This document shows, in pieces, positions 1 through 64,000 of a stretch of 64,000 nt of DNA. A program made the position numbers and the translations under genes. Below the pieces are notes generated by a model that did not search any database, was not told the origin of the DNA, and saw nothing but the letters and a program-made list of their open reading frames with translations. The first letter of the stretch is position 1, and the number at the start of each line of letters is the position of its first letter. The stretch lies in contig JAQMWT010000081.1 in assembly GCA_029834535.1 (NCBI GenBank), positions 216,750-280,749 on the forward strand, read 5' to 3'. The DNA comes from Chrysophaeum taylorii (Eukaryota; Sar; Pelagophyceae; Pelagomonadales; Pelagomonadaceae).

Positions 1-58
1 TGGCGCGCTGGCTGGCTGGCTGGAAGAGCCACCGCGAGGTCGCCGTAGTAGACGCCAT
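1..58 (-). repeat. short Helitron helicase-like fragment at the window edge
   Basis: This stretch resembles 984-1050 of the adjacent Helitron fragment: the shared pieces are GGCGCGCTGGCT, AAGAGCC and CGAGGTCGCCGTAG. It looks like a second, partly deleted copy that may continue to the left of the window. No coding capacity remains. Confidence 0.5.
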
Positions 59-106
59 GGCTTCTAGTTTGGGAGAGACATAACGTTTTGTTCTCAATTT
101 GGTACA

Positions 107-1115
107 ACAAGTGCAGGCCAGTAAGTTCACCTAGTCCCAATCTCTAACCCCAGTAAGTTCACCTGGTCCCGTTACGTTCACCTGGGCAGTAAGTTCACCT
201 AGACTAAATCTCTAACCCCAGTAAGTTCGGTGTAAACCCACTCGTGCTCACACCCACTCACCCCGCTCTCCTTTGAGCTCGTCGCTCTCACCCCCGCCAA
301 TCCAAGCTGCTTTGATCCGCACGCGCCGCTAGCCCTTGAGTTTACTCTAAAAACCCCAGTAAGTTCACCTGGTCCCAGTAAGTTCGCCTGGCCACTCAGT
401 TCACCTAGTCCCAATGTCTAGACCCAGTAAGTCCACCTGGTCCCAGTAAGTTCACCTACAGTGCGCGTGTAGACGCCGGGAGGGGGCTTATCGGTATTGC
501 GCAGCACGTGTGGGGTAGGGTGGAGTCGTCGACTCAGAAGAGCATATCCTCGGGGTTGCCGATCGACAGAGAGCCACGTAGAGCTGGACGTGACAGAAGA
601 CGGGCTTGGGCAAGAGGACGCCGACCTCGCGGGGCGTCTGGCCCTGGCTCTTGTTGATCGTTTGGCGTAGGCGGGCCTTAAGGGATACAGGTTGGAGGAG
701 CCTCGGTGACACGACACGATCGATCATGTATCTGGTACCGTTGCAGTGGCCGTGCGACGGGTCGAGGTTGCGAAGACATTAAGCTCGCGATCAAAGTCAG
801 CATGCCGTTGGTTGTCAGGGAGTTCCCGAAAACTCGACTGTAAAGAGCGAGGCGTCGGCTTCCGACCCAACCTAGTCGGCCGAAAAAAAGAACTCCGACG
901 CCTCGTCTCCGGGAAAAAAAGGCCGCGGTCATTCATGCGCGCGTTGTCAGCATCGACAACATCGTTTCGACGGGGCGTGAGAATGGCGCGCTGGCTAAAA
1001 GAGCCGCCGCGGGTCGTGGAAATAGTCTGCGAGGTCGCCGTAGACGGCTTGGAGGATCACTGTCTGGCTCTCGCGCCTACCTGATGCTTACTCTCGCTCC
1101 TACCTGATCCTTACT
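107..1115 (-). mobile_element. decayed Helitron helicase C-terminus plus 3' tandem-repeat tail (left copy)
   Basis: Read on the minus strand, this encodes pieces of the C-terminal PIF1-type helicase of Helitron transposons, split between frames: RAILTPR near the 5' side, then CNGTRYMIDRVV, then TINKSQGQTPREVGVLLPKP, then QLYVAL. In intact Helitrons these form one helicase end (TINKSQGQT and HGQLYVALSR motifs), which acts in rolling-circle transposition in the nucleus. Frameshifts between the motifs make this copy a pseudogene. Downstream (about 470 to 115) lies a tandem array of a 15-20 bp unit built on GTGAACTTACTGG. A close inverted copy sits at 60603-61599, and both copies end at the same points, so the roughly 1-kb unit probably moved or was duplicated as a unit. 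Confidence 0.8.
115..470 (-). repeat. tandem array of a GTGAACTTACTGG-based unit
   Basis: On the plus strand the unit reads CAGTAAGTTCACCTGGTCC, with a variant CCTAGTCCCAATCTCTAAC. It recurs about eight to ten times, interrupted by a unique 150-bp core (about 215-345). The same array and core occur in the inverted copy at 61225-61590. It is the tail of the Helitron-derived unit. Confidence 0.8.
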
Positions 1116-1270
1116 CTAAATCGAGGGACAGACAAACAATCAAACAGACAGACAGACAAACATCTGTCGATTAGTAGTTAGGACAAATCAGGACAACAAC
1201 CCCCCCCCCCGCTGCCATTCACAACACAAAGTAAACTTCAATCTTCCTTCCTAATCACCGCCGCGTGCAA

Positions 1271-2626
1271 ATGTCGGAACGGGTTCGCGTTCTTGGGTAC
1301 GTCGCCGCCGGGCTGTGCTTGGACCGGGTGGTGGGTCCGGCGGTGTGGCGGCTGATCCGGCGCGTCCTCGAGTCCCCCGCCGAGACGCGGCGGCTCGCGG
1401 TGGCGAGCTTCTGCGCGGGCATCTGCGCGACGGTCGCTGCCATCGGCGCGTTTGCGCGGGTGCAGGCCTCGGAGCCCGCGTGGCTGAGCGGTCGGAACTT
1501 CCAGTGCAAAGTTCCGAGCGTCGACAAGGAGGGCGCGGTGACGGGAAACTTTAACCTCCGGAACGTGTACGACCTCGAGATGCAAGAGAGAATTCGCGCG
1601 GACGTCATCGAGGAGATGGCCATCAAGCGGACCTCCGTGACGGTCCGCGTGCCGGCAACCTCGGCGAACATGGGCCCCGGCTTCGACTGCCTCGGAATGG
1701 CCCTCGACATGTGGTCGGAGCTCACGGTGTCGCGCGCGAACGAGTTCTCGATCGAGGCCTCGGGCGAGGGTTCGGACCAGGTCCCGATGGACGAGACGAA
1801 TTTGTGCTGCATGGGCGTCCGCAAGGCCTTCGAGGTCGCGGGCGAGGCCGTCCCCCCGCTCCGGTACGTTTGCAAGAACCGAATCCCCTTCGCCCGCGGC
1901 CTCGGGAGCTCGTCGGCCGCCATCGTGGCCGGCCTCATCGCGGGTCTCGTCCTCACCGGCCACAAGCTCACGTGCTGGGGCGAGGAGTCCCTCCTCCAGC
2001 TCGCCGCCGAGATCGAGGGCCACCCCGACAACGTCTCGCCCGCGATCTACGGGGGAATCCAGCTCGGCATCCACACGGGCAAGCGATGGATGTCGGAGCG
2101 CGTCACCGTCCCCGCCGGCATGCAGGTCGTCGTCTTTATCCCCGAGACCATCGGCAAGACCTCCGAAGCTCGCGCCGTCCTCGATACCGAGGTCTCCCGC
2201 AACGACGCCGTCTTTAACGTCGGTCGCGTCGCCTGGTTGGTCAACGCCTTCAACATGCAGCGCTTCGACAACCTCAAGTTCGGCGCCCAGGACCGCCTCC
2301 ACCAGCCCCAGCGCGCCGACCGCGTCTACCCCCACCTCTACCCCCTCGTCGACGCTGCCACCACCGCCGGCGCGGCGGCCGTCTTCCTCTCGGGCGCGGG
2401 GCCCGCCGTCCTCGCCCTCACCTCGGGCGCCTCGGGCGACATCTTCGCGCAGCGCGAGAAGGAGCGCGTCGACACCTCCGTCGCAAAAGCCATGCTCTCC
2501 GCCTCCGAGGAGTCCGGTTTCGAGGGCCAGGTCTTCATTACCCAGCCCGTCGAGACCGGCGCCCACGTCGTCCACGCCGAGCCAAACTTCTCGAACCGCC
2601 TCCTTCGATACCGCGGGGATGTCTGA
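1271..2626 (+). CDS. ThrB: homoserine kinase (ThrB type, GHMP family)
   Basis: Predicted to phosphorylate L-homoserine to O-phosphohomoserine with ATP, the branch-point step to threonine. The conserved ThrB core starts near residue 122 with VRVPATSANMGPGFDCLG. The GHMP ATP-binding loop PFARGLGSSSAAIVAG lies near residue 206 and EGHPDNVSPAIYGG follows. A C-terminal glycine-rich SGAGPAV lies near residue 371. The first ATG is at 1271, giving 451 aa. About 115 residues precede the core, against almost none in bacterial ThrB. They include a basic stretch and a hydrophobic segment near residues 57-75, which suggests organelle (plastid) targeting, although the signal is not at the very N-terminus. 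It is convergent with the ArgJ gene, with 74 bp between stops. Confidence 0.95.
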   Translation: MSERVRVLGYVAAGLCLDRVVGPAVWRLIRRVLESPAETRRLAVASFCAGICATVAAIGAFARVQASEPAWLSGRNFQCKVPSVDKEGAVTGNFNLRNVYDLEMQERIRADVIEEMAIKRTSVTVRVPATSANMGPGFDCLGMALDMWSELTVSRANEFSIEASGEGSDQVPMDETNLCCMGVRKAFEVAGEAVPPLRYVCKNRIPFARGLGSSSAAIVAGLIAGLVLTGHKLTCWGEESLLQLAAEIEGHPDNVSPAIYGGIQLGIHTGKRWMSERVTVPAGMQVVVFIPETIGKTSEARAVLDTEVSRNDAVFNVGRVAWLVNAFNMQRFDNLKFGAQDRLHQPQRADRVYPHLYPLVDAATTAGAAAVFLSGAGPAVLALTSGASGDIFAQREKERVDTSVAKAMLSASEESGFEGQVFITQPVETGAHVVHAEPNFSNRLLRYRGDV

Positions 2627-2700
2627 AAGAAAGAAAGAAAAAAAGGAAGATAGGTAGGTAGATGCCTCCCCTTTGAATCGTGGTGCGTGCTCGCTACTAT

Positions 2701-4071
2701 TCACGATCGGTAGTCGGCGTTCTCGGTGACGTACTGGTGGGTGAGGTCCGAGCCGAGGACGACCGTCGGGGGTCGGTCGGGCGGCGCCGACGCGTACTCT
2801 ATCTCGATCTCGACGCACCGGCCGTGCGCCGGGTAAGCCAAGCCGTGCGACTTGCCCGGCAACCCGATCTCGGGGTCGCCGAGCTGCGCCTCTTTCAAGT
2901 GCGCGGCGATGCGCGCTTCCTTCCCCTCTAGGGAAAACGAGCCGTTCTCGAAAATTACCTCCCCGCCGAGTCTTACAAAACTCGGGAGCTCGCCGTGCCC
3001 TCGCCGCGACAACACCTGCCCGATCTTCCCGACGAGTCTCCCGACGTTCGGATCGTTTCCAGCGACCGCGCACTTGAACAACGGACCGTTGAGCACCTCG
3101 CGCGCCACCTTCCGCTCCTCTTCCGGGTCTAGGGGCGACCGCATCGCCAGCCGCACCACGTGATTCGTCCCCTCGCCGTTCCGCACCAGGTGGTGTGCCA
3201 ACTGCGCCGCGACATCCCCGAGACCATCCTCGAAATCCGCGCCCGTCTTCGACTTTACGACCCCCGACGACATACAAACCACCATATCGCTCGTCGACTC
3301 GTCCCCGTCGACCCCCACGCACGAAAAAGTGCGCTTGGCGACGCGCTCGAGCGCCGCCGACAGCTCGGCCCGATCGATCGCCACGTCTGTCGCGATAAAC
3401 GCCAGCATCGTCGCGCACAGCTCGGGCTCGAGCATGCCCGCGCCCTTGGCGATCCCGACGATCGTTCCGCCGCCCTCCAACTCGACCCGCGCGACCTTGG
3501 GATATCTGTCGGTGGTCATCATCGCCGCCGCGACCGCCGCCGCCGAGTCGTGCTCGCGCAGCCGAGACGTCGCCTCGATCATCTCCGACACCGGGAGAGC
3601 CCACCCGATCACGCCCGTCGACGCCGGCAACAACGTCCCCGCGCCAAGCGCGCTCGCGTATGCCTCGCACACGCGAAGGGCATCCTCCTCGCCCAGCCCC
3701 GACGACGGCCGCACGTTTGACACCTTGTTGTTGACGCAAACTCCGCGCACCGCCTCGCGAGACCTCATCGCTCGCCGTCCGATCGACACCGGCGCGCCAA
3801 CCAGAAGATTCGACGTGTACACACCAGCCGCGACCACCTCGCGCTCGCTCACCACCGCGCCCACATTCATGCGCGCAACAACACCCGACGATTCCAGCTC
3901 GCGGGGGGTAAACTCGAGCGACGTCGTCCACGCGCGGAAACCCTCCGGAAGACGTCCGCGCTCCCACATCAACGCCTCCCACTCGCTTTGCGACGCGGCC
4001 CAGTCACGGACCTCGCACCCCATCCACGCCGCCCGCAGCCCCAACGCCGACCCCACCAACAACAACAACAT
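2701..4071 (-). CDS. ArgJ: bifunctional ornithine acetyltransferase / glutamate N-acetyltransferase
   Basis: ArgJ transfers acetyl from N-acetylornithine to glutamate, recycling acetyl groups in arginine synthesis. The precursor cleaves itself into alpha and beta chains. The cleavage region is visible near residues 206-222 as KGAGMLEPELCATMLAF, with the ATML threonine as the expected nucleophile. Other family blocks are GVCVNNKVSNV, LLPASTGVIGW and MTTDRYPK. The first ATG on the minus strand is at 4071 and gives 456 aa. The N-terminus MLLLLVGSALGLRAAW looks like a signal peptide followed by a transit region, fitting heterokont plastid or secretory routing. The C-terminus SDLTHQYVTENADYRS matches the usual ArgJ end. 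The upstream frame stays open but has no ATG. Confidence 0.93.
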   Translation of the reverse strand: MLLLLVGSALGLRAAWMGCEVRDWAASQSEWEALMWERGRLPEGFRAWTTSLEFTPRELESSGVVARMNVGAVVSEREVVAAGVYTSNLLVGAPVSIGRRAMRSREAVRGVCVNNKVSNVRPSSGLGEEDALRVCEAYASALGAGTLLPASTGVIGWALPVSEMIEATSRLREHDSAAAVAAAMMTTDRYPKVARVELEGGGTIVGIAKGAGMLEPELCATMLAFIATDVAIDRAELSAALERVAKRTFSCVGVDGDESTSDMVVCMSSGVVKSKTGADFEDGLGDVAAQLAHHLVRNGEGTNHVVRLAMRSPLDPEEERKVAREVLNGPLFKCAVAGNDPNVGRLVGKIGQVLSRRGHGELPSFVRLGGEVIFENGSFSLEGKEARIAAHLKEAQLGDPEIGLPGKSHGLAYPAHGRCVEIEIEYASAPPDRPPTVVLGSDLTHQYVTENADYRS

Positions 4072-4330
4072 CCCCGATCGACTATTCCACCACCATCTTC
4101 GTTTTCTCGACCGACTTAACACTTGTTTGTTGTACTATGGCAGGAGCGTGAGTCGGGGGGACACTGTCTTATCGCGCTCCTCGTACTGAGAATACACGCC
4201 TTTGGGGGCGGCGAGAAGCTACCTTTCGCTGCTGCAACAACGAGGGGGCCGCTTGGAGTCGTAGTAGCCCATATCCACCTCGTCGGGCTCTCGTGGGAAT
4301 GAAGTTAATCATCGCCCCGGTCTTTGAAAG

Positions 4331-4613
4331 TAACTCACTAACTAACTTCAGACCTCCCCCGAGCATGGGAGCCAGGCCGGACCGACAGGTGCCAGTCCGG
4401 AATCACGGGCCTGTAGACGAGGAGCGCCGAAAGGTCGGTCGGCGGAGAGTGACCATCAAGCTTGTCGCCATGCGACGAGGAGACCGCGATGTGATTGACA
4501 ACCAACTCGTCGATAACCTTCCGTCTTCGCCCCCCGGCCATACCCCGTCCCACTGCGAACGTTCCGGCTGCCAACCGGCCCGCCCGGGAGGCGAATAGGC
4601 GCCAACCTACGCC
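4331..4613 (-). mobile_element. SINE-like element, copy 1, with (TTAG)n 3' tail
   Basis: The reverse complement of this stretch is near-identical to 57819-58097 and related to 54856-55191. All three copies end in GAGAGGTCTGAAG followed by short TTAG repeats. The 7-bp TTGAAAG flanks it at 4324-4330 and 4614-4620, a likely target-site duplication. Compared with the 57776 copy it lacks about 43 bp at the 5' end, as expected for 5' truncation in target-primed reverse transcription. An open frame runs through both long copies, but it encodes nothing recognised. Confidence 0.75.
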
Positions 4614-4708
4614 TTGAAAGCACCATACCAATACTCGGGGAACTCGCGGACATGCTCCTCCTTCGACACTAGCCCGCGGCCATTCGCTCCCACTCGCCCA
4701 CGACATCG

Positions 4709-4739
<31 letters not shown>
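4709..4739. repeat. CT dinucleotide microsatellite
   Basis: Nearly pure CT repeat with one TTTCT interruption, in the spacer upstream of both flanking genes. Confidence 0.95.
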
Positions 4740-6613
4740 GTTGGAACTTGCTGCCGATTCCCGGGCCGAACGGCCCATGCCACACGGTACCTAGGGCGGG
4801 TACCTCGCATTGCGATCGTCACGTTCCTAGAATAGAGACTACAATAAATAAATCTCGACGAAGACGAAGTCGGCAGTGTTAGTTAGTTATCGGGAAGTTC
4901 ATCTCTACTTGATTTTTTGTATAGACGTCCGTCCCCCCAATCGCGAACTCTCTGGCCTCCACATCAGAATCTTCGCACATTCACAATTATTATGGTTGGC
5001 AACTACCAGGCGTAGAGAGGCGGAAACGCAGCGAGAAGCAAGGCGAGAACAACAAAAAGAGCGCGCGTTGGGATGGGGCGCAAGAGAGGTGTAGAACGGA
5101 GGGGGCAGCGAAAAGATATAAATCTGAGGCCGAGCTGTGATGCGCACCTAATTCACGTGGTCCTTCTTCTGGGAAATTGAGAACTTCCGGTGCCGCTTGT
5201 AAGACGTATTATACCCAGCCCGTTCATTTTGTGTCGTGGACGATCGGTGAGCAGCACGAGATCGAAAGGACGGACGGACGAACAAGCATCCAACGATGCC
5301 GGATACTTTGAGACGCTTATTCTCCCCGGTCAAACCAAGCGCGAGGATATCGACAGCCTCACCCCGAACCCTCCACCCGTTCAGGAAGTCACCATGCGCA
5401 CCCCCCCGTATCACCATGTTTTCTTTCCTAGTATCTCTTGCCAGATTCCGACTTATCTCACAGTGCAAGCGAGCAAGTACGGTGCCCAATCACGCAGTTC
5501 GCACCCCCCGCCGATGCTTTTGAGCTTGGCACTTCGCCACGGCAGCATTCCCCACGCGCACAATTCGAAGTTAGCGAGCGCCACTTCGCTTCGCCCCTTC
5601 ACATTTACGTCCTGTATATATTAGGTGACGCGGCAGCAGCAGCCCACTCAGTAGTACGCTCTATTATGTCCCCGGCGGCGCCCGTCACCCGATTCTGGCT
5701 GCCTTCCGCATTGACTTTCAGACTCGACCATCTTCGGCCTTCCGCAATGGTTCCATTGTCCTTACCACTTCCTAGACGCTGCTGGTGTTCTGGACGACGG
5801 CTTTTGTGTAGCGACTCTACTGGTGGCTAAGCACGGCAGAAGTTGGTTATTGGTGGACCGACTTCTGAGGGCTAATAATCTTGGACTAGAAGGAAGAGTA
5901 GCTAGCTACGTAGGTGTGATATTATACTGATCATCAAATTACGCAGAAATCGAGTTGTGAGAAAAGAGTGCTCAAAACGGGAGATTGCGGAGTCTGCTGC
6001 GTGTCCTTGTACACGCACGCCGCGCCAAGTTTGACTTGACGACGTCAAAAATAAGCCGAACTAACTGCGTCCCTGCTGGGATGCTTCGTCACTTCGTGTG
6101 TCTTTCGTCTTCGTTTTAATAGTTTTTTTCCCTTTTGCCACAACGTAGCGCCACATCTAGTTTTAAGTACTGTTGGTCACGCGATTTATTTTGACGACGT
6201 CGAAATTGGCGAGCGCAAGGACCCACAGCAGCAGCTTTCATCGTCGTACTCACTCCTCCAAGCCCGAGATACTTAAAGCGGGATAATATAGCGAGCAGAA
6301 GCGCGGGCAACAACGAACAATAAGAACCTTACGATCATCATAACCCACATCATACCACCCACGCGGAAAAGCGCCGGCAGAACGGTGCGAGACGAAAGCA
6401 CCCAGCGAGTCATGCGCAGAAGATACGCGGATGGCGACTAAAAAATAAGCCAAAAACCATCACGCTCACCCCTCCCCCTTTATACAAGCGGCGGTTCGTC
6501 GTCGTCGTCGACGAATGAAGGGTTTGGTGGTGAAGTTAGATTATTCCGTTGTTGTGCAAGTACTGTAGAAGGGTTCCTTCCTTGAACGTTGCGAGAGAGT
6601 GATATCATCATCA

Positions 6614-9233
6614 ATGGAGTCGCGACTTTCCCTGCGGTGGCGCGGCCTGGTCGCGACGGCGACCGCAGCATTTTCGGGGGCGTGCGTGTTCCCGCCTTTG
6701 GGTAGGTGGCATTTATTTGTTTTGGGTGTGACCGGATGCGTAGGTCCTCGCGCGCTGGTGGGGGCGACGGCGTCCGAGACGGTGATAGAGGCGACGCGGA
6801 TTTGGTCTCTGATATGTGTTGGCGCGGCGATAGGGTCGCGGGTTGGTCGGTTCGGCGGGTCGTTCCTCGACCGCACGGTGGTGAGTTCGCCGCGGTGGAT
6901 CGTGGCGCTGGTCGGGCTACACGCGTTGATGGGTCTCGCGGGGAATAATCGGTTGGTCGTCGTCGTCGCGCGCGTCGGGGCGTCGGGCGTCGCGGCCGTG
7001 TCCGCGCTCGAGCAGGCGGAGCCCGCCGCGGGGTCGCGCGGGGATGCGGTCGCGGGGCTGGTCGGGTGCTTCCTGGGCTCGGCGACGCCGTTGGTGTTTT
7101 GGGTTTTGAGACGGCGCAAGAGAGACTTCAGCGCGGTTCTGACGGCGAGAAGGGCGACGCAGAGTCGGGTTTTAGGGCTGGGTCTCCTCGTCGCCGCCGT
7201 GGCGGCCGTCGTGTTTCAACGCAGTCGTCGCCGCCGCCGGCGCCGCGGCGGACAGCGGGTTTTGCCGCCCGTGGTGCCTTTGGAAGACGGCTCTCCGCCG
7301 GCGCTGTACGCGTCGAGGTGCGGTTCGCGGGAGGCCGCTCTGAGTCGGTGGCGGCGGACGCTCGCGTGGCGGTGCGAGCACGACGCCGCCGGCGTGCTGA
7401 GGGAGCCGCAGCCCAAGTACCACGCGATCAAGGGGATGTACCCCCACTCCCTCCACGGACGCACGGTCAACGGCGAGCTGGTGATGTGGGAGTTGCTGGG
7501 CTCGCTCGACACGACCGTGCTGAGGAACGGCGAGGTCACGACCGATCAGGCCTTCCGCCACTTTGTGTTCGTGCACGAATTTATATCGCGCAAGTACGAC
7601 GGCGAGGCGACGCGCCTCGTGACGGTTCTCGACGTCAAAGGGCTCCGGTTCTCGCAGGTAAACTCGTTTCTGATTCGTCTCGTCTCGACCGCCTCGGCCG
7701 TGGTCGACAACCTCGTGCCGTTCCGCGCCTCGAAGATCCTCGTCATCAACGCCCCCTCGTGGTTCGGGGCCGTCTGGGGCGGCATCCGCCGCACCCTTCC
7801 GACCGAGATCCGCGACAAGGTCGAGGTCCTCGACGGCGTGACGCGCCTCGCCGAACTCCTCCAAGTTCTTCCGTCGGAATACGGGGGCGAGATTCCGCTC
7901 GGCCAGCACGACGACGAGCTCGCGATGCTCGAGGCCGCCTGCCTCCTCAACGCCGGGGAGGGGCTCGACGATTTCTTTTCGAGGCAACCAAATACCACCA
8001 GTAGTAGTAGTAGTAGTAGTAGGACGAGGACGGGGACGAGGACTCCTCCAACCCCTTTGCCGCCGCCGCCGCCTGCTTGCCGGTCGTCGTCGTCTCCGTT
8101 TCGGTCGTGGTTTGGCGCCCGGCCGACGCCCGCGCACCTCGGCACCGAGAACACCCGCTTCCACTACGACGCGCAGCGCCAGCAATGGATTTTCGAAGAA
8201 GAAGAAGAAGACGAAGAAGACGACGCTTCTTTGTCTTCCGACGACGAGGAAGCCCCGTCGCCGCGACGACGACGGCACGACGACGCCGACTCGGACTCGG
8301 AGGACGAGCGCGCGTTGGTGGCGGCGATCGAGGCCGCAACCCTCCGACGCTCGCTCCACTCGGACCACGCGATGCGCGCGTACCTCCACAGCCGCGACCC
8401 CGAGACCTGCTCTGGTCTGCAGGTAGGCCTGGTCGCGGGCCTGGCCGCGACGCGCTTCTCGCGCGCCTTCCTCGCGGTCGCTCTCGCGCCCTGGCTCTTG
8501 GCCCCCGCGAGCCGCGGCGGCCTCGGCCTCAGGGTCGGCGACGCGGCCGCCTGCTGCGCCGCCGCATCCCTCGCCCTCCTCGTCCTCGCCTCCCGCGTCT
8601 CCGAACCCTGCCGACGCATGCCCGCGGACGCCCCCCTCCGCGCCTTTCGCGTCGCCTCGGGAGGCAGCTTCCTCGTCGCCGCGGCCGCTCCCGAGCTCGC
8701 GCCCTCCCTCGGCGGCGGCGCCGGCACCACCGGCGAGCTCCCGCGCGACTCGAACGCCGTCCTCGTCACGGCCTCCGTCTCGCTGGCCCTGCTCCTCCTC
8801 TTCACGCACTTGGCCGCCGCTTCCGCTTCGGCAGCCGTCAAGCTCGCCGACCTCGTCTCCGACCGTCGCGTCCGCCAGACCCGCGCGGCCTACCTCGCCA
8901 CACTCTTCGGCGACCTCTCTGGACCCCCGGCGGCCGCCGCCCTCCTCGCCGCCGCCCTCGATCGCAACGCCCCCTTCCCCTTTAACGCCTCCGCCGGCCT
9001 CTCCGCCTTTGCCGTCCTCAACGCGGCCCTCTACCTCCTCTCCTTTCTCGTCTACAAAAAAGTCGTCGGCGACGTCGCCGGTTCCAGGACCAATTGCGCC
9101 GCCTTCTTCGAACTCCCCGCGAGGGACCTCCAGCGCTGTGCGTTTCTGTTGTTTCGCGACGTGCTGATTTTATGTCCTTCCAGGTCTCGACGACGCCATG
9201 GAAGCCGGCCCCGACGACGCCGACCCGCGCTGA
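6614..9233 (+). CDS. MFS-like transporter with an embedded SEC14 (CRAL-TRIO) domain
   Basis: Two hydrophobic halves flank a soluble lipid-binding domain. Residues 10-210 hold about six membrane segments; IGSRVGRFGGSFLDR near residue 75 resembles the MFS loop 2-3 signature. Residues about 255-425 look like SEC14: PKYHAIKGMYPHSLHG, VTVLDVKGL, ILVINAPSWFGAVW and the terminal LPSEYGGE. An acidic, Ser-rich linker follows, then six further segments (about 600-825) including GDLSGPPAAA and FPFN, typical of MFS C-halves. The ATG at 6614 follows a non-ATG extension. A 46-nt intron (9138-9183, GTGCGT...CAG) removes an Arg-rich tail and gives the end CLDDAMEAGPDDADPR. The likely role is membrane transport tuned by phospholipid binding; the substrate is unknown. 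It is convergent with the EF-hand gene, with an 18-bp gap. Confidence 0.75.
9138..9183 (+). other. 46-nt spliceosomal-type intron near the 3' end of the MFS/SEC14 gene
   Basis: Starts GTGCGT and ends CTTCCAG. Splicing joins codon TGT across the junction and gives an acidic C-terminus ending at TGA 9231-9233. Reading through gives an implausible Arg-rich tail to 9244. The phase and the GT-AG ends fit. Confidence 0.65.
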
Positions 9234-9251
9234 CCACCTTATAATAGTACT

Positions 9252-12200
9252 TTAACTTACGATGCACATTCGGGACTTGCGTGACGAGACGGGGAGCCCG
9301 GCCGGCGATCGCCGCCGCGATCCCGAGACTCCAGCGCCATCATCCTCGCTGGCACCACCCCCTTTTTCTTCTTCTTCTTCTGAGTAGGAAGAAGAAGACG
9401 CGTCGGCGGCAATGGCGAGTTGTTGTTGTTGTTGTTGTTGTTGGGAGGCAGCAGAGGCCGTGCGCCGCCGCCGCCCGGCGGCGTCGGCGTCGCGGCGGCG
9501 CACTAAGCGGCGAGCCTCGAGCTTGTTCGAAATTGCGCGCTCGACCGCGCGCTCCCAGTCCGCTGCGGACATCACGCTGCCGTTCGTGGTCTCCAACTCC
9601 CCAAACTCGCCGCCGGAATCCCGCAGAAAGGCCCGCACCTTCTCGAACTTGGCCCGAGCCGCGTCGACTTGGGCGCGCTCGAGAAGGTCGTCGTCGTCGG
9701 CGTCGATCGCGTGGAACACCTCGCGCGCGAGGAGCCGGAATTTGCCGGCGAACTCCCGGTCGGCGTGCCGGTCCGACTCGAGCGTCGCGAGCCCGGCACG
9801 AACGGCCGCGGCGACCGCGCATTCCCGCGGCGCGTCGAGCTCGAACAAGACTCGCTCCAACTCGACGACAATAGGGGTCTTCTCGAGGGCCAAAAGGGTC
9901 TGTTCGAGATCGAGGCCCCCGTCCATCAACTCGAAGACACGCTTCGCATCGGCCTCGACCTCGCTCGCGAAGGCGGCGTCGGCGTCGCGGTTTTTTTTAC
10001 GTTCGGCGAGAAGCGCGACGAGGGCCTCCTCGATCGCTCGCGTCCAGTCAAAAATCCCCAGGCTGTTCTTTTTCTTCGCGAGCGCCGACACCGCCGAATC
10101 GATGCGCTGCGGGACCAGGAGATACTGGAGGTCCTTGCTGTTCGAGTTGAAGAGAAAGTTGCGGACGTCCTCCCGCGCGACGCCCCGCCGGACGTCCTCC
10201 AAACTCAAAGTCCCGCGCGCGTCGGCGTCCATCATCTCGAACGCCGCCTTGGCCAACGCCAGAAAATCGGACGCGTACGCCTCGTCCTCCGCGTCCACGG
10301 GTCGAGACGAGCATCGCTCCAGAAACCCCCGCGCGTCGAGCATTTTTGGCTCCCCTTCCTTCTCGAGCCGCGGCCGCCGCCCTTCGCTGCGCGACCTGCG
10401 CAACGTCCGCCGCCGCGGGCTCTTTTTTGTTGTTTTCTCATCAACAATCGGGGGCGGGCTGTTTTCGAGGTCGAGGTCGCCGCGCGCGTGCTCGGCCAGG
10501 AGCCTGAGGAGCGCCTGGCGCTTGGGGGGCACCACCGCGCCGAACGTCGGTCTTCGCTTCGTCGCGCGGCGCGCGCGCGCGAGCCACGCGTAGAGCTCGG
10601 CAAACGAAACGGTCCCCGATCGATCCGCGTCGAGCTGCGCGAAGGCGTCGTCGAGCTGCGACCGCCGCGGCGGCTTGATGCCCAGCAACGCGCCCGTGCG
10701 CATCATCTCCCCGAATTCGACGCGATCGATGCCGCCAGACCCGTCAAAGTCGAACGTTCCGAACAGCCTTTCCACGAACGGCCCGTCTTCCGACGGTGGC
10801 ACCTCGGAACGCACGGCTTTGAGGTGGTGCTCGTACCGCTTCGGGTACTCGAGGGCGAGACGCTTGGCGATCTCGTCGTTCTTCGCCTTGCGGACGAGCG
10901 ACGAGAGCTCGAGCCGCGCCGTTTGATTTTTTGTCGTCGGAAACTTCGAGGCGCGCAGCGAGTCGACCTCGCGCCGCAGCCACGTCCGCGCCGCGCGCTG
11001 GGCGGCGGCCGTCCGCAACGCGCGACCGCCGAGCTCCCCGAGCTGACGGCGTATTCGGGCGCGGACTCGCCCGAGCTCGCCGAGCCGCGCGACGCGACGC
11101 CGGAGCGCGTCGCGCGCGACGGCAAACGAGGCACGGTGCGCCCGCGCCGCCGCCCCGCGCGCCCGCAGCGCATCGCACGCCGACACGCGCCGGTACAGTC
11201 GCGCGACGGCAGAACGGCCCGACGCGCACAGCCGCCCGAACGCGTCAGACCGAAGCTCGGCGTGCCGGGCCGCCGACCTCGCCGTCGAAACCAACCCGGC
11301 GAGCGCGACCCCTCGGGCCTTGGTTTGGGCGCGGACGCGCTGCCCCAGGCGCGCGAGGTCGCGACCCGCGACAGCCCGCGCCCCGACGACGACCGCTAAA
11401 GTTCTGCGCGACCGATGCCGCAGCCGCGCGAGAGCGACGTCGCGCCTCGTCGTCGCCGCGACCGCCTCGACCCCCAACCTCGCGAGGTCGCGCTGCGCGG
11501 CTCGCAGCAGCGGCGACCGGGCTTTGGCGCTCGCGCCGCGGGCTCGGAGGTAGTCGAATGCCGCCGTCGCGACCGCGTGCCGCGCGTAGGCGCGATTGAC
11601 CTTGGTGGATCGTCCCGCGCGCGCGTCCCTCTCGCCTCGCGCTTTCCGCGCCGCGCCACCCCTCAAATACCGCGCCGTCTCGTCCTGCTTTAAACGATGC
11701 TTGCGGGCCCGCGCGACGCGGTCTCGCAACCACGCCGCCGCGCGCCGCTGGGCCTCGGCGTGGTCCCGCGCCGCGCGGGCCGCCGCGCGCAACGCGACCA
11801 GGCTCGTCGACCGCGCGCCCGTTTCCGACAGCCGCCGGAACGCGCCGGCCCTGCGCCGCGCGTGCCGGATCGCCGAGAACCCCCGACGCACCAGATAGGC
11901 AAACGCCCCGCCCCGCGCCTCCTTGATCCGCCGCACGTGCGCATCCCACGTCAACCCGCGCGACCGTCGCTCGACGTCCGGCTTACCCTCGGCCGCCGTC
12001 TCCTGCCGCCGCCGCTGCTGGTCGATCCACGGCTTGACGGGGACCTTTGTTTTCCGGGAGCAGCAGCCGCCGAAAGCCGCGCCAATCTTTGCCGACGACA
12101 CGAACAGCTCGTAGTCCACGACAACAACAACCGATTCTTCGTGCTCGTCGGTCTTCTTCGAAGCGTAGTGGGAGGCGAGCGCTCCGATTTCCTCGTCCGA

Positions 12201-13028
12201 AAGCGCGTCGCCGCTCGCGCAGCGGACCGCCGCCTCGAAGTATTTTGCCTCGACGTGGCCCGTCTTGCGGTCGTCGAGCAACCGAAACAGACGCTCGAGG
12301 GCCGTGGGGTCTGCCGCCTTGAGTGGTCTCGACGATAAGCAGCCCTCGACCGAGAGCGTCGGAGGTTCGCCGCGCTTCGCGGCCTCGACGAGAGCGCGCC
12401 GCGCCAACGACCTGGCCAGACCCTCCCCAAAACAAAAACACCCCTCGTCGGGCTTCCTTGCGGCGGCGAGCGCGTCGCGCTCGCTTCTCCTCAAATCGAG
12501 CGCCGCGAGGTACCGGGATTCCTCCAACGACACCGCGCCCGCCGGCGGCGCGAAGAGCCGCTCGAGGAGTCGAACCGCGGGTCTTCGCGTCTCGCGCGGT
12601 CCCAGCAAATACGCGCTCTCGAACAGCTCGAAATCAACGTCATCGTACGGCAACCTCCGCGGCGAGACGGGGGGCAGCCGCGTCGATCTGAACGACGCCT
12701 TCGTTCTCTCGCTGCCGACCGGCGATCCTCCTCCGGACACGAGGCTCGCGGCGACAGCGCTCGCCAGCCTTTTGATTCTAGGGTCGTCGGGATGCGTCGC
12801 GAGACTCCGCTGGACCGCGCGCGCAGCACCGACTTCCGTAGCGATCGCAGCTCCGCGCGGAGACGACGTCACGAGGCGCAGGGCCTCGAGCCCCTTCACC
12901 ACATCGACACTCATGGCCCCGATCGCGGCCAAGGCCGTCTCTCTCAGACCCGCCTCCTCGTCCTCGCCGAGCGCCGCGAGCCGCTCGACGCGCCCGAACC
13001 GCCTGAGCGCGGAGACAAGACGCTCCAT
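9252..13028 (-). CDS. EF-hand protein with armadillo-like N-terminus, Arg/Ala repeat core and CaaX end
   Basis: 1258 aa from the ATG at 13028. Residues 1-100 are helical and armadillo-like. EF-hand loops that can be seen are LDDRKTGHVEAKYF (about 249), DFDGSGGIDRVEF (about 758), DADRSGTVSFAEL (about 801), DADARGTLSLEDV (about 932) and DADDDDLLERAQV (about 1109). The two in the middle are canonical Ca2+ binders and the others are weaker. Residues 370-700 are a basic Arg/Ala-rich array of irregular 22-30 residue units recalling IQ or Sfi1-like helices, which may bind centrin or calmodulin-like proteins. The tail has a Q8 run, poly-E and a terminal CIVS, a farnesylation-type CaaX box. It is probably a Ca2+-responsive, membrane-tethered or cytoskeletal scaffold; the specific role is unknown. 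Confidence 0.7.
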   Translation of the reverse strand: MERLVSALRRFGRVERLAALGEDEEAGLRETALAAIGAMSVDVVKGLEALRLVTSSPRGAAIATEVGAARAVQRSLATHPDDPRIKRLASAVAASLVSGGGSPVGSERTKASFRSTRLPPVSPRRLPYDDVDFELFESAYLLGPRETRRPAVRLLERLFAPPAGAVSLEESRYLAALDLRRSERDALAAARKPDEGCFCFGEGLARSLARRALVEAAKRGEPPTLSVEGCLSSRPLKAADPTALERLFRLLDDRKTGHVEAKYFEAAVRCASGDALSDEEIGALASHYASKKTDEHEESVVVVVDYELFVSSAKIGAAFGGCCSRKTKVPVKPWIDQQRRRQETAAEGKPDVERRSRGLTWDAHVRRIKEARGGAFAYLVRRGFSAIRHARRRAGAFRRLSETGARSTSLVALRAAARAARDHAEAQRRAAAWLRDRVARARKHRLKQDETARYLRGGAARKARGERDARAGRSTKVNRAYARHAVATAAFDYLRARGASAKARSPLLRAAQRDLARLGVEAVAATTRRDVALARLRHRSRRTLAVVVGARAVAGRDLARLGQRVRAQTKARGVALAGLVSTARSAARHAELRSDAFGRLCASGRSAVARLYRRVSACDALRARGAAARAHRASFAVARDALRRRVARLGELGRVRARIRRQLGELGGRALRTAAAQRAARTWLRREVDSLRASKFPTTKNQTARLELSSLVRKAKNDEIAKRLALEYPKRYEHHLKAVRSEVPPSEDGPFVERLFGTFDFDGSGGIDRVEFGEMMRTGALLGIKPPRRSQLDDAFAQLDADRSGTVSFAELYAWLARARRATKRRPTFGAVVPPKRQALLRLLAEHARGDLDLENSPPPIVDEKTTKKSPRRRTLRRSRSEGRRPRLEKEGEPKMLDARGFLERCSSRPVDAEDEAYASDFLALAKAAFEMMDADARGTLSLEDVRRGVAREDVRNFLFNSNSKDLQYLLVPQRIDSAVSALAKKKNSLGIFDWTRAIEEALVALLAERKKNRDADAAFASEVEADAKRVFELMDGGLDLEQTLLALEKTPIVVELERVLFELDAPRECAVAAAVRAGLATLESDRHADREFAGKFRLLAREVFHAIDADDDDLLERAQVDAARAKFEKVRAFLRDSGGEFGELETTNGSVMSAADWERAVERAISNKLEARRLVRRRDADAAGRRRRTASAASQQQQQQQQLAIAADASSSSYSEEEEEKGGGASEDDGAGVSGSRRRSPAGLPVSSRKSRMCIVS

Positions 13029-13439
13029 CACCAGCGCTAACACATTATCCTCAACGGTCAAATAAATAGATAATTCACGACTTTTTTGGAGGATTTATTT
13101 GGAATGTAGATGTGTGGTGATGCGATTTATGATAAATAACTACAGCACCTTAGCAAATTCGGACGCGGGCTCTCTCTCTATACACTCCCAGTTTGGAGAC
13201 AGCAGCGGCACGGCTTCTGCCGCGCTAAACCGCACCCGACGACGTAATAACGAACCGGGTTGGTTCGCAGCTGCAGCTTGAGATCATATCACCCCTAATT
13301 CAAGCAAGACGCAACTCGGCTTTTTTGCAGCGCCCACGGCAGCATCGGCCGCCGCGCGTCGCTTGCTCCTCACTCCTCTGCGAGTTGTTTGTCGTGCCGT
13401 TTGTAAAGGCCGTGGTACAGGCGAAGGGACGCTGGATCT
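13029..13439. other. spacer between the EF-hand gene and LINE copy 1
   Basis: About 410 bp upstream of the minus-strand EF-hand gene, so it probably contains its promoter. No conserved gene or RNA is visible. Confidence 0.5.
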
Positions 13440-14565
13440 GCAGCGAGTCTCGCTTGGTCGCACGACGCGAGATATTGGGAGATTATTGGCTCGCCCGACC
13501 GGCCGCCGTAGGAGCAGCTTGTCCAATTATAGGTCGTCACGTCCGACGCTTCTGCGAAAGCCGGATGGTACGCGCAAGTTCAACACTTCAGGAGAATGCC
13601 GAAGTGCACCACCGTGCACACACACGTGGCGAAGCTATGTCACCACCAGCCTTGTTTTTGACGCCGCAGGAATCAATGAAGATAGAGCACAACAACGGCC
13701 AGCCTTTGATGACCTCGATGTTGTACCGTCAGATGACGAGATTTGTCGTGCTGTACGGCAGCTCAATCATTCAGCTGGTGGAGTATCGTGCGTTCGTGCG
13801 GAAATATGGACGCTCGCTGGTCGTAAGACCGAGCGAATAAATAGTGCATGATTTCTTTCTTTGTCTTCCGAGAAACAACCCCGGGAGGAGGAGCGCGGGA
13901 TATCATCGACCTTCTTGGTGTTTTGCCGAAGAAAGGTGACCTTTTTGCTGCCAGGTTCTTATCGCGGGCGGCGTGATGATGCTCAAGGTCGCGCAAAAGA
14001 CTGTCTCCAACATCATGTCTCGGTGTCATATCCGCTGAGCTACAACAACACGAATCGCGGGCGCGGGTTTCGGCCGGTAAGGAGGACTGACTGCAGACGC
14101 AACCTTCAGCAGCCTCAAGATGACATTAAAGAAGAAGCGCCGTGAGCATGGCATGGAAGCGTAGGTTCTATTCATTTATTTCGCCAAGACTTTTTTGACA
14201 GAGGAGTCCCGCGGGAACTCCTGCGAGAGCGAGTGCTATCAAAGTTCGGCCAGCGAAACGCCTCTTTATAGCGCACAGCAGTGTATTATTTAAGTGCGGC
14301 ACTCCGTCTCCGGCGTTACCGCCTCATCATCGGCGTTGAGCAGCAGCGTGATGTCCGGTTCTTTTCGTTTTTCTATACACGGCGACCTTGACCATTACAT
14401 GGCGACGTCGTGTCAACAAGGTCGGGAACCAGCGTGCGTTTTCGAGACGAAAAGCAAGACGATGTACTCACCGGACGCCGCTACGACGCAAAAACGACAC
14501 TTAGCAAGATGGGGTATGGAAGTCCACAGGGGTGACCGCCCAAGCTTGGAAAGACACTCACAATC
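13440..14565 (+). mobile_element. decayed LINE (non-LTR retrotransposon) reverse transcriptase, copy 1
   Basis: Matches the second LINE copy at about 56990-58500 along most of its length. The recognisable pieces lie in different frames: PSDDEICRAVRQLNHSAGG (the pre-RT segment of LINE ORF2), LPKKGDL-like and PGSYRG-like stretches, and GFRPVRRTD (the region before the first catalytic block). Many frameshifts and stops have accumulated and the YADD block is not readable. It lacks the SINE insertion found in copy 2. The end lies about 55 bp upstream of the PDI-like start codon, so the element forms part of that gene's upstream region. Confidence 0.75.
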
Positions 14566-14621
14566 TCCGAGATGATAGTGCCAAACCAGGCAGACAACAA
14601 AAGAAGAAAGGGAAAACAAAA

Positions 14622-15743
14622 ATGTTAGTGGTATCTCTTGTTGTTCTTCCCGTCGTCGTCTCCGGTCTCGGCGAGGTCCGCGAGTTGAGCGAGGCGAGCT
14701 TCGATGGAGTGGTGAGTCAGTCGAACGTGCTCGTGGAGTTCTACGAACCTGATTGCGGTCACTGCGAGACGATGGAACCTGAGTTTTTCGCCGCTGCCGA
14801 GTCGCTCGAATTCGAAGAAGACGTCGTGTTCGCGCGGGTCGACACGAAGGAGAACCCCGCGTTGAAGAAACGGTTCAAGATCGACGGGCACCCGATCTTC
14901 AAGTGGTTTGCGAAATCGACCCAAGCTCAGAATTTTTACTACGTTCACTATAGCGGTCGCATGGCAAACACTTTTCTGGAGATGGTCGGCAAGCGCCTCG
15001 ACAAAAGCTTCCCAGAGCTCCCCCCAATCGTCTCCAAGGTCATCAAGATCAAGGCGGCGGCCTTTGACGAGACGGTCTTGGAGCTTGGCGTCGACGCGTT
15101 CGTCGTCTTGTACACTCCGTGGACCGAGAACAAGCGCGTCGCGGAGGCGCTCGACCAGACGGCAAAACTCTACGCAGACGTTCGCATCGTAAAGCTTGGC
15201 GTCGAGACCTTGTACGAGCGCGACATCGGAGACCGCTACGATTGCCGCACCTACCCGTGTTACTTTTTGTTCGACAAACTAAACAGACGAAACGAATTCG
15301 TCGACGGTCCCTTCGACGACGTCAACGGCTACGTGAGATTCTTGAACCGAAATTTGGGGACCGACAAGGACCCGGCGACCCTCGATGACCGCGCGATGGC
15401 CGGAAGAATCCCGGAATTAGACCGGATCCTCCCCTCGAGAGACGCGGCCGCTCTGGATGCCGTCCCCGTCTCCGACGATCAGCGAGATACTAAACAGTAC
15501 TACCTGAAAGTTTCAAAGCGCCTCGAAGACACCGCCTCGGACGACGCCTCCCTCGAGTACCTCCGCGCGGAAGCGCGCCGCCTCACGGCCCTCCTCAACA
15601 AGCCTGGTATCTCCGTCTCCAAGCGCAAGGACCTTGCCGTCCGCAAAAACGTCCTCGGTGCCTTCGCCCACGCGATCGACAAACTCAAAGCAAAAGACTC
15701 CTCTCCTTCCAACTCTCGCCACACACACCGAGCCGAACTCTAA
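14622..15743 (+). CDS. protein disulfide isomerase-like protein (Trx domain plus ERp29-type C-terminal domain)
   Basis: 373 aa from the ATG at 14622; frames upstream have no good start. Residues 1-15 form a signal peptide. The a-type thioredoxin domain carries C45-G-H-C48, the classic PDI active site, followed by the cis-proline region DGHPIFKWF. Residues 130-235 look like a second thioredoxin fold without active-site cysteines (a b-type domain). Residues 290-360, YYLKVSKRLED through KDLAVRKNVLGAF, resemble the helical ERp29 C-terminal domain. It should form or rearrange disulfides in the ER lumen. The C-terminus ends RAEL rather than KDEL/HDEL, a possible divergent retrieval signal or none. 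The promoter region overlaps LINE copy 1. Confidence 0.85.
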   Translation: MLVVSLVVLPVVVSGLGEVRELSEASFDGVVSQSNVLVEFYEPDCGHCETMEPEFFAAAESLEFEEDVVFARVDTKENPALKKRFKIDGHPIFKWFAKSTQAQNFYYVHYSGRMANTFLEMVGKRLDKSFPELPPIVSKVIKIKAAAFDETVLELGVDAFVVLYTPWTENKRVAEALDQTAKLYADVRIVKLGVETLYERDIGDRYDCRTYPCYFLFDKLNRRNEFVDGPFDDVNGYVRFLNRNLGTDKDPATLDDRAMAGRIPELDRILPSRDAAALDAVPVSDDQRDTKQYYLKVSKRLEDTASDDASLEYLRAEARRLTALLNKPGISVSKRKDLAVRKNVLGAFAHAIDKLKAKDSSPSNSRHTHRAEL

Positions 15744-16964
15744 TAATAACACTAGTGACTGGGCTCGGCCTCGCTCGCCGCGTTCTCTGAAGAATAGAAG
15801 AAGACGAACTCACAACCTTTTGGTACGTACGTGTGTTCTGGGGGCCCGGGCCTCTGGCTCTGCCGGCTTGAGGCAAGGTTGGCTTGGTCACATACCACCA
15901 GTAGCATTGTCTGTCGGCAACCAAGATAACAAACAAACTGTGCCTTGCCCAAGCTAATAAAAAACTTGCTTGCTTACTATCTATTTGGGGTCGCTGCCGT
16001 CGTCGTCGCTTGCGTGCCAGAAAGAAAGTATAGACGCTTGGCTTGCTCGGCTGCGGTCCCCGTCCTGATCAGCCCGGCGTGCACGCTTGAGAGCGTCGAG
16101 AACACCTTATTCTAATTCGGACGAGGTATGGAATTTCGCTAAAAAATCGCACCTCGCTACTACTTTATTGTCTGTCCAGATGATGGGCGGCAGCGTCTGT
16201 GGCACGTCGTAGTTCCGCGGCCTTTTGCATGCCCTTCGGACGTCTTTTTATTGGTGCTCTTTATTCTTCTTCTTGTTGTTGTTGTTGTTGTTGTTGTTGT
16301 TGCCTGGTATATTTTGCTGTTGTATTTGGGTGTTCTCGTGGGAGACGGATGCCCTTTGTGCAATTAATTAATTCGTGTGCCCGGCTGTTCGTTTGGCTGC
16401 GCGTAAGGCTGCGGTTGCCACCGCATGCTGTAGTAGCGGCGCGCGCTATAGGTGAAATCGATCAAAGTTTAGAAGAGGGTTTTTAATGCACGCGCGCCTC
16501 AGAAACCACGTACAGGAAGCGTGTGTGGCCATGCACGTGTCGTGTTGCAACGAGCCGTGTGCTCTCGAGCGCGTGCGTGAGCTCGAGCGATCGGGGATCT
16601 CACTTGCGTTACGTTTCGCGATGGGGCCACGAACAATAATCGTTGAAAAGGTCGGGGGTGCTCTCTTCATCAAGCAGACAAAGATACCAAGAGATTATGA
16701 TTGAGATAGCGCCAAAAAAACTCTGGCGATTTGGGTAGACTCACGACGCAGGCCGCGAAACAAAGACACCAGGTTGAGACGCCAGCGCTCACGATGTCGC
16801 TGATATTCTCAGGGTGTCGATTTAATATTGGCGTCCGGAGGCGTGAGTGCAAGGCACGTTTTCATTGCTCTCGCGCTGGCGAGGCTTGCAGTCGAGAAGG
16901 TCACAACCATAATAATAAGTGACGTCAATTCAATCATTGGATACCTCGGTATGATAGGGACTTG
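15744..16964. other. spacer, no gene recognised
   Basis: 1.2 kb between two plus-strand genes. It holds a TTG repeat (about 16270-16301) and no recognisable coding or RNA feature. Small frames at 16199-16486 and 16446-16673 are rejected as non-coding. Confidence 0.5.
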
Positions 16965-18626
16965 ATGCGAAGTCGAGTTGTTTGGCTCGTCGTACGCATC
17001 ACAAGCGCCGACTTGGTGTCTCTCGGTGTACACACAACCTCCATCGACGGGGTCCAAGAGCCGGCGTCGGTCGCCATCGGAGACATCAACCAGGATGGGT
17101 TGGTGGATGTCGTTACAGCATTTGAAGATGGTATTAACGTGTACTCGTTCGGGGATTGGACGAGGCGGCGCGTCGCAAACGCCACCGAGGGCGCGTTCAC
17201 GATCGTCGCAGTGGGCGACGTTGACGGCGACGCGGACCTCGACCTGGTGTCGGCAGGCGATTTCGACGCAATATTGTGGCACGAGAATCATCAGGGCATT
17301 CGATGGCCGACGCACGACGTCGCGCGAGGCCTAGACGGCACCTTGGACCTCCAGATCGTTGATTATGACGGCGACGACGACATAGACGTCATAGTGGCAA
17401 ATTTCTTCTACGACACCGTTTCGGCGTACCTCAACGATGGATTCGGTACGTTCGCTTATCGAGAGATAAGCACGATGTTGGGCGTCGTGAGCGCCTTCGG
17501 GGCAGACGTGGACGGAGACACTTCGCAGGACGTCGTCGCGAGCGCCGTCACCCACGACTGGCTTGTGTGGTATCCGCACGGCGAGGGCGCCGTCGACGTG
17601 AATTACGAGCCGCTCGGTATCGACGACTGCTGGGCGGCCGATTTGGACCGCGACGGCGCCGTCGACATCGTGAGTGCCGCACGTGCAACCGACGAGATCG
17701 CGTGGCACAAGAACCTCGATGGCAACGGCACGTTGTGGGAGAAGCGCCTGATCACGACCTCGGCCGTGGCTGTTCGCCGCGTGGTCGTCTACGACGTCCT
17801 CCGGGGCCCGTACTTGGACGTCTTCGCCGCTAACTTCGGGGAGGGAAGTGTCATGTGGTACACGTATGACGAGGACGAATGGACCGAGACCCTCGTGGCG
17901 GCCGTGCCGCGCGCCTACGACCTCGGGGTTTTCGTTCTCGACGAGCCCGTCTCGCGGGGCGCCGTCGTGTCGATCGGCTTCGAAACCGCAAACGGCCCCG
18001 TCGCATTCCACGACCTCCAGCTCGCCCCAGCGCCCACGCCGGCGCCGACACTTACACCCCGCCCTTCCGTGTTCCCGACGCTGATTCCGACCACCGCGCC
18101 TAGCTCCGGGCCGTCGATCTTCGATCCGTACCGTCCGACGCGCGCCCCCACGACTCCGATCCCCTCGGCCGCACCGACCGCGCCGCCGCGAAAGAAAAAG
18201 TTCGTCCGCGTCTTCTGCGCCGATCGGCTCCACGAGGCTGCGGGCGCCTGCGGAGGCAAATCCTACGCGTACCTCGCCGCCTACGCGGCCGTCGCCACCG
18301 CGATCGTGCTCGTTCTCCTCGCCGCGTGTGCCAAGGCCACCTACATCCTCATCAAACCATCCCTCCTCTACTACGAACCGTACTACATGCCCGAGGTCCA
18401 ACTTTGCATCAAAAAGTGGAAAAAATCCTGCGTCCGCAGATGCCTCTGCGGCTGCTGCCCCAAACGATGCAAATGGCCGGACGACGAGGACCCGCTCCGC
18501 CCCTCGGACGGCGTCCCACTCAAAGCAGGTGACTGTCCCATCCGCGTCGTCACCGACGTCCCGCGGTCGAGCCAGAAAATCCGTTTCGTCAAGACGGGAA
18601 GGCCACGGGAAGTCAGGATCGTCTAG
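16965..18626 (+). CDS. VCBS/FG-GAP repeat single-pass surface protein 1
   Basis: 553 aa; ATG at 16965. A short hydrophobic N-terminus is the likely signal peptide. At least five Ca2+-loop units follow: DINQDGLVDVV, DVDGDADLDLV, DYDGDDDIDVI, DVDGDTSQDVV and DLDRDGAVDIV. These are typical of VCBS or integrin-alpha-like beta-propellers. A Pro/Thr-rich stalk (about 350-410) leads to one membrane helix (about 435-462) and a short Cys-rich cytosolic tail (CLCGCCPKRC). This is probably a cell-surface adhesion or recognition protein. A shorter paralogous design sits at 39892-41106. Whether the Cys cluster is palmitoylated or binds metal cannot be told. Confidence 0.8.
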   Translation: MRSRVVWLVVRITSADLVSLGVHTTSIDGVQEPASVAIGDINQDGLVDVVTAFEDGINVYSFGDWTRRRVANATEGAFTIVAVGDVDGDADLDLVSAGDFDAILWHENHQGIRWPTHDVARGLDGTLDLQIVDYDGDDDIDVIVANFFYDTVSAYLNDGFGTFAYREISTMLGVVSAFGADVDGDTSQDVVASAVTHDWLVWYPHGEGAVDVNYEPLGIDDCWAADLDRDGAVDIVSAARATDEIAWHKNLDGNGTLWEKRLITTSAVAVRRVVVYDVLRGPYLDVFAANFGEGSVMWYTYDEDEWTETLVAAVPRAYDLGVFVLDEPVSRGAVVSIGFETANGPVAFHDLQLAPAPTPAPTLTPRPSVFPTLIPTTAPSSGPSIFDPYRPTRAPTTPIPSAAPTAPPRKKKFVRVFCADRLHEAAGACGGKSYAYLAAYAAVATAIVLVLLAACAKATYILIKPSLLYYEPYYMPEVQLCIKKWKKSCVRRCLCGCCPKRCKWPDDEDPLRPSDGVPLKAGDCPIRVVTDVPRSSQKIRFVKTGRPREVRIV

Positions 18627-19077
18627 ATCACCAGGATGCGGTTCTTAAAGTAGTGTGTATATCTGATGCTTGAAGGTCGTTGGTGCGTTGTGCGGCGGCA
18701 TGAAGGATGTGCCTGAAGGGCGTAGATGGGTATGCGGGGCCTAGTCGGGGGGGGTCATTCATCTTTGAGCCGCGGGGCAGGCGGAGAGAGGACTGGCCCC
18801 GCCCGTAGGTCGTACGCATGCTGCCGCCGGACGTATGTGCGACGACGTGCGACGTCCTGCCGGGCGCGGGCGGCCCGGGTGGGGCTGCCCGAGGCGCGGC
18901 GACATGGTTGAGGGCGGCGAGGGCACAGCGCGCCCGGCCCAATCCGTTATGGCGATCCCCCATACGTACCCACACGGTGAAACGCTCTAGATTTCCGGCA
19001 CCACAGGGTCCATCCAGATATTACTTGGTAGCCTCCAACAACATCATCAGAATGCTTCGGTAGACGACTTTTTCGCA
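18627..19077. other. spacer with a dispersed repeat
   Basis: 450 bp between two plus-strand genes. Positions 18699-18800 match the repeat next to the right Helitron fragment (see that entry). The rest is GC-rich with no gene seen. Confidence 0.5.
18699..18800 (+). repeat. dispersed repeat, related to 60505-60585
   Basis: Shares GATGTGCCTGA, GGCGGAGA/GGCGTAGA, CCTAGTCGGGG and GGGGCAGGCG blocks, in the same order, with 60505-60585. There it lies directly beside the right Helitron-derived unit, so both may be pieces of a larger transposon family. Confidence 0.6.
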
Positions 19078-20004
19078 ATGCTGCGATCGGCCGCGGTGGC
19101 GTGCGGCGTCGCGGCGGTGATGATTGGCGTGTACTTGAGCGGAGACTGCGACTTGTCGCTGCGGGTCGCCGCGGCGAAAGGGCTGCCAGCGAGGGCCTTC
19201 CAAGGCGAGCGCGTGTGGATCGTTGGGGCGTCAACGGGTATCGGTGCCGCGCTCGCAACGGAATTGGCCAAGCGCGGCGCCGCAATCGCGCTCTCTTCGC
19301 GGCGCGTCGAGTTGCTCGAGAAGGTGTCTCGCGAGTGCGGAGGGGGAGCGGTCGTTCCTCTGGACGTTCTCGCGTTTGACGCTCGCGAGAAAGCGGCCGA
19401 ACGCGTCGTCGAGGAGCTCGGTGGCTTGACGACAGTCGTGCTCAACGCGGGGCGCAGCCAGCGACAGCTCGCGCTCGATACGCCGCTCGAAACGACGCGG
19501 GAAATCATGGAACTGAACTTCTTCGCCGTCGTCGCGCTCGCCAAGGTTGCCGCGGAAAAGATGATCCAGACGGGCGGCGGCCACGTCGTTGTCACGTCAT
19601 CGATAAGTGGCAAGATCGGCACGCCGATCGCGAGCTCCTACTCGGCCTCAAAGTTCGCTCTTCACGGCTACTTCGACGCCCTTCGGGTCGAGCTCCTCAA
19701 TCTCGATATCCGCGTCACCCTCGTTTGCCCCGGACCCGTTGTCAGCGACCTCCCGAGCCACGTTCACGGCCTCAAAACTCTCGACAGAGCCGCGACCAAG
19801 ATGCCGACCCAGCGCTGCGCCGAGCTCATGGCCGTCGCTATGTACTACCGCTTCCCCCAAGTCTGGATCTCCAAGCAGCCCGAGCTCCTCTTCACGGTGC
19901 TGAGCCAGTACACCCCCAACTTGGCCGTCGCGGTCGCGAGCCGCGTCGGCCAAAAGCGCGTCCGCGCCATCGAGCACGGCCACGACATCTTCGCCTACAA
20001 CTAA
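19078..20004 (+). CDS. short-chain dehydrogenase/reductase (DHRS7 / 11beta-HSD-like)
   Basis: 308 aa with a hydrophobic N-terminal anchor (about 5-22), as in ER-membrane SDRs of the DHRS7 type. The nucleotide-binding loop is VGASTGIG near residue 49, NAG follows at about residue 122, and the catalytic serine lies in VTSSISGKIG. The active-site motif is Y188-S-A-S-K192, and PGPV follows. It should oxidise or reduce a lipid, retinoid, steroid or other carbonyl substrate with NAD(P)(H); the substrate is not predictable. The ATG at 19078 opens directly into the anchor. Its stop is separated by only 2 bp from the stop of the opposing gene. Confidence 0.88.
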   Translation: MLRSAAVACGVAAVMIGVYLSGDCDLSLRVAAAKGLPARAFQGERVWIVGASTGIGAALATELAKRGAAIALSSRRVELLEKVSRECGGGAVVPLDVLAFDAREKAAERVVEELGGLTTVVLNAGRSQRQLALDTPLETTREIMELNFFAVVALAKVAAEKMIQTGGGHVVVTSSISGKIGTPIASSYSASKFALHGYFDALRVELLNLDIRVTLVCPGPVVSDLPSHVHGLKTLDRAATKMPTQRCAELMAVAMYYRFPQVWISKQPELLFTVLSQYTPNLAVAVASRVGQKRVRAIEHGHDIFAYN

Positions 20005-20006
20005 CA

Positions 20007-20615
20007 TCACGAGGAGTACCGAACTTGGACGGGGCCAAATGCGGCGGGGGCATCGTCGGGCCATCGGCCCGCGGCGGGTCGCCGGAGCGCGAGGAGTTGA
20101 GCGCGATCGTCGACGGTCGCCTCGAGGACGAAGGGGTCGATCGGCGCGACGGCGGCGCAGGCGTCGACGAGGGCGGCGACCGCCTCGAGGTCCCTCTCGA
20201 CGTCGCCGAGGTCGCCGTCGACCCGACACGCGGCGACTCGACCCTTCCTTACGAGCGCGACGTATCGTTTTTCATCCCCCTCAACTTTCGCCGCAGCTAC
20301 CAGGCGAACGCCGCGCATCCTGAGATCCATCACCGCCGAATCGAAGACCCCCGCCTCGGCCGCCAGCGTCGTCGCCGCCGTCAGCGCGAGCATCGTGCAC
20401 TGCGGCTCGCCGTCCCCATAGGCCGCGCCGAGTTCTTCCGCGACGATCTTGGCGACCAGCGCCGTCGCCGCGTCATCCGACTCGGCCGCGACTTCCGCGG
20501 CGCTCAGGTCAACCATGGCCTCCTCCTCCTCCTCCTCCTCCTCCTCCTCCTCCTCGAGAGGAGGAGAATGCTCACCAAAGAATCTTTCGTAGCGCTCCCC
20601 ATCGCTCTCCGACAT
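20007..20615 (-). CDS. hypothetical protein with poly-Glu run
   Basis: 202 aa from the ATG at 20615 (MSESDGERYERFFGEHS); an in-frame ATG at 20774 would add 53 unlikely residues. A run of 12 Glu is encoded by a CCT repeat (20519-20556 on the plus strand). The rest is Ala-rich and mixed alpha/beta, with strands such as RLVAAAKV and RYVALVRKG. No family is recognised. It is convergent with the SDR gene, with 2 bp between stops. Codon use and length support a real gene, but its function is unknown. Confidence 0.55.
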   Translation of the reverse strand: MSESDGERYERFFGEHSPPLEEEEEEEEEEEEAMVDLSAAEVAAESDDAATALVAKIVAEELGAAYGDGEPQCTMLALTAATTLAAEAGVFDSAVMDLRMRGVRLVAAAKVEGDEKRYVALVRKGRVAACRVDGDLGDVERDLEAVAALVDACAAVAPIDPFVLEATVDDRAQLLALRRPAAGRWPDDAPAAFGPVQVRYSS

Positions 20616-20927
20616 ATTTCCAGATGACTCTCCGAACGTTCTAGGCTTAAGCCAAAAACGATGATGTTTGTTTCCCCGGCCACACAACTGTCGTCGTCGT
20701 CGACGGCCAAGAGGGGAATGTTCTTTGAAAACCCAGGATCCCAGTTCAGCTCTCACCGTAACCACCATGCACATTTAAATATGGAACAGCTAGGAAAAAA
20801 TGGGAGCAGAAAGAAAGAAAGAACGAAAGAGCGACTCGGGAGAGAGGTCCCAGACGCATCGACCTCCTCCTAAAAGGTGGAGGAAAGTTGTTGCTTCGTC
20901 GGAAACGTCTTGGAATCGGCCCACGAT
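20616..20927. other. spacer between two minus-strand genes
   Basis: About 310 bp that should hold the promoter of the poly-Glu protein and the 3' UTR of nothing on this strand other than the upstream gene. It contains ATTTAAATAT near 20774, an AT-rich box. No gene is seen. Confidence 0.4.
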
Positions 20928-22286
20928 TCAAACATTATCCACATCCCACGCGCCGAAGACGGTATTGTCAAAATCGAATTCTTCGCCGGGTGGCGGGTAG
21001 AGCCAGGAGCCAGGGAAGATGTGCTCCCCGTTGAGGGCCTCGAGGGACTCGATGAGAGTCATGGAGGTGAGGTCGCCGTCCTTGTATTTGCGGATGCTAG
21101 TCGCGACGACGTCTTTGCGCGCATTCAGCCTGGCCTGCCAAACGAGCTCGTTGACGTAGTGGGCCACGTTGAGGAACTGCATGTAGTCGTGATCATCGGC
21201 GTCGGGTGTGGCGGGTTTGAAGTCGGGGCAGCGGAACTGGCGAAGTTTGGGCGCGAGACCGCGGAGCTTCTTTTCGGCGTCGCGCCACGAGAGCTCGACG
21301 TTGTCGTTCGCGCCCCAGTCAAATTCGAGGACCTTTTGCATCTCGAGAAGCTCGTCGAAGAGGGTTGAATCTTCGGCGAGGAGCGTGCGCGGCTCGAGGC
21401 CGGTCGCGACCATGGCCGAGTCGTTGAAGTGAGTCTCGAAGGACTCGACGAAGTGCGCGATCACGTCCCCGCGCCATTTTTCGTCGTTCTTCTCCGTCTC
21501 GAGCTCTTCAAAGTGCTCGTCGACCCAATGCTGGTCAAAGGTTGGACTCCACCAGTCTCCCCAGAACCACCAGCCAGCCCCCCAAGCTTCGTCGACGTAG
21601 AACGTGTAGTCGACCGCCGGCTCGGACGTCGCGCGAGAAAACCATTCTCGTTCCTCGGCGTCCTTTCGAAGCTCCTCGAGAATTTCCTCGTGCAACGAAC
21701 GATGCCGCTCTGACGCCGACACCGACGTCGAGAGCATCGGCCCGACGACGTGCGCCTCGAGCGTCCCCCGCAGCTCTTTGAACAGACCGTCGAACGCCAA
21801 TTCAACGTAAGGCTGCATCGCGTTCCTCGCTTGGAACGTCACCGACTCCTCGCTTAGCGCGGCGGCGTCGAGAGCGCGCGAGACGTTGATCTTGTGAACC
21901 TTCTCCAGCTCGCGCATCTTGGCGCGCAGCGTCAGCGCCATGTCGCGCTCTCGAATGTCCATTTCCAGGTGCTGCTCCAGCTCTTGCCCGAGCTTGGTGA
22001 CGCGCGAGTGGGCCGAGTGCTGCGCCAGCCGCAGTTCGGCGCGCTGTTGAGCGAGCTTGGGGCTCAATCGTTTCAACAGCTTGTCCGACCGCCACACCGA
22101 CACGCCCGTCACGCACACCGTCGCGACAAGTACCCCTAAGAAGCGACACAAGATTTTCCGCGAGACGACGTACGCCGGCTCCGTGTCCTTCGACCCCCCC
22201 TTGGTGCGTTTTAGGCCGGCGAGGCCCTCGAGGTCCTCCATCAGCTCCTTCGACGCGCTCGTCTTCGTCTTCGTCTTCATCTTCAT
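20928..22286 (-). CDS. hypothetical single-pass membrane protein with coiled coil
   Basis: 452 aa from the ATG at 22286. A Lys/Thr-rich cytosolic head is followed by one membrane segment (about 49-66, FLGVLVATVCVTGVSVW), so a type II orientation is likely. Residues 70-140 are a charged heptad-like helix (coiled coil). The C-terminal half is rich in Trp and acidic residues (GAGWWFWGDWWSP) and looks globular. I recognise no family. The composition is that of a real protein rather than a shadow. Confidence 0.6.
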   Translation of the reverse strand: MKMKTKTKTSASKELMEDLEGLAGLKRTKGGSKDTEPAYVVSRKILCRFLGVLVATVCVTGVSVWRSDKLLKRLSPKLAQQRAELRLAQHSAHSRVTKLGQELEQHLEMDIRERDMALTLRAKMRELEKVHKINVSRALDAAALSEESVTFQARNAMQPYVELAFDGLFKELRGTLEAHVVGPMLSTSVSASERHRSLHEEILEELRKDAEEREWFSRATSEPAVDYTFYVDEAWGAGWWFWGDWWSPTFDQHWVDEHFEELETEKNDEKWRGDVIAHFVESFETHFNDSAMVATGLEPRTLLAEDSTLFDELLEMQKVLEFDWGANDNVELSWRDAEKKLRGLAPKLRQFRCPDFKPATPDADDHDYMQFLNVAHYVNELVWQARLNARKDVVATSIRKYKDGDLTSMTLIESLEALNGEHIFPGSWLYPPPGEEFDFDNTVFGAWDVDNV

Positions 22287-23757
22287 CACCCCCCTCAAGA
22301 ACCAAATTGCAGCTCAGCTCCCGGGAATTCTTTGGCTTTTTTGGCTTCGCTTTTATTACTCGCTCTGCACAATAGCTTCTAATGTAGGTAGATACTTTCG
22401 GTATCTTTCTTTCTTTCTTTCATTCTTTCACTTGGAACAAAATAATCGACTTCTCTAATCCCTTAAGCACTTCGCTATTGCACTTTCAATATAAAAAACT
22501 TTTGTTTATTCATAACCTGCTGTTTGAACTTGTACATCACTAGAAAAAAAGCGGCTTTAGCTTCTTTTTGTTGTTGAACACCGAAACTTGGCCAGCTAAG
22601 CCATGACACCCTTATTACTAAACCCTCAACGATTGCTCTTTGTCTTTTGTCTTGAGGGGGGAGCTGGGACTATGACGAAGCAAGCACGCAGGAGAAGAGA
22701 GTTTTTTTATTCTGATTACGCTGCCCTTTTTTAACTCCACAATGCGGCGCTATCGTCCTCCTCACCATGATAATCGGCCACCTTCCGGCTATGCGGCGCC
22801 CTCATCGATTATGGCTGAAACCCAGGCACACAGGAGTGGAAGGCCGAATGCCCGACTTGTGGGCTGATAGCATCCCGTGGCCGGAGTTAAAGAGCGTGGT
22901 TGAGATCATGTTTCGTAGGGCATTCGCTCTTTTACAGTTAGATGTCTGTTCCTTCGGGTTTAACCCAGATCGCCAACGCGACCCGCTTTCGGCACTTTTT
23001 GGATCTTCCTCCCTAGCTCAAACTTCAAGTTCAGAGTCAAAGAGCGCCAGAAGAGATGAGCGAAGATGAAGAAGAAAGAGGAAGATACCAAAAGGAGGGC
23101 GAAGAAGAAGCAGGAAAGAGAAAATGGGTAAGATTGCAGGGAGCCAAAGGGAGAGAGAAGGGGGGGGGGGGAGAAGAGGTGAGGACAGTAAAGAAGGAAG
23201 TTATTATAGCTAAGAGAGAACAAAATGAAGATGAAAGCGAAGGAGGGCAAAGACGGTTTTACGAGCAGAAAGGGCGACTCGAGAAGCGACCAAATGAACA
23301 GAAGGACGAGTGAAGAAAACCGTCGAGCAAGTGAAGCAGAGAAAAAGAGCGACTGCTACGAAGAGAGACATGAAAAGACGACACTAGCCGACGGTCGCAG
23401 CACGATGCCGTACTTCCCGGACAGGCCGCCATAAATTATTCCGTGCGAGGCGGTAAAATGTCGCGAGAACACGCGAAAACCACAAAAGCTTCATCTGCAT
23501 CAGCGACACGAGCAACAAGGACGGCAATAAGCCCCGCAGGCCGGCAAACGAAGTTATAAGCGGCGCCCGTGCCATTGGAGCAGAAGAACGTCGCGTCCGT
23601 AAATCAAGAGCAACGGGAGTCCGGTGAATAGACGGGAATATTGTGCTCTCGAGTATAATAACGACGTTATGAAGCAGCAGAGTAGTCACCTACGTAACTT
23701 CGTCGTTGTCTGCAGTTGTGACAAACCTTACAAAAAAAAAAGCCTGACCAACCTCGC

Positions 23758-23994
<237 letters not shown>

Positions 23995-24084
23995 ACACTG
24001 GAGTTCGACGCTTGTTTGTACGTATCACGTTTGTTCTTGTTGTTAAATCAGATCGCCCACACCCTATTTGGAAGTGACAACCCC

Positions 24085-24143
24085 ACCCACATCTTTCATG
24101 CTCCTCACACACACCCCCCTCTTAGCAGTCGACATTTAAAGAC
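24085..24143 (-). repeat. dispersed repeat piece, inverted match to 60421-60480
   Basis: Its reverse complement starts GTCTTTAAATGTCGACTGC and then carries AAGAGGGGGGTGTGTGTG and AGCATGAA blocks, as does 60421-60480. A diverged second unit follows at 24150-24205 (CTTCATGCCCC ... GCAGTCGAAAGAC), so the unit is tandemly duplicated here. Confidence 0.65.
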
Positions 24144-25138
24144 AAACTCACCCACACCCTTCATGCCCCCCCCCCACACACCCCGCTCTTAGTAGCAGTC
24201 GAAAGACAAAAACAAAGAATCGGCGGAAACTGGGAGAGACGGAGGAGAAACCGAACGCCATCTCGCACAAAACCCATTTATGATGGATGTTGTCCGCGAT
24301 TTTCTTCGTTTGCGATAGTGCGTGGTACTTTGTGCTCAAGTTGCGTGACGCGAAGTTATAGTGGCCTGTGAGTCCGACCCTCATAACCTCCCTCGCTGGA
24401 CCAGCTCAGCACGGTGGATCCATGACAGTTGCATACCTTTATCCGCCGAGTCGCTATCCATCATTAGAATGTTGCGCGGTTGATACCCGGAGTCCGTTCT
24501 CGAAGGTGCATTGCCGCCGGGATATGATTGTTGAGCGTCGGCTTGGTAATCAATCAATCCCAAGCGCGCTTAAGACTGCCGAAATTATCACTGCATTCGT
24601 TGAAGAATGATGGCTCGGCTCGGCACCACGTTGCGCTATGGCGCGAGCTGTCCGATCTTGAGGTCGTGAAAGTGCGTTGGCGAGATCGCCCGCCGCTACC
24701 CTGATTGGGACGAGCTCTTCGCTGCCAAATATATATGTCGTGGTCACGCCATCTACTACGAGAGCCGAACCTGGTGGGTGGTGCCGCCGCCGCCAGCGTG
24801 CCAAGTTCAGGAGAACCCCCCTTTATTTATAGCAAACGCGTTGTGCTCGTGCTGCCCTCCCTCTCACCCAAAACAAATGAGTGATCCCGCCGCGAACTCG
24901 ACGAAGCTTGCACTCGAAGCGCGCGTCGTTCGTTCTCTACCCACTTCACGGCACGTATCCACGTATAACCCAATCTGGAGGCTCGGATTCCTCGTCGCGC
25001 GCACGAAACAAACTGTGAGATCATTGATCGATTTCCTTGGCGGCGGCGGCGGCGGCGGGGGAATTGTATGTTTGCGCACACATACTGCCGCAGCAGCAGC
25101 AGCAGCAGTAGTATAGCGTATATAGACACTGCGCGCGC

Positions 25139-25169
<31 letters not shown>

Positions 25170-25183
25170 TAAGAATAGGGCAA

Positions 25184-25223
<40 letters not shown>

Positions 25224-25232
25224 ATCATCAGG

Positions 25233-26815
25233 TCAGGCAGGAGGAGGAGGGGCGTCGCTCGATGGCGAATCCCCCCCCTCCCCGGGCGGCGGTGGTGGGT
25301 GATTCGTGGTATTTGCGGGGGGGTATTGTGCTCGGGCGCGCGCGAAAGGGGGGAATATGGTGTCGAAGCGGCGGCGCTCGTGGCGGACGAGGGCAGCGTA
25401 GAATACGTTTCCGTGCGTTCGGCTGGCGACGGGGAGGCCGTCGAAGTACTCGTCGTTGACGGCGCGGGAGACGCCTCTTTGCTGGAAGAGGGGGTCGGAG
25501 AAGACGTAGCAGACGGCGAGGCCGAAGAGAAGGTTGAGGGGGACGCAGGCGCAGACAAGGGCGGCGGAGAGGAGGATAGCGACGAAGAGGCGCGTGCGGT
25601 GCGGGTCGGCCCAGCGGTGGAGCGCGCGGCACTTGATGAGGGTCGTGTTGTAGTCGTGGAAGCAGGCCTGGGCCTTGCCGAGGCCAGCTCGGAGTTCGCG
25701 AAGTTGTCTGAAGACGCCGCCCGAGTCGGTCCTGGGGGAGGCGCGTTTGGCGGAGGAGGTCGAGGACGACAAAGGGGGTGTCGTAGGCTGGTCGGGGGGC
25801 TTTTTGTTGTTGTTGTTGTTGTTCGAGACCGAGGACTTTCTCGCGTCGTTTTCGGCCGCGAGGGTTTTGCGGAGGCCAGAGAGGAAGCGTCGGCCTAGGT
25901 GACTTTTTTGGAGGGAGGGCGCGAGGTATGCCGCGAGGGGCGAGGAGTCGCCGCCGAGGTTGTCGGGCGCGAGTTGGTGGCGCGCGGCGAGTCTTCTATT
26001 ACGCCTCGCGTCGCGACGTCGCGCGGCGCGCTCGCCGTTGGCGACGACGGCCGCGGCGTAGGCCGCGAGAATAATCGACGGGAGGTAGTGGAGCTTGTTC
26101 TCAAAAGCGACGAAGAGCAGGGAGAAGAAGACGGGGGCGGAGACGCGGGGTCTGTCCCAGCGGCGCAGGGCCCCAACCGTGTCGAAAAAGCCGTCCCAGA
26201 TGGGGTCGACGTGAGCCCAGAAGGCCGTCCACTCGTCCCTGAATCGCGCGGGGCTGAAGGCCTCGACGTCGGCCCGCGCGCGCGATCGAAGATCGGCCGA
26301 TCGCGAGACGAAGACGCACACCGATCGGAGCCAACTCGCGTCGGGCGCGGGCGCGGCTTCGCCTCGCGCAAAGGCGTCGAGGAGGGGACGGTTGAAGGCG
26401 CACGCCAGCAGAGCCTTCGGCGCGCGGCCGCAGGCGCGGTACAGAGCGTCGCGACGCACGAGATTTACGGCTGCCCACAACGCGACGCGCCGGCGGCCCG
26501 CCTCGAAGAAAGCCGCCTGCGAGTCGAACCGACTCGCGTCGGCGCAGACGTCGAGCCACGCCTGGACCCACGACGCATTCTCAACATATCCGGTAGTAGT
26601 CTTTTTTTCGAGCTTGGCTGCGGCGACGAGCTCGTCGAGAGCCTCGTGCCAGTGGCGACGGCGCTCTCGCGCCTTGAGAGTGTCGCGGCGCTTGGGAAAG
26701 GCGAGGCAATACTTGTTAACGCGCTTGAAGCGCGATCGCTCGACAAAGAAGAACTCGTCCTCGACGTCCGACAAATCGACGTCGCCCCCGTGCCTTTCCT
26801 CGGGGGCGCCCTGGT

Positions 26816-26852
<37 letters not shown>

Positions 26853-28991
26853 ATCCTCGTCGTCCTCTTCTTCCTCGTCGGCGACGCCGCTTCCGTACAG
26901 AAAAGCCTCCCAAAAAGCTCTTTCGGAAGAAGAAGAAGAAGAAGAAGAGGGTGCGGATAATTTTGGAGGGGGTGTGTGCTGGGTTGTTCCCGCAAACGGC
27001 TTGCCGCCGCCGGGGTAGTCCCCGAGGGGCTTGGTCGCGACCGAGGAGGAGTCGGAAAGGTCGTCGCGCGACGCGCCCACCAAGGGTATCGTGAAGACGT
27101 CGGGTTGGTCGAGGCTCAGGACGAGGGTTTCGTCGACCGGGGAGACCGCGTCGACCGAGGCGAGGGACACGACTTTGACCAGGTTGGCGCGCGACGCGTG
27201 CACCATCAGGTGGCGGTCGGTGAGGTAGGCGGTGGCCGGCTGGTCGTCGACGCGCGCCTCGTCCTTCAGGACGAGAATTTCGAGCTCCTCGACGCCCAAG
27301 CGCGCGCGGAGGTCGTCCCACGCCGCATCCTTGGCACACGCGGCGCCGAGGGCGCGGCAGTAGTTGCGGAACGCGTCGTACCTAAGCCGCCGGTCGCGCG
27401 AGGTAATAGGCTCGGCGCGGCGACGCGAGGTCTCGAGGTCGCCGCGCGGCGCGCGGTCCTTGTTTCCAGAATTGACGCCCTCGTACAACAGCTCCGAGAC
27501 GCGCGCGCCCGCGTCGAGCGAGAGCCTCTTTGCGGTCGTCCTCGCGTACTTTGCGCCAAACACGACGACCTCGTCCTGCTCTTGATGATGATGATGATGC
27601 TTGTCGTGGTGGTGGTGGTGGTGGTGGTGGTGCGTACGAGCCGCGGACGTCGCCGAAGGGTCCTCGTCCTCCTGGAGCAAAAATTCGTCGGGCGCGCTGA
27701 GGGCGTCGAAAATAATGTCCGCCACGTAGGCGTCGCACAGCAGCGGCAAGTAGCGTCCGGCGACGGCCTTCCACTCGTCGCGGTCGACGCCGCCGTACCG
27801 GTCGACCGGGACGAGAAGCGAGAAGGCAGTTTCGGGCGACCTCAGAACAGTCGCGAGCGAGAGCGCCCCGAGCCGCTTGTGCCGGGAATCCTCGTCGGTC
27901 GCTCCGGCTTGCCCAAGCAGGGCGCGCACCCACACGTCGGCGTCCTCGTCGGCGCGGAGCCTGAGGATTTTATTTACCTCGAACTCCCGTCGATCCTCGA
28001 AGACGATCGACGCGTCGTCGTCGTCTAAAGCGCACGAACCGTTCGGAACCTCGGACTCGTCGTCGGGAGGCGCCGCGTACCACACGAGTTCGCGACGTCC
28101 GTCGGCGTAGGAGACCAACGCGAACCACCGCCGCCGCCACGGCTCGAGTCGCGTCGCCAGCTCGAGCGCGGCCGACGCGGCCGCGCCTTCCGACGTCTTC
28201 GACCCCGCCGATATCATCTTCTTGAGCCAGAGATACCCCTGCTGTTCGACGCTCCGCTTGCGGACCGAGGCGCCCACGGCCGCGCTCGTCGTGATCACGG
28301 CACCGCTCGACACCTTGGCCGCGACGGCGAGGGTCGTGAGCGCGGCGACCCAGTCGCGCGACGATTCGAGGCTCTCCGCCTTGAAGAACTCCCACCGCAT
28401 CGTCGCCTCCGCGTTCAACAACACCGGCACCGCGAACGCCCGAGGCCCGAGAGAACCTCTTCCGTCGTCCCCGAGGTCCCCCGACGCCCGCGCGGCCTCC
28501 CCGACGTCCCGCTCGGACGACCGCACGCTCCCGCCGACAGCGACCCGAAGCTCCTCGACGTGCTCGTAACACTCCTTCCCCGCGTACGCGCGCAGCTCTC
28601 CGTCCTCGCGCAGCACGTAGAACCGCCCCGTCCAGCTCCTTCCCGCCGAAAACCGCGCGAACAGATACCCCTGCCACATCCGCCGCTTTGGAATCCCCGG
28701 GTCCAGCACCGCGTGCAGCCGACGAAACCCGAGCCGCACCGGACGACCCGCCTTCTTTACCAAACCGATCGCCCGCTCGAACCCCCCCGTCGACACGTCC
28801 ATGCCGTTCACCGCCACCAGCACCGACCCGGCCGTCACGCCCGCCCGGGCGGCAGCCACCTCCTCCTGCTTGAGGCCCTCTACCACAGCGAGGTCGTTCA
28901 TCGGACGCATCAGAAGCCCCAACGACTCATCGTGGAGCACCGCGTGGAACTCCTGGAAGAAGGGCGTGCTGGCAGACAAGCCTACTACCAT
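25233..28991 (-). CDS. PDZ - PH - PH - GRAM-like multidomain membrane protein
   Basis: 1252 aa from the ATG at 28991. A PDZ-like domain (about 10-95) contains ARAGVTAGSVLVAVNG. The first PH domain (about 105-245) contains WQGYLFARF, WTGRFYVLRED and a terminal DWVAALTTL. The second (about 268-375) contains QGYLWLKKM, RRRWFAL and DVWVRALL. A GRAM/PH-like segment (about 560-640) contains AYLTDRHLMVHASR. Later, RSRFKRVNKYCLAFPKR and HWHEALDEL recall plant DUF639 proteins, but this is weak. Membrane segments lie near 985-1010 and 1155-1180, with a Pro-rich tail. Poly-His, poly-Ser, poly-Thr and poly-Asn runs come from triplet repeats. It is probably a phosphoinositide-binding scaffold at an endomembrane contact site. 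Confidence 0.75.
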
Positions 28992-30505
28992 CCTTTATTA
29001 CCGTCGTCGACACGTCGTCGAGACGTCGTCGTCGTCGTCGTCCAAGTGGTGAACACCACACACACACAACGCGCAGCGCACAGGAGGGGGCGGGCCTCCA
29101 CGCCACAACCCGAACGAAACCCGCTTCTACCTACCTTTTAGTGGACACGGAGATAGAGCCGAAAAGGGAGTCCCCGGAATTCCAACATCCACCCCCTTAT
29201 ACTTTTACTACTTACTTTGGGGGTGCTCTCTCAACATCATCACCACCATCTTTGCCAACAAACAATCACCTGTGCCCCCCACCTGCACTCCCCCTTCTTC
29301 CAACAGATAAATAAACCACCCTCGCCGGATCCTCGCGCCGCCTTTTTTCGCCTGAATGAAAACGCCGCACGGTGTGCTCCTGCATTTCGTCGACCCGCTC
29401 CTTCCTCGGCGTTGGCACCTCACAGGAGTGTGCGCCCGCCGCCTGTAGCTACTATGGAGCACCTCGACCCGTTCTCACCTGTTTCGCTCGTGTACAGGTC
29501 AACGAACGACCTACGTGATCGGCTCCCGAGGGAGGGTCCAGCCTGCTGTGCGCCCGCAGTGGTTCGTCAGCCACAACTCCAATCGCGCTCGTCGACGGCA
29601 GCACCACCACCACCACGATCCGGTCATCTATTCGTTAATAATAGGATCGATCTCCTTGCGCGCATCCCGTACCACCTCGAGCCGCCGTATCATCCATCCT
29701 CCTCCTCGAGATGACCTCCCGCTCGCTAATGAGCTTAGTTTGGCCACCGCAATCATATCTACAGTCAGCCGGGAAAACGCACGCGTGGTCCCTGCCTTCG
29801 CGGCGCACCCGACTCACAACAACATTCCGATTTTCGGATCTCGAGACCGCCACTTGGCCTCCTCCGCACAACTAGGGCGGCTTCCTCCCAAAACCCAAGG
29901 GAAGCCGCGTCGTCGACCACCGCGCTGCGTCCCAACACGCTCGCGACCTTGACACGCATGTTGTGGCCTCTCTTGCTGCACTGGCGCCCCTGGACCCGTC
30001 AAATTGCACCTGTTCGCCTACGGCGGCTGTCGTCGTCGAGGCTTTGTTGTTGTTGTTGTTGTTGTTGGCACAAGTTTTGGCGAATGTTGTTGCACCATTC
30101 TCGTCCCTTGTTCCTCTCATTCTCGGCGCAGAGCTGAGATCATGACGGATGGGCGTTCGCAACAACGTAGCCGATGCATACTCCGTGCCATGCCTCCTGC
30201 GCGCACGCTCAGCACCCCCGCCCGTCGCGGCCGTGCCCGCGGCGCACTCCGAGAGTGCCACGCGTTGTTGTCCCATCGCAGGCCGGCGTACGTTCGAGCC
30301 ATCCTCGATGGGTGCTACGCGCCGAGAGCCGGTGTTTTTTTTTTTTTTTACTTGCTCCCCTGCCACCAAAAGGTCTGGTGTCGGGCTCTGAGGAGCCCTC
30401 TCTCTTCAAGCCCCTTTCCCTCCTGCGTGCTGTGCTACCCCCTTGTTTTACGACACCCCTAGCTAGCTAGAGCTAGAGCTAGAACCTAGTAGTAAAATAG
30501 AAAAG
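28992..30505. other. 1.5-kb divergent spacer, no gene recognised
   Basis: Lies between two genes transcribed away from each other. It includes a TTG run (30045-30066) and a poly-T run (30334-30348). Frames at 29217-29714 and 29872-30369 have no recognisable content. It should carry two promoters. Confidence 0.5.
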
Positions 30506-32365
30506 ATGGAGCCCGACTCGCTGCGTGATTTCGAGCGCAAGATGCTCGGGGTGGACATAAAGCTGGTGGACCCCGATGAGGAGGGCCCGACCTCCGGCGA
30601 GGAAATGCGTAAGATGATGGTGGACATGGGGCTCCACCCCGAGCAGCCCCTCGAACGGCGTGGTCCGATCGAGCTGCCGGAGCGGCTCACGAAGGAGCTG
30701 CGGCAGCGGATCAACAAGGCGGACCTCGACTGGGAGGACTACAAGGACCTGTTGCCGTCCGGGTTGGGCCCTCTCCTGGGCCTCGATCCCGCGGTGTGCG
30801 CGGACCTCGTCAAAAGAGTCGCGCACGGCCAGATCCGGATCGACTTCCACCTCGCGAAACAGACGCACGTCTTTCGTTGGCTCGACAAGGGAAAACTCAC
30901 CATCGAGCAGGCGTGCAAACTGGCCGAGCAGCTCGAAGGCGTCGAGATCCTGGAGATGGTCGACGCCTTCGCGGCGGCCGATCGCGCGGCGAAGAGAGAC
31001 GACAAACCAGAGATTCTGCCGCTCGCGTCGGCGGCGAGCTCCGACGATCCGCGCGCTGCGGAATGGGCCCGCGCGGGCATGGAGGCCATTAGCCGCGGCG
31101 AGGTGGCGGCCCTTATCTTGGCGGGCGGCCAGGGTACGCGCCTCGGCTTCGACGGGCCGAAGGGCCTCTACGACGTCGGCCTCCCGTCGCGCAAACCGCT
31201 CTTCCTGCTGTTCGCCGAGCGATTGCGCAAGATTGGCCAGCTCGCGCGCGAGGCCGTGCCGATCGAGGAAGAGAAGCCGACCACCAAAGTCACGCATTCC
31301 CGCGGCACGCCCCTCCCCCGCGGATTCCAGAAGCAACCCCGCCCCCCCGAGAAAAATGTGAAGCGCGTCCCGTCGGCGCCGCCGCTGCTGGTGATGACGT
31401 CGGAGATCAACGACGCTCCGACCAGGCGGGCCTTCGAAGAGATGGGGTATTTTGGGCTCGACGCGCGCGACGTGCTCTTTTTCTCCCAGCGTACCGTACC
31501 CTCCTTTGCGGAGGACGGGAACGCGTTTATGCGCTCGGGCCACGAGATGGCGACCGCCCCCGACGGCAACGGCGGCGTCTACAAAGCCCTCGCCGCTTCC
31601 GGGGTCCTCGACGACTTGGAATTTCGAGAGATCAAGTACGTCCACGTCTTTTCGGTCGACAACGCCTTGTGCCGGCCCTGCGACCCCGTCTTCCTGGGGT
31701 ACTGCAAATCGGAGAAGGCCCTCGTCGCCTCCAAAGTCGTGTGGAAGGCTTCCCCCGACGAGAAAGTCGGCGTCCTCGCGACGCGCGACGGCCGCCCTGG
31801 TGTCGTCGAATACTCCGAGCTCTCCGCGGACCTCGCCGCGAGCCGCGACGAAAATGGCGAGCTGAAATTCGGAGCTGGAAACATCTGCAACCACTTGCTG
31901 GCGACGGAATTTTTGAGCTGCGCGGCCGCGACTAACCCCGACGTCCTGCCGTACCACCTCGCGCACAAAAAAATCGACGCGGCCGACCCCGAAACCGGCG
32001 CGCCGGTCCCGCCCCCCAAGCCCAACGCCTACAAGCTGGAGGCCTTCATTTTTGACGCGTTTAAGATTGCGCTCGACCACGCGACGATTAGAGTCCCGCG
32101 CGAGGACGACTTCGCCCCCGTAAAAAATGCCGTCGGCGCCGATTCGCCCCAGACGGCGCGCGACGCGATCCTTCGCCAGGGCGCGCGCTGGTTGCGGAAC
32201 GCGGGCGCGACAGTCCTTGGCGACCACGGCGTCGAGCTCGCGCCCGCGTTGACCTACGCCGGCGAAGGCCTCGCGTCTAAATTCGACGGCGCAACCGTCG
32301 ACGCTACCCAAGCCCCCGCCTTCTTCGATATTAACACGCCGGTATCGTCGTCGTCGTCGTCGTAA
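30506..32365 (+). CDS. UAP1: UDP-N-acetylglucosamine pyrophosphorylase
   Basis: 619 aa. Makes UDP-GlcNAc (or UDP-GalNAc) from the sugar-1-phosphate and UTP, the donor for glycoproteins, GPI anchors and chitin-like polymers, in the cytosol. The nucleotidyltransferase signature LILAGGQGTRLGFDGPKG starts near residue 204. Other UAP blocks follow: MTSEINDAPT, PDGNGGVYKAL, HVFSVDNALCRPCDP and EYSEL, then NICNH. About 100 extra residues precede the usual N-terminus, with a Lys/Arg/Pro-rich insertion of about 30 residues before MTSEIND. The C-terminus ends in Ser6-7 from a TCG repeat. The start ATG at 30506 is the first in frame. The enzyme could also take other hexose-1-phosphates, but UAP1-type motifs dominate. 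Confidence 0.92.
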   Translation: MEPDSLRDFERKMLGVDIKLVDPDEEGPTSGEEMRKMMVDMGLHPEQPLERRGPIELPERLTKELRQRINKADLDWEDYKDLLPSGLGPLLGLDPAVCADLVKRVAHGQIRIDFHLAKQTHVFRWLDKGKLTIEQACKLAEQLEGVEILEMVDAFAAADRAAKRDDKPEILPLASAASSDDPRAAEWARAGMEAISRGEVAALILAGGQGTRLGFDGPKGLYDVGLPSRKPLFLLFAERLRKIGQLAREAVPIEEEKPTTKVTHSRGTPLPRGFQKQPRPPEKNVKRVPSAPPLLVMTSEINDAPTRRAFEEMGYFGLDARDVLFFSQRTVPSFAEDGNAFMRSGHEMATAPDGNGGVYKALAASGVLDDLEFREIKYVHVFSVDNALCRPCDPVFLGYCKSEKALVASKVVWKASPDEKVGVLATRDGRPGVVEYSELSADLAASRDENGELKFGAGNICNHLLATEFLSCAAATNPDVLPYHLAHKKIDAADPETGAPVPPPKPNAYKLEAFIFDAFKIALDHATIRVPREDDFAPVKNAVGADSPQTARDAILRQGARWLRNAGATVLGDHGVELAPALTYAGEGLASKFDGATVDATQAPAFFDINTPVSSSSSS

Positions 32366-32520
32366 TGCGCTTCGGCGCTCTCGAGAGGTGAACTTCGGGT
32401 TGGTGGTCGAAGCGAAGCAAAGTTCGCGTGCGCTATTACATCGTACTTAGTTCGTCTTTGAGACCTCGGGCGGCAGCATACTCTGTCGAGTGCTCAAGTG
32501 GGGTGTGCGCGCGCAACGAG

Positions 32521-32552
<32 letters not shown>

Positions 32553-33082
32553 CGCTCGTCGCCTCGCTTTCTTGTCCGCAGTTATATTATGATTATTATT
32601 GCGTGTTGTTGTTGTTGTTGCGCAGTTGTTGGTAAAAAATTATAGTGGGCAAAAAAAAAACAATAATGTCGTGAAGCAACCAAAATGCGCTTCTGACGAT
32701 GATCATGGCGAACGAATGGTGTCGTGTGATTGATGAGCCGGCTGGGTTGTGTATAATAACATTCGAGGAGGAGGAGGCACGGTAAGGGGGAAAATGAAGA
32801 AGACAGCGGCAAAAAAGAAGCAAAATAATAATAATAATAATAACAAAAATGTAAAAAAAAAAGACATCAGAGGAAGTTCGCCGATGCCATTGGCATGACG
32901 GCTCGGGGCGCTAAAATAGCTTCTCCTCGAAGAAGAAGAAGAAGAAGAAGAAGAAGAAGAAGAAGAAGAAGATAATAAGTGAATGTCCAAATAGCAGCTT
33001 CATTTTTTTTCATCTTGGGTAAAGTTCATCACCTTGGGACTTGTTTTGGACGCATTTTTTTTTCGGCCTACGAGACTTGCGT
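32366..33082. other. convergent spacer rich in simple repeats
   Basis: Between the stops of UAP1 and the Pmp-like gene. It holds AAC (32520-32551), AAT (32825-32844) and GAA (32933-32971) repeats and a TTG run. No gene is seen. Confidence 0.6.
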
Positions 33083-36000
33083 TCATTCTGGTTGTTCGAA
33101 AGGTTCGGCGATGCAGACATGACCGTCGTCGTCGTCGTCATGATCCGCCGCGATGTCGTCGTACTCGGCGATGCCGACTCGACGTCCGCTGCCGTGGCCG
33201 TCGCAATCGCTCGGATATTCGTGGCGAACTTTTGCAGCGGGCGAGAGGGCTTTGCCCAACTTGGAGATGACGCGACTGTTGTCTGTGATGGATGCGGAGA
33301 ATCTCCGCGAGGATACGGAGATTCTCCGCGAGGATGTCACCGACAATTCTGCGACGAGTTTGAGCATGGTAAGCTCGCGCCTCGAGTCGCGAACGATGAG
33401 GTAAATCGTACACGCGATGCCGAGGACAACGAGGAAGATCATGAAGCCACCAACAGCCGAGCTCGCCTCGGTGAAATCGGCGGCGATGCAGAAGGTGCAG
33501 AGGAGGGCTATACTCATGATGCCGTGTAGGATTTCGGCGAGATTATTGTCGGCGTCTTCGATAAACGGAAGGAACGAGCCGTAGGCCTTGGTAGAGATGA
33601 GGGCGAGCAAGAACATGAAGAGCGCGCGCGTCGCCTCGTTTTCCGAGACGATGGCGGCGACAGAGGTTATGAGGAAGCGATGAATGCAAACGAGGACTTC
33701 GAACATCCAAAAGCCGGGGCGATAGACGGCGAAAAGAAGCTCGAGGTGTACTATCGACTTGTCGTTGGAGCGGAGCTCGACGGCGGCATTGTTGAGGTCG
33801 CGGTCGGCATCAGTCTTGGGAGGCCTCCAAGTTGGGCGTTCGCAGTAGACCATTGGACAAATGCGATAGCGCGAGCGGTACAAAAGCAAGCAGAAGCAGG
33901 CAGGAATCCCGACGACGTGCGTGAGGACGGCGGCGGCGGCAATGAAAGACCACGTGACGTAGGTCGGGCCGCGGCACTTGAGGGCGAGGTCCATGGCGAG
34001 GTATTCTTCGCGGGCGACGCGGCCAGCAGCACTGGTGGTCGGCGAATCGTACGATACGCACCAAAAGCAGCCGATGATTGTCGAGGCGATCGACGGGTAG
34101 GTGACGAAGACGATGAGCAGCATGGCACGAATGACATTCGGCGAGGCGTTTGCTACCGAACGCGCGGTCGCCGCCGCGAGGTCGTTGGCAATGAGAGTGT
34201 TGGACTCCTTCAATGATCCCAAGAACTTGGACCTTCGGCGGCCCTTGATGGGCATCGGGATCGGATTTGGCGGAGGCGGATCGTTGCGATGCCAGTATTT
34301 GTAGGCGACGTTGAGGGCTAGGAGCCAGGCACACGCGACGACCGGCCCGCAGACGGAGGAAAAGAGACGATCAAAGTACGAATTTCGCGCGTTGTGGTGA
34401 AGGCAGTTGACAGGAATGTTGATCGACGCGAGGAAGCTAAGCGAGGTGGTGATGACGAGGTAGTTGTTTGGAAGACGGACGTTTGCGATTTGGGGCGTCG
34501 CCACAAGGATCTGGAAGACAACGAAGAGCGTGCGCCACTTCTCGGTGAGACGGCCAATTCGGCGCGACATCTTGGCTGTTGTCCTCAGGGCTGTCTCCCT
34601 GGTCAATATGATTTTGACCGTGTAGTACGCCATGACGAAGAAGGCGCCGCAGACGAGCGCGAGCTTGAGTCCGAACGCCAAACTCGGGGGCAATCCGCAT
34701 TTTTTGCACTGGTCGCCGTCCCTATACGACGCGCGGCGGCATGCCGCGCAGGTCGGACCGAGGGCATCCGAGTCCTCGGCACACCGGATTCGCCCGACGT
34801 CGCCGTTGCAGGCGGGGTTATTTTCGCCGCCGGAGCATTCGACTGGCTTCCTGGACCACGCACTCTGGCGCATGAAGCCCCGCTCGAGCGCGAGCGTCGT
34901 GAGTATGCGATCGGGCACGAGCGGGACCTCCTTGTCGTTGCATTTCATTCCCGAGACGCATTCTTTACAGCCGTCGTCTGGCGTCCAGTACTCGTCGTCG
35001 TCGCATTCTTGACAACGAGAACCGGAAACAACCTCGCCCGGAACGCACGCCCGAAGGAATATCGAGACTGCGACCTGCGACTCGCGGACGGTCCTCGAGG
35101 ACGTGTCGACGACGACGTCGATGGTCGTGTTGGGCTCGTACGTGACGACGAGCGTGTCGAAGATTGCGGCGCCCTCGAGAAATTGGGCGAGGTTTGAAGC
35201 GACTTTGGCGCCCGTGGGTTTCGAGACCGTTATGGATGCGGTCTCGTCGACGCCGATGGCGAGCTGGCCGTATTCGTCCTCGAGGACGACGGTGACGGGC
35301 GTCAACGCGCGGCCGTCGCTTTCCGAGACGTACGGAGCTTCCGCCGAGCGCAGCACGCGTGGTGGTGTCGCGATGTCCTGGCCGAAGGCCGCCTTGTTGG
35401 TGTTTCGTACGACGGTGGCAATCGAGAGACCTGTGGGCTCGTTGTCCGTCCAGAAAAAGGCGCCGCCGCCGCGGAGCGCTTCGTTCTCCTCAAAAACGTT
35501 CTTCGAACTTCGAACCGTCGGATCGGGAACGGCAAAGGTCGCTGACACTTCGTAGGGGTTGTCTGGCTCGAACACAAGGGCGTCGACCACCAGGTCTCGT
35601 CCCCCAACCGCGTCGACGACAACCACGGTGAGCGAGCCCCCATACCAACCGTTTCCGGTCGTGCTCTTCGCGACGACCGAGTAAGTTTCGCCGGCGTCGA
35701 CGTAGACTTCGTGGATGTTCACCGCGTCCGCCGAGGGCTCGCCGACGGTAATGGAATCTTCTTCTGCGCTCCCGAATTTCCGAAGCTCCACAAAATTCTC
35801 TCCCGAGGGGCAGACGCAGCCGTCGCACGCGTCCAAAGACACGGACGACCGAAAACCCGGGCAAACGTTGATATCCGAGTCGCAGGTCGCGTCCTCGTCC
35901 TTTTGTTTGCATTTGACGGATGTTGTGGTCCAGTCGATATAAACAACAACGCGCACGGAATTGGTCGGCTCGAAGTCGATTTCTGACAGCTCGCCGTTGT

Positions 36001-39000
36001 ACACGGCGCCGCCGTCGACGGCGCTATTCGTCGCAAAGTACGTCGCTCGGACAGACACGATCGACGTCGTGTCCGCGGCGAGGCCACCGCCGAGAGTTCC
36101 CGCAACGTTGGAGATGAATGCCGACGAGGCAACCAGCACCCCCATGTCGCACCGATCGAAGAAGCAGGCTCCGCCCTCCTCCGTCGCTTCGTTCGAGGTA
36201 GCCGTCACGTTGTACAGCGCCACGTCCTCGGCGACGGTGCTGGCGAAGAACCCGCCCTGCGTTGCACGATTGGCCGTCGCGACCGTGTGGTTCACCGTCG
36301 TCAAGCTCAGAACGCCAGCGTGGACTCCGCCGCCCTGGCGCAGCGCGACGTTGCGAGCGAACGAGCCGCCGACGAGCTCGCACTCGCACTTGGTGCCGAC
36401 GCTGACGGCGCCGCCGTAGTTGGCCTGGTTCTCCGTGAACTCGACAGCCGCGGCGTCAGACACCGAAAGCAAGCTCGACTCGTCGGCGACGTAGACCGCC
36501 CCGCCGCTACCAGAAAGTGCCGCGTTCCCCTCGAACGCTGGCGGCGTCGTCGTCGACGACGACGACGAGATCGCGAAGGTTGCCGCACGTTCCGTGTGCT
36601 TGTTGTTCTCCAGGGTGTAGTCGGCCTGTTCGACGACAAGATCCTCGATGATGTCGATGCCGAGCGCCTCGAGAGCCCAGGTGCCAGAGTTCCAGGACTT
36701 GCCCCTCGCCGCGCTCGTCCACGCCTCGTACGCTCCCGGCGGAAGGCAGTACATCTCGCTCACCACGCTCCCCATCTCGGGCCGCGCCACCGTCGAGACA
36801 TGGATCGCATCGCTCCCGAGACGTCGCGCCACATTCGTTTCGTCCGTCGACGCGATCCAGAAAAGCGAGTCGACGCTGTTATCGCTCGACGCCGCCTCGA
36901 AGTCCAAAGTCACGCGCACGCATCCCTTGTCGCTCGCCACGACGAGGAGGCTCTGTTCCTCGACAGCGACAGCGCCTCCTCCGCTGCCCAAAGCGACGTT
37001 TGCGATGAACGACGAGCCCCCGGCAACGTGGAGCACGCTTCGCGTCGCCGACACGGCCCCGCCGTTGTTGTCGGCCGAGTTGCTCGCGAAGCGACTTGCT
37101 CGCAGCGATGCCAACGACCCCTGGCCCAAAGCGAGGGCCCCACCACGGTCGCCGGCCAACCCTCGGACGATTTCGACGCCTTGCATCGAGACCGACGCAC
37201 CGCTACCGGCGTCGATCGCGCCCCCGTCGCCGCCCGCCGCGACGCAGTCCTCGAAAACGCTATCGACGATCTCGACGTCTGCGCCCCCGGACACCAAGAT
37301 GCACCCGCCGTTCGTCGAGGCCGTGTTTTCTGAAAATTTGCTCGACATGATGCGAAACGACATCCGAGACCCGCCAGCAAGGATACCGCCGCCGTTACCG
37401 CTCGACGCGCACTCTTCGACGCTGACGCCGTTCAGGACCACGTCCCCGAAGATCGCCATAGCACCACCCCCGTAAACCGAATCGCTCACCACCGAGCACC
37501 GCCGAAAGATCGTGTCCTCCAACACAATGGGGGCGATGGTCACGCCGTATATGCCGCCTCCACCCAAGCCGCCCAGAGTCGAGCTCTCTTCGACCGCCGA
37601 GCGAGCTATAACGAGCCGGGCCGCGTACACTACTTTGACCGTACCACCACTTTCGCCAGCAGAGGATCGTGCGATCCTTGAGTCGAAGACCTCGACGCTG
37701 CTAGAACGGTGCCCAAAGAGCGACCCACCCTCGTCAGCGACGCAGTCCGTCAGGCTCGACCCGTTTACGACGAGCGCTCCCCCTAAATAGGCAGCCATGC
37801 AACCGCCTCCGAACGTCCCGTCCAAGGACGTCCCGCGCGCCAACGTCGACCCCTTCTCGACAATGACTGTGCCCGCTGTGGTCGAGATGCCGCCGCCCGA
37901 AAGCGCCGTCGCGTCGACGATCGACGAGTTCGACGAGCGAAAGAGTCCGCCGACGTAGACGTAGACAGCGCCACCCCACGTCGACGCAGCATTATCCATG
38001 CGAACACGCGTCAACGTCGCCCTCGCACCTGTCCAAACGCTGATTGCGCCACCATATATCGCTGCGGTACATTTCGACAAGACGACGTCCGTCGCGACCA
38101 ACGTCGCGCGACCGCCGACGAAGATGCACCCCCCTCCAATGGTATCATCGTGGCCGTCGACGAGCGACATCGACTTCAAATCGAGCGCCGCGCCGCTACC
38201 AATGCCAATCAGACGATGACTACCGCGACCTCTCATCGCGTGCCCTCCGCCATCAACGGTCGTCTGAGCAGCGACGAACCTTAACTCCCCCGCGAGAACC
38301 ACGTCAGCGGCCACCAGCACGGACACGCACGCGTCGTCACCACCAACAGCCTCGCGCAGATCCTCTTCGTCCTCCACCGTGATTGTTTCGAATTCATCGA
38401 CCGTTGTCTCACACGCGCTCGGCAAAACCGCCGAATCCGCGCACTCGTCTTCGCCGCAAGAGCAAGACGCCTTCCCGGCACGCGCGAAAATGATCCTCCC
38501 AAACCCGCTCGTCGACCCCGCGGTATTGTGAGCTAGATCAGAGCACGCAACGCCTAACCAAGCATAGTCGGCGCAAGTCTTGTTAGCCACCAAACAACTT
38601 TCCACCTCCAAGGTCTCCTCCTCGACCAGCGGCGGCGGCGGCGTCGTCGTCGTCACGTTCTGACGAGAAGATGCATTCATCGATGCCGTCAACCGCCGCA
38701 GCTCGTGGCATGCCGGGCACGTGCAGTTCAGCTCAATCTCCAGCAGCGTGCACGTGAGTGGCGAGGATAGCGCGACCGGACACAAGTCGCAGTTCAGCGA
38801 TGATGAAGTCTTGAGGTTTTCGCTTGCAATCACGCCGAGCTTCCATGGAGCTTGGACGAGTGCAATCGTGCCGAGGATCCGTGCCAGCAACGCCATTGCG
38901 TCCGCACAACTTTGGAGCAAAGTGCTACGATGGAGCTTGGGCGTGCGATCACAATAGAGCACATCAACTGAAGGCAAGTTGAACGCCCACGTAGGACCGG

Positions 39001-39010
39001 AGTCATACAT
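33083..39010 (-). CDS. giant polymorphic-membrane-protein-like (Pmp) 7TM surface protein
   Basis: 1975 aa from the ATG at 39010. A clean signal peptide begins at Met39 (MALLARILGTIALV; ATG 38896), which may be the true start. Residues 250-1260 are built of short repeats with GG[A/G/C][I/V] and FxxN motifs (for example GGGAMAIFG, FSENTASTNGGCI, FASNSADNNGGAV), as in chlamydial Pmp and beta-helix adhesins. Residues 1320-1430 are a Cys-rich block (CQECDDDEYW, CKECVSGMKC, CAACRRASY). About seven membrane segments follow (about 1440-1880), then a Ser/Arg-rich cytosolic tail. This is probably a surface adhesin or sensor. The C-terminal half is paralogous to the partial gene at 62896-64000. Confidence 0.82.
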   Translation of the reverse strand: MYDSGPTWAFNLPSVDVLYCDRTPKLHRSTLLQSCADAMALLARILGTIALVQAPWKLGVIASENLKTSSSLNCDLCPVALSSPLTCTLLEIELNCTCPACHELRRLTASMNASSRQNVTTTTPPPPLVEEETLEVESCLVANKTCADYAWLGVACSDLAHNTAGSTSGFGRIIFARAGKASCSCGEDECADSAVLPSACETTVDEFETITVEDEEDLREAVGGDDACVSVLVAADVVLAGELRFVAAQTTVDGGGHAMRGRGSHRLIGIGSGAALDLKSMSLVDGHDDTIGGGCIFVGGRATLVATDVVLSKCTAAIYGGAISVWTGARATLTRVRMDNAASTWGGAVYVYVGGLFRSSNSSIVDATALSGGGISTTAGTVIVEKGSTLARGTSLDGTFGGGCMAAYLGGALVVNGSSLTDCVADEGGSLFGHRSSSVEVFDSRIARSSAGESGGTVKVVYAARLVIARSAVEESSTLGGLGGGGIYGVTIAPIVLEDTIFRRCSVVSDSVYGGGAMAIFGDVVLNGVSVEECASSGNGGGILAGGSRMSFRIMSSKFSENTASTNGGCILVSGGADVEIVDSVFEDCVAAGGDGGAIDAGSGASVSMQGVEIVRGLAGDRGGALALGQGSLASLRASRFASNSADNNGGAVSATRSVLHVAGGSSFIANVALGSGGGAVAVEEQSLLVVASDKGCVRVTLDFEAASSDNSVDSLFWIASTDETNVARRLGSDAIHVSTVARPEMGSVVSEMYCLPPGAYEAWTSAARGKSWNSGTWALEALGIDIIEDLVVEQADYTLENNKHTERAATFAISSSSSTTTPPAFEGNAALSGSGGAVYVADESSLLSVSDAAAVEFTENQANYGGAVSVGTKCECELVGGSFARNVALRQGGGVHAGVLSLTTVNHTVATANRATQGGFFASTVAEDVALYNVTATSNEATEEGGACFFDRCDMGVLVASSAFISNVAGTLGGGLAADTTSIVSVRATYFATNSAVDGGAVYNGELSEIDFEPTNSVRVVVYIDWTTTSVKCKQKDEDATCDSDINVCPGFRSSVSLDACDGCVCPSGENFVELRKFGSAEEDSITVGEPSADAVNIHEVYVDAGETYSVVAKSTTGNGWYGGSLTVVVVDAVGGRDLVVDALVFEPDNPYEVSATFAVPDPTVRSSKNVFEENEALRGGGAFFWTDNEPTGLSIATVVRNTNKAAFGQDIATPPRVLRSAEAPYVSESDGRALTPVTVVLEDEYGQLAIGVDETASITVSKPTGAKVASNLAQFLEGAAIFDTLVVTYEPNTTIDVVVDTSSRTVRESQVAVSIFLRACVPGEVVSGSRCQECDDDEYWTPDDGCKECVSGMKCNDKEVPLVPDRILTTLALERGFMRQSAWSRKPVECSGGENNPACNGDVGRIRCAEDSDALGPTCAACRRASYRDGDQCKKCGLPPSLAFGLKLALVCGAFFVMAYYTVKIILTRETALRTTAKMSRRIGRLTEKWRTLFVVFQILVATPQIANVRLPNNYLVITTSLSFLASINIPVNCLHHNARNSYFDRLFSSVCGPVVACAWLLALNVAYKYWHRNDPPPPNPIPMPIKGRRRSKFLGSLKESNTLIANDLAAATARSVANASPNVIRAMLLIVFVTYPSIASTIIGCFWCVSYDSPTTSAAGRVAREEYLAMDLALKCRGPTYVTWSFIAAAAVLTHVVGIPACFCLLLYRSRYRICPMVYCERPTWRPPKTDADRDLNNAAVELRSNDKSIVHLELLFAVYRPGFWMFEVLVCIHRFLITSVAAIVSENEATRALFMFLLALISTKAYGSFLPFIEDADNNLAEILHGIMSIALLCTFCIAADFTEASSAVGGFMIFLVVLGIACTIYLIVRDSRRELTMLKLVAELSVTSSRRISVSSRRFSASITDNSRVISKLGKALSPAAKVRHEYPSDCDGHGSGRRVGIAEYDDIAADHDDDDDGHVCIAEPFEQPE

Positions 39011-39891
39011 CTAGAGGAACAAAAGGCTGCATCGTCAACATACACTTTTGAGAAGATTTCCGAAAGAAGCAGCCAGCAGTCGGTCGTTGCACGACTACGT
39101 TAGACACGTTGTCTTCTCATGCCGTCCGTCCCCCAAATGAGCGGGTCTGGTGGTGGCGGCGACGGGTCGTCCGTCCTGCGGGTCGTCGTCACTTTCTGCT
39201 CTTTTCGGTAAAACTAACAAACTAACTCTCGGTTCGGTCTCGAAGGAATGTGAAAATGCTCCTAGGTGCTGCTAGACTTCGGCTCACGGACTAGGCGACG
39301 GACGCGGAACGTATGATCGAGCTGCGGGGTGTTTATTAGCACGACAATTTGTTGTCTCTCTAAAAGCAGCAGCAGCAGCAGCAGCAGCAGCTCAGTCTGA
39401 GGTCAGAATGACTTTTGGCGCGTCTAGGCCGCGTCTGTGGAAGCAGCTCGGCATCAGAAGAAACATTATTGGCTGCGAACTCGGTCGTCGTGCTCGCGAA
39501 GGTGTCCGTGTTGTGCCGTCTTCTAATAGTGGTGCGGTGCTCGTTCGCACGATCATCGAGTGTTGTCATGTCGTCGGCGGGGAATTTCCGAGGCTTTGTA
39601 AACAAACAAACAAACAAACAAACAAACAAACAAACAAACAAACAAAAAGCCGCTTCGCGCCAGTCTAATATATGCGCGCGCGCCATACTTGAACTGAACT
39701 GTGAGGTGGTCGACTCTAAATGTGAAAAAGAACGCGGCGCCATGCCGCGAACGAACGAACGAACCAACCAACCAACCAAATTTTTTTCGTGAGGCTGGCG
39801 CCCCTTTTGGTTGTTGGGCAGCAGCATCAGATGTACCCACCCTTGGAAAATGCATATATATGTACGACGTAAGGATGGTGTAAAACGAGGC
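39011..39891. other. spacer with AAAC and GCA repeats
   Basis: About 880 bp between two minus-strand genes. It holds a GCA run (39366-39390) and the AAAC array (39600-39647). Open frames are low-complexity. No gene is recognised. Confidence 0.5.
39600..39647. repeat. AAAC tetranucleotide array
   Basis: About eleven perfect AAAC units in a spacer. Confidence 0.97.
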
Positions 39892-41106
39892 CTAGGAGGT
39901 GGAAGCGACAGCACCATCATCCCTATCCTCGGTCGGAGGGGCGCGGGGGGCAGCGAGCTTGTCGCCGCGGAGCCGTCTGAGCGAGAGTTCGACGCGGTGC
40001 CTGATCGCAGGTCTCGTGGTCCAGAGAAAGAGGGCAGCGGCAAAAAAGGCAAAGATCGCGACGATGACAAAGACAACAATGGTTGTGATGGAGGCAGATG
40101 TGTTTGACTTTGAATTCTTCGATGCGTTCGCCATCGACGCGGTACCGCAGTCGAGATTGAGGTAGTAGACGAGGTGCGTCTCGAGGGCGGCGACGACGTC
40201 GAGAACGCCGTCGCCGTTGATATCGGCTATCGCGACAGCTTCCGCACCAGTCGCGTCGGCGTCAACGATGGTCGTCTCAAAGACCAAGTCGTCACGGCAA
40301 AAGGAGTGCTTCCGGACGGTGGCATCGTCGAAGCACGCCGAGATGAGATCGACGTCGGCGTCACCGTCGAGGTCTGCCGCGGCCACGGCTCTTACGCCGT
40401 GGGCGGTCTCGGTGACGCGAACGAGGTTTTCGAACGGATACTGGGCGTAGCCTACGGTGTCGTCTTTGGTCGAGGCAACGGCCGCGACGCCGTTCGCGTC
40501 GACGGCTCGGGCGTCCAGTAAATCTTCGGAAAGCACTTCGAGTTCTCCATTCTCGTAGAAAAAGACTGTGGTCCCGGCCGCAATCACGAGCTCTGCCGTG
40601 TTGTCGCCGTTGAAGTCGTACGCGGCTACCGCGACCGCACCCGGAACGCGGATTACGAACGTGGATACGTTCCATCTCGGGCCTGCGTAGATCACGACCT
40701 CGTCATCCCCCACAACCAAAATGTCGAGGTCTCCGTCACCGTCGACGTCGTAGACCTCGACGTCGCTCGCGTTGCCGCCGTTTAGGAGGCTCTCGTATTC
40801 GCTCGCGTTCGCGTAGACGACGACGACGCCGTCGTCAGCAGCGGCAATTACTTCCGCGCGGCCGTCGCCGTCGAGATCTCCTGTTGCAAAGACCGAGCCG
40901 ACACCGACGTCGTGCCGCACCCATCCGGGCTGCTCGAACCACGCGATCTTTCCATCGAAGCTGACGATCACGTCGACGTCACCATCCGCATCCATGTCCA
41001 CCGCGCGCACATCTTGCTTCGCGCCGTCCAGCGCGGCGATCGGTGTCCGCGAGCCCAGCTCGCACCCAGCGCTGGTCACGATTAGCCAAGGAAATGGCCT
41101 TCTCAT
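39892..41106 (-). CDS. VCBS/FG-GAP repeat single-pass surface protein 2
   Basis: 404 aa; ATG at 41106. Six calcium-loop units are visible: DMDADGDVDVI, DLDGDGRAEVI, DVDGDGDLDIL, DFNGDNTAELV, DLDGDADVDLI and DINGDGVLDVV, as in integrin-alpha-like propellers. A Ser/Asn stalk precedes one membrane helix (about 337-362), then a basic cytosolic tail. The N-terminal signal is short (PFPWLIVTSAG). The design parallels the protein at 16965-18626, but without the Pro-rich stalk or the Cys-rich tail. The likely role is adhesion or surface recognition. The upstream minus-strand neighbour ends 211 bp away. Confidence 0.8.
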   Translation of the reverse strand: MRRPFPWLIVTSAGCELGSRTPIAALDGAKQDVRAVDMDADGDVDVIVSFDGKIAWFEQPGWVRHDVGVGSVFATGDLDGDGRAEVIAAADDGVVVVYANASEYESLLNGGNASDVEVYDVDGDGDLDILVVGDDEVVIYAGPRWNVSTFVIRVPGAVAVAAYDFNGDNTAELVIAAGTTVFFYENGELEVLSEDLLDARAVDANGVAAVASTKDDTVGYAQYPFENLVRVTETAHGVRAVAAADLDGDADVDLISACFDDATVRKHSFCRDDLVFETTIVDADATGAEAVAIADINGDGVLDVVAALETHLVYYLNLDCGTASMANASKNSKSNTSASITTIVVFVIVAIFAFFAAALFLWTTRPAIRHRVELSLRRLRGDKLAAPRAPPTEDRDDGAVASTS

Positions 41107-41317
41107 CGTCGTTCAATTCTTCTCTTCTGTCAACATCGGTCAGTGTTCCTTCAATTGGACTTCAGAAGAACAATCAATCCAGTAGTGCAAGCGTACTACT
41201 GGCAGCAGGAGCAGTAGTAAGGGCACACAAAGAAGGTGGGGATATTATTTATTAATTCTAAAGAAAGACAACGCCCTCCCCCATCTCGTTCGTCGTCGAG
41301 AACGACAAACAATACAC

Positions 41318-43017
41318 TCATTGGGGGGGAGCGTAGCGTGCTCGAAGGTCCTCGAAGGCGCGCTTCGCCTTGGCCGCGAGGGCAGCCGGGTCGCGGTCGT
41401 CGAGGGGGGCCGCGACGGCGTGGCAGGCGGGCGCGACGAGGACCGGGACGAGAGTCGCGCGAGCCGAGGCGGCGATGGTGGCGAGGTCGGGTTCTTCTTC
41501 TTCTTCTTCTTCTTCCGCAGCGACGACGACGAGGATGGATCGGCGCGCAAAGAGCTCGCTCGCGACGCGCTGGCGCGAGGCGGGAACCAGCTTTGGCCCG
41601 AGCGCGAGGACGTCAGAGAGCGAGGGTTTCCGGATCGCGACGGTCGCGTCGGGGACGAGGGCGTCGCAGGTGACCGCGAGACTGGGTCCGCGCAGGACAG
41701 TGGCGTCGACGACCGCGAGGAGGAGTTTGGGGGTGTCTGGTCGACGGAGGGCGTCGCGGTCGACGACGACCATATTCGACCTCGCTAACTCGGCGACGAA
41801 TCGCTTCGAGAAGGCGGGGTCGACGATGCGCGGGGGCATGAAGACGATGATCAAGGGCGCGAGGAGGAGGAGAGGCGGCGCGACGTAAAGAACAAAAGCG
41901 ACGACGACGAGCAAAGACGCGGCGGCGATTTTGAGTCGACGCGGATTCGCCGCGCGCGCCGCCGCGCGCCACCACGACGTTCCGGAACAACAACCCGGGG
42001 ACACGAGCTTTGAGGAGAATTGGCCGGTCATGATGTCGGCGCGCGCGACGGTGTGCTTGCGGTCGAGGACGGCGGTCGCGGCCGCCGCGCCGCCTCGCGC
42101 GACGTCGGCGGCGACGCCGGCCGCGTCCACGACGACCGGTCGCGAGACCGAGCCGCCGCGCTTCACCACAAACGCGAGATGACGGAGCGTGAGGGTCTCG
42201 TCGTACAGCAGCTCGGGGTCGACCACGACCCCCAGCCTCTCCTCGATCTCGGCGAGGAGGTGCATGCCCTCCATCGAATCCATTCCGAGATTCTTGAGCG
42301 GCTCGTCTCGACCGACCTCGTCTCGCTTGCCGACCTTTGCCGCAATCGCCTCGAGCTCCGACGCGAGGTCCTCGTCGCTCAGAAGAGAGCGTCGCGTCAA
42401 TGGTTTTTTCGGGGATTCATCTTCTTCTTCTTCTTCTTCTAAAAAGGTCGCGAGCACGGGCAGCTCGCCGGCCGCGAGCTTGAGCTTACAGGCCCGTCGC
42501 GCGATCTTGCCCGAGGTGGTTTTCGGGACAGTTCGCGCCGGCGCGACCACGAGCCGGGCGAGGCGGACGCCGTGCTCGCGCGCGACCGCCTCCCCCACGG
42601 CCCGCGCCACGCCTAACCCCAGAGACCCGTCCTTGGCCTCGACGACGAGCTCCACGCCGTCGTCCGAAGGTATGGCCGCCGAGCAGCCGGGCCGCAACGC
42701 GCCCCGCGAGGCATCCTCGGCCGTCTTCTCGAGGTCCTGCGGGTATACATTCTTGCCGCGCACGATCAGGAGGTCCTTGATGCGACCGCATATAAAGAGC
42801 TCGCCCTCGAACACAAAGCCGAGATCCCCCGTCCGGAGCCAACCCGGGCTGCCGTCGAGCGTTCCGCAAAACGATTCTTCGTCGGGGATATTGTAGTAGC
42901 CGCGCGCCATAGAGGGCGACCGCAGCCACACCTCCCCGACGAGGCCGTCCCCGATTCCGCGCCCCTCGCTCACGACGCGAAGCTCGATCGACTCCGGCGG
43001 AAATCCGCACCCGAACA

Positions 43018-43048
<31 letters not shown>

Positions 43049-44083
43049 GGAGCCGTTTTTCTCCACGACGCGACCCGCGCGGAGCTCGTCGGTGCTACAG
43101 TCGAGGCGCTTGACGCCGTTGGTGCAGACGAAGACCGTGTGCTCGGCGAGGCCGTAGGTGGGCCGGAGGGCTTCCCGCGGAAAGCTCGGGAAGGCGGCGA
43201 GGAAGGCGTCGACGTCCGAAGCGCGCACCGGCTCGGCCGCGTTGATCGCGTGTCGCACGCACGAGAGGTCGAGGGGGGGAGCGCTGGCCAAAGTCAGGTA
43301 CTTGCGGGCCGCGAGGCCAAAGGCGAAGGAGGGGGCCTGCGTGTGCGTCACCCGGAACTCGGCCATCATCTCGACCCACGACGTCGGTCTTCGAACAAAG
43401 TCTACGGGCGACGTATGGTATCCCCTACCGCCGCAATACGCCGTCCCCAGGTAGCTTCCGATGAGACCCATGTCGTGGTACTGCGGGAGCCACGACCCGC
43501 ACACCGTCTGCTGATCGGCCTCGAGCGCCCGCACGATCTCGCCCAGATTGTGCGACAGGTTGTCGCGGCAAATCACGACGCCCTTTGGCGCCGACGTCGA
43601 CCCCGACGTGAACTGGAGAAACGCCACGTCGTTTTCTTTTTTTTCTGTGCTGTTTCGTACCGCGGGCAGCGCGGCGTCGGTCGCAACAAAACTCATGTGC
43701 CGGAAAATCCCCCTTAGCCTGATCGCGCGCTCGTAGGCCGTCGTCGTCAGCGCCGTTTTCGCGCCGCACGTCTTCGACACCTGCTCGAAGGCCTCGCCGA
43801 CGGCGCCCCGGAGGTCCGGCGGGTACACCGGGACGGCCACCACCCCAGCCTTCAAGCACGCGTAAAAGGCGACGATGAAGTCGAGCCCCGGCGGGTAGCA
43901 CAGGAGGACGTGCGGACCAAAACCACCACCGAGCCCCCGGGCCACCTCCGCGCTCCTGGCCTCGAGCGCCGCGTACGTCAGCGATTCCTCGACCTGACCA
44001 CGCCCACCGAGGTACGTGTGCACGACCACGTCGGGCTGCGCCAATGCCCACGCCCGCACTTTCTCCAGCACATCATCGCGCAT
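41318..44083 (-). CDS. fatty acyl-AMP ligase with ACP domain and degenerate acyltransferase-like C-terminus
   Basis: 921 aa; the first ATG is at 44083. Residues 1-560 are an adenylate-forming enzyme: FTSGSTSAPKG (about 156), SWLPQYHDMGLIG (typical of FAAL/FadD32-like ligases), TYGLAEHT, GWLRTGDLGF and GRIKDLLIVRGKN. It should activate a fatty acid as acyl-AMP. Residues 570-650 are an acyl-carrier domain with the phosphopantetheine serine in GMDSMEG (about 600). Two hydrophobic stretches (about 717-751) follow, then about 150 residues resembling a PlsC-type acyltransferase (ATLVPVLVAP) without a visible HX4D motif. It may load acyl groups onto its own ACP for lipid or polyketide synthesis. It shares a 43-bp divergent promoter with the NDUFAF8-like gene. 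Confidence 0.88.
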
Positions 44084-44103
44084 CACCGAAAATCTGGGAG
44101 ATC

Positions 44104-44119
44104 TGACGTCATCACGTCA
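44104..44119. promoter_or_regulatory. tandem CRE-like boxes in a 43-bp divergent promoter
   Basis: TGACGTCA is followed immediately by TCACGTCA. The perfect palindrome is a classic bZIP (CREB/ATF, aureochrome core TGACGT) site. It lies between start codons at 44083 (minus) and 44127 (plus), so it probably serves both genes. Binding is inferred. Confidence 0.5.
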
Positions 44120-44126
44120 TCATAAT

Positions 44127-44330
44127 ATGTCGTCGGCTGGTGGTGGTGGCATCTCGTCTTCGTCCAAGCTCGGCGCGCTCTTCGCGCAGATGCTCGTGCG
44201 GTGCCCCGACGCCGTCGGGGCCTACGGCGCGTGCGTCCGGGCACACGTCGACAAGGGCACGCTCGAGCATAACGCCTGCGCGCGGGAGTTCGAAAGGATG
44301 AAAAAGTGCTTCGTCCGCCTGCGCCGATGA
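44127..44330 (+). CDS. NDUFAF8: twin-CX9C protein, NDUFAF8-like complex I assembly factor
   Basis: 67 aa. Two CX9C motifs are exact: CPDAVGAYGAC and CAREFERMKKC, the pattern of small mitochondrial intermembrane or matrix proteins folded by the MIA40 pathway. AYGACV with CAREFE and a final CF match the animal NDUFAF8 (C17orf89) family, which works with NDUFAF5 in complex I assembly. There is no cleavable presequence; a Ser/Gly-rich start precedes the helices. The ATG at 44127 follows a divergent promoter only 43 bp long. Other CHCH families remain possible, but the second motif is close to NDUFAF8. Confidence 0.75.
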   Translation: MSSAGGGGISSSSKLGALFAQMLVRCPDAVGAYGACVRAHVDKGTLEHNACAREFERMKKCFVRLRR

Positions 44331-44354
44331 AAGATAAATAAATAGCGGCTGCAA

Positions 44355-44385
<31 letters not shown>

Positions 44386-44593
44386 GGAGGGGTGGAGATG
44401 CCGACCTGGAATACGGTTTCTTTCGCCATGGGAGTAGTGGTAGTGGGCTCCTTCCCTTCCCTTCCCTTCCCTTCCCTTCCCTTCCTTTCCTCCTATGGGG
44501 AGATCGCACGCCTACCACCTATAGATACGTTTTGGATATTTGTTTGTTGTTTCAAAAAAGTGCTACTACTGGTCGTTTGGAGTCGTAGGAGTA
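44331..44593. repeat. spacer with CCCTT microsatellite
   Basis: A CTG run lies at 44357-44384, and a CTTCC pentanucleotide repeat (44451-44490) of about eight units. No gene is seen. Confidence 0.8.
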
Positions 44594-45290
44594 TGGCGCG
44601 GACCGAAAAAATCTCGCAATTCAACTCACAGTGCGTGCCGACGACCGACCAGCGGTTGATGCTCGCGAAAGAGAACGCTGATTGATTACCAGCACCACGA
44701 GCTGTACGCGAAAGATAGATTCAAGGCCGTGCGCCGCAAGATCCGCGGCAGCGATGGTCAAATATGTGACGGGCCTCGCTGGCATGTCTATCCTGGATTT
44801 GGCCTGCGCGACGCTCAAGCTAATTGCGGAACACCACGCGCGATTGGGCAGGCAAGGGGACGTCCGCGGATGTCGTGCCCGGATGGATCGAGGCGGAGAA
44901 CAAGGCGCTCGAGGGAACTGCGTTGCCGTGCGACATCGCCGAGGCCTTCGGAGAGGACCTACGACCTCATCACGACTCGTTGGAGCACGCCATTGCCTCT
45001 TCAGCATTCTCCTTCGCCTCAGCCACCGAGAGACCTTCGTCTACCTCCCCTCGCCTGAAACCTAAATCGCCGACCGGTTCTTAGAAAGCGTCGTACCCCC
45101 CCACGTCGATATCGTGTGGCCACCTACAGCTCTGTTTCTATGAACAGGACAGCGAAGGCATGGGCAGCTTCAGACTCCGGGGCACCTTCAAGTACGTCAA
45201 TTTTGTCAGGGTCGCTTCTGAGGCGGTATCCGCCGAGCACGCGCCCGTATGGGACATGACAATGGAGACGCAGCGCGAGAAGAAGGGGTT
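44594..45290 (+). pseudogene. broken SAM-dependent methyltransferase (frameshifted)
   Basis: Starts ATGGCGCGGACC. Pieces in different frames look like a class I methyltransferase. HHELYAKDRFKAV lies near 44695. GMSILDLAC (motif I, normally followed by GTG) lies near 44780 and is followed by ATLKLIAEH. YDLITTRW (the post-II/motif IV area) lies near 44960. Later NFVRVASEAVSAEH and VWDMTMET frames lie near 45195-45265. At least three frame changes are needed, and the GxG glycine loop is damaged. No intact product can be made. The target substrate is unknown. Confidence 0.5.
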
Positions 45291-45802
45291 TGTAGTTGAA
45301 AATAATAGTCCGGGTGTGCCATCATGCTGTTGTTGTTTTTGTTGTTTGTGTTCACCCCCCGGTGGAAGTTGTTGTAATAATACTAAGTATAGCCGAGGAG
45401 TCCGTCCTAAACTCACGCTCAACACCATCACTTTCCCTCCCGGCTTGCTCTTACCGCCCGCCCGCCCCCCCTACGTTCTGCACCACGTCTTGCGCCTCCT
45501 CACGCCACGCGCTCTTTTCGCTGTTTTGTCTCGCCTCTCTGTACGTGTCTTTGTCTCTCCCGTCTTCTTTGGCCTTGTTGCTTTCCCCTTACTACACTCT
45601 GCGGGCGACTGCGGCCTTTTTTTTCTCTCTCCTCTCGATAGTAGTATAGCTAATTAAAAGGGTAGGAAACTCTGAGCGAGAGGACGTCACCCAAAATCGA
45701 TCGATCGCAATGTGCTAATAATAAATAAGCGCGGGTTCGAGATGGGGTCATCAATCAGACTGGAAGGCGATTGATTGATTGATTGATTGATTGAGAAGGG
45801 CC
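45291..45802. other. spacer upstream of the anoctamin gene
   Basis: About 510 bp. It contains TGTTG-rich and pyrimidine-rich stretches and, just before the start codon, a TTGA repeat (45771-45794), which would lie in the 5' UTR. No other gene is seen. Confidence 0.5.
45771..45794. repeat. TTGA tetranucleotide repeat abutting the anoctamin start
   Basis: Six units end 9 bp before the ATG at 45803. Confidence 0.9.
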
Positions 45803-48800
45803 ATGGGTGGGTCGAGCTCGAAGGAGTTGAACGAGCCGTTGATGGGGTACAAGTTCCCGACGGACCGGGCGAAGATGCGTCACGTGCGGAGCTATCCATT
45901 CGACGAGGCCGTGCACGACGGCAACGCTGGAATGTACGACTATTTGATAATCTTCAACAAGCCCGACGAGAAGGGGGTCGGGGGTCTCGAGGGGACGGCC
46001 CAGCAGACGAAGGACCTCGATCGGTTGAGCTGGAACGACATCGAGGAGACGTGGTTCCAGGCGATTCCCGGCGACGAGGATCGTAAGAACAAAGGCGTGA
46101 GGTGGCTTCGGGAGGAGTGGATGGTGCGATTTCGGACCGACACGGTGTCGTCGGCAGAGGGCGGTGACACAATCCCCAGGGCGACGTTCGAAGGTCTGGT
46201 GCGCGAGCACATCATCGACGTCCTCGGGCGTAAGGCAGGTCTGCAGCTGTCGCTGCGCGTCTCGACCAAGGGGGATCGCGTCTACTGTCTCGTGAGGGCG
46301 CCCGAATCTTTGCTGGAGCTCAAGGCCGACCGAATAAAGTACAAGTTAAAGTTTCGGGGGGAAGTGGATCCGGGGTTTGACTTTTGGTCCAGGTGGGCCG
46401 ACCACGACATGCTCAACAGGCCCGTCTACGTCGAGCTCCGCGAGGATTCCATCCTGTACGACAAGAACAAGGCGAACGAGATCCTCGAGGACCTGTACGG
46501 CGCGGGCAAAATCGGCGCGAACGACGCCGCCGTGATGGACGTGGAGGAACCGACGAAAAAGCACTGGAGCCGGCGCATCCACGCGTTGGAGCGCATCGCC
46601 GACAAGGTTCCCGTCTCGAACGAGTACCCGGCGTACGCCGAATTTTCGACGAATCGGCGCGAGCGCCACTTGTTCGAGGAGTACCAGTCGGCGCGCGGCA
46701 GGACGTTGTTTTTACCCAAGGATCGGCTCTATCTGACGCGGCGGCTGATCGACGAACAGTTTGACTTTGGCGTCCTGGTGGAAAACGAGGTCGTCGTCGC
46801 GTGCTTCGCGCTGCACGACGCCTCGCGCGGCGAGCCGACGCTGAACGTGACGTGGTTCCTCAGACACTGGGTCCTTCCGTGGGGGCTGAGTCGCTCGACG
46901 GCCGATCAGCTCGGGGCGCCGGCAGTCTCGCATCCAGCGATCGAGCGCGGCGTGGTCTGCCCGGTTTACCTGTGGCCGTGGGCTCAACCGCTCGTGGAGA
47001 TACGCGCCTATTTTGGCGAGAAGATTGCTCTGTACTTCGCGTGGGTCGGGTTCTACGGGTATTCGCTGCTCATTCCCGCGATCGCGGGCTTTGGTTGCGA
47101 GATGTACTTGCTCCTGACGGGAAATTCGGACGAGAGCCGAGGCATCCACGTCGACCAGATCTTTCTCGGGTTTTTCCTGGTGGCGTGGGCCGCGTACTAC
47201 AAGGAAAGCTGGGACGTCGAGTCGAGGTACGCCGCGGCGAAATGGGGCACGATAAACTTCGAGGAAGTAGAGCAAGACAGACCCCAGTTTGTCGGCGACC
47301 CCGACCAGCCGCGGAGATTGTCGCCCATCACGAACCAGAACGAGACGTATTATCCCGACGAGAAGCGGACCACGATGCGATGCTGCTCGGCGTTGGTCGT
47401 GTTCGTCCTGGCCGCCGTCCTTCTCCTGATCGTGCTGCTCATCTTCTACGTCCAGAACCTGGTCCTCGAGGCGGGATACGGCACGGTCGCTCTGCTGTTT
47501 TCCGTCGTCCAGGCGGGTCTCGTCTCGGTCTTCAGCTTCGTCTACACAAAAGTCGCGTACTTTCTCAACGACCAGGAAAATTACCGCACCCAAACAGACT
47601 ACGAAAACAACTTGATCCTCAAGAAGTTCTTCTTCGAGGTGTTCAACAACTATTCGGCGCTCGCGATAACCGCGTTCTTCAAGAGCACCTACTTCGAGTG
47701 CATCGCGGGCTCTCAGAACTGCCTCGGGGACCTCAAGGTTTTGTTGATCTCCATGGCCGCGACGCGATACGTCATCGCCGTCTACAAAGTCCTCGCCAGC
47801 GGCATCGGGACCATCTTGGGCTTTGGCGGCGGCGGCGAGCACGGGGCGAGCGATTCGTCGTCGTCCTCGTTGTTGCTGGAATCGACCCCGAACCCGCTGC
47901 TGAACAACAGCGACATTTTCGACGAGGAGGTCGAACTGGGTGCGATTGGCGAGGAGCACAAAGACGGGGCCTTGCACGACCTCGACACGCCGCGGTTTGA
48001 AGCGGAGATCGCGCTAGACGAGTACGAAGGCACGTTCGACGACTACGCCGAGATCGTGCTTCAGATGGGCCTCGTGACCATGTTCTCGCTCGGGTTCTAC
48101 GCGCTTCCCTTGACCGCGATGCTCGAAACTCTCCTCCAGATCCGCGGCGACGCGTATAACCTCACCGCGCTCACCCGGCGCCCCGACCCAAACCTCGCCG
48201 AAACCGTCGGGTCGTGGGGCTCGCTCATGGACGCGATGGGCTTGCTGGCCGTGTTCTCCAACGCCGGCATCATCTGCTTCACGACGTCCTCGATGATCTC
48301 GTACACTTTCCTCCAAAAACTTCTCGCCTTCTTCGTCCTCGAACAGCTCATGCTCGCGTGCAAGATGGCCACCAAACTCTCGGTCTCGCGGACGCCCGTC
48401 GACCTCTACGAAATTATCAAACGCCAGCAGTTCGTGGTCAACCGTCACAAGAACGTCGTCTTCGACTACGAGGACGAAGAAAAGGACGAAGAAGACGAGG
48501 TCGGAAAGAAGCGCGGCCACGTCGACCGCGACAACCTCAAGACCTCGGCCGTCAAGCAGGCCGCGCTCGGCCCCGTCGAACTCAAGCAAATCAAGTTCCT
48601 CAACGACAGACTCAAAGACTGCGACGCCGACATGAAGGTCGCCCGCTCAGAATTCAAGCGCGCGTCGCGTTCCGAAATCCTCAACGACGAGCTCGGCGTT
48701 TCGTACTCGCGCCGCGCGCCCGACCTCGCGCTCGGCATGCTCACGCTCACCATCCTCGAGGCCGAGAACGTCGGCACGCGCCACAACCGCGTCGACGCCA

Positions 48801-49297
48801 AAAACTGCCGCCTCGTCGTGCACATTCGCGACGCGACGCCGCGGAACGAAAGAAAGTACGACGGCCAGCCCGGCCCGAGTCCCCAGGTGTCCAAGCCCGC
48901 CCGCCTCCCGCCAAAGACCCCGGGCCTCTCGTCCGAGGTCCTCAACTCGGGTGCCCGCCTCGTCTTCAACCAAACCTTCTCGCTCGCACCCATCAAAACC
49001 TCCAAGGCCGAGGTCTTCATCGAAATCATGGACGAGTCCAAGCGCATCAAGCTCGGCACCACGACGCTCATGCTCACCGACCTCTCCAACCAACAAAAGC
49101 AGTCGCTCACGCTTTCCATCGCAAAGTCCATGTCCACCGGCGAGGCCGCCGTCCTCTACGTCAAGGCCCACTTCCAGTTCTCCAAGATAATTCCGATCAA
49201 GCGCCGCATCTACGCCATCAAAGACGAGCAGCGCAAGCTCGCGCGCGACATCCAGAACATCCGCCTCGGCAATCCGATCGAGCAACAGTGGGAGTGA
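45803..49297 (+). CDS. anoctamin (TMEM16) with C-terminal C2 domain and N-myristoylation signal
   Basis: 1164 aa. TMEM16 proteins are Ca2+-activated lipid scramblases or chloride channels. Diagnostic blocks are AYFGEKIALYFAWVGFYGY (about 400), AYYKESWDVESRYAAAKWG, RTQTDYENNLILKKFFFE with NYSALAITAFFKS (about 590-620), and ALPLTAMLETLLQIRGDAY with RRPDP and SWGSLMDAMG (about 770-815). Residues 1-360 form the cytosolic dimerisation-type domain. The ATG at 45803 gives MGGSSSKE, an N-myristoylation consensus (Gly2, Ser6). A hydrophilic loop at about 680-740 is acidic. Residues 975-1120 look like a C2 domain (LTLTILEAENVG, LVFNQTFSLAP), unusual for this family. Conservation of the Ca2+-coordinating acidic residues was not fully checked. 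Confidence 0.92.
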   Translation: MGGSSSKELNEPLMGYKFPTDRAKMRHVRSYPFDEAVHDGNAGMYDYLIIFNKPDEKGVGGLEGTAQQTKDLDRLSWNDIEETWFQAIPGDEDRKNKGVRWLREEWMVRFRTDTVSSAEGGDTIPRATFEGLVREHIIDVLGRKAGLQLSLRVSTKGDRVYCLVRAPESLLELKADRIKYKLKFRGEVDPGFDFWSRWADHDMLNRPVYVELREDSILYDKNKANEILEDLYGAGKIGANDAAVMDVEEPTKKHWSRRIHALERIADKVPVSNEYPAYAEFSTNRRERHLFEEYQSARGRTLFLPKDRLYLTRRLIDEQFDFGVLVENEVVVACFALHDASRGEPTLNVTWFLRHWVLPWGLSRSTADQLGAPAVSHPAIERGVVCPVYLWPWAQPLVEIRAYFGEKIALYFAWVGFYGYSLLIPAIAGFGCEMYLLLTGNSDESRGIHVDQIFLGFFLVAWAAYYKESWDVESRYAAAKWGTINFEEVEQDRPQFVGDPDQPRRLSPITNQNETYYPDEKRTTMRCCSALVVFVLAAVLLLIVLLIFYVQNLVLEAGYGTVALLFSVVQAGLVSVFSFVYTKVAYFLNDQENYRTQTDYENNLILKKFFFEVFNNYSALAITAFFKSTYFECIAGSQNCLGDLKVLLISMAATRYVIAVYKVLASGIGTILGFGGGGEHGASDSSSSSLLLESTPNPLLNNSDIFDEEVELGAIGEEHKDGALHDLDTPRFEAEIALDEYEGTFDDYAEIVLQMGLVTMFSLGFYALPLTAMLETLLQIRGDAYNLTALTRRPDPNLAETVGSWGSLMDAMGLLAVFSNAGIICFTTSSMISYTFLQKLLAFFVLEQLMLACKMATKLSVSRTPVDLYEIIKRQQFVVNRHKNVVFDYEDEEKDEEDEVGKKRGHVDRDNLKTSAVKQAALGPVELKQIKFLNDRLKDCDADMKVARSEFKRASRSEILNDELGVSYSRRAPDLALGMLTLTILEAENVGTRHNRVDAKNCRLVVHIRDATPRNERKYDGQPGPSPQVSKPARLPPKTPGLSSEVLNSGARLVFNQTFSLAPIKTSKAEVFIEIMDESKRIKLGTTTLMLTDLSNQQKQSLTLSIAKSMSTGEAAVLYVKAHFQFSKIIPIKRRIYAIKDEQRKLARDIQNIRLGNPIEQQWE

Positions 49298-49621
49298 GTG
49301 CCGCCAACTAGTACTTTTTGATGCTCTCTCACCCCCGCAGCTTCCCTGACTTCACCGCGCTCTCGCCGAGGCCCCAGGGCGAGGCAAAAACCGAGCCGGG
49401 TGAATAGCGCGCGCTTTCGGCGCAAAGGCGATCGCCCCACATCATTGTTAGTTAGATACGGAGGAGGAGTAATTTTATTGATCATCCGGGCGTCCGGCCG
49501 GCCAAGCTCTGGCCATCATCATCAACGCAATCCTCCTCCTCCTCCTAACCCTAACCATCAGGTTTGTTGTTGTTGTTGTTGACCTTCGAGCTTGCTCCTA
49601 CTAAACCCTCAGGAGGAAGAG
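49298..49621. other. spacer, possible upstream exon region
   Basis: Contains CCTCCT and TTG repeats, and the short telomere-like CCTAACCCTAACC that is probably chance. A possible splice acceptor (CCCTCAG at 49606-49612) precedes the Rgp1-like frame. No upstream exon was identified. Confidence 0.4.
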
Positions 49622-50086
49622 ATGCTGGCGGCGACCATCAGGCCGTTGTTGGACCTCGAAGGGCGGACGACAGGCAAGTCGGCGTACGCTATCCGCGTCG
49701 GAAACGATCTGTTCGCTCGGGCGACCGTGAATCGCACCACCGCTCAGCCCGGAGACGCGATCTGCTGTCGCCTGGAATTCTTGAGCGCGTGCGTGCAGCT
49801 GGCAGTGTTGTTGGAGGTCGACGCGACGTGCGTCGATTCTGCGCTCGTCTTCACCGAGCGGTGTGTGACGACCTCCGTCGTTCTCCACGTCCCGGTCGAC
49901 GCTCCCTCCTCCGGGAGAAAGTCGTCTTGGGCTTTGCGTTTCGAGTTTGTCTGCGGCCCTGATCCCCGAGATGTCCTCCAGTGGTCCCTTCCCATCAAGG
50001 TCGAGGGTGGCGATGGGCTGGCGCATCGGAGGCCTCCGGTCATCGACGTCGGCCATGACGGGAAGGCCGCCGCCGGCACGTCGTAG
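49622..50086 (+). CDS. Rgp1-like C-terminal fragment (arrestin-fold, Ric1-Rgp1 partner)
   Basis: 154 aa from the ATG at 49622. The segment SAYAIRVGNDLFARATVN, then GDAICCRLEFLSACVQLAVLLEVD, then SWALRFEFVCG and the terminal LQWSLPIKV resembles the C-terminal part of Rgp1 (RAB6A-GEF complex partner 2), which with Ric1 activates Rab6/Ypt6 at the Golgi. Full Rgp1 is over twice as long, and the N-terminal arrestin-like half is absent; the 324 bp upstream are too short for it. It could be a truncated family member, a gene with an unseen distant exon, or a chance likeness. The C-terminus is complete. It precedes the RING gene by 46 bp. Confidence 0.45.
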   Translation: MLAATIRPLLDLEGRTTGKSAYAIRVGNDLFARATVNRTTAQPGDAICCRLEFLSACVQLAVLLEVDATCVDSALVFTERCVTTSVVLHVPVDAPSSGRKSSWALRFEFVCGPDPRDVLQWSLPIKVEGGDGLAHRRPPVIDVGHDGKAAAGTS

Positions 50087-50132
50087 AGCGAGAGCCGTTG
50101 TGATAACAACACCGGATATTATCCTTTCTGAG

Positions 50133-50804
50133 ATGGTGGCCGAGATCACGTGTCCCGTGTGCTTTCAGTTTTTCGACAAAGGCCTCGAGCCCGTGATCTT
50201 CGCGGTGTGCAACGAGTGCAACGTAGTGTACTGCCGGCCATGCCTCACCATGTGCCTCGCACACGCGAGCATGTGCCCGCACTGTCGCAAGAAATTCGTT
50301 GTAACGCGACGGACCCAGCCCATCGGGTGCGGCCTCCAGCGACTCGCCGAGCTCCGGGGCAAGGCTGTGGAAGAGGCCAATGTGGTGCATCAGATCCCCG
50401 AGTCAGGGGAGCTCGCGATGGCGGCCGTGAGTCAGGAATGGCTCGAGACGCGTCGCAGAGAAGACAACGACGAGGAGTCGGAAGCGTGCGCCCGCCGCCT
50501 CGCCGACGACCCTGGCGGCGGTGGTCCCGCAGATCTGGACGAGGCATCGCGCAATCTAATAATTCAACTCGAGGAGGAACAAAAGCGCGCCGACGAGGCG
50601 TCGCTCAGGCTCGCCGAGCAACTCGAGGAGGAGGCAGAGCAGGAACGCGTCGCGGAAGAGCGAAGGGCCGAGGAGGACAGACAGCTGGCCGAACGACTCG
50701 ACCGCGAGTTCCAGGAGGAGCAGAGCGCCACCAAAAAACGGCGAGACTCGCTTCGCTTCACCGCCCGCAAAAAGCCCCGCATAGGGAAGAGGACATCGGC
50801 CTAA
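50133..50804 (+). CDS. RING-type zinc finger protein with coiled-coil tail
   Basis: 223 aa from the ATG at 50133; the frame is open upstream, but that part overlaps the Rgp1-like frame. Residues 5-55 carry CPVC, CNEC, YCRPC and CPHC spacing of a RING-like finger (MVAEITCPVC start), so an E3 ubiquitin-ligase role is likely. Residues 150-215 are a long Glu/Arg/Ala helix (LEEEQKRADEASLRLAEQLEEEAEQ), a coiled coil, ending in basic KKPRIGKRTSA that could be a nuclear signal. The finger is not a perfect C3HC4 match (no clear His), so metal ligation needs caution. Partners are unknown. Confidence 0.7.
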   Translation: MVAEITCPVCFQFFDKGLEPVIFAVCNECNVVYCRPCLTMCLAHASMCPHCRKKFVVTRRTQPIGCGLQRLAELRGKAVEEANVVHQIPESGELAMAAVSQEWLETRRREDNDEESEACARRLADDPGGGGPADLDEASRNLIIQLEEEQKRADEASLRLAEQLEEEAEQERVAEERRAEEDRQLAERLDREFQEEQSATKKRRDSLRFTARKKPRIGKRTSA

Positions 50805-51236
50805 TAAGGTGTAGGTAGGCGTACACGATAATAATTACCGGGCACGTCGTCGATCCCCCCTCCCCCAGAGTTTGTTTGTTTCCAGCGATACCACTCACCA
50901 CCGGCAAGAGCCACCGGCATGATCGGGTTGGCGGCGGCGAATCGACAAAGGTATTTTTGACTTGAGGGAGGGATGTAAATGGGATGTAAATAAGTACACG
51001 AGGAGCGTCCATTCTCTGCGGGCTGGCCCCACGCGCGAATGCATGTACGCGTGCACGAGGGCAGGCGCAGGCGCGCACTCACTTTAACATTCAGTCAGTC
51101 AGTCAGTGTCAAGAAGAAAAAAAAAAGGGCGGCGCAGCAGCGAATACGGGGCTCTGATGGGCGAAAAGCTAGCGCGCTCGCTCGCTTGCCCAGGAGGAGG
51201 CGGACACACACTTGTCGCGTGTGGTCCCGCGTCTCA
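50805..51236. other. convergent spacer between the RING and POR genes
   Basis: 430 bp with a CAGT repeat near 51091-51108 and a poly-A run. No gene is seen. Confidence 0.6.
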
Positions 51237-52547
51237 TCACGAGGAGGGGTCATCGAGCGGGGGCTTGTCGAGGCCGACCATCGCCATGGAGAGGTCGTAC
51301 ATGTCTTTGGCGGTTTTGCCGTCGGCGGTAGATTGGGAGTATTGGTTCTCGAAAATGTCTCCGCCCGAGCCGCCGGCGCCGCGGACCTCCTTGGCAAAGG
51401 GGTCGTAGAGGCCGACTTGCTGGGCGTTGCCGTTCCAGCTCCAGTAGACGCCGGACTTGGAACAGACGGGGTCGTCGACGACCTGCTTGAGTCGCGAGCC
51501 GGCCTCTTCCTCGGAGACGTAGCCGCCGGTGACGTACTTCATGAAGTAGGGAAAGACCGTGCGGAACCATCCTCGTTTTTCTCTGAAGAGACCCGTCTCG
51601 GCGATGCAGCCCGGGTACAATGAGTTGAAGGTGATGCCGGTCTTGTCGTGGTAGCGGCGATGGAGCTCCTGCACGGTCATCATGTTGCAGACCTTGGAGT
51701 CCTTGTAGGCTTTGGCACCGAAGAAGGATCCGCCGTCGGCCATCTCGCTCCCCGTGCCCTGCTTGAAGCCATCGAGATTCCCGAGGTCGGCGCGCGGATA
51801 CACTAAACCCCCGCCGATCGTGTTCTGGTTGCCGGTGATGGATCCGACGATAACGACTCTAGCGTCGCTCGCGCGCTTCATATCCGGGAGAAGCAGTTGC
51901 GTCAACAAGAAGTGGCCCAAATGGTTGACACCCATCGTCATTTCGTAGCCATCTTCGGTGAATCGGGGTTTGGGGTCGGTGGGAAGGTAGACGGCGGCAT
52001 TGCAGACGAGGCTGTCGAGGGGTCGCGGACCCTTGAACGCCTTGAGATTGAAGACGAAGCTTCGCACCGATTTGAACGATCCGAGTTCGAGCTTCATAAC
52101 CGTGTACGAGTTCGGCGGGAATCCCATGTCCGAGGCGATTTTCTGTGCCTTCTCGACGTTGCGGCACGCTAGCACGACGTAATACTCGCCAGACTTGGCC
52201 AGCTCGTACGCGCCGTACAAGCCTAACCCCGAGGACGCGCCCGTGACAACCACGAGCTTGCGTGTCCCGATCAAGATTCCCCCATTCACCTTGGGAAACT
52301 GCGTCGAGCTGTCCACAGGCGGGTTCTCGAGTTGTGGTGCCTGCTTGAGCTTCTTCTTCTCTGAGGACGAGGGTTCGGGCGCCGTCACTGTCATCGTCGT
52401 GGCGACATCGTGGTGCGATGAGGTTCTCCTGACGCGAGACGAAGAGTGGTGGTGGTGGTGGAGCCGGGGCTCGTTCGCCACGAAGAACCCCATCGTCGTC
52501 CCCACCAAAAAGGTCAGGACCGCCATCCGAGGCGTCGTTGTCGCCAT
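51237..52547 (-). CDS. POR: light-dependent NADPH:protochlorophyllide oxidoreductase
   Basis: 436 aa. Reduces ring D of protochlorophyllide to chlorophyllide in light, in the plastid. The NADPH loop VTGASSGLG lies near residue 105, then NAAVYLP and NHLGHFLLTQLLLPDM follow. The active-site Y280-K-D-S-K284 is preceded by a lid segment, and FNSLYPGCIAETGLFREKR matches POR. The usual POR length without presequence is about 330, so about 95 residues are presequence. It contains MATTTPRMAVLTFLVGTTMGFFVA, a signal-peptide-like start, then a His/Ser-rich transit part, as expected for complex plastids. The start ATG at 52547 follows a non-ATG extension. It is divergent from the PhyH gene (152 bp between start codons). 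Confidence 0.97.
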   Translation of the reverse strand: MATTTPRMAVLTFLVGTTMGFFVANEPRLHHHHHSSSRVRRTSSHHDVATTMTVTAPEPSSSEKKKLKQAPQLENPPVDSSTQFPKVNGGILIGTRKLVVVTGASSGLGLYGAYELAKSGEYYVVLACRNVEKAQKIASDMGFPPNSYTVMKLELGSFKSVRSFVFNLKAFKGPRPLDSLVCNAAVYLPTDPKPRFTEDGYEMTMGVNHLGHFLLTQLLLPDMKRASDARVVIVGSITGNQNTIGGGLVYPRADLGNLDGFKQGTGSEMADGGSFFGAKAYKDSKVCNMMTVQELHRRYHDKTGITFNSLYPGCIAETGLFREKRGWFRTVFPYFMKYVTGGYVSEEEAGSRLKQVVDDPVCSKSGVYWSWNGNAQQVGLYDPFAKEVRGAGGSGGDIFENQYSQSTADGKTAKDMYDLSMAMVGLDKPPLDDPSS

Positions 52548-52581
52548 TTTTTTTTCTTCCAAGCCCAGGCTCCTCTCTAGA

Positions 52582-52587
52582 TGACGT
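52582..52587 (+). promoter_or_regulatory. TGACGT bZIP/aureochrome-type core between POR and PhyH genes
   Basis: TGACGT is the known core of aureochrome (blue-light bZIP) and other bZIP sites in stramenopiles. It sits 35 bp upstream of the POR start codon and 113 bp upstream of the dioxygenase start. GCCACGTAC lies at about 52667. A six-base match alone can occur by chance. Confidence 0.35.
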
Positions 52588-52699
52588 GCTCAAGTGCAAG
52601 CCAAGGGCAACAATCCCACAGGATCGCGAGTTCAATCAAACTACTTGTTGCTTACCCCCAGCCGTGCCACGTACATTGAACCCCCTAGGATTGCGCGCG

Positions 52700-53863
52700 A
52701 TGCGAGCTTTTTTCGTTCTCGCGTTGGGCCTCGTCGTCGCCTGGGCGTTCGTGCCCGTGGGGGACCAGGCGGTGAGACGAAGAGGAGGAGTCGTCGTGGA
52801 GGGCATCGACGTGAACGTCTGGGACTACGTGTGGGATCGACAGGACCCCAAGGTGGCGTTGCCTGAAGGCGTCACCGAAGATTCGGACCCCGCGCCCTTC
52901 ACAATCACCCAAGAGCAGATCGCAACGTTGAAGCGCGACGGCGTCGTCCACATTCCGGGGGTCCTGACGCCCGAATGGCTCGCCCACATCCGGGCTCTAA
53001 CGGACCACCAAGTCTCTCACCCTCACGTTTGGGCGTCGCCGGGCGTCGCCTCGGGCCTCTACGACTACGTCCAGCGCAACGTCTGGACGACGAACGACGG
53101 GTTTATGAAGTTCTTATACCATTCCCCCGTCTCCTCGGTTCTCGCCCACCTCGGAGAGGCTAAGACGTCGGTCCGCCTCACCACTGACCTCCTCATGGTC
53201 AACCCCAACAAGGGCTTCAAATGGCATCAAGACAACCAAAACGGCCCCGTCGGCTTCGACGACGCGCTCCGGTGGTGGGTTACTATGGACGACACCCCCC
53301 GCGACTACGGAGCCCCCGTCTACCTCCGACGCTCGCACGAAAACGAATTCGTCGACGACGAAGCCGTCTTCGTCTCTCTCGATCAGGGCGATCTTCCAAA
53401 ATATGCCGACGACATGCTCGAATTCCGTCCCAAGGCCGGCGACATGATCGTATGGCACGCGCGCACGATCCACAAGATTGACGGACCCGAATCCCAAGAC
53501 TGGGGTGATCGCCGCCGCCGCGTCCTCGGGGGCACCGTCGCCATCGACGACGCGAACTACAAGGACAAGCAAAAGGTCGAGTTTGCGGACATGGGTCGCC
53601 ACCAATTGAAGGACGGAGACCCCCTTACCGACCCACACTTTCCCCGCATCTGGCCGAGACCCGTCCCCGAGGAAAAGGTTGCTCGCTTTCAGGGCGCCGT
53701 CGGCCGCTCCGTGCCCGGCTTCGCGCGCATGCTCGGCGCCCTCTTTTCCTACAAAACCATCCAGCAATTCGGCTCGTGGGGTAACGTCGTCAAAATCGAA
53801 AAGCCCACCGCTGCCGACGACGACGTAAAATCCGCCGCCACCGCCCCCGCGAGGTCCCGCTGA
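52700..53863 (+). CDS. plastid-targeted phytanoyl-CoA dioxygenase-family (2OG-Fe(II)) enzyme
   Basis: 387 aa from the ATG at 52700. Residues 1-20 are a signal peptide ending AWAFVP, close to the heterokont plastid motif ASAFAP. The PhyH fold carries the iron ligands H-Q-D (KWHQDNQNG, near residue 175) and a distal His in IVWHARTIHKI (near 257), with RRRVLGGT holding the likely 2-oxoglutarate Arg. It should hydroxylate or desaturate a lipid-like or pigment substrate using 2OG and O2. It is head-to-head with POR over 152 bp, which suggests co-regulation with chlorophyll synthesis. Chlorophyll c synthase is reported to be a 2OG-Fe(II) dioxygenase that acts on protochlorophyllide, so a role in that branch is possible but unproven. 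Confidence 0.85.
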   Translation: MRAFFVLALGLVVAWAFVPVGDQAVRRRGGVVVEGIDVNVWDYVWDRQDPKVALPEGVTEDSDPAPFTITQEQIATLKRDGVVHIPGVLTPEWLAHIRALTDHQVSHPHVWASPGVASGLYDYVQRNVWTTNDGFMKFLYHSPVSSVLAHLGEAKTSVRLTTDLLMVNPNKGFKWHQDNQNGPVGFDDALRWWVTMDDTPRDYGAPVYLRRSHENEFVDDEAVFVSLDQGDLPKYADDMLEFRPKAGDMIVWHARTIHKIDGPESQDWGDRRRRVLGGTVAIDDANYKDKQKVEFADMGRHQLKDGDPLTDPHFPRIWPRPVPEEKVARFQGAVGRSVPGFARMLGALFSYKTIQQFGSWGNVVKIEKPTAADDDVKSAATAPARSR

Positions 53864-54855
53864 CCTTGTTGTTGTTGTTTTTTCCAAAGCGAAAGGCACG
53901 CCGCGCCGGCGACGACGATCACATCTGCTTATTCTTTTTTCTTTCGGGAGGGCACTCATCATCATCATCATCATCATCATCATCAGACCCAGCGACGCCG
54001 TTTGGTCGGTCGGTCGGTCGGTCGGTCGGTCGGTCGGCTATCTGGAATGGATCTCCCTTCCTTCCTTCACCAAGCTCTCCCTTCTTTTCGCTTTCTTGTG
54101 GTTCACTCACCCGTATCCTTCCTTTCTGGTGTTCGTATGACAGCGGCCGGATACCATCACCACCACCACACTGCACACTTCCTGCCGCGGGGCCGTGCGA
54201 TATTATTATAACACGCGCGCACGATCCACCTCCAACCTTACGAACCATTATGAGCCTAACGAGTCAAATTGAACATTCTCCTTTTGTGGACTTGTACGTC
54301 AAATCTATTCCAGAAAGAAAGGCGGTAGAGAACGCGCGGACTACTAACAAGTACCGTTCTCTCCACCACACAATACTACTTGCAGGGGTGGGGTGTACTA
54401 TCACGGATCAACCTTCATCTGGTGGCTTTCGCACTGGTAGAGAGAGAGCCAGACAGAACACCTACAAAGATGCACGGTATACCCCCGCAGCCTTACGGGC
54501 CGTATTGCGGGTGGTCACTCGGTGGTCGTTGTTTTGAACTGGCGAACAAGAGCCGAGCAGCACGCTATCACGACAACCAAGTCTTGGACTACAGTACAAG
54601 CGCGTTTGAGCATAAACCCGGTTTTTTCCCGCAACTGCATATCGACCGCCCCACCAACGCCGCTTGGCCACTTTCGAGTACGCCTCAAAAGGCGTCGATT
54701 GGGACCTGCTGACCTAGAAAATGTCCCGATTAGCGAGTTTTAGGCAGCGGAGACGTCTTGGGGCACTGGGTTTTGGGGGCAAGACCATCGAGTTTCGCAG
54801 GTCTCTTGGTGCCGATCGATAGCCCTTAGTCGACTTTGGGGTGGCTTGCTTCGTC
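53864..54855. other. spacer with CAT and GGTC microsatellites
   Basis: About 1 kb downstream of the dioxygenase. It contains CAT (53956-53985) and GGTC (54004-54037) repeats. Frames at 53866-54537 and 54380-54712 show no recognisable domain. No RNA gene is seen. Confidence 0.5.
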
Positions 54856-55191
54856 CCGGAGTGAGACGGTGCCTGCTCGCCTCCCGGGCTGGCCGGTTAG
54901 CACCCGGAAAGTCCGCGCTGGGATGGGGTTCGCTCGGTTGGGCAGAACGCGACGGACAGGTCGATTGTTCGTGGACCAACACGTCCGCGACCTGCGACGC
55001 TTTTGCACGACCTCGCACAAGACCGCGCGCAGTGGCGGTCCACCATCAACAACTCCGTCCTCGTCCCTCGCCTCTGGCCCCAACTGCGTGATTTTCCTCT
55101 GTGATTCCGTACCGGCTCCTGCCGGTCCGGCCTGGTTCCCATGCTCGGGAGAGGTCTGAAGTTAGTTAGTTAGTTAGTTAGTGCTTCGTCA
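54856..55191 (+). mobile_element. SINE-like element, copy 2, with (TTAG)n tail
   Basis: Diverged relative of the elements at 4331 and 57776. Shared blocks are the 5' CCTCCCGGGC-type stretch with GGCCGGTTAGCA/GGCCGGTTGGCA and the 3' GGTCCGGCCTGG, then CATGCTCGGGAGAGG and TCTGAAG, then five or more TTAG units. TGCTTCGTC flanks it at 54847-54855 and 55192-55200, a 9-bp target-site duplication. The middle third differs from the other copies. A 108-aa frame inside is not conserved. Confidence 0.75.
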
Positions 55192-55200
55192 GTACACGTG

Positions 55201-56989
55201 AGATGACGATCTTCATTTTGCGGCAAAATTTTTGGGCGCACATTCTCAAAAAGAACACGCAACGGACCGATTTTACCTAATCTCTGTGCGCCCGTTTGCG
55301 GCAGCACGATACACTGCACATTGCGAGCCACGTCGTTGTCTACGTCGCAGAGCGTGCCGTGGGTGGGGGCAGACGTCGGCAGGCACTTATGGAGGCCCTC
55401 GGGCTCACTTCCCTCCGACACGGCCTTGACTAAGGTCGTGCTCGAACAATGATGACTGAGTTCGAGGCAGTCGCAGCCAAGGTTGTCGCGCTTGAACATG
55501 CGCCGGCACGCCTGGTTCGTGCAGCGTGTGATGCATCACATGCCGCCGACCTTGTTGTTGTCCTTGGTCTTTTCTTTGAGCTATGTGACTTTGTTCCACT
55601 CCATGGTAGAAGGGAGATCTGTGCAAGTAAAGTCAGAGGGATGCGGGTGGGGCGAATATACCAGGGGATGGTGCGCGGCTTGATGCACGTTGCGGTAGAG
55701 AGGTGCTCGCCCGCAGGTTAAAACCTGCGGCCCCGGACCGCGATACCAAGTGCCAAGTCAAAACAGAGGTAGCAACGAGCACACATTCGGAGGATCCAGT
55801 CACCGACGACGAGCGTGGTGAGGACGCAGCAAGTGAGGGCGCGGTCTTGGCGATCTTGGTGCGGCGATCGAGGTGTTCGGTGACCTTCGCGAGGCGCGTC
55901 GCCGCGCTGGTGCTCCAACGTGACAGCGAGCCCCAATCCATTTCATACGCATGTTAGCTCGCCGGACGAGCTCTGGCCAGTGATCTCGCGCAACTTGGCC
56001 ATCGTGAACGTCGCGTAAAGATTGGACTTGACACCAAGCCGCCCCTTGTTCGGTGGGGTATTGCCGACACTCGCCACGGGCTGGGCGACAGCCGATTTCA
56101 GATGGGGGGGGGTGGCGCGAGAACACGATGGAAGCCCCTCCCCAGCACGAAAGTATAGCGCGGGGGGGTTGGTGACTCCTCCCCTAGGTCGCTCCTATTG
56201 CGCGGGGGGGGGGGGTCTAGCGCTGGGGCGTCGGTGAACTCCCCCCCCAGGACTCTCCCCCCACCGAGCAGGACGACGGGCATTGCAGCACCAGAGAGGA
56301 GGCTCTTCGAGGTAGGCATATTTTCGCAGAAAACATGGGATTCGAAGGGGGTGTGTGGCAACGGAAAATGGGTCGCAAGAAATGTGGCAGCCTCGAGGTA
56401 GAACGCTGCGTCTCAGAGGCCCATGAGGTAGTCGCGGAGCTTCTCCTCGGGAGCGTGGCTCTCCTCCTCCTCCCCGAGGGTGGGCTCGTCGACGGAGTCT
56501 GGCTCGTTGGCCTCGTCCATGTTCACCGGGGGCGGTACGTTGCCGTCATCGTCGTCGTCTTGAAGACAGGACGCATACAATAAATACGACGTCAAGTTTT
56601 ACGGTTTCGAGTCGCGCGTATGGCAATGGCACAGTCATTTCTCAGCAACCGCGCCCTCTGATCCGATTCTTCAACGCCTGTGCCTGCAAAGAGCGCGAGG
56701 CTAGCATAGGCGCTCCCTCGCGGCCGAGTCGCCGCCCCCCCGTCCGCGGCCGTCTGTAGGTCTAAAGCTCTGCTGATCGCCTGGGCGCCTGGCAAGCAAG
56801 GAAGGCATGCCTCGCTTTAAGACCTCTTCTAGCGCCATCACCACTGCACTTCAGAATCCCATGGAGATTACCCATAAGCCCAGCGTGGGATCTGAAAGAA
56901 TCAGGTGGTTGTGCGCATAACTTGGGTATTGAACTGTATGCTGGATCTGCTCGATGTGTGACGGGCTGAATGCCGGCTGCGAGTCGCTT
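55201..56989. other. repeat-derived spacer with possible decayed zinc-ribbon remnant
   Basis: Nothing intact. On the minus strand near 55440-55510, CTNQACRRMFKRDNLGC is reminiscent of a zinc-ribbon, and LCDVDNDVARNV follows near 55340. An acidic 60-aa open frame lies at 56413-56595 (minus) and has a poly-Asp run. Repeated GGGCGACAGCCG blocks with G-runs (56088-56270) resemble 59925-60030. All are weak. Confidence 0.4.
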
Positions 56990-57734
56990 GCTGGGGCACG
57001 AAGCGATTGTCGGCCGTCTGAAGAGCGGCTTGTCCAAGGATAGGTCGTCGCGTCAGACACTCCTGCGAAAGCCGGATGGTGCGCGCTGTTCTACACCTCA
57101 GAAAAATGCCGAAGTGTCCCCTTCACACTTTCCAAAGCTTTGTCACAGTCAGCCTTGTTTTGACGCAGAAGTCACTGAGGATACAGATCAGCGGTCAATC
57201 CGTGATGAACTTGGTGCTGTACAGTCGTCCATGACGAGTTTCGTTATCCTGTGCGGCGGCGCAATCTTTCAGCTGCTGGAGCATCGGGCGTACGTGCGGA
57301 GATATGGCCGACGCTCGCTGGTCGTCAGAGAACGTTTTCAGAGCAGTAGTGCATGATTTCTGGTCGTCCGAGAAACAACCTCAAGTATGGATATCGGCCT
57401 TCTTGGTATTTTGCCGAAGAAAGGTGATCTTTCACTCCCAGGTTCCTATCGCGGCGTGATGATGCTCGAGGTCGCGCAAAAAATTGTCTCCAACATCATA
57501 CGCGCGCGTCTCGGTGTGATCTCGGCTGAGCTCGAACACGAGTCGCAGTGCGGCTTACGGCCGGAACGGGGGACTGCCGACGCAACCTTCAGCCTGAAGA
57601 TGGCGTTGAAGAAGCGTCGTGAGCACGGCATGGAAACATGGGTACTATGCATTGATTTCATCAAGGCTTTCGACAGGATCTCGCGGGAAGCACTCTGGCG
57701 AGTGCTATCGAAATTCTGCGTTTAAGCGAAACTC

Positions 57735-57766
57735 GTATACGGTGGAGAGCTATCTCCACCGTATAC
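57735..57766. repeat. perfect 14-bp inverted repeat with 4-nt loop
   Basis: GTATACGGTGGAGA, loop GCTA, TCTCCACCGTATAC. It lies in the LINE reverse transcriptase just before the SINE insertion, and the 14-bp target-site duplication begins inside its right arm (57762). Confidence 0.9.
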
Positions 57767-57775
57767 AAGTGTGGT

Positions 57776-58097
57776 GCCTCATGAATCCTGAGCCTTGCGA
57801 GGGCATCCGCCCTCCCGGCGTAGGTTGGCACCTATTCGCCTCCCGGGCGGGCCGGTTGGCAGCCGGAACGTTCGCAGTGGGACGGGGTATGGCCGGGGGG
57901 CGCAGACGGAAGGTTATCGACGAGTTGGTTGTCAGTCACATCGCGGTCTCCTCGTCGCATGGCGACAAGCTTGATGGTCACTCTCCGCCGACCGACCTTT
58001 CGGCGCTCCTCGTCTACAGGCCCGTGATTCCGGACTGGCTCCTGTCGGTCCGGCCTGGCTCCCATGCTCGGGAGAGGTCTGAAGTTAGTTAGTTAGT
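57776..58097 (+). mobile_element. SINE-like element, copy 3, inserted in the LINE
   Basis: Flanked by perfect 14-bp direct repeats TATACAAGTGTGGT at 57762-57775 and 58098-58111, a clear target-site duplication. It ends GAGAGGTCTGAAG then TTAG units, as in the other two copies. It has about 43 bp more at the 5' end than copy 1 and is otherwise near-identical to it. No RNA polymerase III B-box (GGTTCGANNCC) is obvious, so a LINE-derived non-autonomous element is as likely as a tRNA-derived SINE. Confidence 0.88.
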
Positions 58098-59283
58098 TAT
58101 ACAAGTGTGGTTCTCCGTCTCCGACGCTACCGCCTCGATCGATTCCATAATCGGCGTTAAGCAGGGTGATGTCCTAGGTCCGGTTCTTTTCGTTCTTTAC
58201 ACGGCGGCCTTGACCATTTCATGGCGACATCGTGAAGGTCGGAAACTAGCATGCGTTTTCAGGACGAAGCACGATGATGTACTCACAGGACGTCGCTACA
58301 ACGCAAAACGCGGCACTAAGGAAGTCTCACTCGAAGAGTCAGCGTACGCAGATGATGTGGCGTTCCCGTTTCCCGATCGTCCTGCTGTGAACGAGGAGAT
58401 GCCCCGTCTCGTCGGGCGTTTAAATGCCAAACGGGGTATGGAATTCCACACAGGTGACCGCCAAGCAGGGAAAGAGTCGGTGATATTGTTCGTCGCCAAG
58501 CCAGGCATTCGTCTACAATGACCCGACAACCTACGATGGTGCCGACCTTCCCACTTAGACGTAGGTGACGGCCGTCATATCCCCGTAGTGCCGAAATTCG
58601 AATACCTGGGCTCTGTACTCTCTAGCAACAGTAGTGACTCTGAGGACGTCGAGTCTCGTCGAAAGAAGGCAGCAGCGGCTTTCGGTGCCCTCCGTCACTA
58701 CGGTTTTTCCTAGAGATACGTCTCTGCCCGAGCCAAACGAACTGTCCGCGTTGGTCTCGTCCTCGTCCTCCTCCTTCGCGGTGCGGAATCATGGTGCCTA
58801 ATAACCGAGGTTGTCTACAATTGTTTATGATGCTTTCACGCACTGTGCGCACGCGCGACGTGCCGCGTTACACGTTGCCAGACCTGGCAACATCATATCA
58901 GAACTTCAACCCTCCTCCAGCGCCTCGGCCTGGAGACTATCGACATCTCCATCTCGCGACGAAAACTTCGCTGAGCAGGCCACGATGCCCGTATGCCATA
59001 GCATCGCCTCCCTCGGAAGATGCTCACCTCCTGGTGCGCCTCCAAAAGTCCCCGCGGGTCCCCACAGTTCACGTTTGGCCGTGGTCTCAACAAGGCACTC
59101 CGCAAATTCAACATTCTAACAGCGACATGGTACTCCCTCGTTCAAAACCGTGACAACTGGCGACAACAAATCAACTCGCTCTCAATCCCCCTTTCTACCC
59201 CCTCCCAGTCTCATCGCCCAGTGATTCTAATCCCACGCGACATGCCTACGCCCCATGCATTGGGCTGGCCTCGAGTCAGTTGA

Positions 59284-60602
59284 ACTGTTATCGCGCCGGT
59301 CAAGCTGAAGTACAACAGAAATTGTATTTGTAACACGTTTATTGACATGCGCTGTACATAGTCCGTCCCTGTTGCACTCTCAAAGACACGGGCATAACAT
59401 GTGCGTATGTACATAACCACGCGCGAATCACCTGAGCGTTAGTGTGCGTGTGTTGTGCTAACCTTTTGCAATTCACATATGCTATGGAATACTTGGGGTA
59501 TGTATGTCCACTGGCAAAATTGACAGAGAAGCTTGCACCCTATTCTAATTTCTAACTGCTTTTGAAATATAGAGCAAACCTTAACAAGTGCCAGTCCTGT
59601 ATTAACTCCCCCACTGCATCGAAATCATCGTGTGTGTATAGACTCTTGCCATCACCTTGCCATCACTAGCTTTCAACCGATGGGTGTACACAGGAACATC
59701 TCTTGTTAGATCCCCCTACTCTGCCGAGAGAGAGTTCAAAACCCGACGGAAGGACCTTGCAGGTCCTCGTCTCACTTCTCATGGAACAACAACAAGCCCG
59801 AGCCTCGAAGCCGTTGTCCGGAGCCGATGTGATTAAACTCGAGCATACTATTGTTGAGTTTCTCAAGTTACCGCCTCCAGCTGCCAGAATTTTAGACTCT
59901 CGCAGGCCGATGGCCTGGCTGGGCGACAGCCGCTTCCAAGAGGGGGGCGCGCGAGAACAACGGATTGGTGGACCGCCCCCCCCCCGCGTAGAGTTTTGTG
60001 CCCGGGGTGGTCTACGACCCCCCAGCACTAAAGTTTCGTGCTAGGGAACGAAAAAAAGCCTCACTAGTGCGTCTGGAAAGGCTGCGTTTCAGAGAGCAAG
60101 TTATCTCTCCTAGCCTCAGCAACAAGACAGGCGGCACATAGACAGGAACCGACAGGCGACACATAGACAGGAACCGATGGTTACGGGTATGTCTACGTCC
60201 CTACGGGGCGCGCTTATCCATGGACTGAGCAGAGAGAGCTCAGGACAAAGACTGCACTTCTGTGTGAAACGGAGAAAGAAGAAGAAGAAGAGGTAAGGAA
60301 GAGGTGGCGTTTTCGATTGATGGCACAAGGCTTGGGGATAAGGTGCAAAGAAGTCCAAGCGCCCTTTCTCTGCAACACGTACGTACAAATTTTCAGTACG
60401 TGGGATTCCTCAGGGATTCTGTCTTTAAATGTCGACTGCTAAGAGGGGGGTGTGTGTGGGGAGCATGAAGGATGTGGGTGGGTTTGTGGGGTAGGAGGGA
60501 TGTGCCTGAGGGGCGGAGATAAGTACGCGGGACCTAGTCGGGGTCATCGCCGAGTCGTGGGGCAGGCGAAGAGAGGATGGGCCCTGTTGTCCACCGATGC
60601 AG
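59284..60602. other. 1.3-kb spacer, dispersed repeats
   Basis: The LINE 3' end probably runs into this stretch, but its limit is unclear. It includes a repeat shared with about 56088-56270 (CTGGGCGACAGCCG), a GAA tract (60270-60292), an ACACATAGACAGGAACCGA doublet (60136-60177), and the 60421-60585 repeat. No gene is recognised. Confidence 0.5.
60421..60585 (+). repeat. composite dispersed repeat beside the right Helitron unit
   Basis: 60421-60480 matches 24085-24143 inverted, and 60505-60585 matches 18699-18800. Finding both in one place suggests that the other two are pieces of a larger element. Confidence 0.6.
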
Positions 60603-61599
60603 GGTAAGGATCAGGTAGGCGCGAGAGCCAGACAGTGATCCTCCAAGCCGTCTACGGCGACCTCGCAGACTATTTCCACGACCCGCGGCGGCTCTTTCAG
60701 CGCGCCATTCTCACGCCCCGTCGAAACGATGTTGTCGATGCTGACAACGCGCGCATGACCGCGGCCTTTTTTTCCCGGAGACGAGGCGTCGGAGTTCTTT
60801 TCGGCAGACTAGGTTGGGTCGGAATACGACGCCTCGCTCTCAAGAGTCGAGTTTTGAACTCCCTGACAACCAACGGCATGCTGACTTTGATCGCGAGCTT
60901 AAAGTCTTCGCAACCTCGACCCGTCGCACGGCCACTGCAACGGTACCAGATACATGATCGATCGTGTCGTTGTCACCGAGGCTCCTCCAACCTGTATCCC
61001 TTAAGGCCCGCCGACGCCAAACGATCAACAAGAGCCAGGGCCAGACGCCCCGCGAGGTCCGCGTCCTCTTGCCCACAAGCCCGTCTTCTGCCACGTCCAG
61101 CTCTACGTGGCTCTCCGTCGATCTGCAACCCCCAGGATATCCTCTTCTGGGTCGACGACTCCACCCTACCCCACACGTGCTGCGCAATACCGATAAGCCC
61201 CCTCCCGGCTTCTACACGCGCACTGTAGGTGAACTTACTGTTACCAGGTGAACTTACTGGAACCAGGTGAACTTACGGAGGTTAGAGATTGGGACTAGGT
61301 GAAATTAGTGACCAGGCGAACTTACTGGGACCAAGTGAACTTACTGGTGTTTTTAGAGTAAACTCAAAGGTTAGCGGCGTGTGCGGATCAAAGCAGCTGA
61401 GATTGGCGGGGGTGAGAGCGACGAGTTCAAAGGAGAGGGGTGAGTGGATGCGAGCACGAGTGCGTTTACGCCGAATTTACTGGGGTTAGACTCAACTTAG
61501 AGATTGGGACTAGGTGAACTTACTGGACCAGGTGAACTTACTGGGGTTAGAGATTGGGACTAGGTGAACTTACTGGCGAACTTACTGGCCTGCACTTGT
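60603..61599 (+). mobile_element. decayed Helitron helicase C-terminus plus 3' tandem-repeat tail (right copy)
   Basis: Near-identical to 107-1115 in inverted orientation. ILQAVYGDL and RAILTPRRNDVVDADNARM come first, then in another frame TINKSQGQTPREVRVLLPT, then QLYVAL-type remnants. Frame breaks show it is dead. The tail from 61225 to 61590 is the same GTGAACTTACTGG array with the same unique core (61345-61440). It ends at GGCCTGCACTTGT as the left copy does, and starts with AAGGATCAGGTAGG, which the left copy has twice. There is no sign of the replication initiator (Rep) domain. Confidence 0.8.
61225..61590 (+). repeat. tandem array of GTGAACTTACTGG unit (right copy)
   Basis: About ten degenerate copies in two blocks separated by the unique core, matching the left array in reverse. 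Confidence 0.8.
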
Positions 61600-61723
61600 C
61601 TATATTTTATTCCTCTCTGTCACACATTATAATGAAAATTCAAAGGTCGTGAGAATGCTTGCGAAGACGATCGTACAAGGTGAAGTTGTGAGACCACGCA
61701 CAAGCGGTGCGCTTAAAGTGATT

Positions 61724-61801
61724 GTTGATGTGGCCGAGCGGTCTAAGGCGCCAGTTTAAGGCACTGGTCTTCGGGTGCGAGTTCGAATGTCGCCGTCAAC
61801 A
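61724..61801 (+). tRNA. tRNA-Leu (anticodon AAG)
   Basis: Acceptor GTTGATG pairs with CGTCAAC (one T-G wobble), with discriminator A. The D arm CCGAGCGGTCTAAGGC is type II. The anticodon stem CCAGT/ACTGG holds loop TTAAGGC, giving AAG, which reads CTT/CTC leucine codons. A long variable arm follows, as in Leu tRNAs. The T arm is GCGAG-TTCGAAT-GTCGC, with G at position 61 where C is almost invariant (pair 53-61 is G-G), so it may be a pseudogene or a variant. There is no intron and no encoded CCA. Confidence 0.75.
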
Positions 61802-62895
61802 TCGGAAGATTCGCGTTTGGTGGAACCCACTCTCCGTTGACGATGTTGTGGCGATTCTGCTGTTTTCACACACATGGCGTAAGATGGAGCTTGTTTCGCC
61901 CCGTAATCATCTTCATCTAGGCAAACTGGTCGTAGGCGTCAAAGATAAGCCTGTGGTAATCAATCGGAGGCCCTCAAGAGTTCATGACAGACAATCACCT
62001 CGAAAAGAAAGGAAGCGTGGTCCGCAATCCTTCGTGCGCAATTTCAATTTCGATGGCGTCGAGGGCGACGTCCCATATTTTTTCGTACGAAAGCTATCTT
62101 GGAATACGGCAAATCATAGCGGAACATTTCGTTTGTTGAAAACGTCAACCCAAACATGAATTTAACTTTCATGATCCAGAAAATGGCACAGAAAGATGCC
62201 AAAAAAAAATCTAAAACTCATCGACTATGGCAAAGGCGACGAGCCGCTCGGCAAATCATTCTCGATCGTGCAACCTGAGCGTTTATTTGGGCCTTCTTTG
62301 CAATAGACCGATGGCTTCGAGGAGAGAAGCGGGGCTTTCCGGGTTGTCGCAATGTCAATCAGTATTGAATACATTTCGGAATGAGTATTCTCGGATGATC
62401 CGTCAAACCCATAAAAAGAGCGATGTTCGAGGAATCCGACAATGAAATTGAAAGACTCCAGCTTTTCTCGAGGACGCTATCGTCAATTGCGGCAAAACAG
62501 GCCGCAGCCATTGCGACACAAAGTGCCTGTCATCGTAGTTGAGTCTGGTTTCGAATTACGTGCGGTCGGTTCCCAGGATTTGTTCTTCGTTTGTTCGTTC
62601 GTTCGAAGGGGCTTGCTTCCGCTTGTTTGTGGAAACCCCAAACATTCTTCTGTGAAGCAAAACTGCCACATCGGCCTCGTCATTAATAGTCTGTAGACGT
62701 TCCCCATACATCGCGAAACTAGATCTCTCAAGGGCGGCCCTCCGACTCATCGATATTGCAGGAAACGTCAAATACCACGACGGGAAAATGTAAAGCGGGT
62801 TGTGTAAAGTAAAGAAAAACAAAGGAGAAGCAACGGTGGAAGAGGAGAGCATATGAGGAGGTGACTTAGCAGCAGAAGGGGTCAACACATACACT
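61802..62895. other. 1.1-kb spacer, no gene recognised
   Basis: Between the tRNA and the 3' end of the Pmp-like gene. Base composition is lower in GC than the surrounding genes. Small frames (61722-62159, 62442-62696) have no recognisable motifs. Confidence 0.5.
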
Positions 62896-64000
62896 CTAAG
62901 AAACAGTCGTTGGCGACGACGTGTCCGGCACGTCGTGGATCTCGACATTGGTGACCCTTCCCTTAGATCTGGAATGGGGTGACGCTGGGGTAGAGTCTCC
63001 ATCTCCTTGAGTTACGGTGATCGCTGGAGTGGCTTCTCGAGGTGCAAAAGAGGGCGTTTTATTGTGAAGGACGTCGCCTAGACTTTGTCGCAACTTAAGC
63101 ATCTCGATCTTGACAGCGCTGACGATAATTTTTTCTTGGCGGACATCTCGTACGACGAGGACGGTAGAGTGGGTGACAGCAGCGACGAAGACGCTGATGA
63201 TAGCGTAGCCGAGACTACCGGAGTAAGCGCTCTCGTCTGCAGCGATATATAAAAGAATCATGGTGAGGATCAGCGTGAGCCATTGTATGTTCTCGAAGAA
63301 GATAGAATCACCTTCATCGAGGAACGGCTGGACTTCGCGATAGAAGCGAACTGACAAGAAGGCAATCAAGGTAGCGGTAGCTACTTGGGTCAAGGGTGTC
63401 CCTCCCATAAGTGTTGGAATGGTTGTTAGCGCCATGCGACGAAAAAGCTCGAAGACCTCGAAAAGGTAATACTCGGGGAGGTAAACGAACCACAGCGGAC
63501 GCAAGGGTTGGATGCCGTCGTCGGTGATACGTTTGTCAGCTATCGCTTGACAGCGCGCTCTTGACTCACATAGATTTTGGTGATCGATACGTGCGCGCCG
63601 GCCTTGGGCGTCGACGGGGTCGAGGTGGCTGCGGTTGCGATAAAGCATGACGGCGAAGAAGAATGGAATTCCAACGACGTGCGTGACCACGCAGATCCCG
63701 GCGTAGACGAGGTATGCATTGTATTTTGGTCCCGCAGCTCGGAGGGAGAGGTCGAATCGCGCATAGGCTTGCGTTTCGTTTGGATTGTTTGGATCGTCGT
63801 ACTCTTCCGTCGCAAAGAAGATCAGAACGACGTACGCCATGGGTGGATACGAAATGAACGTGACGACGACGAGCACGGCTAACGCCACGCGAGAGTCACT
63901 GATACGAGAATGTACTTTCATGCTGTTGTTGCCGTCCCTCTGCCGCGTCGTCGATGATCTGGACTGTCGGGTGGTGTAGCGAAACGAAGCATGTACCGGA
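62896..64000 (-). CDS. Pmp-like 7TM surface protein, C-terminal part (partial, runs off the window)
   Basis: Reading frame stays open to the window edge (26 codons before ATG 63921 have no stop), so the true start is outside. The visible part has about five membrane segments, with VVTHVVGIPFFFAVMLYRNRS closely matching VLTHVVGIPACFCLLLYRSRY of the protein at 33083-39010. The two also share YLPEYYLFEVFE/YRPGFWMFEVLV, the PFLDEGD/PFIEDAD loop and an R-D-x-R-Q/R-E tail. An extracellular Pmp-repeat region is expected upstream. The tail (about 70 residues) is Ser/Thr/Pro-rich and cytosolic, with no known motif. Likely role: surface adhesin or sensor. Confidence 0.85.
   Translation of the reverse strand, partial: PVHASFRYTTRQSRSSTTRQRDGNNSMKVHSRISDSRVALAVLVVVTFISYPPMAYVVLIFFATEEYDDPNNPNETQAYARFDLSLRAAGPKYNAYLVYAGICVVTHVVGIPFFFAVMLYRNRSHLDPVDAQGRRARIDHQNLCESRARCQAIADKRITDDGIQPLRPLWFVYLPEYYLFEVFELFRRMALTTIPTLMGGTPLTQVATATLIAFLSVRFYREVQPFLDEGDSIFFENIQWLTLILTMILLYIAADESAYSGSLGYAIISVFVAAVTHSTVLVVRDVRQEKIIVSAVKIEMLKLRQSLGDVLHNKTPSFAPREATPAITVTQGDGDSTPASPHSRSKGRVTNVEIHDVPDTSSPTTVS

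Follow-up and report, generated by a model that had tools for sequence, protein, structure and literature searches.

The 64-kb window analyzed here (the whole stretch of DNA, which is located at the end of contig C81 of a 70.8-Mb assembly) contains a plus-strand gene that is very probably this alga's chlorophyll c synthase (CHLC), the enzyme of the chlorophyll c branch. It is paired head to head with the gene for light-dependent protochlorophyllide oxidoreductase (POR), which would compete for the same substrate; the assignment is made from sequence. POR (51237..52547, minus strand) is an uninterrupted frame of 436 amino acids plus a stop codon, and the putative CHLC (52700..53863, plus strand) is a PhyH-type 2OG-Fe(II) dioxygenase of 387 amino acids plus a stop codon, recognized by its match to PF05721 and by its CHLC-type residues. 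The length of both frames, together with their matches to a curated family or to a protein of solved structure, shows that neither is an open reading frame by chance. The two ATG codons, at 52547 and 52700, are separated by 152 bp (52548..52699), a putative shared promoter. An earlier note on this DNA had described the divergent POR and PhyH genes with 152 bp between them, and the reading frames confirm it; the range given there, 52548-53863, spans the gap and the dioxygenase, with POR lying outside it.

In diatoms, brown algae, and related groups, chlorophyll c is one of the main pigments for light harvesting. A cell that makes it has to divide its protochlorophyllide between the chlorophyll a and chlorophyll c branches. 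CHLC is described as desaturating the C17 propionate of protochlorophyllide and POR as reducing protochlorophyllide at C17 and C18 (PMC13297055; PMC11879082). Because CHLC and POR act on the same molecule, both products of this locus would compete for one substrate. We propose that the dioxygenase is imported into the plastid and that, with Fe(II), 2-oxoglutarate, and O2, it would act on (divinyl-)protochlorophyllide, desaturating its C17 propionate to give the acrylate found in chlorophyll c, while POR would reduce the same substrate toward chlorophyll a. The two genes, which would encode the branch-point enzymes, diverge around one 152-bp region that may co-regulate the pair. The reaction is taken from the cited papers; we infer that this dioxygenase performs it here.

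The dioxygenase matches the Pfam PhyH family (PF05721) with an E value of 4.9e-14 and a score of 53.6 bits (cut-off, 22), which gives it the 2OG-Fe(II) domain expected of a CHLC. It was compared with a proven CHLC by means of published residue positions and spacings. Section 5.1 of PMC13297055 gives the active-site residues of the Phaeodactylum tricornutum enzyme as Y162, R167, H216, D218, R231, W233, H298, and R312, a list that derives from an AlphaFold3 model. Counterparts of all eight are present in the window protein, six at an offset of 40 residues and two at an offset of 41, so that one single-residue length change accounts for the whole set. The pair at offset 41 is Y121 and R126 (53060..53077, plus strand, as are all the following), corresponding to Y162 and R167, which contact 2OG and protochlorophyllide. 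At offset 40 are H176-Q-D178 (53225..53233; H216 and D218), the expected iron ligands; R191 and W193 (53270..53278; R231 and W233); H258 (53471..53473; H298), an iron ligand that follows H176 at a distance of 82 residues, the same as in CHLC; and R272 (53513..53515; R312), a 2OG contact 14 residues after H258, again as in CHLC. The text and a legend of PMC13297055 disagree on whether H216 or D218 is the iron ligand besides R231 and H298, and the window protein has the counterparts of both (H176 and D178). The H-Q-D/H iron ligands reported in the earlier note were thus found as H176-Q-D178 and H258, and its proposal of a candidate chlorophyll c-branch enzyme is supported by the eight P. tricornutum CHLC residues and by spacings that are absent from the other PhyH proteins examined.

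Seven bacterial relatives, comprising six of the 24 plasmid records found and one further locus, were used to separate family-wide residues from those typical of CHLC; the bacterial relatives among the matches listed are ∼24 to 29% identical to the dioxygenase. H176, D178, W193, and H258 are kept in all seven and R272 in six, meaning that the wider family shares five of the eight CHLC residues and that the iron site (H176, D178, and H258), being family-wide, is not specific to CHLC. Y121 and R191 are replaced in 7/7 relatives, with S or T at the position of R191, and R126 sits in an insert that all seven lack. The spacing between the two histidines is 82 in the window protein and CHLC versus 85 to 98 in the seven relatives, and that from histidine to arginine is 14 versus 8 to 11. 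Within the genome, PF05721 has 33 matches, the window dioxygenase included. The joint CHLC residue pattern at fixed offsets occurs in none of the 32 others, a set that includes partial frames (one of 127 amino acids) and one protein without the HxD motif. A six-frame protein search, in which the best candidates were scored, found no second close CHLC-like copy, the next match having an E value of 1.3e-3.

Direct comparison of 40 proteins placed bacterial proteins nearest to the dioxygenase (L050, 29% identity, E = 5e-19), and the nearest paralogs from the same genome were L024_C64 (25%, 2.5e-8) and then L022_C531 (20%, 2.4e-7). The tree of these 40 proteins joins the dioxygenase to L032_C157, which lacks the HxD motif, with support of 89/87. 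This pairing was flagged as one of long branches, and the position of the dioxygenase in the tree is not reliable. No viral or phage relatives of the dioxygenase were found at the limits used.

The identity of the minus-strand gene is clear. Its top solved match is chloroplastic POR B (E = 1.4e-103), and it carries GxxxGxG as GASSGLG, YxxxK as YKDSK, and, within PGCIA, the PGC cysteine, which we take to be the catalytic one. A signal-peptide-like start, MATTTPRMAVLTFLVGTTMG (52488..52547, minus strand), followed by FFVANEP, was recognized by eye. GxxxGxG, YxxxK, and a catalytic Cys are the features by which light-dependent POR is defined in PMC4337275. The genome has eight POR-like matches, and the next best after the window POR, L012, is 42% identical to it and carries a leucine at the position of the PGC cysteine; the residue check covered these two proteins, the remaining six matches being weaker and mostly partial. 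L012 (G000:C344:66250-67005, minus strand), an SDR that resembles POR and has a start of the plastid type, may belong to the POR-like SDRs whose function is not known.

The genes for PsaA and PsaB identify contig C697 (103.6 kb) as plastid DNA, and this contig also carries a Fer4_NifH-family gene that is very likely the chlL gene of LIPOR. PMC4337275 reports an association in stramenopiles: those that lack LIPOR have retained two PORs, and some of those that possess it have retained one. This fits the present genome, with its chlL-like gene and a next-best POR match that has Leu for Cys. If LIPOR is complete, chlorophyllide could be synthesized in the plastid in the dark, as judged from this one gene. 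The closest entry to PsaB is 9YGV (1502 bits), the giant kelp PSI-FCP (PMC13219633), and the next entries, one of them from a cryptophyte, score 1490. There are 84 LHC matches in the genome; one of them was tested, and its closest relatives are fucoxanthin chlorophyll a/c proteins. By these similarities, the genome probably belongs to a photosynthetic ochrophyte whose antenna genes are of the fucoxanthin-chlorophyll a/c type. Clusters of fucoxanthin-chlorophyll protein genes on G000:C88, C539, and C390 have equal family scores and close spacing and are therefore probably recent copies.

Four divergent gaps were measured by hand between the longer open reading frames, small ones being ignored; the one of 152 bp is the shortest, and the others span ∼1.1, 1.6, and 2.6 kb. 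Elsewhere on the minus strand of the window, positions 41321-44083 encode an NRPS-like enzyme with AMP-binding and phosphopantetheine carrier domains, and positions 33086-39010 hold an open frame of 1974 amino acids with no Pfam match at an E value of 0.001.

The gap was searched for words shared with the promoters of antenna genes. Upstream stretches were fetched for 40 of the 84 LHC matches; six lacked a start codon, 34 were used, and 25 remained after the removal of near-copies. The 61 control promoters comprised 46 of 49 from PhyH (32), SDR (5), and window genes (12) and 15 of 16 from proteasome genes, those lacking a start or enough flank having been dropped. Near the center of the gap, AGGATCGCGAGTTCAA (52620..52635, plus strand) includes both GATCGC and GTTCAA, which rank among the six 6-mers with the strongest enrichment in the LHC promoters of the genome, although they are weak evidence for the gap itself. 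GATCGC occurs at most 150 bp from the start in 15/25 LHC promoters versus 5/61 controls, and it is found in 7 of 15 divergent LHC genes. A role as a general photosynthesis element was rejected, as the word is present in 3/9 non-LHC plastid genes versus 4/15 proteasome promoters. GATCGC is enriched at LHC genes, but it is not a proven regulon mark. A score built from LHC words, chosen without regard to the gap, gave a mixed outcome that depends on the cut-off: the score of the gap was reached by 2/61 controls with the top 6 words, 16/61 with the top 10, 40/61 with the top 20, and 10/61 with the top 40. Given this mixed result, the fact that GATCGC had been spotted in the gap by eye ahead of its enrichment test, and the unclear picture at non-LHC plastid genes, we treat GATCGC in the gap as a lead. 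As a separate observation, the word A/G-GATC-G/T is found at up to 150 bp from the start in 20/25 nonredundant LHC promoters (L062-L101) versus 10/61 controls, which makes it a candidate promoter element for the antenna genes of this alga.

The gap also contains TGACGT (52582..52587, plus strand), presumably a bZIP/aureochrome-type core. The word occurs at 1.90 per kb in LHC promoters versus 0.505 per kb in plain genomic background, and it shows no enrichment in LHC promoters over control promoters (3/25 versus 5/46 within 100 bp of the start and 4/25 versus 8/46 within 150 bp). Aureochrome-type control through this word therefore found no support.

These results bear on whether the arrangement has a function. 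The gene could be CHLC and its head-to-head pairing with POR accidental, with separate promoters inside the gap. The occurrence of GATCGC in some control promoters, the mixed outcome of the unbiased word test, and the lack of TGACGT enrichment over controls all suit such an accident, which we regard as a serious contender, though at somewhat less than even chances. Against it stand the shortness of the gap relative to the other three divergent gaps and the fact that the sole POR with all diagnostic residues (two of the eight matches checked) adjoins the sole CHLC candidate found. Co-regulation of POR and the dioxygenase, as put forward in the earlier note, is weakly suggested by the LHC-enriched GATCGC in mid-gap. 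Shared regulation of the two genes through the gap may exist. A fuller version, in which the gap is a true bidirectional promoter, linked to the antenna regulon via GATCGC and fixing the proportion of chlorophyll c relative to chlorophyll a through joint expression of the two competing enzymes, with the pair perhaps an old unit conserved in some ochrophytes, we consider doubtful.

The dioxygenase begins with a signal-peptide-like start, MRAFFVLALGLVVAWA (52700..52747, plus strand), followed by F-V-P, a putative plastid-import motif, so that the AWAFVP presequence noted earlier was again seen, by eye. An A/S-(x)-F motif within residues 9 to 28 is present in 32/34 LHC presequences of the genome, many of them near-copies. 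A second PhyH protein, L024_C64 (G000:C64, ∼1640-2250), also combines a signal peptide with a plastid-type start (ASGAF) and is without the CHLC residues; it is possibly a plastid 2OG enzyme of unknown role. Plastid targeting is therefore not specific to CHLC.

The window dioxygenase might be a 2OG enzyme that serves a different plastid pathway, such as mycosporine-like amino acid, carotenoid, or lipid hydroxylation, and stands beside POR by chance. Its best solved matches, SnoK, MysH, and SnoN (E = 4e-10 to 4e-9), include no pigment enzyme, and L024_C64 illustrates a plastid-type presequence in a protein that lacks the CHLC residues. However, where CHLC and the window protein share an arginine, R191, MysH has K and SnoK has T in two alignments, and all eight CHLC residues and both spacings fit the window protein, which makes an enzyme of another pathway improbable. 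A CHLC-family paralog with a shifted substrate, such as a modifier of another chlorophyll c form, is also conceivable, since active-site matching does not distinguish close substrates, and chlorophyll c3 is described as also needing a change at the 7-methyl group (PMC11879082). Yet an alga with chlorophyll c needs one CHLC, and the genome search found no second CHLC-like gene, so we give a shifted substrate very little credence. The alternative of a peroxisomal PhyH enzyme (PAHX or PHYHD1) found no support, as neither appeared among the 11 solved sequences matched by the dioxygenase up to an E value of 10, and a positive control, the best PhyH match of the genome (C45), matched PHYHD1 at 4.5e-40.

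Published CHLC residues can pick one candidate out of 33 PhyH matches in one genome, and the locus offers a clean, testable branch-point pair. One short DNA stretch may help to set the balance of chlorophyll c and chlorophyll a; if the promoter is shared, control of this split would be directly testable with one 152-bp fragment.

CHLC itself has been known since 2023. It was found via knock-outs of candidate genes in P. tricornutum (PMC10820777), and the enzyme of that diatom is attributed to Jiang et al. 2023 in PMC13297055. The window protein resembles it in being a 2OG-Fe(II) dioxygenase with all the residues listed there and the same spacings of 82 and 14, and it differs by one residue in the distance that separates the Y/R pair from the first histidine. 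A dinoflagellate CHLC from Breviolum minutum, attributed to Jinkerson et al. 2024 in PMC13297055 and PMC12743301, shares the 2OG-Fe(II) dioxygenase catalytic domain but, as described there, adds a chlorophyll a/b-binding domain, for which Pfam gave no match in the window protein. SnoK, SnoN, and MysH, the nearest solved sequences, are PhyH-type oxygenases as well, and SnoK and MysH depart from the window protein at R191 as given above. No POR-CHLC gene pair was recognized in the literature searched, which did not include the CHLC discovery papers, and such a pair may already be in print. For the gap, the closest parallels come from Nannochloropsis oceanica, in which the VCP2 and Ribi promoters are bidirectional (PMC5785352). 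According to that source, these drove genes or came from co-expressed pairs, whereas the promoter function of the window gap is putative; like the gap, they are intergenic regions between divergent genes of an ochrophyte, and one of them lies between antenna genes.
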